Source: Astropecten irregularis | Taxonomy: Eukaryota > Echinodermata > Asteroidea > Paxillosida > Astropectinidae | Length of the DNA: 64,000 nt | Direction of reading: 5' to 3' | Assembly: GCA_963971285.1 (NCBI GenBank) | Contig: OZ020254.1 | Coordinates: forward strand, 1,364,001-1,428,000 | Shown here: one piece after another, positions 1 to 64,000 of the stretch | How the letters are laid out: every line of letters begins with the position of its first letter | Numbering within the stretch: position 1 is the stretch's first letter | Notes under the pieces: model-generated | Database searches by the model: none | What the model saw: the letters and a program-made list of their open reading frames with translations, nothing else | Told to the model about the DNA's origin: nothing | Position numbers and translations under genes: made by a program

Positions 1-70
1 TACCACATTGTACACTTGTTTCATCTCTCTAGCTGATTCGGGTTTTTTGGTTTTCCTCCGTTAAACTTAC

Positions 71-3000
71 GAAAAAGCGTTGTAGAGAAATTCAAAGGTT
101 CCACTAGCATCGATTGGTATCGTATTGTCCACTTGTTCCGATGTATCCACATTCAGGATGACCTTAAACTCCCAGGTCTGTTGACAACAGGAAAGGAGAG
201 ACAAAGAGTTAATCGTCATCCTTCTTAGGTTACAAATTTAAGGACCAATGTTACTTTCTGACTAGGGGCCTTTTCGAAACGGAGGCTAGGCTCTTATCCA
301 TAAGCTGAAAATATGGGTGTGGTTTTTCATTGGAGCTGAAGCTCTGTTTTCCCTTTCAAACCAGAGAATCTACATCTGGGGTGTGTTTTGGCAACCCGAA
401 CCTTGGACATATTTCTGCGTTGGTTATTGGTTCAACGGCGACTTTGGTTCCGCTTCAATGACGTCATTGGTTCAACGGAATGAGAACCGAGGGAAAGGAT
501 TGGTTTATGGTCGGTCACTCCAACATGGCAACATGACCTGCAGGTCCAACGCCATTTTTGTTTACATTTTGAAAAAAGTATTTGGCGCCGTCCCTCCCGA
601 CTATGTTTCAGTTCATCAAGAGTGACATCAGAAACACTTTCCTACTAAAATGCGCCCCTTGACAACTGACAACAGTAAAAAAAACCAAAAAGGAGCAGTT
701 TCATACCTGATGACACTGAAGCTGGGTCAAGGTTCCCGGATCAGTTATTAGGTCACAGGCAGGAGCGTTTTCAATTCCGCCGTCTGGCTGGTAGACGATT
801 TTTTCTAGACTGTGGTTGGGATTCTCGGGAATATAGGTGAAGTTGCCCGGACGGTAGCTGATCATTTGATTCGCATCATCCACCACTGTCCGAAATCTGA
901 ATCAAAATCAAAATTAAACGGCTCCCTTAGATAATAAAGATAATTCCTTTGGGCTATTTTATGATACGTTCTCTCGGTCGAACATCCCGGCTTTTTTGGT
1001 TACTGAACAATGCTTGACAATGTGGCTGGAGTGAAAACAAGCACATGTAGTACAATGTGCTGGAGTGTGCTTACATTGTGCTTACACAATAACTTATTGC
1101 CGACCAACAGAATACCCCAAAATGAGAACTTAATTACTGTCAAAATTCTTCAGCGTGGTAATCTTCTGAAATTTGAAAGTGATTTGCATTGCCCTATTTT
1201 GCTGAGACTTCCCTTTTAATAAGTGACTGTGATATTAAAAACTTTTGTAAAATAGGGCTAGTATTAAAACAAAAAGTCTATGGGACAGTGCTTGAGTCTG
1301 GATAGGTTTGGGAAGCATTGGGTTGTAACATTGTAGGGGCTTTACCACTGGGGGGACTGAATCATTAACGATGTGTGGTAAATTGTGGTATGTACATGTA
1401 GGTGGGTTGGGGCAGGTATAGGGTAGGGTTTTGGTAGACTAAGGGCTGGGGCAGAAATTCACTCCTTTTCAAATTCACTCCTTTTCAAGACAGAGGGTCA
1501 GGCTCAGGCTCCAGCTCCATTTTGTGAATCCATTCTAAAATAACAGACATCAAAATAGAGGTTTTTGGCTGTGGTTTGGAAGTAGATTTTCTGGTTTGAA
1601 AAGAAAAACAGAGCTTCAGCTTCAATGAAATGACAATGTATATTTCCAGCATATGGATGACTGATTCGAAGCCCGAGCCTGAAACTCCATTTCGAAAAGG
1701 CCGCTAGTTCCCTTTACAAGCTGGATCAATGGGCATTTACGAAACTGAGGCTTAGGCTCCGGCTCTAGCTCTTACATAAATCTGCTGAAAATATAGGTTG
1801 TGGTTTTTCACTGACGCTGAAACACTGTTTTCCTTTTCAAACCAGAGAATGTATTTCAGAACCACAGCCAAAAGCCTCTATTCTGATATCAGTTATTTAA
1901 GAATGGATTAACAAAATGGAGCCGGAGCCCGAGACGGAGCCTGAGCCTCCGTTTCGTAAACGTCCATAGAATGGAAGTCAAGAGCAAGGGCGTGTCGCCG
2001 TATACGTACTTGATGTGAAGGGCAGCCTGTTCAGGAACTGGATTATTTTCTTCGTCATAAACTGTAGACACACGGGCAAACTTGAGGATGGGCTGGATCA
2101 GGGCAGTGGAGCTGATCAGGAACTTAGCCAGAGCCGTTCGGGATATCCGCCAGATCAACTCGATATGCGACTGCACAAATGACACCCCTTGACCACAACA
2201 ACGCCCCAAGGAAAAACAACAAGATTATCAACTCCTTGGAAATTTGAATTTTATTCATTTCACAAGTCAGAAAGAACAAAATTCAATTTAAGGTACAATA
2301 CATGATTGGTAAAGGTCACATGACAGCACTTATACTTTGATTGGGCCACACGACGAATCCAAAGAAAGGCTCCAGCTTCGCCATGTATCTCGAGCCCTTC
2401 ATTTCATTTAGGACACAAAATGGCAGTAGCAAAATAAAACCCAAGCCTAGCCTCAAGCCAGGTTTCGTAAAGGCCCTAACAATCAATTTCTTGACCCTTA
2501 CCTCCAGTGTTATCATCCACGTCTTTGGGTCTGACGTTGGTGGCATACAGCTTGGTACGATATTCTATCTCATCGGTGGTGACGCTGGACAGATCCCAGA
2601 TTTCATTCTCCTGATTTGAATCCTTGCAGTCAAAAAATGTGGCCATGCTCCCAGTGAAGGTGATCTTGTCATTCCTCATGATGCTATCATCTTGTGGGAT
2701 TAGAAGAAATTAAGTTGATTTTAAGAATTTGCACTAGCAAATATCCCAAATGCAAACTCAATGTTATCTTTTTAAAGGTAAAATCATACTTTGGTTTTTT
2801 GTGAAAGAAATGCAGATTTATTGGCGAACATGTAAAGACAGATACTGTAATATCTGTGAAATTGTCAGTCCTATACGGTGCCACTGCCCACCTTTTGAGG
2901 AAACAGCGAAAAATGCCCACAGTATTTAAAAAAAATATGTTCACCGTTACTTTTAATCTTTATAAGATCAATTGTTTTGGGTCATTGGTTGTACTCTTTT

Positions 3001-6000
3001 TCTGGATAAATACCGCATTTCAGGCAGAAAACAATTAACGGAATGCTTCTACCATCTGTATACCCTGTAAGTTGTTGGTAAATGATTTCACTTTTGACTT
3101 TGCCCTTAATTCATGAGAAATGCATATTCCATGATTACATAATCGCAACAGATGGCACATCATTGTAAAGATGAATAATCACGCTTTCCAATGATACCAG
3201 TTTTACTGTTCATAGATCAGTAACAAACAAGATATCATCCTTCAAACTTGAGTTCCAGAACTTTTTTTGAAAAGTTTTCTATGGCAACAAGCAGTGGTCC
3301 CATTTGAAATGTGGGACCGACTGGTGGGAGATTGTGAGGCGTATTATGAGAAAGCAACACTTACCAGCCATGTCGCCCTTTGTGAAGCTGTTAAAGAGGT
3401 TCTTATTGTTCAAGTCAGTAGCGTCCTTGTTATCGAAGTACGTATTGCTGAAGTAGGTGTCCCAATCGGCATCCTGGTACACACTGGAACAGTCAGAGGT
3501 GCGGCTCATCACCAAGTCACCTGAAAAACAAAATGGCCGTGTTTCAGAGCAGGATAAGGAAAGTTCTACTGGGATGTGATAAAACAATCTAGGTCATGTC
3601 ATGCTACTTCTAACGCTTATACATTTGCAACAAATACATCAACATTTTAAGATTAATATCTAATGGTGGCATACGGTATACAGGGTGTCCCAGAAAAACA
3701 ACAACAATGTGTTGGGACCCATTATGTTGAAACTAAACTGTTTATCACTTTCAGACATGTGATACAACCATGGCGAATTGAAAGAGTACTCCTTTAAAAC
3801 AACTTAACAAGGATAACACGCATAGTGGTCAATACGCACATACATGAAATGTGTATGAAAGAAAGATGAAAATCGGGTTTTGAGGTTGGGTAATTCAGTG
3901 TTAGTTTTTTCACTCAATTTCAGTCCAATTTTGCTTAAATTCTACATGGTGATAGCCAAGATATGGCTGTATCATATATCTGAATCTGAGAACAGTTCTC
4001 AACACAAAGTGTTGAATTTTTTGGGGGACACCATGTATAGTCAGGGTTCCTGACCTGTTAAATCATCCACTGGCAGGGCATCCAGATTGAACCTGTACTC
4101 TTGGAAGTCCATGATCCAGATCTCCTTGGTGCCTACGGTCGTTTGGACATTGAGTGTCAGTGTGACTTGTCCGCCCTCTACATCAAATGTATCCTTAGTA
4201 ACTTGTCCCATGACTGAAACAAAATAAGCCAAACAAAAATACAGTTAATCATCAATTAACCACAAGGGAAACTGACTGAATTTTAAAGTCATTGAATTAC
4301 TTACTTACTTGGATTTACTTGGATGTAGAGACGTAAAGCTGAACAAAGAAAAATTGACTGGAGCGGGATTCGAACCGTTAATTTGAAACTATCCATTTTA
4401 GATATTCTGGAAAAAATTCCACTGATGACCATTACAGAAAAAGGGTTATAGCCTGTGAGTTACCTAATTAGTGGATAGAAATTATGATGAACTTCAATCT
4501 CAGCTGTACATGTATAACACTGGGGTAGCACTAGCATATCTGAAAAGTGATATTTTCAGTGTTTTTTTACAATAATACAATTTGAATACAGTGGCAGCAA
4601 TTTATCTCAAAACGCCCTCTGCTGCTTCCATAGTACACAAGTGATGGTCGTCAGTGGAATTCTTGCTAAATATTCTGCTGAACAATAATGCAACATTGGT
4701 GAAAGCACCATCTCTATGTGAAGTAGTGTACACACACAGACTAGGATTTAGAGAACAAATTGCACATAAGAGGATATACATCTCACTGCATATAGGCCTA
4801 AGTGACAGATATAATATGGACAAATAAATCTTGCCTCTTCCTATAGCTACTGGGATTTCTACATAACATTTTGTTTCCTAAAAAGCAATTTTGAGTACCA
4901 AAGCCACTGGAAGAAATTTCTTTATTAAGTTAAATTCTTATAAAATCACAAGAAAATATGAGCAATAATCATTCTTAAGCACCAATAAAAGCATTTTCTC
5001 CCAAGCTGGTCTCCTATTATGAAGAATTATTTAAGAATATGCAAACAATTATATAGGATTCCAAAAAAGGTTTTAAATACCTTTATTAACCTTTTTGAAA
5101 AATCAATGTGGAAATGTTATGCCAAGTGGTGAGAAAAAACTTTAATAAAACAAATCAATTTCAACCCTAGAATATAACTGAAAACTAAAGCAGTAATTGT
5201 GGACAAGTGGTTCCAAAAACTATAAAAGAAAGGACAAGTGGTTTCTAAAACTATAAAGTTATAGGGGTTAGTGTAGTTTACGCCACCCATATTATTTTCA
5301 GTATTTATTTACCTTCTTCTGTTCCAAAATGAGATTCGTTACTTAAAGCAAATTTATTCATGGGTCCTGTAAACCCTAAAATGAACTTATTGCGGCAATA
5401 TTTCAGTGAAAACAAAACAGTTTCTTACCCAAATAAATACTGAAAATAATATGGGTGGCGTAAACTACACTAATGCCAAGTTGGGGGAAAGGAAAGCTAC
5501 TTTTTTATAGCTTCTACTGCTCCCAAACGATATTTTGACTTCCAGCAACTGTTCCCGAGTCCTTAAATTAAACCCTAGATTGAAGAAATGTAGCCAATAG
5601 GCCTATTTCAGTGAAAAATTACAATCGACAATGTTTTTGAAACCACTTGTCCGGCCTTTCCTTTATAGTTTTAGGAACCACTTGTCCATACCACTAAAGC
5701 AATGATACAGTTACAGGCAAATGACATATAGGCTCTAGACACAAGAAAATTGGAACAATTCCACTTTTGTAGTGTTCAATAACTGACCTCATACACAAGT
5801 CATGGTCAGTTCTTATGCTCCAAAAAAGTGAATCTGAAATTGTGAATTATTTCGAATTGTTAGAATTACTTTGAAAACAAAGGCCTATCCGAAGATGCTA
5901 AAACTAGGATTTTAATCAAATTTGTGAGAAAACATACTACTACATAGGGCCCACTGGTGGTCATGAATTGATGCCATCTGCGAATTATTACCTTACTTGC

Positions 6001-6237
6001 GGCTCCAAGGCTAAATCCATTAAATATCACTTAAAAGCAAATTAAGCCAAATTCCCGTCCCGATTAAAAAACGGATCAGGTTGCTCAAATTATGGATTCG
6101 TTACTGGATTTACGAGACAAACCTGCGAATCTGTTGTCCTCGTTGTCCTGCGAAATATCCTCCCCAAATTCCGCCAGAGTTCCGGAGACGGTCATCAGCA
6201 CCAGGACGAAGACGATGCACCTACCGTCGATATCCAT
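71..6237 (-). CDS. Secreted protein of unrecognised family, 5' part (seven exons, gene runs off the left edge)
   Basis: Seven exons on the minus strand at 6237-6123, 4213-4055, 3520-3365, 2690-2502, 2187-2010, 896-707 and 177-71. All have GT-AG sites and the phases agree (1,1,1,1,2,0, then 2 at the edge). The ATG at 6237 opens a signal peptide: MDID, then a hydrophobic run CIVFVLVLMTVSG and a likely cleavage after LA. The next stretch is acidic (residues 23-38). About 365 residues are visible. They have the look of extracellular beta-sheet repeats (for example VTLTLNVQ, FKVILNVD) with few cysteines (DCSS, FDCK, ACDL, LQCH) and one hydrophobic stretch near IELIWRISRT. No domain was recognised, so no function is given. 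The acceptor of exon 5 is CAAG/GGGTG; the nearby CAG at about 2175 would break the phase. The 3' exons lie beyond position 1. Confidence 0.75.
267..385 (+). mobile_element. A-family MITE, truncated copy
   Basis: It has the GGGCCTTTTCGAAACGGAGG end and the CTGAAAATAT... GTGGTTTTTCATTG... AACCAGAGAATCTAC body, but no right end. Other copies are at 1480-1705, 1734-1971, 9617-9831, 21279-21510, 46290-46606, 55247-55398 and 58589-58832. Confidence 0.75.
1480..1705 (-). mobile_element. A-family MITE
   Basis: Body in reverse orientation (GTAGATTTTCTGGTTTGAAAA, then CAGAGCTTCAGCTTCAATGA), ending CATTTCGAAAAGGCC. Confidence 0.8.
1734..1971 (+). mobile_element. A-family MITE, full length
   Basis: Both ends are present: GGGCATTTACGAAACTGAGG and CCTCCGTTTCGTAAACGTCC. 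It lies 29 bp from the previous copy, in opposite orientation. Confidence 0.85.
2340..2479 (+). mobile_element. B-family MITE, partial
   Basis: Shares ATGTATCTCGAGCCCTTCAT, AAAATGGCAGTAGC and CCAGGTTTCGTAAAGGCCC with copies at 23703-23921, 41642-41853 and 61868-62091. It lies right beside the end of exon 4 of the secreted-protein gene. Confidence 0.78.
2770..3090 (+). mobile_element. C-family MITE (TTAAAGGTAATATCATACTTTGG ends)
   Basis: Full element with a degraded right end; body AGAAATGCAGATT, CAGTCCTATACGGTGCCA, CTGGATAAATACCGC and TATACCCTGTAAGTTG. In an intron of the secreted-protein gene. The call string names the family consensus end. Confidence 0.8.
4245..4390 (-). mobile_element. 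S1 tRNA-derived SINE copy
   Basis: Reverse copy with GACTGGAGCGGGATTCGAAC (a B-box-like end of a tRNA) and the AACCACAAGGGAAACTGACT block shared by 25785-26035 and 62365-62490. Confidence 0.65.
5192..5695. mobile_element. Inverted-repeat element of the GGACAAGTGG family
   Basis: The ends AGTAATTGTGGACAAGTGG and its complement are inverted, and the motif GGACAAGTGGTTCC is repeated inside each arm. The interior sentence CTGCTCCCAAACGATATT is shared with 27660-27680. It is interrupted by a second MITE at 5269-5472 and lies in intron 1 of the secreted-protein gene. Confidence 0.75.
5269..5472. mobile_element. MITE with TA target duplication, nested
   Basis: About 45-bp inverted ends starting GTGTAGTTTACGCCACCC, bordered by TA on both sides, as in Tc1/mariner-type insertions. 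It is inserted in the 5192-5695 element. Confidence 0.8.
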
Positions 6238-6922
6238 CGTTGGCCCGGTCAACATCAACGAACGGCCACGGTGAAATAATAATGTCTAGCCGGGGCTAAC
6301 GTTTCACTTACTTTAGGGTGGGGATCAAATCGAGAAGAGCTTTGCAACTAGTACTAGACCACACCCTATAGACACCCCAAAGCAAAATGACCTACCACGA
6401 GGGCAAACCGTTGGTTTTATACTGGCTCTGGTGTAACATGCTGAGTTTGTCTCTGTATACTGAGTTTGCAGATAATCACTCACGAGTGGTTGAACCATAA
6501 ACGCGGGAAAATACGGTCTGGAAACCTGCCCACGCATGGGCAAATGGCGCGAAAGACAAATTTGTCACGGGTGCAAATCGAGTATACAGTCCTGCGGTTC
6601 AACGACCAATCCCAGGGAAATTCCTAAGATGCATCTGATTGACATTCTAATTCTGCGGTGCTGGTTCTTTTGAGAAGTTTGCATTGATGATAGGGCGGTA
6701 AAATTCCCACGAATCTAATGCATTGTTATCTGTCTGCGCCTCATGCTAGAGGTTCGGTATATGAATTAAACACGTGGATGCAACAGGATAAGTATATATC
6801 TGCCACACCCCTCCCACAATTTCCCAACAAGCCACGCCCCACTCTTTCTATAAGCCTTTCGAAAACTCCACTGGCAATTAAGATAAAATTTAATATTGCG
6901 CAATATTAAAAAAGATCGTGGC

Positions 6923-7209
6923 TTAAAGATACAATCATACTTTGGTAACATACCGAAACAGAAAGTCTTCACAGATTTACCTATTACTTACAGGGTATAA
7001 AGATGATGATGGTAGAAACATACTGTTAAAATATTTCTGCCCGAAATGCTGTATTTATCCAGAAAAGAGTAAACCAATGACCAAAAAGAATGATCTTATC
7101 TGAAAATAACGATGAAAAGATCTTTAAAATACTGTGGCCGTTTTTCACTGATATTTTTGCCCATGAATCCTTTTTTTTTGACAAAACCCAAAGTATGATA
7201 TTACCTAAT
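6923..7209 (-). mobile_element. C-family MITE
   Basis: Reverse copy: ATCATACTTTGGTAACATAC at one end and CCCAAAGTATGATATTACC at the other. Confidence 0.82.
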
Positions 7210-7478
7210 GAAATCACTGCAAACTACCCTGAGTAATTCATAATTACTAATTATTTGTTCTCAACCCGCTTTTATTTCGTTGAGAAGTACCATTTATGCC
7301 TAGATAGTTTTTGAAATAAGTTCTGAGAACGAATAAATCTCTGGTAATTGTTTTAGTGGTAGGATGGCCTAATCACACAACCTATAGAGGGGAGACAGGT
7401 TCGTTTCAAGGGCATAGTGGGTGGGGTTAGTTAGGGACCACGCCCCCAGTTGGGATATACTTGATTTGCCATATTAGT

Positions 7479-7826
7479 GTTAAAGGTAATAATCATACTT
7501 TGTATTTTGTCAAAGAAATACAGATTCCTGGGCAAAAATATCAAGAAAGATACAGTAACAGTCATCTGTGTAAATTTCATTCCCATGCGGCGCCAACTTT
7601 TTGAGAAAACAGAGAAAAACGCCCACGGTATTTTTAAGAATCTTTTCACCATTATTTTTTATCTTTAAAAGATCAAAATTGTTTTTGGCCATTGTGTTTG
7701 ACTCTTTTCTGGATAAATACAGCATTTCAGGCAGAAATATGACGGTATGTTTCTACCATCACCATCTTTATACCCTGTAAATTGCAGATTTCTGTTTCGG
7801 TATGTTCAAAGTATGATAGCACCTTT
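7479..7826 (+). mobile_element. C-family MITE, full length
   Basis: Opens TTAAAGGTAATAATCATAC and closes AAAGTATGATAGCACCTTTAA; TTAA at both ends fits a TTAA target duplication. Confidence 0.85.
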
Positions 7827-7921
7827 AAAGCCAATAGAACACTTCTTTGTGTGAAATGTTACCACGAGAATATTGCATTTTAAAACCTATTTTGCATGTT
7901 CTTGTCCTCTTGTCATTTAAC

Positions 7922-8335
7922 CTTTGAAAAAAGATCCTGCTAGGATCGAAACGTCAGGCCCTCCTAACTCCAAACATTTTATTTAACTAAAACAAGAATA
8001 CGAAATCAGACCATCATTTTCTTTTTCACTTTTTACTTTTCTTTCGTGTAAGTTTATTGCTGATCAGATTATAATTTTGGGCATTTAATAAAATGTGCAA
8101 AATATATACCATACCCTAAATAATAAACAGTACAGATGAAACAGAAACAAAATGAAAACAATTAAAAACTAAAGTGGCTCTTGACGAGAGATCAATCTGT
8201 TTTACATTTTTGATTTCAGCCTTTGATAAAGATCCTGCTAGGATCGAAATGCGCCAGGCCCTCCTAACTCTGAGCATCAGCCTTTGAGAAAGATCCTGCT
8301 AGGATTGAAACATCACACCCTCCTAACTCAAGTGT
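7922..8335 (+). repeat. D-family repeat, three partial copies
   Basis: The core AAGATCCTGCTAGGATCGAA appears at 7930, 8228 and (with ATTG) 8291, each followed by CAGGCCCTCCTAACTC or a variant. The GATCCTGCTAGGATC part is a 6-bp-arm hairpin. Also at 22795-22920, 26760-26860, 43842-44010, 45085-45260 and 61608-61775. Confidence 0.75.
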
Positions 8336-9616
8336 TTTAAATTTGATTATCATAATCAATTCACAGTACTGGCATAGCAACAGCAATAAAACATGAAATT
8401 TTGAAAAAGATGGTTAAAACAGTACTTAAAAATAGACTCAATCTAATCATTTAATCAATTTAAAAATACATGTATCAATGAGAGCAGAAATAAATAAAAG
8501 GTGCAAAAAATTGTTTGGGGGAGAAAAGGCCAAGTGTTTGAAGTCTGAATTACATACATGTAGTTGGCTGCCATGCAATTATTAAAAAACCACACAGACA
8601 TTTTGTATAACAAAGGTACTTATTTCCAACAATTATTATGTCTTATGACTTTAAGAAAGATTTGAGGCTTTGCATGATGACAATTGGTATGTGGATCGGT
8701 TTGCGGAAACACCATGTAAGAATCGTTCGTACTTTCGCACTTCTATATCGTTCGCACTTCTTGTAAGGTCTCAACGTTTCGACTAGCCTGGTCTAGTCCT
8801 CATAAGTCAAAAGTCTTATGACATTACTGTTAATTGTGCAAATCAACTTTGCAATTACACAATCAGTGAGATATTAAAATTACGATAAAACAATCTCCTT
8901 TCAGTAATCATAGAATTAAAAAACATAATTGATTTAAATGTTTAAGACACTAAAACAATTGTGTAATGATTCCTTGCTCAGTTCTAATTGGAAAAACTGC
9001 GTTTACACAAATTTATTGCAAAACTCCAAAACTACAAATATAAGAACTCCTTTTTAATAAGGGAATGATTTAATACATCTCATTAAGGTTAAATGTAAAA
9101 AATATTACTTTGATTAAAAAAATTCATATAAATGCCGGTACCAGTAAAAAATAAGATAAGACACTTAAATTCTTGTTCAAAAAGTACACATATAAGGGTA
9201 CTGGTATAAAAATACAAATTGTCTAAAATACTGTACATCCGAGAGAGAAATAGTCTTAAAAATGCTGATATTTATGAAGTGCTGTACTTCATATTGCCTA
9301 AATAGTTTGCCTTATTATTCGTTGAAAAACACAATTTTATGCAAATTACATGCTAAGTGGGAAAATATTTTGTTCAGCACTATCAGTCACAAGCAATGCA
9401 CATCCCTCTCGAATCTTGTTTGTCTACCCATTTTTTTATGATAAAGAAGTTTTGTGCTCAGATGGTGGTGCTTGCTCTTGTGCATACCGGTACCTGCACT
9501 TCCACCAGACTTAAACAAAGTTGTAGATCTGTGTTAGAAAGACACGGGTGCAAATTCTTCTAATTCCAGTACGTATCGAATATGGTTCTTTAATTCACTA
9601 AAACAAACGACCATTA

Positions 9617-9831
9617 TGGGCTTTTCGAAATGGAGGCTCAGGCTCAGCTTTGTCATCCGTACGCTGAAAATATAGGTTGTGGTTTTTCATTGAAGCTGAA
9701 GCTCTGATTTCCTTAGAGATTTCCTAGAGAATCTACTTCCGAACAGCAGCCAAAAGTCTACCCATTATTTTAGAATGGCCAGGATTCACGAAATGGTGGT
9801 GGAGCCTGAGCCTCCGTTTTGAAAAGGCCCT
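9617..9831 (+). mobile_element. A-family MITE, near 3' end of SH3PXD2
   Basis: Ends GGGCTTTTCGAAATGGAGG and CCTCCGTTTTGAAAAGGCCC, with TA next to each, suggesting a TA duplication. It lies about 140 bp past the Tks stop codon and may be in the 3' UTR. Confidence 0.82.
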
Positions 9832-9968
9832 ATCACAGACAATATCTGTGCATCCCGCAATGTTCCACTGCACTGAAGTTTGGCTCACAATTAGGAAGGG
9901 GACAGCCTGTACCTTTGATGTAATGAACGGTTTATAGGACACAGGGATGATAAGAACTTAGAGTGAGG

Positions 9969-11412
9969 CTAACACTTCTCCAGGTAGGTTGAAGGAGCCC
10001 ACCCTTCCTGGCCGTTGATGCAGACCAGCCACCAACCGCTTTCATTTTCTTCCAAGACCTCTACCTCAGCCCCTTCCCTGAAACTCAGCCCGTCATCATC
10101 CGAATTGTCAAAATCCGCTGTTGTGACGTAGGAAGGCTTTGTTTTGACAGGACCTCTCGAGGCACTAGGAGGGTTTAAGGCTTGGAACTTATTCTTCAGG
10201 TCGTTGACCTGGGTGTTGCTGCTGCTGCTGGAGAGCCGATTGACAGCTGGACTGCCATTGGTATCAAAGTTCGGCTTGCTATTGCGGTTAACCGGCGGCG
10301 GTCTTCCCTGGCCGACGCCGTTGCCTGCTGGTTTCAGCTTAGCGTGAGCATTCTTCAAAATGTCGGTGCCTCCACCAGACTGGGGCGGGGATGATTTATG
10401 TTTTGCCTGCAGTACATGCTTCAAAGCAGGAGCAACTGGCAGTGGTCTCCCCTGGTTGCCACCTGGCACGGGAACCGGTCTGAAAGCGCTGACGTGGTCA
10501 CTACCCCCGAGACCCGCGGGTTTGGGTACCGGCCGCGGGGCACCAGAACTGCCGAGGTGAGCATCGGGGGTTTTCCTCGCAGCGGGTGCCGGGGGTCGAG
10601 CGGAGCGAGGCGCGTTAGACTCCCCTGTCTCCTCATCCAGAGTTTCTGGTCTAAGCGGCCGCGGTCTGGCTCCTGCCACTGTTTCCTCCCTAGCTTCAAT
10701 GAATGTGGACGGTGCCCAGCCCTCGCGGTCACCTATCTTGACCAGCCACCAACCTGTGTCATTCTCTTGGATAACCTGCATTATGTGACAAAAAAACAAA
10801 TGTTGCACCATCATTTCAGGAAGTAAGCCACTTTGCTGATGCGCACATATGTGAACAATGATAATTGTTTTTATAAATGGACATGGTAATGTTCATTCAC
10901 TCAGCTTGGCATGAATGCTCATCCCCACAAATAATAATAACCGCTTTTATGTGGCGCAAATCACAATCAATGATGTCTCTATGTGCATATTACTATTATA
11001 CTCTGGTCATGCGATCATTGGGCTACATTGAGTACATTCCTGAAACAATCTCCACTCCCTGGGGAGTATACAGCCCCAGCTACTTTAAGCGCACAATGAC
11101 TAATCAAGCACACAAAGCCATCTCTACCCTCACAATTCAAGTACCTATTTACTCCTGGGTGAAGAGGAGCAATATGTGACAAAGCATCTTGCCCAAGGGA
11201 CCACACGCACTTACAGAAGAGATTACATGCTGTCAACGCAAACCTACCTTGAAACGCAATGCATTAAAGTATTTACTTACCTGCACTTTCTGACCACTTT
11301 GAAAGCTGATGCTATCGCCAGCATTATCAGAAAAATCGGCCACAGTGAAATGCTCTACAACGGTCTTCTTGACCGGTTTGGGCTTACGAGTGGCACCAGT
11401 CCTAACGGTCCT
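9969..11412 (-). CDS. SH3PXD2: SH3-3, proline-rich linker and C-terminal SH3-4 of SH3PXD2
   Basis: Exon 11412-11281 begins with a basic linker (KPKPVKK) and the first half of SH3-3 (HFTVADFSDNAGDSISF). The last exon starts VIQENDTGWWLVKIGDREGW and completes it. About 180 residues of Pro/Ser/Asn-rich linker follow, with candidate SH3 ligands such as PRPVPKPAG and GRPPPVNRN. The final SH3-4 has TADFDNSDDDG, ESGWWLV and EGWAPSTYLEKC at the extreme C terminus. An internal Pro-rich ligand plus several SH3 domains allows the self-binding known for p47phox-type organisers; that is inference here. Confidence 0.92.
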
Positions 11413-14400
11413 CTAAAACAAAAAGAAGGAACATAACCAAAATAATTTTCAATTTAGACAAGATTAAAAAAGGAAAATTACTAAACATGGAAACTGTCCA
11501 ATAATACGAAACTGCTCACGAACTTAGACAATTGAAAAATATTCAGAGAAACAAAGAGACAATGACGAGGGTTAGGATATCACCAAAATGTTTTAAGACA
11601 TTTCCTGAAAATAGTGGCAGAAGGAGCATTTCTGATGTTTATGGAGAAACAGTTTCACATTTAGGGACCATTTTTAGAAAATTGATTATGAAAGAGTAGG
11701 AATAGACAGAAGAGGTTTATCATCAGAAGAGGTTTATCATCAGAAGATCGGAGTCCCAACTTGTCTGGTTGATATAAAGTGAGTAAATCAGACAAGTAAG
11801 AAGGAGAAATACTGGACAAGCACTTGTAATTCATGAGGACAAATTTGAAAGACACATGATGTTTGATAGGTAACCAATGAAGTTGAAGAAATGATGGAAG
11901 TGGCATCCACAGAGCAATTGACAGAGAACATGAGTCTTGTTACAAGTTTTTGCAGCCTGTTCATATCACCTGATTCCAAGTGGCAGAGAGTTGCAATAGT
12001 CCAGTCTAGATATTATGAAGGAACGAACAACATGATGATAAGTACCAGTAGACGAAACACAAATGGACACAGAATATAAAGAATTAAAGATAACACCAAA
12101 GTTTGTTGAGTTTCCAAGTCGTGTTGAGGACAAGCACAGAAGCTGCAACAAAGAACTCAGTTTTGTCACCATATTTAGCCATCCATATTTATACATTGGA
12201 AATGAGAACACCGGAAGAAGGAATCTTCATGAAGTGTCCCACTTTGGAGAGTCAATTTATAATCCCAGACTGATCCTCCTGAGAACTTCCAATATAACGA
12301 CTTACTACAAAGAAATGTAACTTCAAAGATATGACGATGAACCATAAGAACACCTCTGGGTATAATTCAATCGCATTCAAAAAGCCACAACTCATTCTCG
12401 TTGAGTGATCCCCCATGTATCGTTTCTCATTTCTAATGCTGCGTGTATCTTAAATGATCCTTGGGATATAGGGGTATGTGAGTGATTTCATAGCTTTTGA
12501 CTGCCAAACAAACAAAGATAAATGACTATTAGGGACACCACCAACATAGGGTGCAGGGTCGTAAGTTTGAATCCCGCTCCAGTCACTGAAGAGGAGGTGG
12601 AGATAATGGGCATGCCCACAAGTAGACATTCTTGACACCATGATTGATCGGCCACAAATGATGATAAAATCTTATGAGTGAAATGAATCGCCAAATGTAA
12701 CAAAACTGCACATTTCAGGAGATTTGTATGTGATACGTGTACGTGTATGTGGTTTGTTTGTGATAAATGTATGTGATGCACTACTAAAATCATGGTCACC
12801 CACCACATGTTCTGATATGTAAAATATTTTTGCCTAGAATCGTTCTTTTTTGCATCAAAATCCAAAATAAATCAGATTCTGCCCCCCCCCCACAGTTCAG
12901 AGAAAAACACCAAAATCACACAGGTAAAGTCAATCTAATGACAAAGTCTATATATATACAGTCAAACGCAACTATAACGAACATTCCGGGATGCACAGAA
13001 ATTGTTTGTTATAGTGAACAAAGTTCAGCAGGCCTATACATTGTACATTACAAATTTGGGAGCCAATTGCAAGAATAATGTTCGCTAAAGCCAAATGTTA
13101 CCCAAATGTTCAGTAAAGCGGTGTTTGTTATAGTGGCGTTCCACTGTAATATGGACAAGTGTTTCACAGCTGTGATGGTCCAAACACAAAACACTTGTTA
13201 TAATACACATGTACATGTACCCTTGTGCACTTGGTGCAATTTGCCCCTTGAGCCTAAGCCACTGCCCAGCCATGAGGAAGTGTTCAAATCACATGGCTGT
13301 GGCTACGGATTTACACAGAAGACTATGGGAATTGTTAACATAAGCAATATTAACATAAGCAGTGACACATGCACATTCAAGCCCTAGCCATAGACACAGC
13401 TTCTCCAAGCTGTGGATTAAATTAACCCCTCCAGCCAGGTATTTGTTTGTTTCGTTTTTACCGGCCTCATTATCCGTCACTGGTCAAATAGAGGTTATCT
13501 GGCCAGGCCATGTGTGCAGGGAGCTCGACGTAAACAATGTGGACACACAATGGTTGAATACCGCTGCACAATATCCCGAATTCCCCACGTACGTAAGCTA
13601 TGCAAGGCAGCTGTGCTAAGAACAATTGCGGTCTGCTCGCAAGTGCCGATCTATCCAAAAATAATAAACCTCAAATTTCTTTGGAGTTTCTTGTTTGGTT
13701 TGGAATGTCAAAATGTGAATTTAATAGGGATTTGAAATTATGCTTTTGTTTTGAATGAAATGGATAAAAATCAATACGGGCGATTCACAATAGCGCGCCT
13801 CCAAGAGTTTGCAACGGGTTGGCCAATCACAATGTACGAAATCGGTCGACTCTTTCCAGATGCACAAACTTGAAGTGTGAACATTGTGATTGGCCAACAT
13901 GTTGCAAACTCTTTTGGGCGCACTGTTGTGAATCGCCCGTACTGTGGTTACTACGACTATGAGGGATAATGGGAATGTTTTAAGATTGAACGATTGAACC
14001 TAGAATGGAATAATGTCAAATATGTTTGCTTTCTTCACAGAACCACTGGAGAGACAACATGGCGACAAAGCACAGCACACAGTGGAAAGACAAATAAAAA
14101 CACTTATAATCTACAAACCTCACGGGATTTCTGCTTGGCTGGCTGCATTTAAAAGTAATTGTGTAAAAAAGCAGGAAGATCAGTTGAAAGATAAATTTTC
14201 TTTTAAAGAGGAAAAAAAGAAGACTTATTGGTGATTTTTCACTGAGGAAATAAAATTATGCAAATTAGACTTGTCCAGGTCACTGGAGAATTTCGGCACT
14301 GCATACCTAGTGCTTTTATATGCACATGAAAAATACAAAAAGAAGAATGGATGCAACAACATATGTGACCCAATGGAGCGAAATGAGGTAAATCCCCCAA

Positions 14401-17400
14401 AAGTCAGTTTCGAGTTATCGCCGTCTGAAGTTGCTGAATCGCAGAATTTGACTCCAACATCGATTTTTGCTTTTTTGTATTTTTGGATAGGAAAAGTATC
14501 AAAGATTCACAGTGTTGATAATTATGTCAAAGAAATGTAAGGAAATTGGGTAAAAAGGAGGTTTTCTAGAACATGTTTGCAGTGTGTTTCTGTCTTCTTT
14601 TACAAAAACTAAAGAAAATCTCTCAAAATCTGACGTTATTTACAGCGCGTATTCATACTGATCTGTTTATGCCTGTGACGTGTATGTGGTATCATTGAAA
14701 CGAGCGTTGACTCATCTTTCTATTAATAGCAATGAAATCATCACCAGGAACACCTTTACTCCATATCAATCCGCTGAAGTTTGTAAACAAAACATCGTAA
14801 GCGAAGTGAAATCACATCGTCTAGTTCGCGGCCAGGGCCCGCGTCATTCAAATACTTCTTTCTGATTGGACCGCTGCACGTACTGTTTACCTAGATACGT
14901 GACGCGCACAGCGCTCGGCCAATCTCTGTGCGCGTAGAGCGCCACAGTCGCTAAGCGACATTCGTTCAGTGCGTGTACAGTATAGTAGTGCAGTGCAGTG
15001 TACAGTATGTGTATGTGCATGAACTGTATTCAATGTGCACTGTATACTATACTAGTAGAAAAGTGCCGTTCTAACACGACAACATTGCAATGTCTGCCAT
15101 GTTTATAGCGTTGGAATACTGTTCGGATTTGCAAGGTTACCCTAACTTTTGGGGTTCTTATAGATTTTCGAATTTTGAGTACAGTAATTGTCATTTTTAT
15201 TTGTGTACTTTTGTCAAATTTCACGGCTCATTTTGCCTTGTAAACCAAGGGAAATTTATTGCTAACTAACGTTAGGCCTACTGTATCGCTGCAGCCACAA
15301 GTAACGTTGACAAAAATTCCCACGCTAAAATGAACAACTGGTTTGATGTTTTCTGACATGGTTCGGATCTAAATGACAAGGGTAAGAAAGATGTTCAGAC
15401 TGCATGAAGTCATTTTTAAACTCATTATTTTCATGGAAACAACTTAACTTGCAGTCACAGACCCTCGATAATCGGCAATGTTGATGATATGATCCATTAT
15501 TCGCACACACTGAAACACAACATAAAGCAGTCACTGTGCTGACTATAATCACTGCACGGTCACTGATGACGTTAACAAAAATTCCCACGCTAAAATCAAC
15601 AACTCGTTTGAAGTTTTCTGACATGGTTCAGAGCTAAATGAAAAAGTCAATCAAGATAAATGTTATGACAACATGAAAGTCGTTTTTAGAATAATTATTT
15701 TCAAGGAAACATCTCATCTTGCATAGTGTCAGTGACAGAGACCCCCGGCAAAGTTGCTGTTGTGATCCGTTACTCGCACACAGACGTAGACCAACGTTGA
15801 ACAGTCGGTCAATAGCACTGCGACATGCGCTATGTGTGTAAAATCTTTGTAGTCATTTTTCTCGAAAAGTATTTTCTGAGTCTGAGCATAGCGGTGTTCT
15901 CTTTATCGGGTCATAACTTTGCAATGGAATGAGATATGAACATAATTTTGGTCTCATTGGAAAGCCCATGGATTACTCCTTCTAGTAGCGTATATAACTC
16001 AAAAAGTCAAATCTGGGGGATTTACCTCAATTTGCTGCATTGGGTCACATATTCAAAGAAATTTCCATATTTTTCCATTTTTTGGTTGGTTACCCCTCCC
16101 CAAAAATCCTTTTTTTTTCAGTAGAATCACATTTCTGTCAGCAGAAATTGGGAAAAAGAAATAGAATGAATGAAAAAGGTGAAGAAAAAGATTGGCATAA
16201 AACCAGCGTACAACCAAATTCATCATCATGGTTGATTTATTTTATCTATTTATTTCTTGTTTACCCTGGGGTTACCTCTCAGTGAAACACTGTTTTCCAG
16301 AGGTGTTCAGTAATTACAATTTTGTACAGTGCTGAATTGCGAAGGATGCAGCTACAACGTGATAGAGTTGACAGCAGTGCCCTTGGCTACCAGCCACATC
16401 AACCCATATATGATCACGGAGCACAGCCTGCAATCGAAAGTGTTTGATCGAACCCGGGCCACATTAGTGAGAGGCCTAACGCACTTGCCACCTATGCCCC
16501 CCCCCCCCCCAGATCCTAACCGGAATAACAGATCTGGAAAAGCACAATAGAGCACAATAGAGGCTTTGTTCTGCACAACAAACAGGCAACCAGCCAAAAT
16601 GTTTCTGAATGGTGCACACTGTTTGCAACAGGTACGGTACGTACTCCGCAGGCTAGATCTCAGTGTGAATAGAAAAAAATAAATTAGCTGAGCAATAACA
16701 TCAACTACATCTTAATGAATCTTACCCGGACTGTATTCCTTCTTGGAGGAGTAGGCTTGGATTCAGTCCCTTGCACATTGGTGTCATCTGCAACAGATAG
16801 AGGTAAAAAAAGTGTTTATTTGTGTGTAGTGGACACACAGATGATTAAACATTGCGGTAAGATTCATACGGTAAAGGCTGATTCATACTCGCTGCGTATT
16901 CACTGAGTACACAGCGCAGTGTTCCCCCTGCTGGTAAGAATGCGTACTGCGTACTGAAAGTGTGCATCTCTGTGTGAAACATTTGAAAATGAAATAAAAA
17001 ATTGTGTGCACTAATTTGACCTGTTTTCGGACAAGTTAGAATACTTTTAACAATCGGCGGATGCGTACACGGAGTAGAGACTTGAAAGATGGCAGAGTAT
17101 GAACATTGAATGCAACATTCGCGTTATACAATGCATGTGCATAAACGCAGCGAGTATAAACTAGCCTTTACACTTTCTTATAAAAGCAGTGAGGTTCTGA
17201 TAAGAACCAGACGTCAACTCAGTATTTCGGTCAGTATGCCAAGATATGTCTTTAGAGGAATCTTAGAAAGCGGTGTCGCTATAAACGCCTCTTATTAGCT
17301 GCACTCTTGGTCGGAATGTACTGACCTTTAATTCAAACAGAATTCATTTCTTAAGATTACTTTACAAAAATTACTTAACAAAAACAAAAGAAAGTATCTG

Positions 17401-20400
17401 CACCACTGTAGATTTTGTTTCAAACCCTTGGCACTTTGGAGACAAACTCGACCAAGCCGTATTGAAATTAATGAAAGGATCTAAAACTGAATGCACTCTA
17501 ATTTCTCCATGTGATTCAACCCAAGTATTTACGTTTTGTACGACCAAGAGACAATTTCACGAAGCCCTATACCGATTGTACCCCGACTTACGAAGGATAA
17601 TCCATCGTATCCTATACTTAGGGCTGCAATGCATCCAATGATTGATAGTAAGTTACGATGAGTTTGGTGAAATCGATCCCTGGAGGGGCAACTGACCTTT
17701 CCTTGGGTTCAGTGGGCTTCTCTTCGCTGCATCCTTGATATCGGAGAGGTTCATGACGTTACCGATGCGTTGGGTTGGTGCACTGGCTGCCACATCTACG
17801 GGACCAGAATAGACTTGGAGGAAGGTGGCCGGTACCCAGCCAACCTTGTCCTGATAGCTGAAATGAAGCATTCAAAAAGAACTCATCCACAAATTTCACT
17901 ATCTTCCACAACATCTCGAACAAAGCTCAACATGTTTCACAATCTTCCACAACATACCAAACATGGCTGAACATATTTCATTATCTTCTACAATATACCA
18001 AACATTAGGCATCCACAGATTTCACAATCTTCAACATCTCGAACAAAGCTCTACATATTTCACAATCTTCCACACCATACCAAACAAGGAATCCCCAGAT
18101 TTCACAATCTTCCACAACATCTCGAACAAAACTCAACATCTTTCACTATCTTCCACACCATACCAAACTAGGATTCCACAGATTTCACAATATTCCACAA
18201 CATCCATATACAAAGTTCCACATATTTCATAACATTCTATAACATCTGATGAAAGGATATGTGGATGTGGCTATGACTATGGAGCTACTATAATAAATGT
18301 TTAGGTAAATCTAAGCCGTAGTCAGATAATTTGAACATAGCCATCAGTATCCATGTCTAACAAGCCCCCAAATATTCATCTCATAAAAGGCGTCATATGT
18401 TTTATAATAGAGAGCTTTTGGTCACACACGGATAGTGCACACTCATACATTTAGCCAACGGTACCATAACATTATCCATTTTGACTAACATGTAGTGTGG
18501 TAATTTCCTGTGTTGATAATATGTTCTCAAATGAATTAAACATCACTGGTATGCAAAGACTGATAGCGTAACACAGCTACTAGAAGTCAGTGTTCCGCTA
18601 ACCCTGCGCCATCAACAGCTTTCTAATGTTCCTTTATAATCCCATATTAGGCTGCACCTCATGCAGCGGTCAACAGTGGTCACTCCCTGTGGATAAAGAG
18701 TGGACACACTGTTGGAAAAACTGACCTGACCATCCACCACCCATCCAGACTCTTCTTCTTGACCAGCATAATAACTCCGGTCTCAAAGCTGACTTCGTCC
18801 TCTTGCTGTGCCTTGTACGAGCTGTTGGTGATGTAATGCTCCTCTACAAAGCAAACAAAAGACATCAATGGCAGACTTTTGAGACATTGCAATATATGCA
18901 AACATTGACATATATATGAAAATATATACAGAAAATATTAAAATTACTTTGATACACACGTGAATCAGTCTGCAAAATGTGAAAACCGATTTAAAGCTTT
19001 TTTTGTATTTAATGATAAAAACAATTATCACTGGGCAACAGCAACAACCTACCACTTTCAATGATGGTATCCTCTTGCTCATCTCCATCAGGGGTACCAA
19101 GGAAAGTGGCTGGTGCCCATCCCTGATTGTCCCTGGAGTTGATAAACCACCAACCTAATGAAAAAACACAAAAGCAAACAAACAAGATAAAAATGAATAC
19201 TTGTGCCAAGCACCAAGCAAATAAGAGAAATGTGACCATTTTAGAAACATTTATAATCAATCATGGATATAAATTGACACCGTGAAAGTGTCTTCATCAG
19301 CTTGATAAAGGCTTGCAGTCCACAGACAAAATGTCACTACCTTTCAGCCAATATCGTTAGCCATCAAACACTTAGCGTCTTAACATTTATAGTTGTAAAG
19401 CCCCTGAATAAAATCCCACAATGACAACCTTGGGTAAGCTTGAGTTTTCTTAATAAAACCCTGATGAACAACCAAATTTCCATGTGTTGTGTATCACCTG
19501 TGATTGTTCTTTGGCTGTTGTTTGCTGACCATATGGAATTTTTAATGGTGGTTTGTTTTATTGAGCAAGACGGTTTTCTTGCTAAGCAATTTTTGTGTGT
19601 GCTTAACAGCTCCATGAAATTGGCCCCAGGATATTGATCACCGTGTGACAGAAAGAATCCATGCAATGATGTGTAATCATGCTCTGATAGGTTCATTTTC
19701 CTGTGCAAGCCAAATTTAGAATAACCCCACATCAAAAACTCCAGCTTGAACAAAAAAACCCGGAAAAACCTGAAGGCACTGAGAAGAATCTCGGAAACGA
19801 ATGCACCAACCGTTGTCATTTTTCTCGAAGACCTCAACGTTGTCACCACGGAATAAGTCCACTTCATTCTTCTGCTTTTTCTTGTAGTCGGCTATCACAA
19901 TGTACGGATCGGGTTGGATAGGATCCGAAATCACGTCGATTTCTGAAACCATGAGAAAAGAAAGACAGAGAAACAAATGAACAAACAAACTAAGTAAACA
20001 AACAAGCAAACTAAGCCATTTTTTAAAATTCAAATGTAGAAGGCCACTTTTGGTCATCACTCAGTGTCCTTACAAACCGACAAAAATAGCAAATTACATA
20101 AAAAGTTAATTTTTCTTTAGTTTTTTTAGTTTTCCAGTTCCTAAGGTTTAAGAAATCAAGTGACTGTTTATTGTGCACCTACTCAGTAAATATGAACAAG
20201 GAAACATGGAAGGTGGAATTTCTTCATTTGTGACCAAATCATTTTTTTTGCAAAAGAATATTTATGCCAGCTCAGAGGAAGAAATGGTACCATGCAGAAT
20301 ATTATGCATGAAGCCAGTTTCAATTTTTCAAAATCTTTCACGAAATCTTGAACAGGAAAAATAAAGCTCATTACCTTTTCCTTTCTTTGTATCATCACTG

Positions 20401-23400
20401 TATAAGAGAGAAAATAATGTGAATATAATATTAATTAAAGAAAAATACAATGATATTAAAATGTGGATGATTAATGGACAATATATTCATAAATGTACTT
20501 TTGGAAGGACATTTGTATGAGACGGAATGTACTCTTAAATCAAAAGAAATTTAGTACCGTATGTTGTTATAAATGTCTAGAGTCGAGAATGAGTGGAGTT
20601 GTGCACTAAGACTAGATCTAAATGACACGGCTGTGGCTAGGTCAATCAGAATTGGTTGAAGTGGCTTCCATAGACATATGTGTAATATCAAGCCACAGCC
20701 AGGTCTGGGCTTACCAAATTCATACCAGTACATTATTACTTAACATGCTATTGGACAAATCCAACTACCAGTACAAATCTTTTACAAAAGAAAGATAATT
20801 GACTTTATTTCCTCTTCTTAAGCTTAAGAACAACGTGGACTCGTTTGGTGAAAGGACAGAATGGTATCTATTGTGGGTCCATTCAAGGGGATGATGTGGG
20901 CTAACTTTAATCTATGGACTATGTCCTTGGTCAGCTTGGGCACACCTGTACTGTTGCCAGTGGTGTGACAGATCGCAGGGGTCTCCGATCTGTATGGTCA
21001 TTCTGAGGCTACAATCGTAGGCAGAAAGTTGGGGGCTAATAAGCTTCTACTCATCTGCTTCCAACAAATTGTTGGGAATGCCGTGTTGGCTCGGGTTCCA
21101 TATTAATATTAGGCCAATATTTTTCTTGGTTTGGCCAGGGTGTATTGGGGGGAGGGGTAAGAGTGGGGGTCCTCGTCATTCTGCTAGGGATCAAAAGCAG
21201 GGTTTTCCCCAAAAAATTTCAAATCTCAAGTTTCAAATCCTTTTTCGATGTTTAGTTCATTTTGAGGAAAAGACTAAGGGGGTTTTCGAAATGGAGGTTC
21301 AGGCTCCGGCTTCATTTTGTGAATCCATTCTAAAATAATGGGTATCAAAATAGAGGCTTTTGGCTGCGGTTCGGAAGTAGATTCTCTGGTTTGCAAAACA
21401 AAAACAGAGCTTCAGCTTCAATGAAAAATCACAACCTATATTTCAAGCATATGGATGACAGAGCTGGAGCCTAAGAGTAATCTGCCGTTTTTAAACCCCC
21501 TATTGTGTATACATAAAGTGAATAGAAACAGGGGTAGGCCTATTTTCTCTTTTAAGGCTTTTTGAGATTTTCATCCTTTAAAAAAATTACTCGACCTGTG
21601 ATTCGAACCACTGACCTGTCAAATATGGGTTTAATGTCCTCTGCGGTAGGAGTGAAGAACTGGAGGACTGCATCGCTCTCCGACACCTTGGGAGGGAGTC
21701 TAACCAGTAACTGATGAAACACAAGTACAAGGTCAGCTTTTTAAAAATTGTAATCAAATTCTTGCTGGCCTGGAAAACAATGCTGTATTGATAACAGGTA
21801 GTCTAAAGGTACATTCAGACAGCGTTTTAAATTCGCTAAAACAACTGTTTTATCCCAATCAGTTTTAACAATTTGGGTCTCTAAAACGGTTTTATATTTG
21901 AAACTGATCGGTTTTAACCGCCACTAAAACACCTAAGTTAAAACTGCTCGGGAGGAGGGTTTAGCGCTTAAAACCGATCGAGTTTACTGCTAAAACGCTG
22001 TCGGGACAGAATAACTTTTCAATATCCAGTTTCAGTGCAGCAAAAGCCTGGCAGAGATTACGTATCACCTATTGTGGCACACACAGTGTGTGACCTTTTA
22101 AAACCGAAAATAAAACCGATCGGTTTTAACTACAAGCAGTAAAACACTGTATGAACGCTACAGAATTTCAACCTTAGACTTATCCACCGCGGTTGCCGGG
22201 CGGTTTAACTCAATTGATTTCAGATTCAATTGGTTTTAACTTAAATGCTGTCTGAACGTTCCCTTACAAGTAATGAGTGTTGCGGAGGTCGTAAATGAAA
22301 AACATTTTGACTCTCATTACAAACTCCAAATCATAAACTGCTTCTGAGTAAACATCAAATGATATTTGATTGTGCATTTGTATGGAGTCGACAGGGCATG
22401 AGCAAATTTTTACAACCATCTAGATTTTATTATGACTCTAAATGGACATTGTTGCATTCAGTCTAATTTGACAATAAGCTATAAAAATGCGAACTCATGT
22501 TAAGGATTAACTGATGCAGAAGTCAACAAACATCAATGTTCATTTCCTTCTCTCTCCCCCCACCCCCACCACACACCAAAACATGTTATTTTTTCAGTAA
22601 TGCTTATCTTTAGTTTGCTTGTATATTTTGCGGTATTTATAAAATAAATCACTATATTAATGTTTACGGCTGCTTTACTAAAAAAAGAAATCCCCATCTT
22701 CAATCAGCCATCTTGGATCGGCCATCTTCATGATCTTGGGAGAAATAGCAAGGACCAATAGCAAATTTGAGAGGATTTGCTTTTGCTTGGAGTCTTGGAA
22801 CCTAGCAGGATCTTTATCAAAGGCAAAAGATAAAGATCCTTTTATAACTGTTAAAGATCCTGGTAGGATCAAAATGTGTCAGGCCCTCCTAAGTCCAAGC
22901 ATTTTATCAACTTTATGTCATTATTTTGGCTGATGAGCAGTTTGAGTTTGAGTTTGCAGCAGTTCATTACTTGTAAGGATTTGTTTTTTAATTTTTAGCA
23001 GAGATGAAGTAAAACAGCCGACACCTACTTGACAGTATTCGTTGAGCTGGCCTAGTCTTTTGGAAGCAACATCCCTGACTTGACTTCTACCAAACAGCTT
23101 CTTGCCTGAAATTTTAATAAAAACCAAACAATTATTATTTGCATAAGTCTATCATCTCGACGAATAAATCAATAATAACAGATTTTTCCACAAATCTTGA
23201 CTTATAAAATTCTGTGTTATTTTTTCTCTTAGAAGCCTTGACATTGATCAATTTCACTATGCAGTCCCGGCCTTGTTTTGCTTAATTGGAAAAGAGGATG
23301 TTTCTAGGGAATCTAGGCATGCATGTTCATAACAGGAAACTGCCGACTGTGCCGTCTTCCTACATGCCACAAGGAAATAAGCAACTCTTTGGATTTTAAC

Positions 23401-26400
23401 GGCACAATAAAACAAACAAAAGATTGTCTTGTGTACATAAAGAATGCTTCCCCATACACATTTTGTTTACTACATGGTGTAACTTTTGATTTATTACTTT
23501 TGCCATTAAATTCCTTCTATCCAAAATGTAAATGACTTTCACAGTCCTGCAATTCACTATTCTATGTCAGGTCCACATTCTATGTCAGGTCCACATTCTA
23601 TGTCAGGTCCACATTCTATGTCAGGTCCACATTCTATGTCTTGTAAAATTTTCCTTCTATACTTCCCATGATCCCTTTGCTGCATTATTTTGGTATTCTA
23701 TGGGTCTTTCGGAAATGGGGCTTGAGGCTAGGCTTGGGATTTATTTTGCTACCACAATTTTGTGTCCTTAAATGAAATGGAGGGCTTGAGATACATGGCG
23801 AAGCTGGAGCCTTTCTTCGGCTTTGTCATGTGGCACAATCCCTTCCTTTTGTGGGCCTCAAATAGCAGTAGCGAAAGAATTCACAAAGCCTAGCCTCAAG
23901 CCTGGTTTCAAAAAGGCCCTACGCCTGGTGAAAGTTCCCCTACTTCCCATGTAGACCACTCTACCGCATCACTTTGGCATTTCTATGCCCAAAGCAAACT
24001 TCCCTCCATCTTGTCACTACCCTGCTTCAAAAAGACCCTTTTCTGAAGTCTCTCTTGTACACATTAAAGCTTCTTCTGTTCAACTTCCTGTTCGGACCAT
24101 GAGGTTTTGTAGAGGACACAAAGGCAATCGCTACAGTTGCCTCTGGTCACTGCCTTGTTGACCCTGATCAATGCCTTGGTACCCTTTCAAATGATACAGG
24201 GCTCTTTGACAATGGAACATTACTGAGCCCAATTGAGCACAAAAATCCAGCTGTGTTGCTCATTAGTTCTTACAGTCGGTTTTAAAATCATGGATGAAAA
24301 TCACTAAAAACAACAAAAAAGGGTCCCACAAAAAAGGACAGTTTTTGACTGTCATAAAAAAGTCAGTTATGGATGAGATCAAAACTCCTGTGAATAGGTT
24401 TGAAAATACTGTGGCTGTTTTTCACTGTTTTCTCAAAAAATGAGCACCATATGGGACTGAAAAATTCACAAATGACTGTTACTGTATCTTTCTTGATATT
24501 TTTGCCCATGAATCTGTATTTCTTTGACAAAAACCAAAGTATGAAGTTAAATACAACGATTTTGCTACTGTTTGATACAGACACTCAAACCTGCAAATGG
24601 GTTGCTCGTCTGTTGGGAAAAAGACGACTATATTTAGGCATTATATCGTGGTTGTTGATGGGAACATAGAACAGAAACCATAGTGAGAATGGCGTGGGAG
24701 TGAAATGAGATATAGGAAGTGGTTTTCTACGAACCTGGCAAGAATGGTATCATCCTCTGGGATGGGTTCCGGGATCCTCCTTCCTCTGGAAATAAACTCA
24801 ACAACTTCACCTGCAAAAACAAATAAAACAATAATATTAGCAGGTTTTTATATACATGTAGTGCCATTCTATCTAGATCATGGCGCTTTATACCAATATT
24901 TTCCCTGGTCATCGGGCCCCACATACATTCCTGACACCACCTCAATTCCCTGGGTATTATATTCAAAATAGAAAATATGCAAAAATAGAATAAAATAAAT
25001 TACTAAATATAACCCATGCTTCACATTATGTTTTCTATGTCCCCTGTACTTTAAAACACTCGCATAAACTAAACACACATTTGTGCACGTGTCTGAGGAT
25101 GATTTTGAACAAAAGAAATCCGTTCGAGGACAAGAATGATTTCATTGTAATCTCTTATCCTCATGTCCTCCATCTGATTGCACTGCATGGATGAACACAC
25201 AAATAAACAAAGAAAACAAGAAAAGAAAAATAAAGAAAGAAAGAAAAAGAAAAGAAAATAATAAAGAAAATAAGATAAAATAAAATAAATATGAAGAATA
25301 GAAATAGTTATTGAACTAATCAAATACATTAATTAAATCAATTAAATAAATCAAAAATTAAATCTCCCAAATACATTAATCTAAAAACAATACTACAACT
25401 TGAGCAAGTAATACAGTTTCATACTCAGAAGTAGCACCATTTAACCAAGTACTTCCTGATGTATGGCTTCTGTGTATAAACCTCACAAACAATCTGGAAT
25501 AAATGTTTGTCTTTCTACAAAGTCTTTGTACTCTACGGCAATGGAACATGGGAGTCATATGTAGAGAAGTTAGCCAACCAAGCGACCAGGAAATGAATTG
25601 TTTAGTCAAACTTTCATTTTATCATAATTGAAGATTTCAAAAAGGGTTCAAAATACACTTGTGAGGGCCCTTATTCTGTTTTTTGTTTGCTTGTTTTTAA
25701 TCATTTTATCGATACTCATAGCAATGCTGCAACCTGAGAAACAGTAATCGGGGATCACTCAAAGAGGATACGGCTTTTTAATTAATATAATCATCAAATA
25801 ACCACAAGGGAATTTGACTGATAGTACAACTAAAATGATCCTTGGGATATGGCAGTGTGTGTATGGTTTCATGGCTTCTGACTGCCAAACCAACAAAGAT
25901 AATTGACTATTGGGGACACCACCAACGTAGGGCTGGATCTATAGCTTAGTTGGTAGAGTGCTGTACAGTATTTAGGAGGTCACTGGTTTAAATCCCGCTG
26001 CAGTCAATTTTACTTTGATCACCTTTCACTGAAAATAAGGTGGCCTTTTCATTTCTCTAAAATTAAAGTTGACTTTCAGAAGAGGTTCTTCATGCTTGGC
26101 ATAGACATCACTAGTACACTGATAAGATTGGATGTGTACATGTAAATCCGTGGGCCGTTTCAAGACTCTTTGTAAAAGAGAGCTCCTCTCACGATAAGTA
26201 CTTTTCCCTCCTTAGACACACTCATCCTTTGTTTGTTTCTTAAATTACTTACGTCATCTCTTCTATTTATCATTGTTTATTATCTTGTCATCACTCCCTT
26301 TGTCTCTCACTTGTCTTTGTTTCCTGTTTTTTTGTTTGTTACTTGTATTGATGTACAATAGGGCTCCGCGCTTGTGACGTCACGTTCAGATGTGCAGATA

Positions 26401-29400
26401 AACAAGTCCTACGTCATATTACACCCAACTTACGTTGTGCAAATTGTCCGAAAATCCGGGTAACTATAGCTGTTGATACATGTATAAAGGACGTATTCTA
26501 TAAATAGCTCGAGCGCGGAGCCCTATTGTCTCCAAAGGCTGCTCTCTACAAGCCTTGTAACACTAAATAAACCCTGACATTGTAACAGAGTATATAGAAA
26601 CACCACCCCAGAACAAGTTGACCCTAAAGGTTCCCCATGGGGGTATTCTCTGAGAACTCTACCAACAAAGGCAGCCAAATGAAGACCAGTGTGGAGTTGT
26701 ACTTTCAATGTTATTTATCGGGTGACCTACCTAGTTGTTTGTTTAAATATGTAATGATCTAATACTGCAAACTGCTCATCAGATAAAATAATGACCTGAA
26801 ATATATAAAATTCTCGGAGTTAATAGAAGGGCCTGACGTTTTGAGGATATATCTCAAAGGTGACATTTTTCAAGTGGTTTGTTTACTTTATTCATTTATT
26901 TATTTTACTTTTTTTGGGGGGGGGAAGGGAGTGGGTTCCTTACTTGAAAGTCAAAGAAGTTGCTGTAGCGCCTGTAGACAACATTTACAGAACCATCGGA
27001 CCATGATACATGGATGACATACACCTGTTAAAATGAAAAGGTAAAATGCAAATAATTGATCATTATTATCTCTCAGCAAAGAGCAACGCACCACAGAAAT
27101 AGTGATATCACAAATGAGGCTGCTAGAAAACAAGTGAATGTTAACATTATTTATGTAGGACAAGAACAACAAATCATGACCTCGAATAGTTAGTGGGGAA
27201 TCATAACATCTAAAATATCTGACTTAAAAACAATGGTCAGATTGTTTTGTAAATTAAAAATGACTACAAAGGTTTGAAAGTACGTTTACCATGGTATTCA
27301 GTTAATTCATGGCTGCAGACCTATTTTTGTATATATTTTTGCCAGCATCGTCATTCTTCTGATTGGCCAATTCCCAACATGTCATACCAGCCTTCTTTCT
27401 CTATAAATGTTGCTGGCAGCACCGTTTACTACATTATTGCCGGCATGACATAATAAAAATCGCCAAATCAGAATAAGGGAACATTTGGCAAAATAGCATT
27501 TGCAGGAAGAACGCTGGTGCTAACTTCATTTGATAGAATCTGGGGATAAAACATTGGTAATTTGTGGACAAGTGCTGTGGTTCCCGGAACTAAAAAGGAA
27601 ATAAAGGACAAGTGGTTTCTAAAACTAATAGAAAAGGAAAGCAAGTTTTTATAGCTTCTTCTGCTCCCAAACGATATTCTTGACTTCAAATATTCCCGAG
27701 TCCTTAAAACCCTAGATTCAAGAAATTTCTCTGATATTTTAGTGAAAAGGTACAATGGCGATTGTGGGTTAACGGGATCCCAAAATACATTGATTTTTTT
27801 GGCTCTGAACTAACTTCTACTCCTCAAAAATGATACTTTTGACTTTCAGCAAATGTTCCTGGGTCCTTAAAAGCCTACATTGAAGAAATTTGTTAAACAT
27901 TTCAGGGTTAAAATTCAATTTTCCTACGCACTTCTTGTAAACTTTAAAACAGACCGTCTGATCGCGTGAGGCCATTTTGTCTGATCTGGTTAGTCTAGTG
28001 CCCAGACCCAACAGACCAAGAGTCCTCAAAATGTCAGAGTGGAAACCAGACTATTCTCGTCTGCGGCCGTCCGTGCGGCGGTGAAATGTTACATTCTTGG
28101 TTACCGTTTTTACCCCATAATTTCCCTCAAAAATCAAAGCCCTGCCCTCTTTCCAAAAATTTAAGCTTGGTAATATAGAGGAGGAGACCAACAAAGTATA
28201 TGTAGGTATAGTTGCGATGATCGTAACCCTAGGTCTGACCAGGGACTGGGACCTTAGGGTTACGACAAAACTTGTTCAAAAAAATGGGTACGACCTTTTT
28301 GGCCAACTCCTGAAGTACGTTTCCACTTAGTTTTCCACTTTCCAAAATCCAAACACAAAATCTGACTACATGGATCTGATCGGTACTTATCAATGAGTCA
28401 TATAAAACCACTTTGAATATCGAAAGATCATTTTCTGCAGAAAAAATGACCAAAAACTTACCGAAGGTGTCGAGATTCCCTCCGTTTGCCGTCAGTCGGC
28501 CATTTTGAATAGTGCGCAGTGCCATCTCGACCAAATTACGTCATGCGCAATGCCGTTTTGGCTGTTCCACCTTTCAAACTCAAACTCGCAGCCCTATGGA
28601 GGGCTCGTATCACGTGCGTTGTACAGTGCTATACACGGCATATCGCATAGTGCGTGACCGTGTCCGTGTAATAAATCACAGGTTATTGAATCAGTGACCA
28701 GACCCGTGCGCCGAAACTGCCGAATTAAGTTTTCCACTGCTCTTCTGATATGACAGGTGAAGAAAAACGTATACGGCGTGATTTGTTTCCGACAACCAAC
28801 ACAGGCCGACATCGAACACATGCGAAATCTAAATACTAATAAAAATATTCTGATCGACCGTCCTGCAAAGTACCGTAAATCGTCGGCTGATCAGCTTATA
28901 AATCTTACTTGAATTTCAATTTCAGTAATCAATATTTTGTTTAATTGGCCAAGTAGAAACACTCTTTTCATAATTATACTGAATCTAAAAAAATTATCGT
29001 GAAATCCTTCCGAAACCGACCGACGATCGCATTAAAAAATTAAGACGTACAAACATTGCCCACACCGCAGAGAAAGACAGCCTGGTATCCGCGTGCGTGA
29101 TAGCCACAGTTTCAAAGCAAACGTGCACCAGCGAAAGTCTCAACCAGTACGTTACACACGTGCCGTGTGCTTGAAATGAAGTGTATATTGTATGGTGGCT
29201 TTAAAGGGACATCGCAAACAAATATTGACGCCAATATTGACGCCAATATTCACGACTTTTACCCCAAGTCGCAAATATTGACGCCAATATTGACGCCAAT
29301 ATTTACGACTTGGCCTCAAGTCGCAAATATTGACGTCAATATTGACGCCAATATTCACGACTTGGCCTCAAGTCGTTAATATTGACGCCAATATTGACGC

Positions 29401-32400
29401 CAATATTCACGACTTGGGCCCCAAAGTCGCAAATATTTACGCCAATATTGACGCCAATATTCACGACTTTTACCCCAAGTCGTAAATATTGACGCCAATA
29501 TTGACGACAATATTCACGACAGCCTCCAAGTCGTAAATATTGACGCCAATATTGACGCCAATATTCACGACTTGGGCCCCAAGTCGCAAATATTTACGCC
29601 AATATTGACGCCAATATTCACGACTTGGGCCCCAAGTCGCAAATATTTACGCCAATATTGACGCCAATATTCACGACTTAGCCCAAGTCGTAAACCCACT
29701 CAGGCGTGAATTTTTTTTACAGCAACTTGGGGCGTCCGTTTCCTACACCGTCTGGCACCCAGACCCACCGATCTTATGGGACGAAGTGCAAAAAGTCTTC
29801 TAGAAAATTATTTTTGTGGCCACCACCGAGGGAGGGGCTGAATTTTGCACCAGTTGACCATTAGGACATGCTGATCATATAATTATTTGCTTGTTCCCCT
29901 TGTGCAAAAGTGCCACGTTTGGGAGAAATTCGGCAAAAAAGGTTGAGGGCGAAAACACGGACATATGGGGCGAGTTAGGTTTTTTCGCGTGCACTCTATG
30001 AACATTTCGCCCAAAGTCACTTCACCCCCGTGAATTTCGCCACCAATTTCATAGCGTATCACTATCAGTAAAGTACATTCATGAGTCATCGAGAAGGAAC
30101 GTACGGGTTTCCTTCTCAAAACCCCACTTCTTAATACTTTAGTAGTCTTTTGGCTGTGATTAAAAAATCTGATTATTTTAATGATTGCCTCCCCAGTTTT
30201 GATAATTAACATGATTTGAAGAGTTATTATTGAATAAAGATCGATGAAGATGTTGGAAAACACTGACTTCTTTTCTTGATAATATTTCTGAATTAGTGTG
30301 GCAAGGCAATCTAAAAGATTTGTTTTTTATAATTATTTTTTTTTCATAATAATTATATAGACACAAAAAATTCAAGCATAGAATAGTCACCAAAATCTTT
30401 ATTTCTCATCATGTAACACATAAAATGTGCATGTATTTATTTTTTTCTTTCAGGAACCGAGTACACTAACATTATACCTTAAAAATACCACTATTAACAA
30501 ACTATCAAGCCTATACTTTACAGTGGCAATGAAGGTAACTGTCCTACTTAGATGCCCTAGATATTTGTATGTGTAGAATGTCAGACAAGTCGACCGGTGG
30601 GACAACTCGACTTGAGACAGGTCGACCGGTGAGACAGGTCGACCGTTGAGACAGGTTGACCGTTGAGACAGGTCGACCGGTGAGATAGGCCGAGACAGGT
30701 CGACCGGTGAGACAGGTCGACCGTTGAGACAGGTCGACCGGTAAGACAGGTCGACCGGTAAGACAGGTCAACCGGTAAGACAGGTCGACCGGTAAGACAG
30801 GTCGACCGGTGAGATATATACCGTGTATCGAAGCATTTTGAGCCCACGGGAAGCCGTGAAACGCTTTGATACACGATATATATCTCACCGGTCGACCTGT
30901 CTCACCGGTCGACCTGTCTCGGCCTATCTCACCGGTCGACCTGTCTCAACGGTCGACCTGTCTCACCGGTCGACCTGTCTCAACGGTCGACCTGTCTCAC
31001 CGGTCGACCTATCTCAAGTCGAGTTGTCCCACCGGTCGACTTGTCTGACCCCCCTGTGTTCACTAATATGACAGAATTTTTCAACCTGCTAAGTAAGGGG
31101 TGACCGAGCATAACTAATGTGATTGAAACACAAGTTCTATATACATGTACATGACATGTACATGACATGTACTCAAGCATAGTAAATAAACATGTTCAAC
31201 GTTGACATAATTAATGGTAGAAAATATGTACGTACAGACGGTGCAAGGTCTCATACATCCCACTTTCATAAAATTGGGTTTAAGATGTCAAAATAATCCC
31301 CCTTACTTAACAATCAAACCAAGTATTGTACTGATTTCTGCTAAATAATTATTGTCCCATTAATAAGTACATGACAACAATATACAGTAAAAATAAAACC
31401 TTTTTGAGTATGATGGCATAATTCATGTTGTGTATGTTTCAGTGTACAATAATACAAACATGGTAAACTAAACTTCCAAGGTAGATGTGCATTATATGTG
31501 CACAGAGCTGAAGGGTGTAATTATTCCCTGTGATGAGACTGGGAAGTCTTTTAACATTTTCATTCAAAAATTTATATTAGTTTTAAACCGTACCATTTTA
31601 TGTAGCTTCAAAATAATATGCACCAAAGCCATACTTGTCAGTAAGCTGTAAAACTGCTATCTGCCAATGAGTGATTGTGGCATAACTTAAATTATAAAGG
31701 CATCATTTAAAGTTCCATATACTCAGTGAACTGAAATACAATATTTCGATACACACATCAAATAAATAAATGTTCAATTTTGATAAATCAGAAAAGCCTG
31801 ATAAATCTGCAGCTTTTCAAAAACTTTGAAAGTACTGTATTTATTTGAGTTTTCTACAAGCATCCCAATAACAACACTTTGAGACAGGCATGTTTTGCAG
31901 TATTAAAAACAATCCCATTCTGCAGACTGCTAAGAAAAGATGGGCTGCAACTAATTATGGAGGCATAGTTGAAAGTTTTATCTGGAGAAGTATCACAAAA
32001 AAGCTGCAGATACACAAACCCATTTAAGTTTACATGTACATTGATGAAACATACATAAATAAGACTTGAAGCTATGCATGGTGGAAGTACTAAAAGAAGG
32101 TAGGTTTGCGGTGACACCATGTAATCTATTATGCGAGAGTGTTTGTTTCTGAGAACTTGAACCGGTGGAAGTTATCTCGACGTTTAGAACAGTGTGCTCT
32201 GTTCGTCCTCAGCAGAGTGACTGAGGATAAACAGAGCACACAGTTTCAAGATAATACCATCGGTTCTTCTCAGAACCTCACACTCTCACAGAAAATATTA
32301 CATGTGTCACCGCAAACCTACCTTCTTTCAAACATGCATGTTATGTAAACCCAAACCATTACTTGTTATTGAGCATGTTAAGGTACATGTACACTACAGT

Positions 32401-35400
32401 TTGTGAATACATGTACTTTCATGCAAATGGTGTGCGTATTTTACGTAAATGACAGAAAATGAATGTCATTGCTCATTGCTGGTATATTACTACATACAGG
32501 ACAAAAATCTAATGCAACACAGCACGTCAAATTCTAAGCGTAATTTGTTCTTGTACTCCCTCGATTCGTTGGTGGACTGTCCTCATCACTGCACGTGCCT
32601 CGTGTCATAATCAGCCACTGCATGAGAAGTCGGTGCTATGAGTGGAGAAAAAGAAAAGAAAAGAAAAGAAAAGTGGGTCTCGATAAGCTGTTAACATGGA
32701 TTGCAAATATTGATGTAGATGGAGTGCGGAAGGACAAAGCTTACAATATTCCAATTCAGGTAATAAATTGACCCATAGCCTATCATTTTTGTAATTTGAC
32801 ATTCATATGCGAACCCAGCTTTTCATACAGGGCCTGAAATTGAAATTGACATTAATAAGACATAATGTAGTTAAGTTCTATTCCAAAATAAAAATATTTT
32901 AGCAAGCATTTGACAAATGGTTGTCCATATCAGGAAACCTTGAACACGATGATATTAATAAACCACCTGGCACCTGTATATGCCACACACTCAAACAACA
33001 CCCTCACTGAGGCAAAAACAAGCAGAACGCTAAACCACAGCTGCCTGGTGTAAAAAAGTGAACATGACATCAGCATACCAGTAGTGCTGCACATTATGCA
33101 AGGGTTATGCAAGGGGTCTAAACACAGGTTTACACCTTGGCGGCCATCTTAGATTTTGATCACAACTTCAAAACGAGGCACTATCACGCATGTGCACTTT
33201 TCGAAGTGTACACCCGTGTATTGTCAAATATCCCTCTTCCTTGATGAAAACTCACCTACAGCTTGTTGGCACTGTCTTTTTAATTCATAGCGATTACCAC
33301 TCTTCAACACTCCCAATGATTTCAACTCATCATCAGACATAGAGGGAATCATGGAGGAAGTCACCTTTAAGAAAAACATAATCTTTAGTAAACATGCTGA
33401 ACACAAGCCATTGAAAAGGGGAATTGTAGTTAGTACTTTAAATGAGGGGTATAGGAGGTAAAAAACTACATATACTTCACTTAGTTCATCATGGGAACTG
33501 TCACTCGAGTCCAGGACTCGGCCTGAAGTTGCAATTTTGTTGACTTGCACTCGACTTAAGTCGTGAGTTATGTTAGGCAATTGAGACTCTGACTTGACGA
33601 GTATGACTCAAACTCAACACTAAGTGACATTTAAAATGTATTTGCCTTTTAAACAACAATCTTAAAATTTTGTCAATGATTTGACATCATTAAATCATAT
33701 AAACAGTAAACAACTGTAGGATTGCAAATAATAACATTTCAGCATTAATACAAGTAAAGTGCTTACAATGTACATCTCTAAGATAGCAACAGCAGCATTG
33801 TAAACATAACTATGACTTACGAGTACTGTACCTTATTGCACTGATCAAAATGGAACAACCTAAAACATATTGATGGGTTTAAGTAATTCAAGTCGGGGGC
33901 TGGTCATGTCGTCCCCCGCTCTCCCCCAAGCAAGCTCGGCCCCAACAAGAAGTCGCCCCCAACAAAGTCGCCTCCTAACCAGCTGGTTTGAGGGTGAATT
34001 TGTTAGGGGCATCTTTGTTGGGACCAACTTTGTTGGCAGAAACTTTGTTGGGGGTAAGTTTGCTGGGGTGACATGACCAGCATTCTTCAAGACAACATGT
34101 GTGTAAAAACATAGTTTTGGTAGTCCTAAAACTCATCATAATAAGGGGGGGGGGGGGGGGGTGACAGGCGGAATGGAAGTAATGATACTGGGCTGGCTTT
34201 CATAATAATTAAGGTGAGGAATGGGTTCAGTTAGGTGAGGGGCTATTTTTACAAATATGATTATAATCGTCAGTGTACCTGTTGTCGAGGTATCAAGTTT
34301 TTGAGGATTGACCTCCTATCATTGGTAGCGACTCCCAGGCCTGTATCACACAATCAGTTGATTTGTTTTATATATGTACGTGCTCCCCGCAAGCCGAAAC
34401 TACATGTCATCAACAGTTAACTTCTGTATGTGACTTTTTGTCTTGCTTGGAATAATTAATGCTTACGTTACACCCTCGAAAACCGGTACATCGAGGATTG
34501 GGGGCCTAATTTAGTAATATGAATCCCCAGAAGACAACCGCAAGTGGAACAACTCATTTCGGGTCACTTTAATGACAAACATAAATAAAGTAGGCCTAAT
34601 ATTATAAGAAATACAATTATATTTACCCGGTTTTCAGTCTCCATTTTCGCGAGGTGGAGTGGCATGTGTACAGCATAGCATGCATAGAGCTGGTACAACA
34701 CCGCATGCAGTTGGTGATAAAAAGCAATCAGTGCAGGCAACCACGAGCGAGACGGGTGCACCAGACTATTTGATAACCTACCGAGCTACCTAGGTTACTA
34801 AAAAAATCCAAAAATTCACGCCTGAGTGGGTTTGCGACTTGGGGCCCAAGTCGTGAATATTGACGTCAATATTGGCGTCAATATTTACGACTTGGGGTCC
34901 AAGTCGTGAATATTGGCGTCAATATTGGCGTAAATATTTGCGACTTGGAGCCCAAGTCGTGAATATTGGCGTCAATATTGTCGTTAATATTTGCGACTTG
35001 GGGCCCAAGTCGTGAATATTGGCGTCAATATTGTCGTCAATATTTGCGACTTTAGGCCATGTCGTTAATATTGGCGTCAATATTGGCGTCAATATTTACG
35101 ACTTGGGGTAAAAGTCGTGAATATTGGCTTCAATATTGGCGTCAATATTTACGACTTGGGGCCCAAGTCGTAAATATTGGCGTCAATATTGGCGTCAAAA
35201 TTTACGACTTGGAGGCTAAGTCGTGAATATTGGCGTCAATATTGGCGTCAATATTTACGACTTGAGGCCAAGTCGTGAATATTGGCGTCAATATTGACGT
35301 CAATATTTGCGACTTGAGGCCAAGTCGTCAATATTGGCGTCAATATTGGCGTCAATATTTGCGACTTGGGGTAAAAGTCGTGAATATTGGCGTCAATATT

Positions 35401-36700
35401 GACGTCAATATTTGTTTGCGATGTCCCTTTAAAGCCACCATAATATTGCGCTCGGTCGGAAGGCCTACCTTTTTGGATCGCGGCCGGCGTCGCTCCACCG
35501 TTACGGTCGGTGGCTCACGGCCGGCGGCCGGCTCGGTACAGATTTCGCCGTGGGCTTGAAATGTTGCGCTCGGTCGGCACCTTTTTGGATCGCGGCCGGG
35601 TTCGTTACCGTATACGGCTCGGTACAGAACTACAGATTTGCAGTAAGAAATTGTGGTTTTTCCGCGATCCGCAGTGGAATATTCCGGTGATATTTTTACT
35701 AATATGTTCTCACTGTCCTACCGGGTATGATCATTTTTTGTGTAATTGATGACCGGATATATTTTTCAGTCCACAGCGTTAATTCCGACCACTGCGCGAT
35801 CTGTGATGAGGTGGATGATCTTTTATTCTGTTTGATCATGGATTGGGTCGGCACCGAGTAGTGTGACCTGCTAACATATTTTGTCTGTTTGTGAGACCAT
35901 TCATAAAGGAAATCATTTGATAATCTTAGCAATTTCCTTTAGTTCATGATGAAAGATTTGAATTGTCAGCGGCAGCTTGACATGGGCAAACAATGCGGAC
36001 TTAAAAAAACCCTCCTCCATACTGTATACGATATGCGTGTACACGGTATATCATGCACAGCGCACGTGTTATTCTGGGAACACCCTCCATAGGGCTGCGA
36101 GTTTGAGTTTGAAAGGTGGAACAGCCAAAACGGCATTGCGCATGACGTAATTTGGTCGAGATTGCACTGCGCACTATTCAAAATGGCCGACTGACGGCAA
36201 ACGGAGGGAATCTCGACACCTTCGGTAAGTTTTTGGTCATTTTTTCTGCAGAAAATGATCTTTCGATATTCAAAGTGGTTTTATATGACTCATTGATAAG
36301 TACCGATCAGATCCATGTAGTCAGATTTTGTGTTTGGATTTTGGAAAGTGGAAAACTAAGTGGAAACGTACTTCAGGAGTTGGCCAAAAAGGTCGTACCC
36401 ATTTTTTTGAACAAGTTTTGTCGTAACCCTAAGGTCCCAGTCCCTGGTCAGACCTAGGGTTACGATCATCGCAACTAATGTAGGTAGGCCTAAGTTACTT
36501 TTCAAATAGTAGTTTCCTTTATAGTTTTAGGACCCGTTAACCCACAATCCCCGGTACAATTTCCTTGCCTACTTGTTGCTATAGTTTTAGGAACCACTTG
36601 TCCACAATTACCATATTTTTAGACTTACATAATGTTTGGTGGGATATCTCCTTTTCTGAATGTCATCAATCAGAGCATCTTGAACTGTTCGCTTTCCCAT
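9969..36700 (-). CDS. SH3PXD2: SH3PXD2 / Tks adaptor: PX domain plus four SH3 domains (complete, 13 exons, 645 aa)
   Basis: Exons on the minus strand: 36700-36629, 27024-26944, 24810-24735, 23105-23029, 21710-21616, 20397-20375, 19942-19811, 19154-19053, 18843-18726, 17857-17697, 16787-16726, 11412-11281, 10775-9969. All phases agree and the CDS totals 1,938 nt with a TAG stop at 9971-9969. The order is an N-terminal PX domain, then SH3-1, SH3-2, SH3-3, a Pro/Ser-rich linker and SH3-4, which ends the protein. This matches the Tks4/Tks5 family of scaffolds for podosomes and invadopodia and of NADPH-oxidase organisers; family knowledge places it at the cell cortex, bound to phosphoinositides through PX. 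At 645 residues it is shorter than human Tks4 and Tks5, mostly in the linkers. Intron 1 (about 9.6 kb) holds the large Foldback-like element. Four SH3 domains favour SH3PXD2 over NCF1 (p47phox), which has two. Confidence 0.93.
10927..11216 (-). mobile_element. S2 tRNA-derived SINE copy
   Basis: Reverse copy with CTCCCTGGGGAGTATACAGC, GTACCTATTTACTCCTGGGT and GCATCTTGCCCAAGGGACC. In an SH3PXD2 intron. Confidence 0.75.
11655..12235 (-). mobile_element. Decayed LINE fragment (reverse transcriptase 3' end, CR1/L2-like)
   Basis: Three minus-strand frames together show the usual end of a non-LTR reverse transcriptase: NFGVIF, then SFIISRLDYCNSL, RLQKLVTRL, LHWLPIKHHVSFK and SPSYLSDLLTLYQP. Frame changes separate the pieces, so the copy is inactive. 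The motif order (SRLDYCNSLL, LHWLPI, PYLSDLL) is typical of the CR1/L2 group. It lies in the SH3PXD2 intron between exons 11 and 12. Confidence 0.85.
12345..12640 (+). mobile_element. S1 tRNA-derived SINE copy
   Basis: AAATGATCCTTGGGATATAG, CTGCCAAACAAACAAAGATA, GACACCACCAACATAGGG and a TTTGAATCCCGCTCCAGTC B-box region. Confidence 0.7.
12957..13149. mobile_element. Tc1/mariner-type MITE (TA flanks)
   Basis: Ends CAGTCAAACGCAACTATAAC and TATAGTGGCGTTCCACTG with TA outside. The inner TATAACGAACATTC and TTCGCTAAAGCC parts are typical of pogo/Tigger-like MITEs. Confidence 0.8.
13775..13941. mobile_element. Foldback MITE, 167 bp
   Basis: About 60-bp arms: TACGGGCGATTCACAATAGC facing CTGTTGTGAATCGCCCGTA, continuing through GTTGGCCAATCACAATGT. 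Confidence 0.8.
14361..16052. mobile_element. Non-autonomous DNA element, about 1.7 kb, with about 60-bp inverted ends
   Basis: Left end ATATGTGACCCAATGGAGC and right end CTGCATTGGGTCACATAT are inverted; similarity continues through GAGGTAAATCCCCCA into GAGTTAT. No transposase frame is visible. The interior holds a direct duplication (about 15303-15510 and 15569-15800). No target duplication was clear. It lies in an SH3PXD2 intron. Confidence 0.7.
15303..15800 (+). repeat. Diverged tandem duplication, unit about 265 bp
   Basis: Two copies share ACAAAAATTCCCACGCTAAA, GTTTTCTGACATGGTTC and CATTATTCGCACACA-like blocks with many single differences. It lies inside the 14361-16052 element. Confidence 0.75.
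16873..17169. mobile_element. MITE, about 297 bp, TA flanks
   Basis: Ends AAAGGCTGATTCATACTCGC and GCGAGTATAAACTAGCCTTT. If the element starts at AAGGC, TA is duplicated on both sides. In an SH3PXD2 intron. Confidence 0.75.
17549..17682. mobile_element. E-family MITE (GGGTCGATTTCAC ends)
   Basis: Inverted ends ACAATTTCACGAAGCCCTA and GTTTGGTGAAATCGATCC around a centre with GGGCTGCAATGCATCC. It ends 15 bp from the SH3PXD2 exon 17697-17857. Confidence 0.78.
17697..18843 (-). CDS. SH3PXD2: SH3-2 of SH3PXD2 and following linker
   Basis: Exon 18843-18726 carries HYITNSSYKAQQEDEVSFET through GWWMV; exon 17857-17697 completes the fold with YQDKVGWVPATFLQVY. The Ser codon at the junction is made by AG plus C. 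The linker after it (VDVAASAPTQRIGNVMNLSD) continues into the 62-nt exon 16787-16726, which is rich in Pro, Arg and Thr (SKPTPPRRNTVR) and looks unstructured. Confidence 0.9.
17890..18245 (+). repeat. Minisatellite of TTTCACAATCTTCCACAAC units
   Basis: About eight irregular units of roughly 40-50 bp that alternate AACATCTCGAACAAAGCTC and CATACCAAACA segments. In an SH3PXD2 intron. Confidence 0.8.
18246..18725. other. Intron sequence without recognised content
   Basis: Nothing recognised; ordinary intron of SH3PXD2. Confidence 0.6.
19053..19942 (-). CDS. SH3PXD2: SH3-1 of SH3PXD2 (two exons)
   Basis: Exon 19942-19811 gives PYIVIADYKKKQKNEVDLFR (ALYDY-like strand plus RT loop) and ends with a donor inside the codon before WW. 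Exon 19154-19053 gives WWFINSRDNQGWAPATFL, with the conserved WW pair, G-W-A-P and the final F-L. The intron therefore splits SH3-1 just before the WW motif. Reading through the donor instead of splicing would give WCIRF and lose the second Trp, which supports the splice. The acidic tail GDEQEDTIIES leads into SH3-2. Confidence 0.9.
20398..21278. other. Intron sequence without recognised content
   Basis: SH3PXD2 intron. A weak inverted pair (ACACGGCTGTGGCTAGG and AGCCACAGCCAGG) lies at 20626-20710; nothing else. Confidence 0.6.
21279..21510 (-). mobile_element. A-family MITE
   Basis: Body in reverse orientation between GGGGGTTTTCGAAATGGAGG and a degraded TTTTTAAACCCCC end. In an SH3PXD2 intron. 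Confidence 0.8.
21616..36700 (-). CDS. SH3PXD2: PX-domain exons of SH3PXD2 (exons 1-5)
   Basis: Exon 1 starts at an ATG at 36700 (MGKRTVQDALIDDIQKRRYP) and ends in KHY. Exon 2 supplies VYVIHVSWSDGS and the RRYSNFF motif, the basic R-R-Y/F-S patch that contacts phosphoinositide phosphate in PX domains. Exon 3 has KLLSLFPEEGG and IPFLPG. Exon 4 has GRSQVRDVASKRL and NEYCQ. Exon 5 has LLVRLPPKVSES and VLQFF. The order and motifs match the Tks PX fold from first strand to last helix, about residues 4-125. The start is chosen because it is in frame with the PX strand and is followed by a good donor (TAT/GTAAGT). A 23-nt microexon (20397-20375) joins PX to SH3-1. Confidence 0.92.
21806..22265. mobile_element. 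MITE, about 460 bp
   Basis: Ends AAGGTACATTCAGACAGCGT and GCTGTCTGAACGTTCCCTT. The interior is dense in AAAACCGATCGGTTTTA-like short palindromes. Confidence 0.75.
22795..22920 (+). repeat. D-family repeat, two units
   Basis: Two nested units with ATCCT(A/G)GTAGGATC-type cores; followed by TTTTGGCTGATGAGCAG, which other copies share. In an SH3PXD2 intron. Confidence 0.7.
23559..23640 (+). repeat. 18-bp tandem repeat, 4.5 copies
   Basis: ATTCTATGTCAGGTCCAC repeated without change. Confidence 0.92.
23703..23921 (-). mobile_element. B-family MITE
   Basis: Ends GGGTCTTTCGGAAATGGGGC and GGTTTCAAAAAGGCCC; body GGGCTTGAGATACATGGCGA. Confidence 0.82.
24370..24548 (-). mobile_element. C-family MITE, 5' truncated
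   Basis: It has TGTGGCTGTTTTTCACTG, GTTACTGTATCTTTCTTGAT and ACCAAAGTATGA. In an SH3PXD2 intron. Confidence 0.75.
24855..24965 (-). mobile_element. S2 SINE, 3' part
   Basis: TTTTCCCTGGTCATCGGGCC and CTCAATTCCCTGGGTATTAT match the tail of the 57285 copy. Confidence 0.7.
25195..25300 (+). repeat. Purine-rich AAAG/AAAT simple repeat
   Basis: AAATAAAGAAAGAAAGAAAA-type run in an SH3PXD2 intron. Confidence 0.85.
25785..26035 (+). mobile_element. S1 tRNA-derived SINE, best copy
   Basis: The tRNA-like part has an A box (TAGCTTAGTTGGTAGAGTG) at about 25937 and a B box (GGTTTAAATCCCGCT) at about 25985, the Pol III promoter of a tRNA. The head has CCACAAGGGAATTTGACTG. The anticodon arm is degraded, so it is not a working tRNA gene. 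Confidence 0.78.
26355..26529. mobile_element. MITE, about 175 bp
   Basis: Ends ACAATAGGGCTCCGCGCT and AGCGCGGAGCCCTATTGT are perfectly inverted over 18 bp. In an SH3PXD2 intron. Confidence 0.8.
26750..26870 (-). repeat. D-family repeat, reverse, core lost
   Basis: It has CTGCAAACTGCTCATCAG, ATGACCTGAAATAT and GGGCCTGACGTTTTGA; the hairpin core is missing. Confidence 0.65.
28200..28208. repeat. Left 9-bp target site duplication (ATGTAGGTA)
   Basis: Direct repeat matching 36478-36486 exactly, abutting the left end of the Foldback-like element. Confidence 0.88.
28209..28603 (+). repeat. Outer module of left terminal inverted repeat
   Basis: It pairs with 36083-36477 with only isolated mismatches. 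The first about 60 bp contain a second inverted repeat (GTAACCCTAGGTC facing GACCTTAGGGTTAC), so the tip can form its own hairpin. The module carries an outward-facing open frame of 101 codons (28534-28229, minus) that is also present in the right copy. Confidence 0.88.
29184..29712 (+). repeat. Inner tandem array of the left inverted repeat (about 54-bp palindromic units)
   Basis: About nine units. Each opens with AAGTCG and closes with CGACTT, and holds a 12-bp subrepeat (AATATTGACGCC) twice or more. Each unit can therefore fold alone. The array starts after a GGTGGCTTTAAAGGGACATC junction that is also found at the far end of the right array, and stops at ACCCACTCAGGCGTGAATTT. Confidence 0.9.
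30580..31049. repeat. 470-bp foldback made of 17-bp units
   Basis: The left arm repeats ACAGGTCGACCGGTGAG and one-base variants; the right arm is its reverse complement. The ends are GTCAGACAAGTCGACCGG and its complement (CTTGTCTGAC). The centre (about 30817-30884) is itself inverted (TGTATCGAAGC facing GCTTTGATACA). The left arm has more units than the right. It lies inside the 8.3-kb element. No clear target duplication was found, so it may be a nested insertion or a part of the element. Confidence 0.85.
31050..32093. other. AT-rich interior of the Foldback-like element
   Basis: Only a short TACATGTACATGACATGTAC repeat near 31141 was noticed. No coding signal. Confidence 0.6.
32094..32330. 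mobile_element. Foldback MITE inside the 8.3-kb element
   Basis: Ends AGAAGGTAGGTTTGCGGTGA and TCACCGCAAACCTACCTTCT, with an inner CAGAGTGACTGAGGATAAAC palindromic core. 8690-8800 shows a related GGTTTGCGGAAACACCATGT sequence. Confidence 0.78.
32527..34644 (-). CDS. Possible three-exon small gene inside the Foldback-like element
   Basis: Exon 1 (34644-34627) is ATG plus five codons (METENR) with donor CGG/GTAAAT. Exon 2 (33364-33256) begins VTSSMIPSMSDDELKSLGVL and ends ELKRQCQQAV with donor GTAG/GTGAGT. A candidate exon 3 (32588-32527) gives VMRTVHQRIEGVQEQ and stops in frame. Phases (0, then 1) agree, giving about 62 residues. The segment I-P-x-M-S-D-D-E-L-K-x-L-G-V resembles a SAM-type or similar short helical domain (the D-E-L-x-x-L-G pattern); that is a visual match only. 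All exons lie within the 8.3-kb element, so this could be an element-borne gene or a host gene caught in it. Exon 3 is the weakest part. Confidence 0.38.
33900..34081. repeat. Inverted-end repeat with CAACAAAG-rich centre
   Basis: GCTGGTCATGTCGTCCCC faces GGGGTGACATGACCAGC. The middle repeats short CCCCAACAAAGTCG and TTTGTTGGGG blocks. Inside the 8.3-kb element. Confidence 0.7.
34811..35447 (-). repeat. Inner tandem array of the right inverted repeat (about 54-bp palindromic units)
   Basis: Mirror of 29184-29712 with the same inner boundary (TTCACGCCTGAGTGGGTTT) and the same outer junction. It is about 108 bp longer, which is two units. Single units differ by small changes in the spacer between CGACTT and AAGTCG (GGGGCCC, GAGGCC, GGGGTAA). 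Confidence 0.9.
36083..36477 (-). repeat. Outer module of right terminal inverted repeat
   Basis: Mirror of 28209-28603. Its 101-codon open frame (36152-36457, plus) differs from the left copy by one residue near its start (VEI against VEM). The frame includes a donor-like GGTAAGTT near 36222. Similarity to the left end stops sharply at the CCTATGGAGGG point. Confidence 0.88.
36478..36486. repeat. Right 9-bp target site duplication (ATGTAGGTA)
   Basis: Direct repeat matching 28200-28208 exactly, abutting the right end of the Foldback-like element. Confidence 0.88.
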
Positions 36701-37541
36701 CTTTGTAGTAATTCACAGCAAGAGTACGTCCAGTCCACGAGGAGAGTGTTTGATGAATAAATTACAGCATTGTCAAATAAAAAAACAACCAAAATCTTCA
36801 GACCCGGATAGAATTGTTGTTTTTGGGGGAAGAGAAATCGCCTAGTCACGTAGGCAGGGAACCTTCACAACAACACGCCGTTCGACTCAGGAAAAGTCCG
36901 CGCCTATGTAATCAAATCGAACTGATGAATCATCATAAATGATCATGCCGCGCTGGCGACGAATGCTGTTACAGAAAAATGATATTAATGTTTGCTATCC
37001 ACACCTTCCTTCACCGACCACACATGAGTGAACAGGACAGAAATCGCATTAAGTACGCACCAATTCTTCGAGCTAGATCATGATATGATGTCAGACAGAT
37101 CAGTGTTGTGGAAAATCAACTCTACCACCAATTGCCATACAGCAGGTGTTTACTTCCGTGTTTTCACAAGAGGGCGCTATTGCAAACAAACCGTGTCAGA
37201 TGCAGAGTGGCTTGCAGTGCTTTTGTCCTTCGAGGCTACGGCTACGATTGGTTTCCTGCAGTGAGCGAAGCCATAGCTGTTGATGAGCGCGCGTTTAAAA
37301 TGTCATTTGATAGAAAACTGTGCAGCTAGCTGTGTCGATGACACTGAGTGTGTTATCTATTCCAATTCCTGCATTCTCCTAAGGTATGTAAACCATCGAT
37401 GGTGGTAAGAATGTTTGCAAAGATTCGATGTGTTTTGAAATTTTGGGATGGCCGTAGAAATTTACCACACACATTTTAACTTAACGACCGCCAGCAAAAC
37501 ACTTGTTTTTAGTTGTTGATTGAAATTCTTTAATTCAGTCC

Positions 37542-37710
37542 CCAGGCCATAAGCCTTATCGCAAATACCGCCTGGTTGATTTTGGACAATGGTGGAAAGG
37601 CACCATGGGAAGGAAAAAGGGGCATATTTTGTCCCTTTTCCCTTCCCACAGTGCCTTTTGACTATTGTCCAAAATTAACCAGGCGGTATTGGCGATAAGG
37701 CTTAGGCCCT
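37542..37710. mobile_element. Foldback MITE, about 169 bp
   Basis: CCATAAGCCTTATCGC and GCGATAAGGCTTAGG ends, with arms extending through ACCGCCTGGTT and GACAATGGT; a short GGAAAAAGGGGCATATTTT-type centre. Confidence 0.8.
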
Positions 37711-37827
37711 ATAGAGTTTGTGTACGGGGGACCACAGGCACAGCGCACTGGATATAAGTCCACTCTATCTCAGCTCTGTTTTGTTGGTAGTGGTACCCAG
37801 CTCTACAGGAATTCATGAGTAAACCAA

Positions 37828-38061
37828 CTCACCTAAATACGACCCTTTATCTGTTGGGTCTGGGTACCAGCTAACCGGAGCTGGACTAATCTCCAGGAAT
37901 GCTGCATTGTCCGAGCCCGCGTATGGAAACCTTTTGGAATCTTCTAACGTCACTTTTGACACCTGTACACAAACCCTATGGGACTGACCCAACGTCCACG
38001 ACAGCGACAGGCCGTTTTGAAATAAAAAAATGGCTGCCGCTGTAGCTTCGAAGTGTATCAT
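37828..38061 (-). CDS. Possible orphan first coding exon
   Basis: An open frame of 78 codons starts at ATG 38061 (MIHFEATAAAIFLF) and ends at a good donor, TTAG/GTGAGT, in phase 1. It contains SLSWTLGQSHRVCVQVSK and ISPAPVSWYPDPTDKGSYL, which read like real protein rather than translated spacer, and no repeat covers it. No downstream exon was found on the minus strand, and it does not join the first Tks exon in frame. It may belong to a gene interleaved with Tks, to an alternative 5' exon, or be chance. Confidence 0.3.
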
Positions 38062-38252
38062 TGTATGTCAAAAACACCCCGTAAAACTCACTTTTCAGAT
38101 TTGAGAACCCAGTTCTGCAAAGCTGACGTTAAAGTTCATCAACTTGCATCCAGTAATTAAGTTACTCTTATTAACATGTTAAAGGAAATTTATACTTTTT
38201 CCATATTTTTTCATCAGTGCAATTCTTCCCTATGTTGACAGTGAATGCAAAT

Positions 38253-38326
38253 TAGTTGCGATGATCGTAACCCTTGGACTGGGACCAGTCCCCATGTCAG
38301 ACCAAGGGTTACGATCATCGCAACTG
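38253..38326. mobile_element. 74-bp miniature relative of the Foldback-like element
   Basis: Almost entirely two inverted ends, TAGTTGCGATGATCGTAACC and its complement, with a short centre (GGACTGGGACCAGTCC). Flanking 9-mers AATGCAAAT and AATCCTAAA match at six of nine positions, as an aged 9-bp duplication might. It lies 110 bp before the CARD start codon. Confidence 0.75.
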
Positions 38327-38435
38327 AATCCTAAATTCCTATAATATAAATTTCATTGCAGATATATCAAAAGCCATTTTCCTCTTGGGGATCTTCAGAA
38401 GGGGTACCCGCATAAGTCGAGTGAGACGCGCTGCG

Positions 38436-40251
38436 ATGGACGGGGCCGACAGATACCGTCTAGATCAAATCCGGGACTTTGTTGTGGTCAACCTCGATGC
38501 CAGTTATGTGGTGGACCACCTTATCCAAGAAGAAGTGATAGAGCCTTTCCATGATGAACAAATCAGAGCTGAAAGAACACCTAGAGTAAGTTCTCAACTC
38601 TCAAGGCAGTTTGTTTGCTGTTGATTCAGCTATTAGTGAATCAGGAACAACCCCTGTGGTCGATTTCACGAAGCCCCACGATCGACCAAAGTCGTAACTC
38701 GGGTTACAAAAGAAAACCTGTCGTATCCTTCGTAGGGCCGCAATGCATCATAAGTCCTACAATTGATAGTAAGTTACGATGAGTTTGGTGAAATCGACCC
38801 ACTGGACCAAGTTTATCTTCCCAAACTTGTCTCCAAATCTGGCGCTGAGCAGTTATCCCTCGATGGAGCATTTAAAAAATGTTTTGACATGGGAACAAGT
38901 TGGGCTGTAGAGCAGCCAGGGGTTGATTATACCAAACTCATCGTAGCTTACTTACCATAAATCGTAGGAATTATCATGCATTGCAGCCCTATGTAGAATA
39001 CAATGAGTTATCCTTCATAATTCAAGTTACGATCGATTGCAGGGCTTCATGAAGTTGACTTTGGGTTGGACTTGGACTAGTTTCAGTTGTGGTGGATTCT
39101 CCAATCCAAGGCACTGGACAAAGCATGCTGATGTTAAATAAAACAACATACATTTCACATTTACACAGATGTATAACGTGTGGCATTATTTAGTTTACAA
39201 TTGAATTCATTTTTTTTTTGCACAGCGAAGAACTGAAGTACTACTAGACATCTTACTCGATGGCAACCGGCCACGAAACTCCTTGAAAGATTTTCGACAG
39301 GCCTTACAGAGGAACCACGGGTTCATCGTTGAGAAGCTTGATGCCGTGGAGGTCCCAGATCACGGCACGGCACCTTGGGCTCCTCCGGGCCTAGGTAAGT
39401 CCTTGGAATTGACCTTTGAACCCAGAGTGCCATGATCCATGACCTTCGAACATCCATGGAGGAAATGGCATACAACACCATGGAAAAACAGTGTTTAGGG
39501 TCAACGTATCCTGGGGTCGATTTCACCAAACTCATCGTAACTTACTATCAATCTTAAGACTTGTGATGCATTGCAGCCCCATGTAGGATACAATGGTTTT
39601 CTTCTTTCGTAACTTGAGTCACGATCGATTGTAGGGCTTCGTGAAATCGACCCCTGAACATTTGTCGGCAGGCATGCCACTTTTCCTCGGATCAGCTGAT
39701 TTCCTTGTTTTTCTCATCACAGTCATACCATTGAAAATAAAAAAAATCCTGCCCAAAGTTTTGTAAAGATTGGAATTTCGTGGAGCTTGTCGAGGATCAA
39801 CAATACAGTGGAATGCTGCTGTAAAAAACATGGAAGGATCTACGGATATTGTTCATTATAGTGATTGTCCTTTATAGCAATTTAAACAACAATGGGTGTT
39901 TTGTGCACAAAGCTGGGAGCCAAGAATGACGTTCGTAGTTCGTTTATTGCGATGTTCGTTATAGCTGCGTTCCACTGTAAATGTCACATTTTGAATTTGT
40001 CCACTAATTCCAGAGTACAATATTTATTAATATCTGTTTGTTTTTGGTTTGAAGGTGGAATGCGCACAGCAGCTGATGCAGTTCAGAATGCAGCTGCAGC
40101 TAGAGTGATAACTGACACCACCACAAACAGGGGCATCACCAGGACAACGACAACAAACCGCAACACTGCAACACATACCCACACTACTGTCAGCGGCAAT
40201 AACAATCTTGTTATCATTGGAGGCAATAAAACATCCATCAACTACCACTGA
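38436..40251 (+). CDS. CARD-domain protein with Thr/Asn-rich tail (three exons, 171 aa)
   Basis: Exons 38436-38585, 39226-39394 and 40055-40251, with donors AGA/GTAAGT and CTAG/GTAAGT and acceptors CACAG and GAAG; phases 0 and 1 agree and TGA is at 40249-40251. Residues about 8-88 read as a CARD-type death fold: IRDFVVVNLDASYVVDHLIQ, then HDEQIRAERTPR, VLLDILLDGNRP, DFRQALQ and HGFIVEKL. The pattern (L-x-x-D-H-L, R-x-x-LL-D-x-L) resembles adaptor CARDs such as RAIDD or RIPK2-type. An Ala-rich segment (110-123), a Thr/Arg/Asn/His tract (124-153) and a final SGNNNLVIIGGNKTSIN follow. The ATG has a good context (GCGATGG) and is the first in frame after a stop at 38325. An acceptor-like TTTCATTGCAG just before it suggests a 5' non-coding exon. 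The likely role is a small adaptor in apoptosis or innate immune signalling. Confidence 0.8.
38658..38800. mobile_element. E-family MITE in CARD intron 1
   Basis: Ends GGTCGATTTCACGAAGCCCC and TTTGGTGAAATCGACCC; CTG lies just outside on both sides. Confidence 0.82.
38919..39060. mobile_element. E-family MITE, diverged, in CARD intron 1
   Basis: GGGTTGATTATACCAAACTC to CAGGGCTTCATGAAGTTGAC with the shared GCATTGCAGCCCTA centre; about 120 bp from the preceding copy. Confidence 0.72.
39513..39654. mobile_element. E-family MITE in CARD intron 2
   Basis: Ends GGGGTCGATTTCACCAAACT and GCTTCGTGAAATCGACCCC, CTG outside each. Confidence 0.85.
39804..39979. mobile_element. Tc1/mariner-type MITE (TA flanks) in CARD intron 2
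   Basis: Ends CAGTGGAATGCTGCTGTA and TATAGCTGCGTTCCACTG with TA outside; same family as 12957-13149. Confidence 0.8.
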
Positions 40252-40413
40252 CGAATTATTAAAACCAAAAGCATGGTATGTTTGTATAATTTGAAAGCTG
40301 CATTGTGTAGCTTTTTCTTTCGAGGTCGTGTAAAACCTACTGGAAAACAAATAAGAAAGTTCAATATTGTTTGGTCAGTTGGCCTGTGATTAAACTGCCC
40401 ATTTTATATATTA

Positions 40414-40825
40414 AAGGTAAATTCATACTTTGATTTTTGTCAGAGAAATGCAGATTCATGGGCAAAAATATCAAGACAGATACAGTAACAGTCATCTGTG
40501 AAAATTTCAGTCCCATACGGTGCCAACTGTTTGAGAAAACAGTGAAAAATTGTCACAGTATTTTGATCACTGATCGTCAAATCTATTCAGCTAGCGGATA
40601 TTAAAAGCACTGTGTTTGTAATATTAATAGCTGCTGGCTGTCTTTAATCTCCAATTATTTGAAAAATATGTCTTAAATTTTCTATCGATTTATCATTTTG
40701 GCAACATTTTTGACAAAATACTTACGCATGATGATTACTGGCATCGTTATCGTTAAGGCTTTGAGATAAAGATACATTCTTTTTTTTTAGGATGCATTGC
40801 AAAAGTATGAAGGGTACCTTTAATG
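40414..40825 (+). mobile_element. C-family MITE with diverged interior
   Basis: Left half (TTAAAGGTAAATTCATACTT to GAAAAATTGTCACAGTATTT) and a right end (AAAAGTATGAAGGGTACCTT) enclose unrelated AT-rich sequence, perhaps an insertion. It starts about 160 bp past the CARD stop codon. Confidence 0.65.
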
Positions 40826-41069
40826 GTAACAAAAGCATTCTGACCAGTCAGAACATTGAGTTAACATCGTTTTTTTTTTTCAGAGCCATACAACTGAACA
40901 GAGTATAGTACTGTGATATTACAAAAAAACTTTCCATGATTTCATTTTGGATGCATTTATACAAACCAAAAGCATTTAAGTCCATTTTTAACCTTTTTAA
41001 ATTTTCCTGAATATGTGCTATCTTAATATATTGATAAATATCTGTCAATAGTCCTTTTTTTTCACCAAT

Positions 41070-41249
41070 CCGCCATTACTGCAGTGTCCCCGCCCGCCTT
41101 TTGTCCGGCAACAAACAAATTTACATTCCGCCGCACTCTATAATTCCCCTGATTAGAATGACATACACCCTGCAGTATAGAGTGCGGCTGGTGTAAATTC
41201 TTTTGTTGCCAGACAAAAGACGGGCGCGGGACACTGCAGAAATGGCGGG
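41070..41249. mobile_element. Foldback MITE, about 180 bp
   Basis: CCGCCATTACTGCAGTGTCC faces GGGACACTGCAGAAATGGCG; the arms continue through CTTTTGTCCGGCAACAAA. Between the CARD gene and SUV3. Confidence 0.78.
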
Positions 41250-41641
41250 TATTTTTCCCTCCATGGTCGCACCGTCGGATTGGTGTATAGACTAGATTTT
41301 GTAAAATTAGTGTCAGTACTAAATGGTCTTAGAAGAATCAAAAAGGTGGACTTGTACCCTTAGAGGTAATTGTGGAACACTGAGCATTGTCCCATTGACA
41401 CATTCTACAACCCTTATGTAGTTAGTGTCAGGGGTGTGTAGTTTACAATTAAGAATTGCCTTTAAGCCTTTAATGAATGATATATTTTTAATAATACTAC
41501 TTGATACATTTCAGATTACAAAATGCCACATTTAAATCCCGCCCGAAAAGGACAATTGCTATACTTTGTTTTTTTACTACAGCATTTAAGGCACGTCAGG
41601 GTGTTTGTTTGTTTTCTCTGGGGAAGGAAGGTAGGACATAG

Positions 41642-41853
41642 GGCATTTATGAAATCAGGCTTGAGGCTAGGCTCGGGACTTATTTCACTGCTGCCATTTG
41701 AGGCCCACAAAACGAAATGAAGGGATTGGGCTGCATGACGAAGCCAAAGACAGGCTCCAGCTTCACCATGTATCTCAAGCCCTTCATTTCATTTAGGACA
41801 CAAAATGGCGGTAGCGTAATGAATCCCAAGCCTCATTTCTTAAAGACCCATAG
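41642..41853 (+). mobile_element. B-family MITE
   Basis: Ends GGGCATTTATGAAATCAGGC and TTTCTTAAAGACCC; body CTTCACCATGTATCTCAAGC. Between the CARD gene and SUV3. Confidence 0.82.
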
Positions 41854-43375
41854 AATGCTTTTATGTAACAGTTCAACAAATTATGAATTTGAAAAACAGA
41901 TGACATTTTAAAATGAAAAACAAATTGTTTCATTTTCTCAAGTTTAGGTCAAATGCCAACAAATACTGAAATACATGATACTATTAGTGCTGAAGTACTC
42001 CATTCCAAATACAGTACAATTTAAGATCGTGTGAGTCTAGTCTTTATTCCTTGGGTAATTTTGCATTTTTTTTATAATTTAGTGGTAATGTAGTTTTATT
42101 GTAATTTCCTATATCATGCAATTACAATGGAAATAAGATTTAAAAAATAAAATTTCACCTGATTTTTAAATTGGATTTTTCAATGCTTAATCACGTTTTG
42201 TATATCGATGAAGTATTGTGGCAAGTATGTGACTTCAGCTTTATTTTGGAAAATCATTTTATAGATGAAAGATCAAAGATTTAGCTCAAACCACCTGCAA
42301 TCTGTCAGGAAAATCCAATCCGTGTTTGACGGAAGTTGTGCTGTGTAATACTCCACTTGTGAGCCATTATGCAAAAATGTCATCATATTTTGCCTATTTT
42401 CACGATTTTCCTTAATTTTGGGTCCAAAGCTACCACAATATAAATTCATCATCAATCTCAACTTTAGAAGAATGAAAGGAATTCTCCAACACAATATTTA
42501 GCCTACAAAATGTAATTTATTATCTGATAAAGCTTCTTTCATTTATAGTTCCAACTAACTATCACTATGCAAGTATGCATGTCACAGAGTGTTTCAGGAC
42601 AAATTGATTAAAAAGAAAATAATTTGCCTAATTCTATCTCCCTGATGAAAAACCATTCATAACAATAATAAATTGCCGTACTCTCTGACTGTGATATTGG
42701 ATCCTACTTACCCTAGCTAGTTTTCTGGCCTACAGGTATTACCACAGTGGTTGTGGGTTCGAATCCCACTGGAGCATGATGTATGACTTTCATCATGTGT
42801 ACTCAAAAGCACTGAGTATGCAGTGCTGAAGTATGTCGACGAAGGGCAAGCCTAATTTGCATAAAATGAAACTTAAATTAAAAATGTTATCCCAGCAAAA
42901 ATGAAAATAGATATTGGCACTTTTTAAGGGCAAACTTCTGAATACAGAATTTCACATGTAATTGGTGAAAGGACTATCATCGACATGATTTTCAAATCTT
43001 AAAATTGTTACCCTCATCTTAGTTATAATTCATTGTTAAAAGAGAAGAATTAAGTTAATTTTGAATTGACTTAATAAATTTTGTCAAAGCATTTTGGAGA
43101 ATCCCCCAACTATGTTTCTGTTCATCAAGAGTGATGTCAGAAACACTTTCCTGATCATGTCGGCCAAAACACACCCCAGGCTGTTGGAAGCCAGAGTTAT
43201 GGTTTAGAGTAAGCGAGGAATTCTGGAACAGGCCAAGTCCCGAGTGTCTGCAACAAAAAAGGGACCTTTTTGTCTTTTCTTGCTTGTATGACGTACGCAC
43301 TCCACGAGAGTCGTTGCCCAATTTAGTTTTTAATTCTAAAAATTAGATAAGAATATTTGGGCAACAATTACTTGC
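41854..43375. other. Region past the SUV3 stop codon
   Basis: AT-rich, with one possible SINE at 42715. The SUV3 3' UTR should lie in its right part. At 43107-43160 there is a GTTTCTGTTCATCAAGAGTG block also seen near 605-640 and, reversed, near 58270, so another dispersed repeat is present. Confidence 0.55.
42715..42850 (+). mobile_element. Possible tRNA-derived SINE, third family
   Basis: GTTGTGGGTTCGAATCCCAC is a good B box. The A box is weak. It is followed by GTGTACTCAAAAGCACTGAG. Confidence 0.55.
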
Positions 43376-45644
43376 TCATTTCTTCTTCTTCTTCCGCCCA
43401 CCACCACTGCCCTTGGGCCTGCCCATTCCTGAGCTCTGCCACTCTCTGTGTAGCTGATCCAGGACCTCCTCCGATAGCAAACCCTGCTTGATCAGCTCCT
43501 TGCTCAGTCGTCCTGACATCATGCCCAGTTTCTGCTGGTCGAGCCCCTCCGTCTGACGGTCGCTGTCATCGAAGCCTTCGGAGTTCCTCTGGTTCCTTTG
43601 GTTGGTTGACTTTCTTTTGGTCTTCTTGCTCGGTTCTGAGTTGAAGACATCCAGATACAACCATCAACAAATTGAACATAAAAACACATGGCATTGTACG
43701 TTAAGACCGCATAGCTGTTTGTCACCGATGTATCCAATGTGCAAGCACTGATTGAGGGCGCTATTTGCAATGGTCTGATAGGTTAAAACATTTTGTTGAT
43801 GCATGGATGGATCGCTTTAATTCAAGAAGGATCTTTATTCTTTTAGCCTTAGATAAAGATCCTGCTAGGATCGAAATGTGTCAGGCCCTCATAACTCCAA
43901 GCAAAATGTTAAGAAGTTGGAATAATCGGATCCATCAATCCTACCAGGATCTTTCTCAAAGACCTTCAAAAAGATCCTGCTAAGATCAAGAATGACATCA
44001 GGCTTCTCATAAAAATTCCTGGAACAAGACTTTGAAATGAAATGAAATTAACGTCATTCACCTCCGGAAGCTTTGCCCATGTGTTTCTTCCTCTGTATCT
44101 CATCGTCCGGTAAAGAGGTCACGCCGTTGGAGGATCTGCTTTCAGTAGCTCTGATCAGCTTGGTGATGTTGACGACACCTTCTTGAATGATGCCGTCCAG
44201 CTCCCGCTGTATGTCGTGAACGATGACCGTGTCCGGAAACATGTCCATGAATCGGTAACTGACATTGACAAAGAGATTTTTATTAAACCAAGACGCATTT
44301 CAAATAACATGTATTTGAGAATATTTTGCAATCTATCTGGATAAGCTGCCATCAACTGGGTATATTAAACCCACTATGCCCGGGAAGCATCTATAGAAGT
44401 TCTCCTTATGGCGTGAGAATATTCATGATATGATTGCGTTGTTTAATTCCATTGAAATATAGTGAATGGAACTGTCAGGAACAAGAGGTTCAATGAACCT
44501 TTATTGTCCCAACAAATTCACTTGTTGTTGTACATTTACCTCCTTGCATTTGCATTTGAATAGAGTGTCATTTTTGACCGCAATCTGTGAGTTGACCGCA
44601 ATCTGTGAGTTTGGAACACAGCTGTGGTGACACGGATTACATCCGCCTGGAATTTGGGATATTGTCAGGCGGTATTCACACATGGCACGGCCAAATTACC
44701 TCTATTTGACCAGTGACTGATATTGAGGCCAGTAAAAACACAACAAAACAAATCCCGGGCCGAAGAAGATAAAAGGGGTTTCAGGCAGGCCCTGAAGCTT
44801 TGCCATGGAAGCATTTGCTTCCAGAGGGGAAACAGATCAGCCCTGTGTCTCCTTACCTCATCCACAGATACAGGTCCATGACGTCGTGAACGGCTTCCAA
44901 GTGCATCAGGTCACGGATGTTCTTGGGTACCGATAGAGGCCAGCCCACCTGCCTGCAGAACCAGTCGTACGTCATCGGCTCATTACGGCTGTACTGTCTG
45001 GCAAACTGGGTGTGGAGGAGGGAAGGGGCGGAGGAGGGAAGGGGCAGGAAAAACAAAGTGGTTAAATGCAGCCCGACTGAAGTTTTCAGAGAAAAAGATC
45101 CTGTTAGAATTTAAACGTGAGGTCTTCCTAACTCCAAGCATTTCATATATTTCAGGTCATATATTTCAGAATTTAAATGTGAGGTCTTCCTAACTCCAAG
45201 CATTTCATTTATTTCAGGTAATTTTTGGCTGATGAGCAGTTGCAGCAGTTACTTGTATTATTTTCAAAAAATCTTTGTTTTTATTAAATCTTCTGACTGG
45301 CAAAACAAAGAAAGATAAGTGACAATTTGAGACACCGCCATCATAGGGATGGAAAGCTCAGCTGGTAGAGCAACACTATAATTCAATAGTTTGCTAGATT
45401 TGAATCCCGCTCCAGATAAATTTTCTTCGTTTGTCTTTCAATGAAAGAAAAAAGTTTGAGCATGTACCTTGAGAAACATCGTGCATATAAAAGGATGTTT
45501 CTTGTTGATGGGGGCGCAGCAGAACACATAGCGGGCACGCAGATGCAACGGTATGTGCTGGATCATATCGGCCAGAAATTTGAAGTCGTCTACGTTGCAG
45601 ACGAAGTAGTTATTGTCCACCTTCGACAGATTCACAAAAATGTC
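43376..45644 (-). CDS. SUPV3L1: C-terminal exons of SUV3
   Basis: Exon 45644-45468 has [20 protein letters not shown] and [14 protein letters not shown], near-identical in pattern to human SUV3. Exon 45005-44857 has [20 protein letters not shown]. Exon 44258-44062 has [20 protein letters not shown]. The last exon has [15 protein letters not shown] and a Lys/Arg-rich end (GGGRKKKKK). Family knowledge gives this region to the SUV3 C-terminal domain that completes the ring around RNA and the tail that contacts PNPase. Intron 44259-44856 is free of coding similarity. Confidence 0.93.
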
Positions 45645-48600
45645 CTGAAAATAAAAAACAATTTTTAAGGCATCAATGAAAAGAAAACTCAGAAAATCAA
45701 AGAAAATTACTTCAAACTAGAGAGTCTACTGCACAACCGCAGCCAAAAGCCTCTATTTTGATACCCGTTATCTCATATCTGGGATTCACGAAATGCAGCT
45801 GAAATGGAACTCCTCCAAGACTGAGAGGCTTCCAATCTTGCACTTGTATAGTTTCGTTATTTGGATATAAACTGCTAAATTCCGACTCACGATAAGGTTG
45901 GAGAGCGTCGCATCCGGTAGGTGATAGGCGAAGAGTTCGATCTGTTCCGCCGTAGGGTGCAATCCAGCGGCCTCGATGCCCTCCACTGAGCAGGCCAAGA
46001 TCTCCTTCAGCGTGGATAGGTCGCTGGGTTGGAACGTGGTCACTTCCCCTTCTTCAAACTGGGTGCCGTACCGTCCAGCCCGACCAGCAATCTGCAGTGC
46101 CTAAAAAGGAGAAGACGGCGCCCGACAGAATGAATGGAAAAACCGCAGCAGACACAATGTAATGCACGGATGTACTTACGACTAGTAAGAAATTACAGCT
46201 TGCTGCAATATATAATTTCATGCTCAGCCTGTGAGCAAGCATACTGCCTCTAAGTAAGGCAGCAAGAGTGCCCTCTACAAAGACCTAGGACCTTTCTCAA
46301 AGCTCGGCTCAGGCTTCATCTCTGTAATCCAAATGCTGAAAATATAGGTTTTGCTTTTTCATTGAAGCTGATACTGTTTTCTTTTTCAAACCAGAGAATC
46401 TACTTCCGAACTGTAGCCAAAAGTCTCTATTTTGATACTTGAAATCTCATAATGGATTCATGAAATGGAGCCGGAGCCGGAGCCAGAGCCGCAGCTGGAG
46501 CTGGAGCCGGAGCCTGACTTGGAGTCAAAGCAGGAGCCGGAGCCAGTGCCAGTGCCGGAGCCAGAGGTAGAGCCTGAGCCAGAGCCGAGGTTTGAGAAAT
46601 GCCCCTGGAGGCAAAGACAGGAGAGTACCTGTGAGGTGCTGAGTCTGTCCATCTCCTTCTCGCCTTTCTCGTTGATGATCGGCCGAATCAATGAGTTGAA
46701 GATCACACGCTTTATGCTCCTAAACAGTTGGAAAGATTGTAAAAATGATTGCAAAAAGTAAAATAAGAGGCAGTTCATTCAACATGGCTTATTTTATATC
46801 AACTTGGTAGTCGAGTGGGAAGCTGCTTTAAGTAATAGACAGGTGGGGAAATCCGGAAGATGTCCATGCCAAATATTCTTCTAACTCATGTTCCTTTCAG
46901 GAATAATATATTGCATGCCACGTACCTAGCCGAAGTTGTAGTGCATGTAGACTGAAAAATACCACCGCATTTTCTTTTTTAATCAAAAGAGGGTGCCACT
47001 AAAAACTTGTGTTCGGATTACAGTATACCTGGAGTTGCTCTTAAGCACTGATAACGTCAACTAAAAAAGCCAATTTAATGGACAACAAATATAGATAACC
47101 ATTTACCACTGCAAATATTTCTTAATTTATAAGTAAAAACTCACAGATTGAGACCCATGCCAATGGCGTCAGTAGCCACCATGATCTTACAAGAGTCATC
47201 AGGGTCATTGAACTTCTTGGCCTGACCCAGTTTGGTGCCTGTAAGAAAAAAAACGTGACGCAGGAATGAGTATACAAAGCAATGTGATTTGTGTTTTCTC
47301 TTAAGATTTGGTTTTAGCTTTAGTCACCAAACTCATCATAACTTACTATCAATCCCAGGCCTTATATGCTGCCTTTAAACCATACGTAGTATACGATGGG
47401 TTAACCTTCGTAACTCGAGTAACTATCTCTTGTAGGGCTTCGTGACAGCACAGGACCTCTCATTTTGACTGATCTACCCTTTTTTTTAACTGGAAATCGG
47501 CCAGTGGCTTAGTGTCAAGATAAAAACTCCAAAAAAGTCAGGTCCTTTTAAAGTTAACTTCCTTTTCACCCTAAAATTTGTCAAAGCAAGGAGAGCCCCT
47601 CTCGGGACAAAACTCACCTGGAGGAAGACTGCCATAGATGACAGCACACTCCTTGCCCATGGCTTCTAGCTGACGACTTATAGAGTAGAGGTCGTTCTTG
47701 TTGAAGGCCACGATGCAGTCGCCAGGACGGACATTGTCCAGAGTACCTGCAAATGATAGCCATGCAAAAATGTTGAGCTCTTAACGGTACTATCTCGGGG
47801 AGATCAAAAAAAAAAAAAATGAAAAAAAAGGGGAGGGTTTTTCTCAAAAAGTGGGCAACGTATGGACTGGAAATTTCACAGACGACTGTTACTGTATCTT
47901 TATTGATATCTTTGCCCATGAATCTGCATTTCTTTTTGCAAAAACCACAATAAAGTTACCCTAAAATTAAGTTGGTGGAAATTGAGGTTTATTTGATAAG
48001 CTCCTACAGCTAAGATGTGATGGCTATCATCTTACCCAATGCCTCATCTAGTATCTTCAAGGAGGTCAGTCTCTCGTAGCGTCTCACCTCCATCTTATCT
48101 CCCGTCGATGCTGCCAGTTGCTGGACCAGACCAACGGCGGCCTCCTCCCCACAAAGATGGATCTCCTTGGCTGCCACACCTGCGGATAAGAGGACAACTC
48201 AGAGATTGTCTGACACGCCTTTTAATGACGTCATCTTTCTTTAAGACTACAATTAGGGTCTGTATCCACCATTTACCAAGCCTGGCTTCTCTGGGGTCGA
48301 TTTCATCAAACTCATCCTAACTCATTATCAGTTGTAGGACTTATGATGCATTGCAGCCCTACGTAGGGATACGATGGGTTATCCTTTGTGACTTGAGATA
48401 CTGTCCATCACAGCGCTTCTTGAAATCGACCCCTGGCCGAGTCCTGAAGTATGTGGGGTGAGTCTAAGTGAGGTGTGGTGTAGCCGAGTGAAACGGTAGG
48501 TCTACAGACTGTAAGATTGGAAGCCCAGCCACGGAATCATGATGCTGGGATTCCTTAAGGCAGAGACGTTGGGTCACTAGATACTTCTCTCCACCCAAGA

Positions 48601-51600
48601 CTTAGAAGTTATTTCCTACCAGTGTAGTGATGGCTGTGTGCTTGATTAGTCTCAGTGAGCCTGGAAATCATGTATACTAGCATTAAGAAGGTGAGATTGT
48701 TTTTAAAAGTCCGAAATTTGGCCCAATGACCAGGGATATCTCTGTCAAAGTGCACTACTATTTCCTTCAGAATTACAAAATATGCTACATAAGAAAGTCA
48801 GGTCAAGATGTTCACGGACATTCAAGCCTGAACCAAACTGATGGCTAGGGCTGTTACTAAGGGCAACAGTTCTTCTCTGCCTGCACTGAAGAGTAGGCAG
48901 TGCTCAGAAATACACTGAGCAACAGCCGTAGCCATAGCCATTAGCTCTGATCGGAACTAATATGCAGAGGGTCACTCACCCAAGAAAGCTCGCGTCCAAG
49001 CCCAGCCTCTGGTGGGGTCTCTCAGCATCTGAATCTCGTCGATAACCGCCACCTCATCTGAAACAAAAACAAAACGGGACAAATTACACTAAGAGTAGAC
49101 GATTCACGTCTGTATTTTGACAAACGGACAAAAGGCTCTTCCATAGTCACCAGACATGCTTCACAACTTATACCTCTTTCATGCTAGCGAGATTTCCACC
49201 GGAAATTTGTACCCTTGAACCTTCCTGGGTAAATATCACCATTTTACCAATGAGACACTTGTGTCCCTGGCCTGATTGTAATACTGATACTTACACGGCT
49301 GGCTGACGCTGGTCATCTCGACTGTACAGGCCACGTGATTGGACGGCGTTCCCTCGGGATGAGCAAACCTTCTCTCCTCTCCAGTGACCAGATCGCACAT
49401 AATGCCCTGATGAGAAGACACAAAGAGCGACAATGATTAGAAATTGTGAAATGAAGGCTGAAAAAAATTTCATTTTCATTAAAAGGTGAACAAAGAAAAC
49501 TGCCTTGAGTTGGATTCGAACCTGCAACCTCTGGTATTCCAGGGGCCCCTGGTTCGAATCCCGCTCTGGTAATTTATTCTTTGTTCAGTTTTCAATGACT
49601 TGAATTTAATTGAGTCAAACATACAAAGGCAATTTCTATTTCTTATATCGTAGAGTGCCGGTAAAGTATTCCGGGGGTCCCTGGTTCGAATCCCACTCCA
49701 GTCAATTGTTCTGTGTTCACTTTTCATTAATCACCTACCTTGTCATTAGTCTTCATATGAACCTCACTGGCCAGTAGTTTGAGAGGTCCGCAATAGACAC
49801 CAGACTTTGCCGTGCAGAAGCTCTCCAGAGCATGGTAGGTTTTGCCGCTGTTGGTCGGACCGGCATGGAAGACAATCCGACGCTGGATGGCTCTGGCTTC
49901 TGGGTACCTGAGTTGATAGATTACAAATGAGGAAAAGGAGTTTGATTGTTTGATTAAGGATTATAACAATCTTACTCAATTTTTTCAAGAATAAACTTTA
50001 ATACGAGTAATCAGGCTTAAGTAGGAGAAACAGGTCTGATTCTGTTTGAGGTGGGAGGAAACCCCAGAGTAATATTCTGGGTAAAACCCACAGAATCAGG
50101 CAGGAACTGAAAACCCAATCCATTTGTGGACCGAGCCAGGCTCGAACTCGGGCCACCAGATGCAAAAGGCGAGGAAAGAGCCGCTACGCCAACCTGACTC
50201 CCAAATCAAAATGAATGTTCCTTGTTTAATTTCCTTGAGATGAAACTGACCACTGGGCCGGATCGCTGAGGTCACTGATCTTCCTTAGGTCCTCCATGCA
50301 TTCTAAAGCCGGAAACACCTGCCGGGCGTGCCTCAAGAAATACGGGAAGATATCGTCCACATGACCAGCTCCAGCCAGAATGTCGCTCAGTATGATATGG
50401 AGGTCTGGCTCCAGACTCTCTACCTCTACGATGTACTTGCGGAAGCTCACAAAGGCCTGATGGAACAGATGCTCTGAAAAAAAGAAGACCGTAGACGTTC
50501 AGTCCAGGTATTGTTGAGAATAAAACACAGACTGTGCCAGATTAGATGCCTTGATTCGAACCAGCGACCTCCGGAATACTGTATCGACTCTCTACCAACT
50601 GAGCTATTCAGACCTATGTTGGCAGTGTCCCTAATAGTCAATTATCTTTGGTCGTTTGCCAGACACAAGCCAAAGATAAATGAACCCAGTATTCCAAAGG
50701 TCGCAGCTTCGAATCCCGCTCCAGTCAAATTTTCTTTGTTCACTTTTCAATGACTTAAAATTAATCCAGTCAGTTACCCTAATTGTAAAATAGTGACTTA
50801 ATCTTAAAATCCATTCATGGAATTTCATATTCTAGCAATAACATGGTGCAACTTGATGTGAGGACCGGATCCGGACTCTTTGATCATGATTTCATCGAAA
50901 TGTTGCAAACACTTATTTGGCTTTTCATCCAGCAACCCTAAGACACCATGGCTACACTGATACTAGCCTCATGAATATTCATTCCTCTTACCGTCCAATC
51001 CATTCTCCTCAGCCAATCTCTGGATTTCTTTTCTTCGGTAGAATGAGTTCAAGACTTTCAGCAGCTCAGCTGTAAAAGTTAGAGAAAGATATTCAAGAAT
51101 GCATTATTGCAATTTATGTACTTTTTCCTCTTTGCTACACAACTTTGTTTTTTTTTTTTCCCCTTAGGGAAAAAGGTAGATCCAATATAAACAAAACAAT
51201 ACTATGCACATGCATAACAGACAACTACGAGCGGCTGATAAACATAGATCTTTAAGCATGCGGGTTGATGCAGAAAGTTAATGTTTTTCTAGAAAAGTTG
51301 TGTGGCAATAACACAAAAATGAGAATGCATTCGGCATAACGGAAAATCTGAGTAGAGGTGGGTGCTGCAAGATTTTACCACAATTTCATCAATCAATTGT
51401 TGTTTTGAAAGCCCATCATAGCATTACGGCACCCTGAAAAGTAATACTGATTAGTGATAACGGTGATATTACCATTCTAGGCCTAAGTAGCATCCGGTGT
51501 ATTTGCGATGATCGTAACTCTTGGTCTGACATGGGGAATGGGACCCCATGTCAGACCAAGGGTTACGATCGCAACTACATCCAGTACTGGTAAGTTTAAT

Positions 51601-52067
51601 AGTTCTTTAAAGGATATTTAAACACATTTGCTGTATTGTCCGATGGTGAAATCTTTCCTATTACCTTTCTTGTCCTTTAGACTGGCACCCAACTCTTCTC
51701 CTATATTGATATCATCGGGATTGAATGTTACTTTCACTGGCACAGGAATGAACAAGGTAGAAATACTCTTTTCCCCGTTATTATTGTCAGAACGATGTCT
51801 GCAACTTGTCCTTTCGGCCGAATTCTTCACAGCAGCGTGAAGCAGAGATGGAGTCCTGCATGAAGTGGGCCGTGTCCTGGTGATTCCTGGTCCCGAGCAA
51901 CGGCTCGATTCACGGCTGGACAGTGTGTGACTCCCGCACGCTGATATCGAGTTAACACGAACATGGGGGCGAAGCCGGGACCCCGATTTTCGATACAGGA
52001 TCAGGGGTTCCTGAAGCCTGAACTGCTTTGCTAAAACGCAAAAAGTCCACCTTTGAATGTTATTCAT
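43376..52067 (-). CDS. SUPV3L1: SUV3 mitochondrial ATP-dependent RNA helicase (complete, 15 exons, 837 aa)
   Basis: Exons on the minus strand: 52067-51665, 51069-50992, 50473-50251, 49907-49739, 49406-49295, 49057-48980, 48179-48036, 47746-47618, 47238-47145, 46719-46629, 46100-45891, 45644-45468, 45005-44857, 44258-44062, 43635-43376. All phases agree; the CDS is 2,514 nt ending in TGA at 43378-43376. SUV3 unwinds RNA and RNA-DNA duplexes in the mitochondrial matrix and works with PNPase in mitochondrial RNA turnover. Visible helicase motifs: Walker A GPTNSGKT (about residues 251-258), motif II DEIQ (about 335), [19 protein letters not shown] and motif [10 protein letters not shown] (about 510). 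The SUV3 C-terminal domain follows ([25 protein letters not shown]). It is slightly longer than the human protein (786 aa). The neighbouring CARD gene is convergent. Confidence 0.97.
43842..44010 (+). repeat. D-family repeat, two units, in a SUV3 intron
   Basis: Unit 1 has GATCCTGCTAGGATCGAAAT; unit 2 has a facing TACCAGGATCTTTCTCAAAG and AAAAGATCCTGCTAAGATC. Confidence 0.72.
45085..45260 (+). repeat. D-family repeat in a SUV3 intron
   Basis: AAAGATCCTGTTAGAATTTA, then two direct copies of GAGGTCTTCCTAACTCCAAG and the TTTGGCTGATGAGCAGTTGC tail. Confidence 0.72.
45293..45445 (+). mobile_element. S1 tRNA-derived SINE copy in a SUV3 intron
   Basis: GAAAGCTCAGCTGGTAGAGC (A box) and GATTTGAATCCCGCTCCAG (B box), then TTTTCTTCGTTTGTC. 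Confidence 0.75.
45891..49907 (-). CDS. SUPV3L1: Helicase core exons of SUV3
   Basis: Eight exons cover both RecA-like domains. 49907-49739 has [13 protein letters not shown] and the Walker A. 49406-49295 has [10 protein letters not shown] and HVACTVEM. 49057-48980 has [10 protein letters not shown] and [10 protein letters not shown]. 48179-48036 has [10 protein letters not shown]. 47746-47618 has [17 protein letters not shown] and AVIYGSLPP. 47238-47145 has [12 protein letters not shown] and [12 protein letters not shown]. 46719-46629 has [13 protein letters not shown]. 46100-45891 has QIAGRAGR and [19 protein letters not shown]. No core motif is missing or altered. Introns hold a C-family copy (47815-47965) and E-family MITEs. 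Confidence 0.95.
46290..46606 (+). mobile_element. A-family MITE with expanded GAGCCG repeat
   Basis: The normal right end (GAGCCTGAGCCTCCG) is replaced by about 120 bp of GAGCCGGAGCCAGAGCC-type hexamer repeats, then GGTTTGAGAAATGCCCC. The expansion creates spurious Pro/Glu frames. In a SUV3 intron. Confidence 0.8.
47325..47445. mobile_element. E-family MITE, end-trimmed, in a SUV3 intron
   Basis: It has CACCAAACTCATCATAACTT and TCTTGTAGGGCTTCGTGACA; the outer GGTCGATTT ends are lost. Confidence 0.7.
47815..47965 (-). mobile_element. C-family MITE fragment in a SUV3 intron
   Basis: It has TTTTTCTCAAAAAGTGGGCA, GTTACTGTATCTTTATTGAT and GCCCATGAATCTGCATTTC. Confidence 0.75.
48293..48435. mobile_element. 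E-family MITE in a SUV3 intron
   Basis: Ends GGGGTCGATTTCATCAAACT and GCTTCTTGAAATCGACCCC, CTG on both sides. Confidence 0.85.
48465..48745 (+). mobile_element. S2 SINE, diverged, in a SUV3 intron
   Basis: GGTGTAGCCGAGTG (A-box-like), TAGTGATGGCTGTGTGCTTG, and CCCAATGACCAGGGATA. Confidence 0.68.
49495..49735 (+). mobile_element. S1 SINE tails, two copies in tandem
   Basis: GGTTCGAATCCCGCTCTGGT and GGTTCGAATCCCACTCCAGT, each followed by TTCTTTGTTCA-like tails. Beside a SUV3 exon. Confidence 0.68.
50030..50200 (-). mobile_element. Possible tRNA-derived SINE, fourth family
   Basis: Reverse: GGCTCGAACTCGGGCCACC (B box) and GAGCCGCTACGCCAACC (A box), with the block GTGGGAGGAAACCCCAGAGT. In a SUV3 intron. 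Confidence 0.62.
50515..50765. mobile_element. S1 SINE, head-to-head pieces
   Basis: A reverse tRNA part (TTCGAACCAGCGACCTCCGG to AACTGAGCTATTCAGACC) is followed by a forward tail (CTTCGAATCCCGCTCCAGTC). In a SUV3 intron. Confidence 0.7.
51500..51577. mobile_element. 78-bp miniature relative of the Foldback-like element
   Basis: Ends TATTTGCGATGATCGTAAC and GTTACGATCGCAACTA are inverted around a CCCATGTCAGACC palindrome. Flanks CATCCGGTG and CATCCAGTA match at seven of nine, consistent with a 9-bp duplication. It lies in SUV3 intron 1. Confidence 0.75.
51665..52067 (-). CDS. SUPV3L1: First exon of SUV3: mitochondrial presequence and variable N terminus
   Basis: The ATG at 52067 starts [19 protein letters not shown], with Arg/Lys, hydroxyl and hydrophobic residues and no acidic residue before Glu20, as in a matrix-targeting presequence. 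Residues about 30-100 are rich in Ser, Arg and Thr and probably disordered. [20 protein letters not shown] then aligns with the conserved start of SUV3 (human: VKPNLDDINVGAEL). The donor AAAG/GTAATA leaves phase 1, which is completed by exon 2 ([20 protein letters not shown]). Confidence 0.88.
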
Positions 52068-52649
52068 CGTGACCCACTTCTATGTCCAACGTGACCCGTA
52101 AAACATCACTGATTTCCAAAGGCATTTGCCCCATTTTGCAAGATACACGTGAAACAGAAAATGTTCATGGACGTCGCCATCTTGAATAATTATTTGGGCA
52201 CGTTGGGGGCGCTGCACAAAAAAAATTGTTGGGCACGTGGGCCCAAAAATAAGTTTCTGAAAAAGGGGCGGGGCTGACCTAATTGCCCAAGGCATGGGAA
52301 GCGAAAATGTGTCGAGTCTGTCTTAATGAATTAAACGTTAAAAATGCACCATTTTTTTGGGTTAAATCCAAGAACATTTTCTGAAAGAAGACTTTGAAAA
52401 TTACTAAATCTTCGCCGCTAGAACATCCATTGATAACATTATTCTCGTAAACCAGAATAAACACCATAATGTTTATTTTGGAACATTTCCAGGGCGACTA
52501 GCCCTATATCTAGTCGTTGAAATGTATAATTTGATTATAGCATAGTCGCTATCCATTCACAGACCCACATTGTCATTTATAAATCAGTCCATCCACATCG
52601 GTATAGGTTTCATCCACAAAGACATCCTCACTGCTAGAAATATAGCCCA

Positions 52650-52692
52650 GGGGTCGATTTCACCAAACACAACGTAACTTACTCTCATTCGT
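52650..52692. mobile_element. E-family MITE fragment
   Basis: Only the left end: GGGGTCGATTTCACCAAACA, then CGTAACTTACTCTCATTCG. Confidence 0.6.
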
Positions 52693-53400
52693 ATACGCGT
52701 ATAAAAAAGACGTATGTTGCGTTATGATGAAATAAAAATCAATAAGACTATGGACCACTTTCTTTAATTGCAAGTTTTTGCAACAAAAGGTATGCAATGA
52801 GTATAATAGGTACTTGAAATCCATGAACTTGTTGGTTTTCAGCCACAAATTGAAGTCGGGACAAAAAGTCACTCATGAAAAGTGGGATATAAACTCCATC
52901 AAAGATGAGAAAATGCTGCATATTAATATAACAAAGCAGAACAATTTTATGGAAACGTTTGTAAGGTGAAGCCGCTCAGCTAGGTAAGTTGAAACTGAAT
53001 AACATGCTTATATTCAGTCGTGAAACAGAAGTTATGCAAATCATCACGGTCTAATTGCACTGATAGTCAGCCAAGAATTCAAGCTCGTACATGCAATATT
53101 TCAACCATCAGTAAACCGATCTCTCCTAATGCTGTCCCGAGGCTTCTACAAATTGGGAGTAATTTCTGCGGTGAGTCAATTTGCTTGATTCCCGAACCCG
53201 TAGGGATCAACATTATTAGGCCGACTTGCAATGAAAAATGAGATCATGGAAGGTCATTGAACCACTTTAATGAGTAAATTATTAATTTTGTAAGCAGAGA
53301 ACCTTAATTTTTGATGTGTCTTTCACATGATTATAGTTCATGTAATGTAACTTTATACGCATGACCTGTTTATTGAGAGTGAGTAGTATACCACTGAATC

Positions 53401-53573
53401 AAACCAAACCGAACCAAACCAAACCAAACCAAACCGAACCAAACCAAACCAAACCAAACCAAACCAAACCAAACCAAACCAAACCAAACCAAACCAAACC
53501 AAACCAAACCAAACCAAACCAAACCAAACCAAACCAAACCAAACCAAACCAAACCAAACCAAACCAAACCAAA
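53401..53573 (+). repeat. (AACCA)n pentanucleotide microsatellite, about 34 copies
   Basis: The array is nearly pure; only two early units are AACCG. The long Asn/Gln/Pro/Lys and Trp/Phe/Gly/Leu frames across it are artefacts of the 5-bp period. Confidence 0.95.
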
Positions 53574-55246
53574 TCACACCTTTAATCAAATCATACCTTT
53601 AATCCGATCAGTGTACTTGGAGTCAGGCCTAAAAAGAATAGCTTTTCGAACGAAGGGCATCGAATTGAAGTCGCTATATTTCAACCTTTTTCTCTCTGAT
53701 GCTCTGAGCCGAGCTCCAGCTCAATGAATCTTCGGCATCTCCATCAATCAGAACTCCTGGTCGTCGACATTGAGATTTTCAATAATTATACCTAGCTGTA
53801 ATTTATTCTTGTTCATTGTTGGTGCTTTATATACCTTGACAAACCAATCCTTGGGGACGTCAACAGCTATGTTAATTAGAAAATACGTTTCTATCGGACA
53901 ATAAGATGAAGTCGAGGACATCTTGAATTAAATCTGAGATTGGTTTTTATATTATGAAATTACACCCAAACTGTACTGGCCGTGAGCGACATCAATTAAC
54001 CAGCAGGCCAATTTCAAAGCAGTGTCGAAAATTCGGCCTGACATAATATTTGATGAGCGAGCACTGGTTTTGTGTATATTTTCCATCAAAATTTGTGCGT
54101 GTATTTTAAAGCCAAAAGACGATATTCAGCACTGGTGTCGATTTCTGTTCATGATTGGGGGGAATTATTGGTGATTTGGTGTCCTATGCGAGGGAGCGAA
54201 GCGACCTATGCGAGGGAGCGAAGCGACCGAGCTAGTGGAGGCTATGGGAGGTGGGATACCCCCTCCCAAACCAGGGACTTTTTAATAGAAACAGAGTCGA
54301 AAAGTCGCACTTTAGAGCATTTAAAAACGATATTCAGAAGAATTAAACAGTGTAAATTCACTGCGAGGACTAACGAAACAACAAGGATCATGTAATATTT
54401 CTATACAATAAAATTGAATTACATTCAACCTCGAAATATTGGGGGATGATAATACACGCCATCTCCCCCACCTCAAATATTGGGGGGATATATAACCCCC
54501 CCCCCCCATCCCCCCCTCCCGGGATCGACACCCATGATATTCAGTATCTTACAGTTATATTTATGAATAGTTTTGTTTGCACAAACATCCGACCTACTTC
54601 TTTTATTAGCTTATCTTGTTCGTTCTCGAAAACTACATTTTTCTTTCGTTCTTTTCGGACCAAACAAGGACAATGGGTTTTTTCATGGTGTTTTCATCTC
54701 CAACTCTCTTCGTTTCTTTTATTTCTGGATTTTTTGTTTAGCATAGCACACAGGAAGGTCGCAGATATTGTGTAAAATCGAAATTGAATGTAGGCCTATA
54801 TGAAACCCAAACAAGATCTTGCACTGTAATTGAAAGCAACACAATAGCTGTCTCACAAACACAGTGCAGAGTGAATTTAATTTGAAATAAAAAGGAAAGT
54901 GAAAAGAAAAGGTTTCTTCTCATGGTCATCTCTAATCATAGAGTGTGTATTATTAGCCTACAGCTAGCTATGCTGTGCGTGGTTACGAATAGACCATTAT
55001 TATTCTTTCCTTGAGTACTGGACGATCAAGTTTCCAATTTTCCTCGAGTACAAATTTCACCAATTTCATTTACGGTTGACGACCATTCACGATGCAAGCG
55101 GCTGAAGTCTAAATTTGATTTGCCCCGATCTGAATTCTCCCCTTTGATAGGTCTAATCGTGTTTCTGTGGCAACCACTGATCTCCATGGTGCTGGAGGCC
55201 TCAGGGCAACGTGACGTCATACGAGTAGGGCGCCCTCATACGGGCG

Positions 55247-55398
55247 TTTACCTAAAGGAGGCCCAGGCTCAGGCTCAGGATCTAGGTCTGATATCCATAT
55301 GCTGAAAATATAGGTTGTGGTTTTTCATTGAAGCTGAGGCTCTCTTTCCAAACCAGAGAATATACTTCCGAACTGCAGCCAAAAGCCTCTATTTTGGG
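55247..55398 (+). mobile_element. A-family MITE, partial
   Basis: Left end and body (GCTCAGGCTCAGGATC to AAAAGCCTCTATTTTG); the right end is missing. Confidence 0.75.
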
Positions 55399-56264
55399 AC
55401 GGGAACCAATCTAAAAATAAGTTGGCTCATTGGCCCGACTTCAATAGTAGATTTTCTCTGCACAGAAACTCCCGGTCTTCAAGCCAATGTAATTAAAGCT
55501 GCATAGGAAAATAGGCCAATTATTATTATGTATTACGTCTACGTACATTCAATACTATGTGCAATTTCTATGTCATTGCATGCATGTGTTAAACGTCCGT
55601 TTTTTATCGGTCTGTCGTTATAGCAGTAAAAGAGAGCAACTAGACAGTGATTCAGTTTGCTTTTTTCCTGCAGGAGTGCTATTTGTTTGCTTGTTTGTTT
55701 CTAATCTCATTAATATTGTAAAGTTATGTAAAAATTTGTCTTCTATATTTAGATTGACATTCTTTTATGTAACTTGCAATTCCTGTCTTTGTTTTACCTG
55801 TTCGTGCAAAACATATGAATGAAACCAATTAATGAATGAATCAATGAACGTTAAAGGTGTTATATTGGTCATGTCATTCTTTTGTTTAATTTATATATGA
55901 CCTATTGTCTTGTATTTATTAACAAAAGGCCATTTAATTTGACGATTGGAGCAATCAAATTAAAAGTCAGGGGGACACGCACATGGTCTTTTGTCTAAGC
56001 GAGCTTTTCTTTTTCGTTATCGTACAATCTATTTTGCACTTAAAATGTGACGTGGATAAATCAAGTAATCTCTGGTATATTTCTGGTGAAGCAGAGTTGG
56101 TCTTAATGATACATACTTTCAGTTAACCTCATCATTGTAATGATGCCCATACCTCACTCCTGGACAGTAATTATAATTAAGCCTATATACAGACGTTTCG
56201 CGTTTTCACACTCACTTCGTGTTTAAACGTTAACAAAAATTTGGCAAAACAAAACGGGTAATTG

Positions 56265-56483
56265 TACGGAGCCCCTAAGGGGACGGGCAACAAAAAGTTC
56301 GAGTGAGGTAAAAAAAACAAGTTAGAATTATTTCATTCCCTCGAAATAATACATCGTTCCCCAGAATGAAATAATATTATTTCATTCTGGGGAACGATGT
56401 ATTATTTCGAGGGAACGAAATAATTCTAACTTGTTTTTTTCCTCTCTCCAACTTTTTTTGCCCGTCCCTTTAGGGGCTCCGTA
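56265..56483. mobile_element. Near-perfect palindromic MITE, 219 bp
   Basis: TACGGAGCCCCTAAGGGACG and its complement at the far end. The arms pair almost base for base to the centre (GAAATAATATTATTTC). Confidence 0.88.
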
Positions 56484-57284
56484 TGATTTTTACAACGAAA
56501 AAGATATTCATTTGAACACAATTTCTCTGTGTGTTAAATTTCATTACAGTTTTTGCTTAGCCCTCAATATTTCCTGACGTGCAAGGCATCTTGTCATGTC
56601 TGGTACTGAATTGGAATTAACATTATGTGAGAAGTTAATGCTTATTCACCTAGTTGAATGCTTGTCAGATCGCTGTTTAATGCCTTTGACGTATTTGAAT
56701 GCACGAACGGGAGGCACTTATCTGATTTTGAAAGACCGGATCCGTGGAAAGAATGCTTCAATATAACGAAATTGAACGAGTTTTAATTTCGAATGCCCAT
56801 AATGGACGAACATTCATTTTGAAAACGAACTTAATCGAGACTTGTGTTACAATGAATGCTTCTTCGCTGAAATTGGCCGGGAAAAATCTAGACTATTATT
56901 TATTTTATGGCATCTACGCGCTTGGTTTATCATTCAAAATTCACACAAAACTGAATTTTGGATGGAGCGCTCACTTTCATTTCTAAAAACGGAACTCCTG
57001 ATTTCATGAAAAAGCTAGCAATTGTTATATGATTCAAATTCGATGAGGACAGAGTTTCCACGTTGGGAATTCTAAGTTTAGCCATAATAAATCGCAACAT
57101 TCTTCTACTTGAAGCAAAATGCATGCAAGTGTCTACAGCGAATTCAAAGCCTGCCAAGTACGTCCGTTGATTTCATAGATTCACTATTTTTGCGATTTGG
57201 CGCTCGAATAATAAGAAAACAACATGCTGTCAAAATTTCGACTCAATTTCTACCGCTTCCTAAACAATTACGTCGGGTGCTGTG

Positions 57285-57600
57285 GCCTATAGTGGCCTGG
57301 TGTGTCTAACTCAAGATCTTATGGCCAATCTACAGATTGAGGGTTCGAATCCAGCCATGGGCTAGTGGTGATTACATTCTTGGACAAGACCCCATGTCCC
57401 ATATCACTCCTATTCACCCTGGAGTAAATGGGTTCCTGCAATGGTAAAGGTGACTGTGTGTTTGATTAGCCTCTGTGCACCTTATGGTACATGCTGTATA
57501 CTCCCCAGGGAGCTGATATTGTTTCAAGAATGTAAATGGGCCCGATGACCAGGGATAATAAGAACTCTATATAAATGTCTAAATTATTATAATATATAGT
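57285..57600 (+). mobile_element. S2 tRNA-derived SINE, best copy
   Basis: The tRNA-like head (GTGGCCTGGTGTGTCTAACT to GAGGGTTCGAATCCAGCC) is followed by GGAGTAAATGGGTTCCTGCA, TATACTCCCCAGGGAGCTG and a CCCGATGACCAGGGATAATA tail. Confidence 0.8.
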
Positions 57601-58588
57601 TCAACCCAATTATGTCAAACTGATCTGACAGATCGTTCCAGTAACACACAGTCATGTGACGAGGAAACAGTTTGTTTTATAGTTCAATTTTGGAGTGAGA
57701 CCAAAAAGTGAATTGTGAAATTTGACACGACATCTCTGCACCGCACTCCCATCTAAGAGGCGATTGACCTCTCACCACCCCCCCTCGCCTCCCGTAGGGA
57801 TGAACAAGAAATATTGCTTCATAATAAGTCTTCTGGTGGAAGGGGGAGAGATTGAGGAGGAAAAATTAAATGTCATCAGCTCGGCGAAAGAGGACCTTTA
57901 ATTATCAAGATATTACTTTTGTGGGCATCAATATAGGGATTGATATCAGTACACTAGTATTTGTTTGGACCTGTTGTTCATGCTCACACAGTAGCTAAAA
58001 CATGATTTTCTCCCCACGTACCTCGAGAAGGACATCACTCCGAGCGCACGTCAGTGCAGCCCAGCGGCTGGATTGGAATCAGTAGGCCTATCGCATTAAC
58101 GTGACACCGTCCATCCACGGTGAAAAACCTTTCTCGTTCGCTCGTCAATTTAACACCGACCTCATCTGACGCAAGATCGTTTTTGTTTTTTCAATCTCGG
58201 CGTGATTTGAGTCAAATTATCGTCGGTCGGTTGGCTTGAGCTGGGGCGTGGGCTGACTTGACCAGCAGTGTTTCTGACGTCACTCTTGATGAACAGAAAT
58301 ATAGGGCTTGACCCCCCCCCCCAAAAAAAAATGCAATTGAAAAAACAATTCTTGAAAATACTGGATCTTTTCAGTATAATTAAGCGCCAATAAACCCCCC
58401 CCCCAAAAAAAAAAACCCGCGTTGTGTGGGCTCGACCCCTAATAAGACATAGCAGAAGCGAGTGTTAGAAGAACCCAAAATATTCGTTCTTCTACCCCCC
58501 CCCCCCCTCCCCCCAAAAAAATAAGAAACAAAAAAATAAATAAATAATGGCTCTTCTAGCCCCCAAAAATATTTGCTTTAGAACCGCG

Positions 58589-58832
58589 CCTGGCGTTTAC
58601 GAAACGAAGGCTCAGGCTTTGTCTCAGGCTCAGGCTCTATTTCGTGAATCCATTCTGAAAAAAAAACCTGGAATCAAAATAGAGGCTTAGGCTTTTGGCT
58701 TCGGTTCTGAAGTAGAATGTCTGGTTTGAAAAGGAAAACAGAGCTTCAGCTTCAATGAAAAACCACAACCTTTATTTTCAGTATAATGGATGCCCGAGCC
58801 TGAGCCCAAACCTCCGTTTCGTAAACGCCATA
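58589..58832 (-). mobile_element. A-family MITE, full length
   Basis: Ends GGCGTTTACGAAACGAAGG and CCTCCGTTTCGTAAACGCC are closely matched. Confidence 0.85.
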
Positions 58833-59142
58833 TGATCCGTACGGTTTCGTCCCTAGTGGTGCAATTCGATCAGTGTTAATTAAGTCAGAGCTCGATCGGA
58901 ACCTGATTGTCTTTATCATGATTAATTTATTCCCGATGATACGGACACAAGAAGATCAATTTAATCGTCTTTTCCTGGAACGGATTTCTAAAGATTCCCA
59001 CATCTCATTTCGCCGCTATAGTCTCAAGCGTATTGCTATAGAACGTACGCACGACTAGTTATACATTATAGCACGCACCATTACCGACCGAAGTTCAGTC
59101 CACGATTGGCGACTGTTTGTCAAATTGGTGATCTTTTAAGTC

Positions 59143-59457
59143 TTTAAAGGTAGTATCATACTTTGGTAGGAAACCAAAATAGAAATGTTCACAGATTTAC
59201 TTATAACTTACAGGGTATAAAGATGGTGCTGTTAGAAACATACCGTTACAATTTGTTCCGCCTGAAATTCTGTATCATTATCAATGAATTAAAAAACTGT
59301 AGAAATATTAAAGAACATTCCGTGTGCGTTTGTCACTGTTTTCTCAAAATGTCGACACAAAATTGTGGGACTGGGGATTTCACGTAACTTTCTTGAATTT
59401 GTTGCCTATGAACCTGCATTTCTTTGACCAACACCAAAGTATGATATTACCTTTAAA
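59143..59457 (-). mobile_element. C-family MITE, full length
   Basis: Opens TTTAAAGGTAGTATCATACT and closes CAAAGTATGATATTACCTTT; TTAA-like flanks on both sides. Confidence 0.85.
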
Positions 59458-60122
59458 GGGCCGGAGAGTCATAATACGTGACTCATTTACCCTGGAACTG
59501 ATAATGTAATCCATCCGATATTAGGAGGTCTTTAATGGTTAAAGATATTAACATTTCAATTATTGCACAGTCCATCATTGCGCTGTAATTGACACCGACT
59601 TACGAAACGGATTTTTTTAAGAAGGCCCATAATTACTTACAATCACGAAGGAAGATTTATTTCTACATGATGTTGTTGCTGTTGGCAAGCGTCGTGTATT
59701 TTCTGCGCTTGCTGCCTGACTTGAGAAAAAAACATCCAAATGGAGCTGTCTTGAGCTGCCACTTCTGCATCTTCAACTGACCACCCAGTGTCTAGGAGTG
59801 AGAGATCTCTCTGAATGACATCTCTTCATGTAGTTTAAGCCCAACCCATAATTACTAAAAACCAGGGAGGAAGGTTCCTTTTTACATATACTATCAAACT
59901 GGTAAAAGGGTGAAAGTTGAAGACGTTTTATTTGTTAAACCTCTTGCCAGTTGCGGCTCCGAGTATAGTCGTTGTTTTTTTCTGTTGAAAATCAAGTTCA
60001 TCATCGTCGTGCGACAGCTATCCGCTATACTTAGTAGTGATAATCACTTTTCACTTTTTCGAATTGTTGTTTTTATTGTACAGTATAAGGTATGAACATG
60101 GAGCTATATACGAATGGATTAG

Positions 60123-60194
60123 TACGGAGCTCTAGAGGTGCCATCTCACTTGTTGAAATCCTGAGATAAAGGATGGTACTTCTAGAGCTCCGTA
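60123..60194. mobile_element. 72-bp MITE with 6-bp target duplication
   Basis: Ends TACGGAGCTCTAGAGGT and ACTTCTAGAGCTCCGTA, flanked by GATTAG at 60117-60122 and 60195-60200. The TACGGAG tip is shared with 56265-56483. Confidence 0.78.
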
Positions 60195-60226
60195 GATTAG
60201 TGACACAACACTAGAACTTGTTGGCT

Positions 60227-60273
60227 CAGCAATCTTTTGTGGGGTGTCTGGGACACCCCACAAAAGATTGCTG
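60227..60273. repeat. Perfect 22-bp-arm hairpin
   Basis: CAGCAATCTTTTGTGGGGTG... and its exact complement are separated by three bases (TGG). No repeat family or gene was recognised around it. Confidence 0.9.
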
Positions 60274-60424
60274 CGCCCCTAATTCCAACTTCTGATGCCA
60301 ATGAAAACAAAAATCAGACAATTTGAAATTGGAATCTTTCTTAAACTTCACTGGCAGCTTTTTCTCTCTCTTTCTTTTTTGGCCTTCGTGTTTTTGTGCG
60401 AATACATTAAAGTGGCGCCCGGGG

Positions 60425-60535
60425 CACGAGCCACTGAAACGGCATGTTTCTACCATTACCATTATAGACCTATACCCTGTCAGTTATAGGTAAAACTGCA
60501 AAGATTTCAGTTTTGGTATGCTACAATAAGATCCA
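60425..60535 (+). mobile_element. C-family MITE fragment
   Basis: Only the right part is seen: ACGGCATGTTTCTACCATTA, TATACCCTGTCAGTTATAGG and CAGTTTTGGTATG. Confidence 0.6.
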
Positions 60536-61271
60536 GCATATCAAGTGGCAAAACTGCAAACCTTTCCCCTTTTTAAGTGGAAGTTTTTTTCTATAATGGA
60601 AGTCTAATTCCGACGTGTCAAATAATTCCCTTTTAACGATGGAGGAAGAAAACGCCGTGCTTGGAAAGGTTTTTACCCGTACTCGGGGCATTTTCCCCCG
60701 GGCTTATTTCAGGCTCTGTCCTGCATTAATCGGTCTTGTCGTGAAGATCGTAGATTGACAAGAAACAAAACTATCAAGTTTTGATCATTCACGGATTTGC
60801 TATGTTTTGTTCCATCCCGTTGTCATGGCACTGACTCTGACGTTCAAAGCTATAGCTGATTGGACTAATCTCGCCGAGTCTCAAAACAAATTCTTCGAGT
60901 AATTGGGGATAAACCAGCTTCTGGACAAGCTATGGACCAATACAACTTGTAACAGGTCATAGTGGTGTGGCAACCGGTCACCGTCTGGTAGCCTGACTTG
61001 CCTATGGATGGCCACACGTAACACGTTAATTCACCAGACTAATATAAGACACAGGATATCACGTAAGCTATTTGACACAAACGGCCATGCATCCTCAATA
61101 CTTTGTCCTCACTATAATGTATACGGGAATATATTCATACTCTTAAAGCATCTGCACACATTTTGACAGATTGTACCTATTTTCATTCTCTAATTCGGCC
61201 AAAGTACGTGCAAAATAGCATCATATCCGGGAAAACGAAGCGTTGTTCTTCGAAAGTATAAACATTTAGGC

Positions 61272-61400
61272 CTAAAGGTAGTATCGTATTTTGGTATACC
61301 ATACAGAAATAAAAATCTGTATAGGTTTACCAATAATTGACAGGGTTTAAAGATGGTGATGGTAGAATATTACAGTTACTGTTTCGCCGCGGCGACTTGC
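61272..61400 (-). mobile_element. C-family MITE fragment
   Basis: It has CCTAAAGGTAGTATCGTATT, then ACCAATAATTGACAGGGTTT and AAGATGGTGATGGTAGAA. Confidence 0.65.
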
Positions 61401-61559
61401 TACAGTACTTGTAATATACTGCATTTATACATGTTTGTAAGCATATCCTATCTATGTCTGTATAAAAAGTCACAAGAAACAGCAAAAACGCCTCCCAGAC
61501 ATTATAGAGTGTGAAGTTAGGTTCTTGTTGCTCTTATTTATGACATAAATATACCGTCG

Positions 61560-61775
61560 TTAGATAGCACGTTTGCAAGTACACAAGTACATGTAATACT
61601 ATATCCAAGTAATGAAATGCTGCAAACTGCTCATCAGCCAAAATGACCTGAAATATGAGGGGCTGACGCCTTTCGATCCTAGCAGGATCTTTATCGAAGG
61701 CTAAATGACGTTTTATATACCTTCCCAAAGGCATTTATAGCCTTTGCGAAAGAAAGAACATCCTGCTTGGATCGA
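61560..61775 (-). repeat. D-family repeat, reverse
   Basis: It has GCTGCAAACTGCTCATCAGC, GACGCCTTTCGATCCTAGCA, and a second diverged core near 61750. Confidence 0.72.
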
Positions 61776-61867
61776 AACGCGTGGCCCTCCACACTAGATA
61801 AATAGAATGCCGTGGCCTCTTCACTCTTCCGCAGACACATAAAATAACCAATTATTAGATTCACTAT

Positions 61868-62091
61868 GGGCCTTTACGAAATAAGGCTTGAGGCTAGGCT
61901 TGGGATATATCATGCTACAGCCATTTTGTGTCTTAAATGAAATGAAGGGCTTGAGATACATGGCGAAAATGGAGCCTTTCTTCTGCTTCATCATGTGGCT
62001 CAATCCCTTCATTTCGTTTTGTGGGCCTCAAATGGCGGTAGCGAAATAAGTGCCAAGCCTAGCCTCAAGCCAGGTTTCGTAAAGGCCCATA
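61868..62091 (-). mobile_element. B-family MITE, full length
   Basis: Ends GGGCCTTTACGAAATAAGGC and AGGTTTCGTAAAGGCCC, flanked by TAT and ATA. Confidence 0.85.
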
Positions 62092-62364
62092 AATCACACC
62101 ACAAGAAGCAGAGATAAAACGGAACACAGGTTGTGAACTACGAACGCATATAATGGCATTTGGCATCAGACAGCTCAATGTGCTACATAATTATGTGTGA
62201 AATGCAAACATATCCGTGCCTTTTACATTTAAGTTAAATAGGTTACACACGAACTATTACATGTATTGGGCAGAGGTATCAGCTAGAACAATCAAAAGAT
62301 GTTGTGTCTAATAAAGTGAAAAATCTACCTCATAATTAATATTGAATCACGTTAAATATTAACA

Positions 62365-62490
62365 AATATAATCATCAAATAACCACAAGGGAAACTGCAA
62401 GAATTTAAAATCATTGAAAAGTGAACAAAGAAACCTGTAACACTGTAAATTGACCGTCAGCGGGATTCGATTTTTCTTTGTTCACTTTTC
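62365..62490. mobile_element. S1 SINE fragment
   Basis: ATCATCAAATAACCACAAGG, then CAGCGGGATTCGATTTTTCT. Confidence 0.62.
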
Positions 62491-62838
62491 AATAAATATG
62501 AAATAACTATATTCAATTCATCGTCACGGTAATTTATACTCAATGGGAGACTTTTCAGATGTCGACTGAAGTCTCTTTTTGCTATATCTGAGCATGCGCG
62601 CGCAATTGCGAGCATGCGTGCGTTGTTGTGCGCGTGCGTGCGCGTGCGCTGTTGACTTGAAGACCACCGATGCTCCAAAGTCTCCCATTGTACAATGACC
62701 ACTTAAGTATATGCATGCAAGATATATAGAAAATTCTTATTTCACTATCGCAACATATTTTCCCCTCCCGTGACAAACTTCAGCAAGAAAGATATCATGA
62801 ATGAGACCAAACGACAATCCGTGCTATTACCGTGACGA

Positions 62839-63263
62839 TTTAAATCAAAATTGAGTGCAGCAATAGCACGGCAGTAGCGCTACAGTAGCGCTAAACGCCG
62901 AACTTAATTATAGGTGTCGCGCCACTGCCATTCCGAATACCGAGAGCACGGCAGACCCTGTCGAGCTAAAGAGCTTGCCGTGCCGAACTCAATTTGCCGA
63001 GCCAAATTCACGCTAAACGCCGTGCTATTGCCGTGCCAAACTTGGCAAATAAAATTTATGAAAATGTTTGACTTCGGCATAGCTAATAGCACGGCGTTTA
63101 TAGCATCAATTTGGCTGGGCAAATTGAGTTCGGCACGGCAAGCTCTTAAGCTTGACAGGGTCTGCCGCGCCGTCGGTATTCGGAACGATATCGGCATGAC
63201 ACTTGTCATTAAGTTCGGCGTTTAGCGAAACACCGTGCTCAATTGCCGCTCATTTGATTTAAA
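62839..63263. mobile_element. Foldback MITE, about 425 bp
   Basis: Ends TTTAAATCAAAATTGAGTGC and GCTCATTTGATTTAAA. Long arms share GCAATAGCACGGC, CCGAACTCAATTTGCC and ACGGCAAGCTCTT-type blocks. Confidence 0.82.
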
Positions 63264-63264
63264 G

Positions 63265-63627
63265 GTATAACACAATGATTGGTAAAGGTCACAGAGCAGC
63301 ACTTAGGCCTACTTTATCTGATCCGGCATGTACATGAAATGATAAACCTGTGAAAATTTGAACTCAATCGGAAATCTGAAACATGAGAAAATAGCGAAAA
63401 CACGACTCAATTTTCTTACAAATCACAACGAATGGTTTTGATCTTACCCCGAGATCAAAACTGTTTTCGGTTTTTGTTTTACTAATTTCTGGATAAATAC
63501 ACAATTTCAGGTGGAAATACTTTAACGGTATGTTTCTGCCACCACCATCATTATACTCTGAAAGTTATAGGTAAATCTGTGAACATTTCTGTTGGGATAT
63601 GTTACCAATCTTGTACTGCACCTTTAA
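63265..63627 (+). mobile_element. C-family-like MITE, diverged
   Basis: Left end TTTAAAGGTATAACACAATG, body CTGGATAAATACACAATTTC, right end TACTGCACCTTTAAGG. It may be a subfamily; the left sequence also resembles 2290-2335. Confidence 0.65.
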
Positions 63628-63887
63628 GGTCTGCACGGCAGTATAGCCCTGCATGTGGCGGTCTTGGCCTATAAAATGTGCATTTTTCCGAGACAAAAGC
63701 AAAGCAAGACATTAAAGTAATTGTTTACTCACTTATTCATCTATCAATTAACAACATAACTCGCGCGTAATAATTATTATTATTATACAATAAAGTAGGT
63801 AAAATATGGAAAGTGACCCTGTGCCATACGGTTGCTGAAACATTTCATGTGCTGCAATAAAGAGGAAAAAGTTTTCATTTTAATGTT

Positions 63888-64000
63888 AAAGGTAATATCA
63901 TACTTTGTTTTTGTCACAGAAATACAGATTCATCCAGGAAGATACAGTAAAATTCTTCTGTGAAATTCCCAGTCTCATACGGGACCGACTTTTTGAGAAA
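63888..64000 (+). mobile_element. C-family MITE cut by the right edge
   Basis: Begins TTAAAGGTAATATCATACTT and reaches CATACGGGACCGACTTTTTG at the last base. Confidence 0.8.

Follow-up and report, generated by a model that had tools for sequence, protein, structure and literature searches.

The window, a 64,000-nucleotide stretch of the Astropecten irregularis genome, contains on its minus strand what fits an SH3PXD2-like gene. The sequence-only reading had named SH3PXD2 as the host, and this is partly supported: the open reading frame (ORF) at 9972-10892(-) holds SH3 domains, SH3PXD2A is among the 13 PDB matches listed for it (Neutrophil cytosol factor 1, NCF1, being the best), and a PX-type exon lies near 26973(-), which we take to resemble an early SH3PXD2 exon, while no exon 1, which the earlier placement in intron 1 calls for, could be located. 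A mobile element, here called TE1, lies about 1.2 kb upstream of this PX-type exon; its outer span of 8,269 bp (28209-36477) includes a nested insert, TE2 (Table 1).

Table 1. Parts of the two nested elements and their positions in the window.
Feature	Position	Strand	Basis or remark
TE1 target-site duplication, left (ATGTAGGTA)	28200..28208		single copy in paralogous empty sites
TE1 left terminal inverted repeat, 395 bp	28209..28603	+	arm comparison
TE1 interior, left part	28604..29190	+	alignment to ~2-kb copies
TE2 target-site duplication, left (ATATTG)	29185..29190		flank reading
TE2, nested 6,252-bp transposon, ends TATGGTGGCTTTAAAGGGACATCGC	29191..35442		ends, duplication, other copies
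TE2 left inverted repeat: ~28-bp end, then near-palindromic 53-bp units	29191..29694	+	repeat analysis
Inverted arrays of 17-bp units in TE2 body	30580..31049		alignments of other copies often break here
Inverted-repeat hairpin in TE2 body	32094..32325		found in many of the copies listed
Possible SAM-like exon, TE2 body	33263..33372 (approximate bounds)	-	SAM_2 E=0.0019, 18.8 bits, Pfam cut-off 20.5
TE2 right inverted repeat with near-palindromic 53-bp units	34831..35442	-	repeat analysis
TE2 target-site duplication, right (ATATTG)	35443..35448		flank reading
TE1 interior, right part	35443..36082	+	alignment to other copies
TE1 right terminal inverted repeat, 395 bp	36083..36477	-	arm comparison
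TE1 target-site duplication, right (ATGTAGGTA)	36478..36486		flank reading

TE1 carries the exact terminal sequence TAGTTGCGATGATCGTAACC at both ends and is framed by a perfect 9-bp duplication, ATGTAGGTA, as had been read from the sequence. Its terminal inverted repeats align over 395 bp without a gap and are identical at 394 positions, with the sole mismatch at arm position 315, which bears out the earlier description of outer modules free of indels. The repeat analysis reported no tandem array in the TE1 arms; the 53-bp arrays all lie inside TE2. When the insert and one copy of ATATTG are subtracted, the window element measures 2,011 bp, which is precisely the length of two other copies (L013 and L017). 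The sequence-only reading had recognized no transposase in the window element, and none was found here by ORF listing, comparison of two TE2 ORFs with Pfam, and inspection of frames by eye; the longest ORF with an ATG, GTG, or TTG start among those listed encodes 126 aa. TE1 is a non-autonomous element of 2,011 bp.

The exact 20-bp end of TE1 occurs 1,531 times in the 475.7-Mb genome (752 forward and 779 reverse), whereas the reversed control of the same 20 bp occurs 0 times, which excludes chance. We surveyed the duplications of 40 elements, namely, the window copy, 20 regions of best end matches, and 19 others. Perfect 9-bp duplications were present at 26 of the 38 loci with both ends (at L019 by the inner pair). 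Of the other 12, L026 is compatible with an 8-bp duplication plus one extra terminal base, and the duplication of L071 matches at eight of nine positions. The genome search with the TE1 end, suggested earlier as a way to find further copies, therefore yielded many.

Among those examined, TE1 copies vary in length between 69 bp and 16.5 kb, which makes the smallest mobile sequence directly testable. The longest one (16,537 bp; L077+L078, C1:4256635-4273171) retains an intact 9-bp duplication, GGTACCAGC. It was considered as an autonomous copy and rejected because its extra DNA consists mainly of 1,494-bp tandem repeats, the units of which are mostly more than 99% identical to each other. Among the copies of about 2 kb (n=13, window included), mean divergence is 0.9% for the arms and 2.3% for the interior, values that may reflect ascertainment, the loci having been selected through their arms. 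The TE1 family is apparently young.

The window copy of TE1 sits in an abundant repeat (27959-28208 and from 36487). Its left flank (250 bp) recurs in at least 39 further copies of 98-99% identity (40 of 1,657 candidates scored). A query made of the joined flanks with one ATGTAGGTA gave 41 listed rows (40 scored of 1,413 candidates), all of which span the junction and reach at least position 186 of the 240 in the query, the best being 100% identical over 190 nt. Thus, the empty site with a single ATGTAGGTA, for which a comparison of individuals had been proposed, is present in paralogs of the flanking repeat.

Analysis of 31 target sites (26 loci with perfect duplications and five mini-elements; not all are independent, as L061 and L072 represent one paralogous site) revealed a symmetric preference outside the duplication, A-K-C-W-n-[N9]-n-W-R-M-T. 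Position -3 is C in 23 of 31 sites (p=8e-11) and C or T in 30, and the mirror position +12 is G or A in 27 of 31 (p=1e-5), the tested positions having been picked after the counts were seen. The window's own site fits this form in part, with T for C in the left half and agreement at two of four positions in the right half.

The shortest TE1 copies, of 69-72 bp, consist of the two ends and fold into a single hairpin, which for L059 has a predicted energy of -31.1 kcal/mol (z -10.8). On C1, eight end pairs spaced 69-71 bp were found among the matches listed, and six of them have perfect duplications. Six further mini-elements, picked by a 30-base sequence and thus blind to size, all measure 69-72 bp, and five of these have perfect duplications, which brings the overall figure to 11 of 14. 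The 30-base sequence is present in 12 of the 14 examined mini-elements and occurs 80 times in the genome over many contigs, a count of occurrences rather than of sized elements. The first 57 bp of the 395-bp arm are the same as the first 57 bp of the other strand of a 69-bp mini-element; thus, each long TE1 end contains a mini-element minus its last 12 bases.

These hairpins could instead be remnants that shrank in place from longer insertions and were not mobilized as such. Long hairpins tend to be lost by deletion during replication, and L061 (70 bp) and L072 (2,342 bp) sit at an identical point in two copies of a single repeat and share their 9-bp duplication, a common position that hints at either shrinkage in place or a hot spot; L022 and L025 hold this repeat with the insertion point empty, a second case of related empty sites for TE1. 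We consider this account unlikely: shrinkage in place could explain one such pair but hardly the uniform length of the six copies selected blind to size, five of them with perfect duplications, nor does it suit the scatter of the 80 occurrences of the 30-base sequence over many contigs. We therefore favor mobilization of the short copies themselves, and the Foldback-like behavior seen in the 69-72-bp hairpins is real. TE2 likewise has very short copies (131-289 bp), and in both families these consist mostly of end sequence and still carry duplications. Thus, hairpin-forming ends are probably enough for mobility in both families, each of which also exists as tiny, largely hairpin-forming copies.

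Two such sequences lie in the window itself. Another mini-element of the TE1 family (~73 bp, 38253-38325) lies to the right of the main element, at a distance of 1.8 kb, and has no clear 9-bp duplication left. A diverged TE1-type mini-element at ~51500-51577 is flanked by CATCCGGTG and CATCCAGTA, which match at seven of nine positions.

It had also been expected that a partner with a MULE-type transposase should exist elsewhere in the genome. A search with the MULE domain gave 33 matches, 30 of which were examined with 1.5 kb on each side. At a single locus, L041, we found a TE1-like end, placed just upstream of the gene and ~1.4 kb from the domain. It is 91% identical to the TE1 end over the outer 58 bp and 67% identical over 237 columns under sensitive settings. 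This end (~237 bp) is a repeated terminus elsewhere, where it forms inverted pairs (C17, 7455241-7457029; C14, 11775659-11778066). The L041 protein has a MULE domain scoring above the cut-off (38.9 bits) and a PHD-like finger scoring below it (22.6 bits, cut-off 24). Its relative L036, which is 54-63% identical to L041 in aligned protein pieces, has a PHD finger above the cut-off (27.7 bits), as does L037 (30.5 bits). Downstream of the L041 gene, 25-bp tandem arrays total ~1.9 kb within a 2.5-kb stretch; the right flank of L041 reads TATTTTTTG. The gene is broken and present as a single incomplete copy, and neither its far end, in the 3 kb beyond, nor a complete autonomous element was seen. 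The expectation of a partner therefore holds in part: a broken MULE gene with a TE1-homologous end is in the genome, and a complete copy was not found. Judging from these homologies, an L041-type element is probably the MULE partner of TE1, and we infer that its transposase would act on TE1.

Four loci (L036, L037, L038, and L040) form a PHD-MULE family with main blocks 92-97% identical, and no TE1-like end was detected in the 3.2-3.3 kb inspected at each. They carry 16-bp tandem units, CCAACTCGTACGCCGA, near one end and are perhaps another minisatellite-ended MULE. A 166-bp stretch of L037 matches the TE1 interior at 70%, which may reflect kinship or an insertion.

Alternatively, TE1 might be a FLYWCH-type (Phantom-like) MULE or a member of another superfamily, with L041 as a mere neighbor. 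FLYWCH-type MULE genes do occur in the genome (L031 and L033), a TE1-like end accompanies only one of the 30 MULE loci examined, and according to the tables of PMC6446971, long inverted ends with 9-bp duplications suit several MULE groups. We regard this as quite improbable, because the TE1-like end shows homology over 237 columns and stands directly before the L041 gene, because this end recurs elsewhere as an inverted terminus in its own right, and because the sequence examined at L031 and L033, 1.5 kb to either side, contains no end like that of TE1. The loci L031-L035 were also considered as TE1 partners and rejected, L031 and L033 being of the FLYWCH type and none of the L031-L035 stretches containing a TE1-like end.

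The assignment of TE1 to a L041-type MULE can be set against known systems. Drosophila FB and FB-NOF elements have long inverted ends and 9-bp duplications, both of which TE1 shares; TE1, however, does not have tandem-array arms. TE2 does have arrays, but its duplication is 6 bp in 10 of 11 copies rather than the 9 bp of FB. The closest likeness to TE1 is found in Rehavkus, a MULE-related group for which PMC6446971 (citing Repbase Reports 2008) gives 9-bp duplications, inverted ends of 26-400 bp, a PHD finger, and a minisatellite that precedes the 3' inverted repeat. TE1 has the same duplication length (26 of 38 loci), and both its 395-bp ends and the ~237-bp terminus of L041 fall within the published range. 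The putative partner L041 combines a MULE-type catalytic domain with a PHD-like finger just under the cut-off, and a minisatellite lies 3' of its transposase gene, in a sequence that does not reach the 3' inverted repeat. TE1 differs in being itself non-autonomous and without a minisatellite. As these features of L041 resemble Rehavkus, TE1 is best read, by architecture and from one incomplete locus, as a Rehavkus-type MULE derivative. The proposal of an independent FB-like family is thus not upheld, the arrays belonging to the inner element with its 6-bp duplication and the outer family being nearest to Rehavkus. PMC6446971 states that very few elements of the group are known and names only arthropods and annelids as hosts. 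TE1 represents an abundant, apparently young non-autonomous family linked to a PHD-MULE (Rehavkus-like) gene.

A further comparison is offered by Tm1, a Mutator/Foldback family of root-knot nematodes described in PMC3169594. As far as that description goes, Tm1 resembles TE1 in its MITE-like forms, mostly 9-bp duplications, and MULE-type transposase, and includes one case of a second inverted-repeat element that is nested and duplicates a different length (7 bp). By the same account, the composite ends of Tm1 contain tandem 13-15-bp repeats, whereas the TE1 arms are not tandem arrays, and Tm1 is reported to have no clear target consensus, while TE1 target sites are symmetric. For very short MITEs, nothing relevant was found in the literature, and we do not claim 69 bp as a record.

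The inner element, TE2, is a separate mobile family. In the window, it measures 6,252 bp (29191-35442), has the inverted ends TATGGTGGCTTTAAAGGGACATCGC, and is flanked on both sides by ATATTG, a 6-bp duplication. Both arms are made up of 53-bp units (arrays at ~29219-29694 and ~34831-35414), which gives TE2 a foldback-like form, and the two consensus units agree with their reverse complements at 42 and 44 of the 53 positions. Thus, the inner arrays of self-palindromic units noticed earlier are present and near-palindromic, but they belong to TE2. The TE2 end occurs at 138 places in the genome (63+75). Among the 100 of these that were listed, 14 facing pairs are spaced 4.3-6.5 kb (window included), eight are spaced 131-2,217 bp, and two are wider (15.2 and 26.5 kb). 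We found a perfect 6-bp duplication in 10 of the 11 TE2 copies with both ends read (window included), while that of the eleventh matches at five of six positions; the sixth base of the duplication is C or G at all 11 sites. The 5.1-kb body of TE2 aligns end to end in a single row at six or more other loci with 91-95% identity and is matched in pieces at further loci (35 candidates scored).

The nesting was evaluated by comparing the window element with 20 regions at or around the best TE1-end matches, a choice that biases identity upward; hits shorter than 60 bp and hits wholly within array stretches were left out of the comparison table. In 13 of the 20 loci, element positions 982 and 7235 are joined with an overlap of exactly 6 bp, five others (L013, L016, L017, L020, and L021) join within some bases of these positions, and at L023 and L025 one end only was read. 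In this table, the middle of the window element outside the arrays had no hit in any of the 20 TE1 regions. The single 8.3-kb Foldback-like transposon proposed at first, with the 2-kb copies as internal-deletion derivatives, is hardly tenable and we rule it out: such deleted forms are known for foldback families and the whole 8.3 kb is framed by ends and a 9-bp duplication, but the middle part is bounded by inverted ends and a 6-bp duplication of its own, its body is found at other sites with other 6-bp duplications, the TE1 loci join at 982/7235, and the extra DNA of the long copies L010, L016, and L077+L078 sits at other places in TE1. The window feature is therefore two nested elements of known style and not one new Foldback family.

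We consider it highly likely that the locus arose by two events, insertion of TE1 into the repeat by a MULE transposase of the Rehavkus kind and later insertion of TE2 into TE1. The non-autonomous 2,011-bp TE1 would have moved first, probably by cut and paste, driven by a transposase that carries a MULE catalytic domain as well as a PHD finger. It would have entered one of the copies of the abundant repeat, near an exon of the SH3PXD2-like gene, with duplication of 9 bp. TE2, from a different family with minisatellite inverted ends, would then have inserted in the middle of TE1, duplicating 6 bp, and would have been moved in trans by another transposase. At the locus, we observed both sets of ends and both duplications, and in the genome, related empty sites for both events and many dispersed copies of TE1 and TE2, mostly with different duplications. 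What had been claimed as a single element is thus replaced by a nested insertion with related empty sites for each event.

No TE2 transposase was found when two TE2 ORFs were compared with Pfam (weak hits only) and three minus-strand frames of the body were inspected by eye; the two scanned ORFs gave no Pfam hit to a hAT transposase. Several known elements share single features with TE2. Tetris, a Drosophila virilis foldback element described in PMC4079207, is similar in its foldback form without a known transposase and, compared by description only, differs in having 8-10-bp duplications rather than 6 bp; as described there, its termini are common to a short element, and its arm tandem repeats gave rise to satellites. 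The 6-bp duplication length is shared with hAT6, as given by a reference title in PMC12730594, and is close to that of Dada (6-7 bp), which PMC3706591 describes as being without terminal inverted repeats and as targeting RNA genes. It is conceivable, although rather improbable, that TE2 represents an undescribed group in which the duplication is strictly 6 bp long with C or G as its last base, the arms are near-palindromic 53-bp minisatellites, and copies as short as 131 bp, composed almost wholly of ends and palindromes, are still mobile. If so, and taken with the 69-72-bp hairpins of TE1, the same genome would have given rise to hairpin-only mini-elements twice, once in each transposon family and independently, perhaps because the mover or the repair machinery handles folded ends.

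Two candidates, one for the TE2 transposase and one for an autonomous TE2, were rejected. The first was a Tnp2-like gene in L098 (C2:394880-398880), beside a diverged fragment of the TE2 body. Its Pfam support is below the cut-off, and inspection by eye placed none of its 70 matches in the genome within the TE2 copies listed; a fragment that is pogo-like by its motifs also adjoins it. The second was an insert of 8.56 kb that interrupts one TE2 copy on C1; a 6-bp overlap had suggested an autonomous TE2, but the ends of the insert are direct LTR-like repeats. This insert (L099+L100, C1:29544714-29553276), of which the ends only were read, appears to be an LTR-type retroelement of ~8.5 kb inside one TE2 copy.
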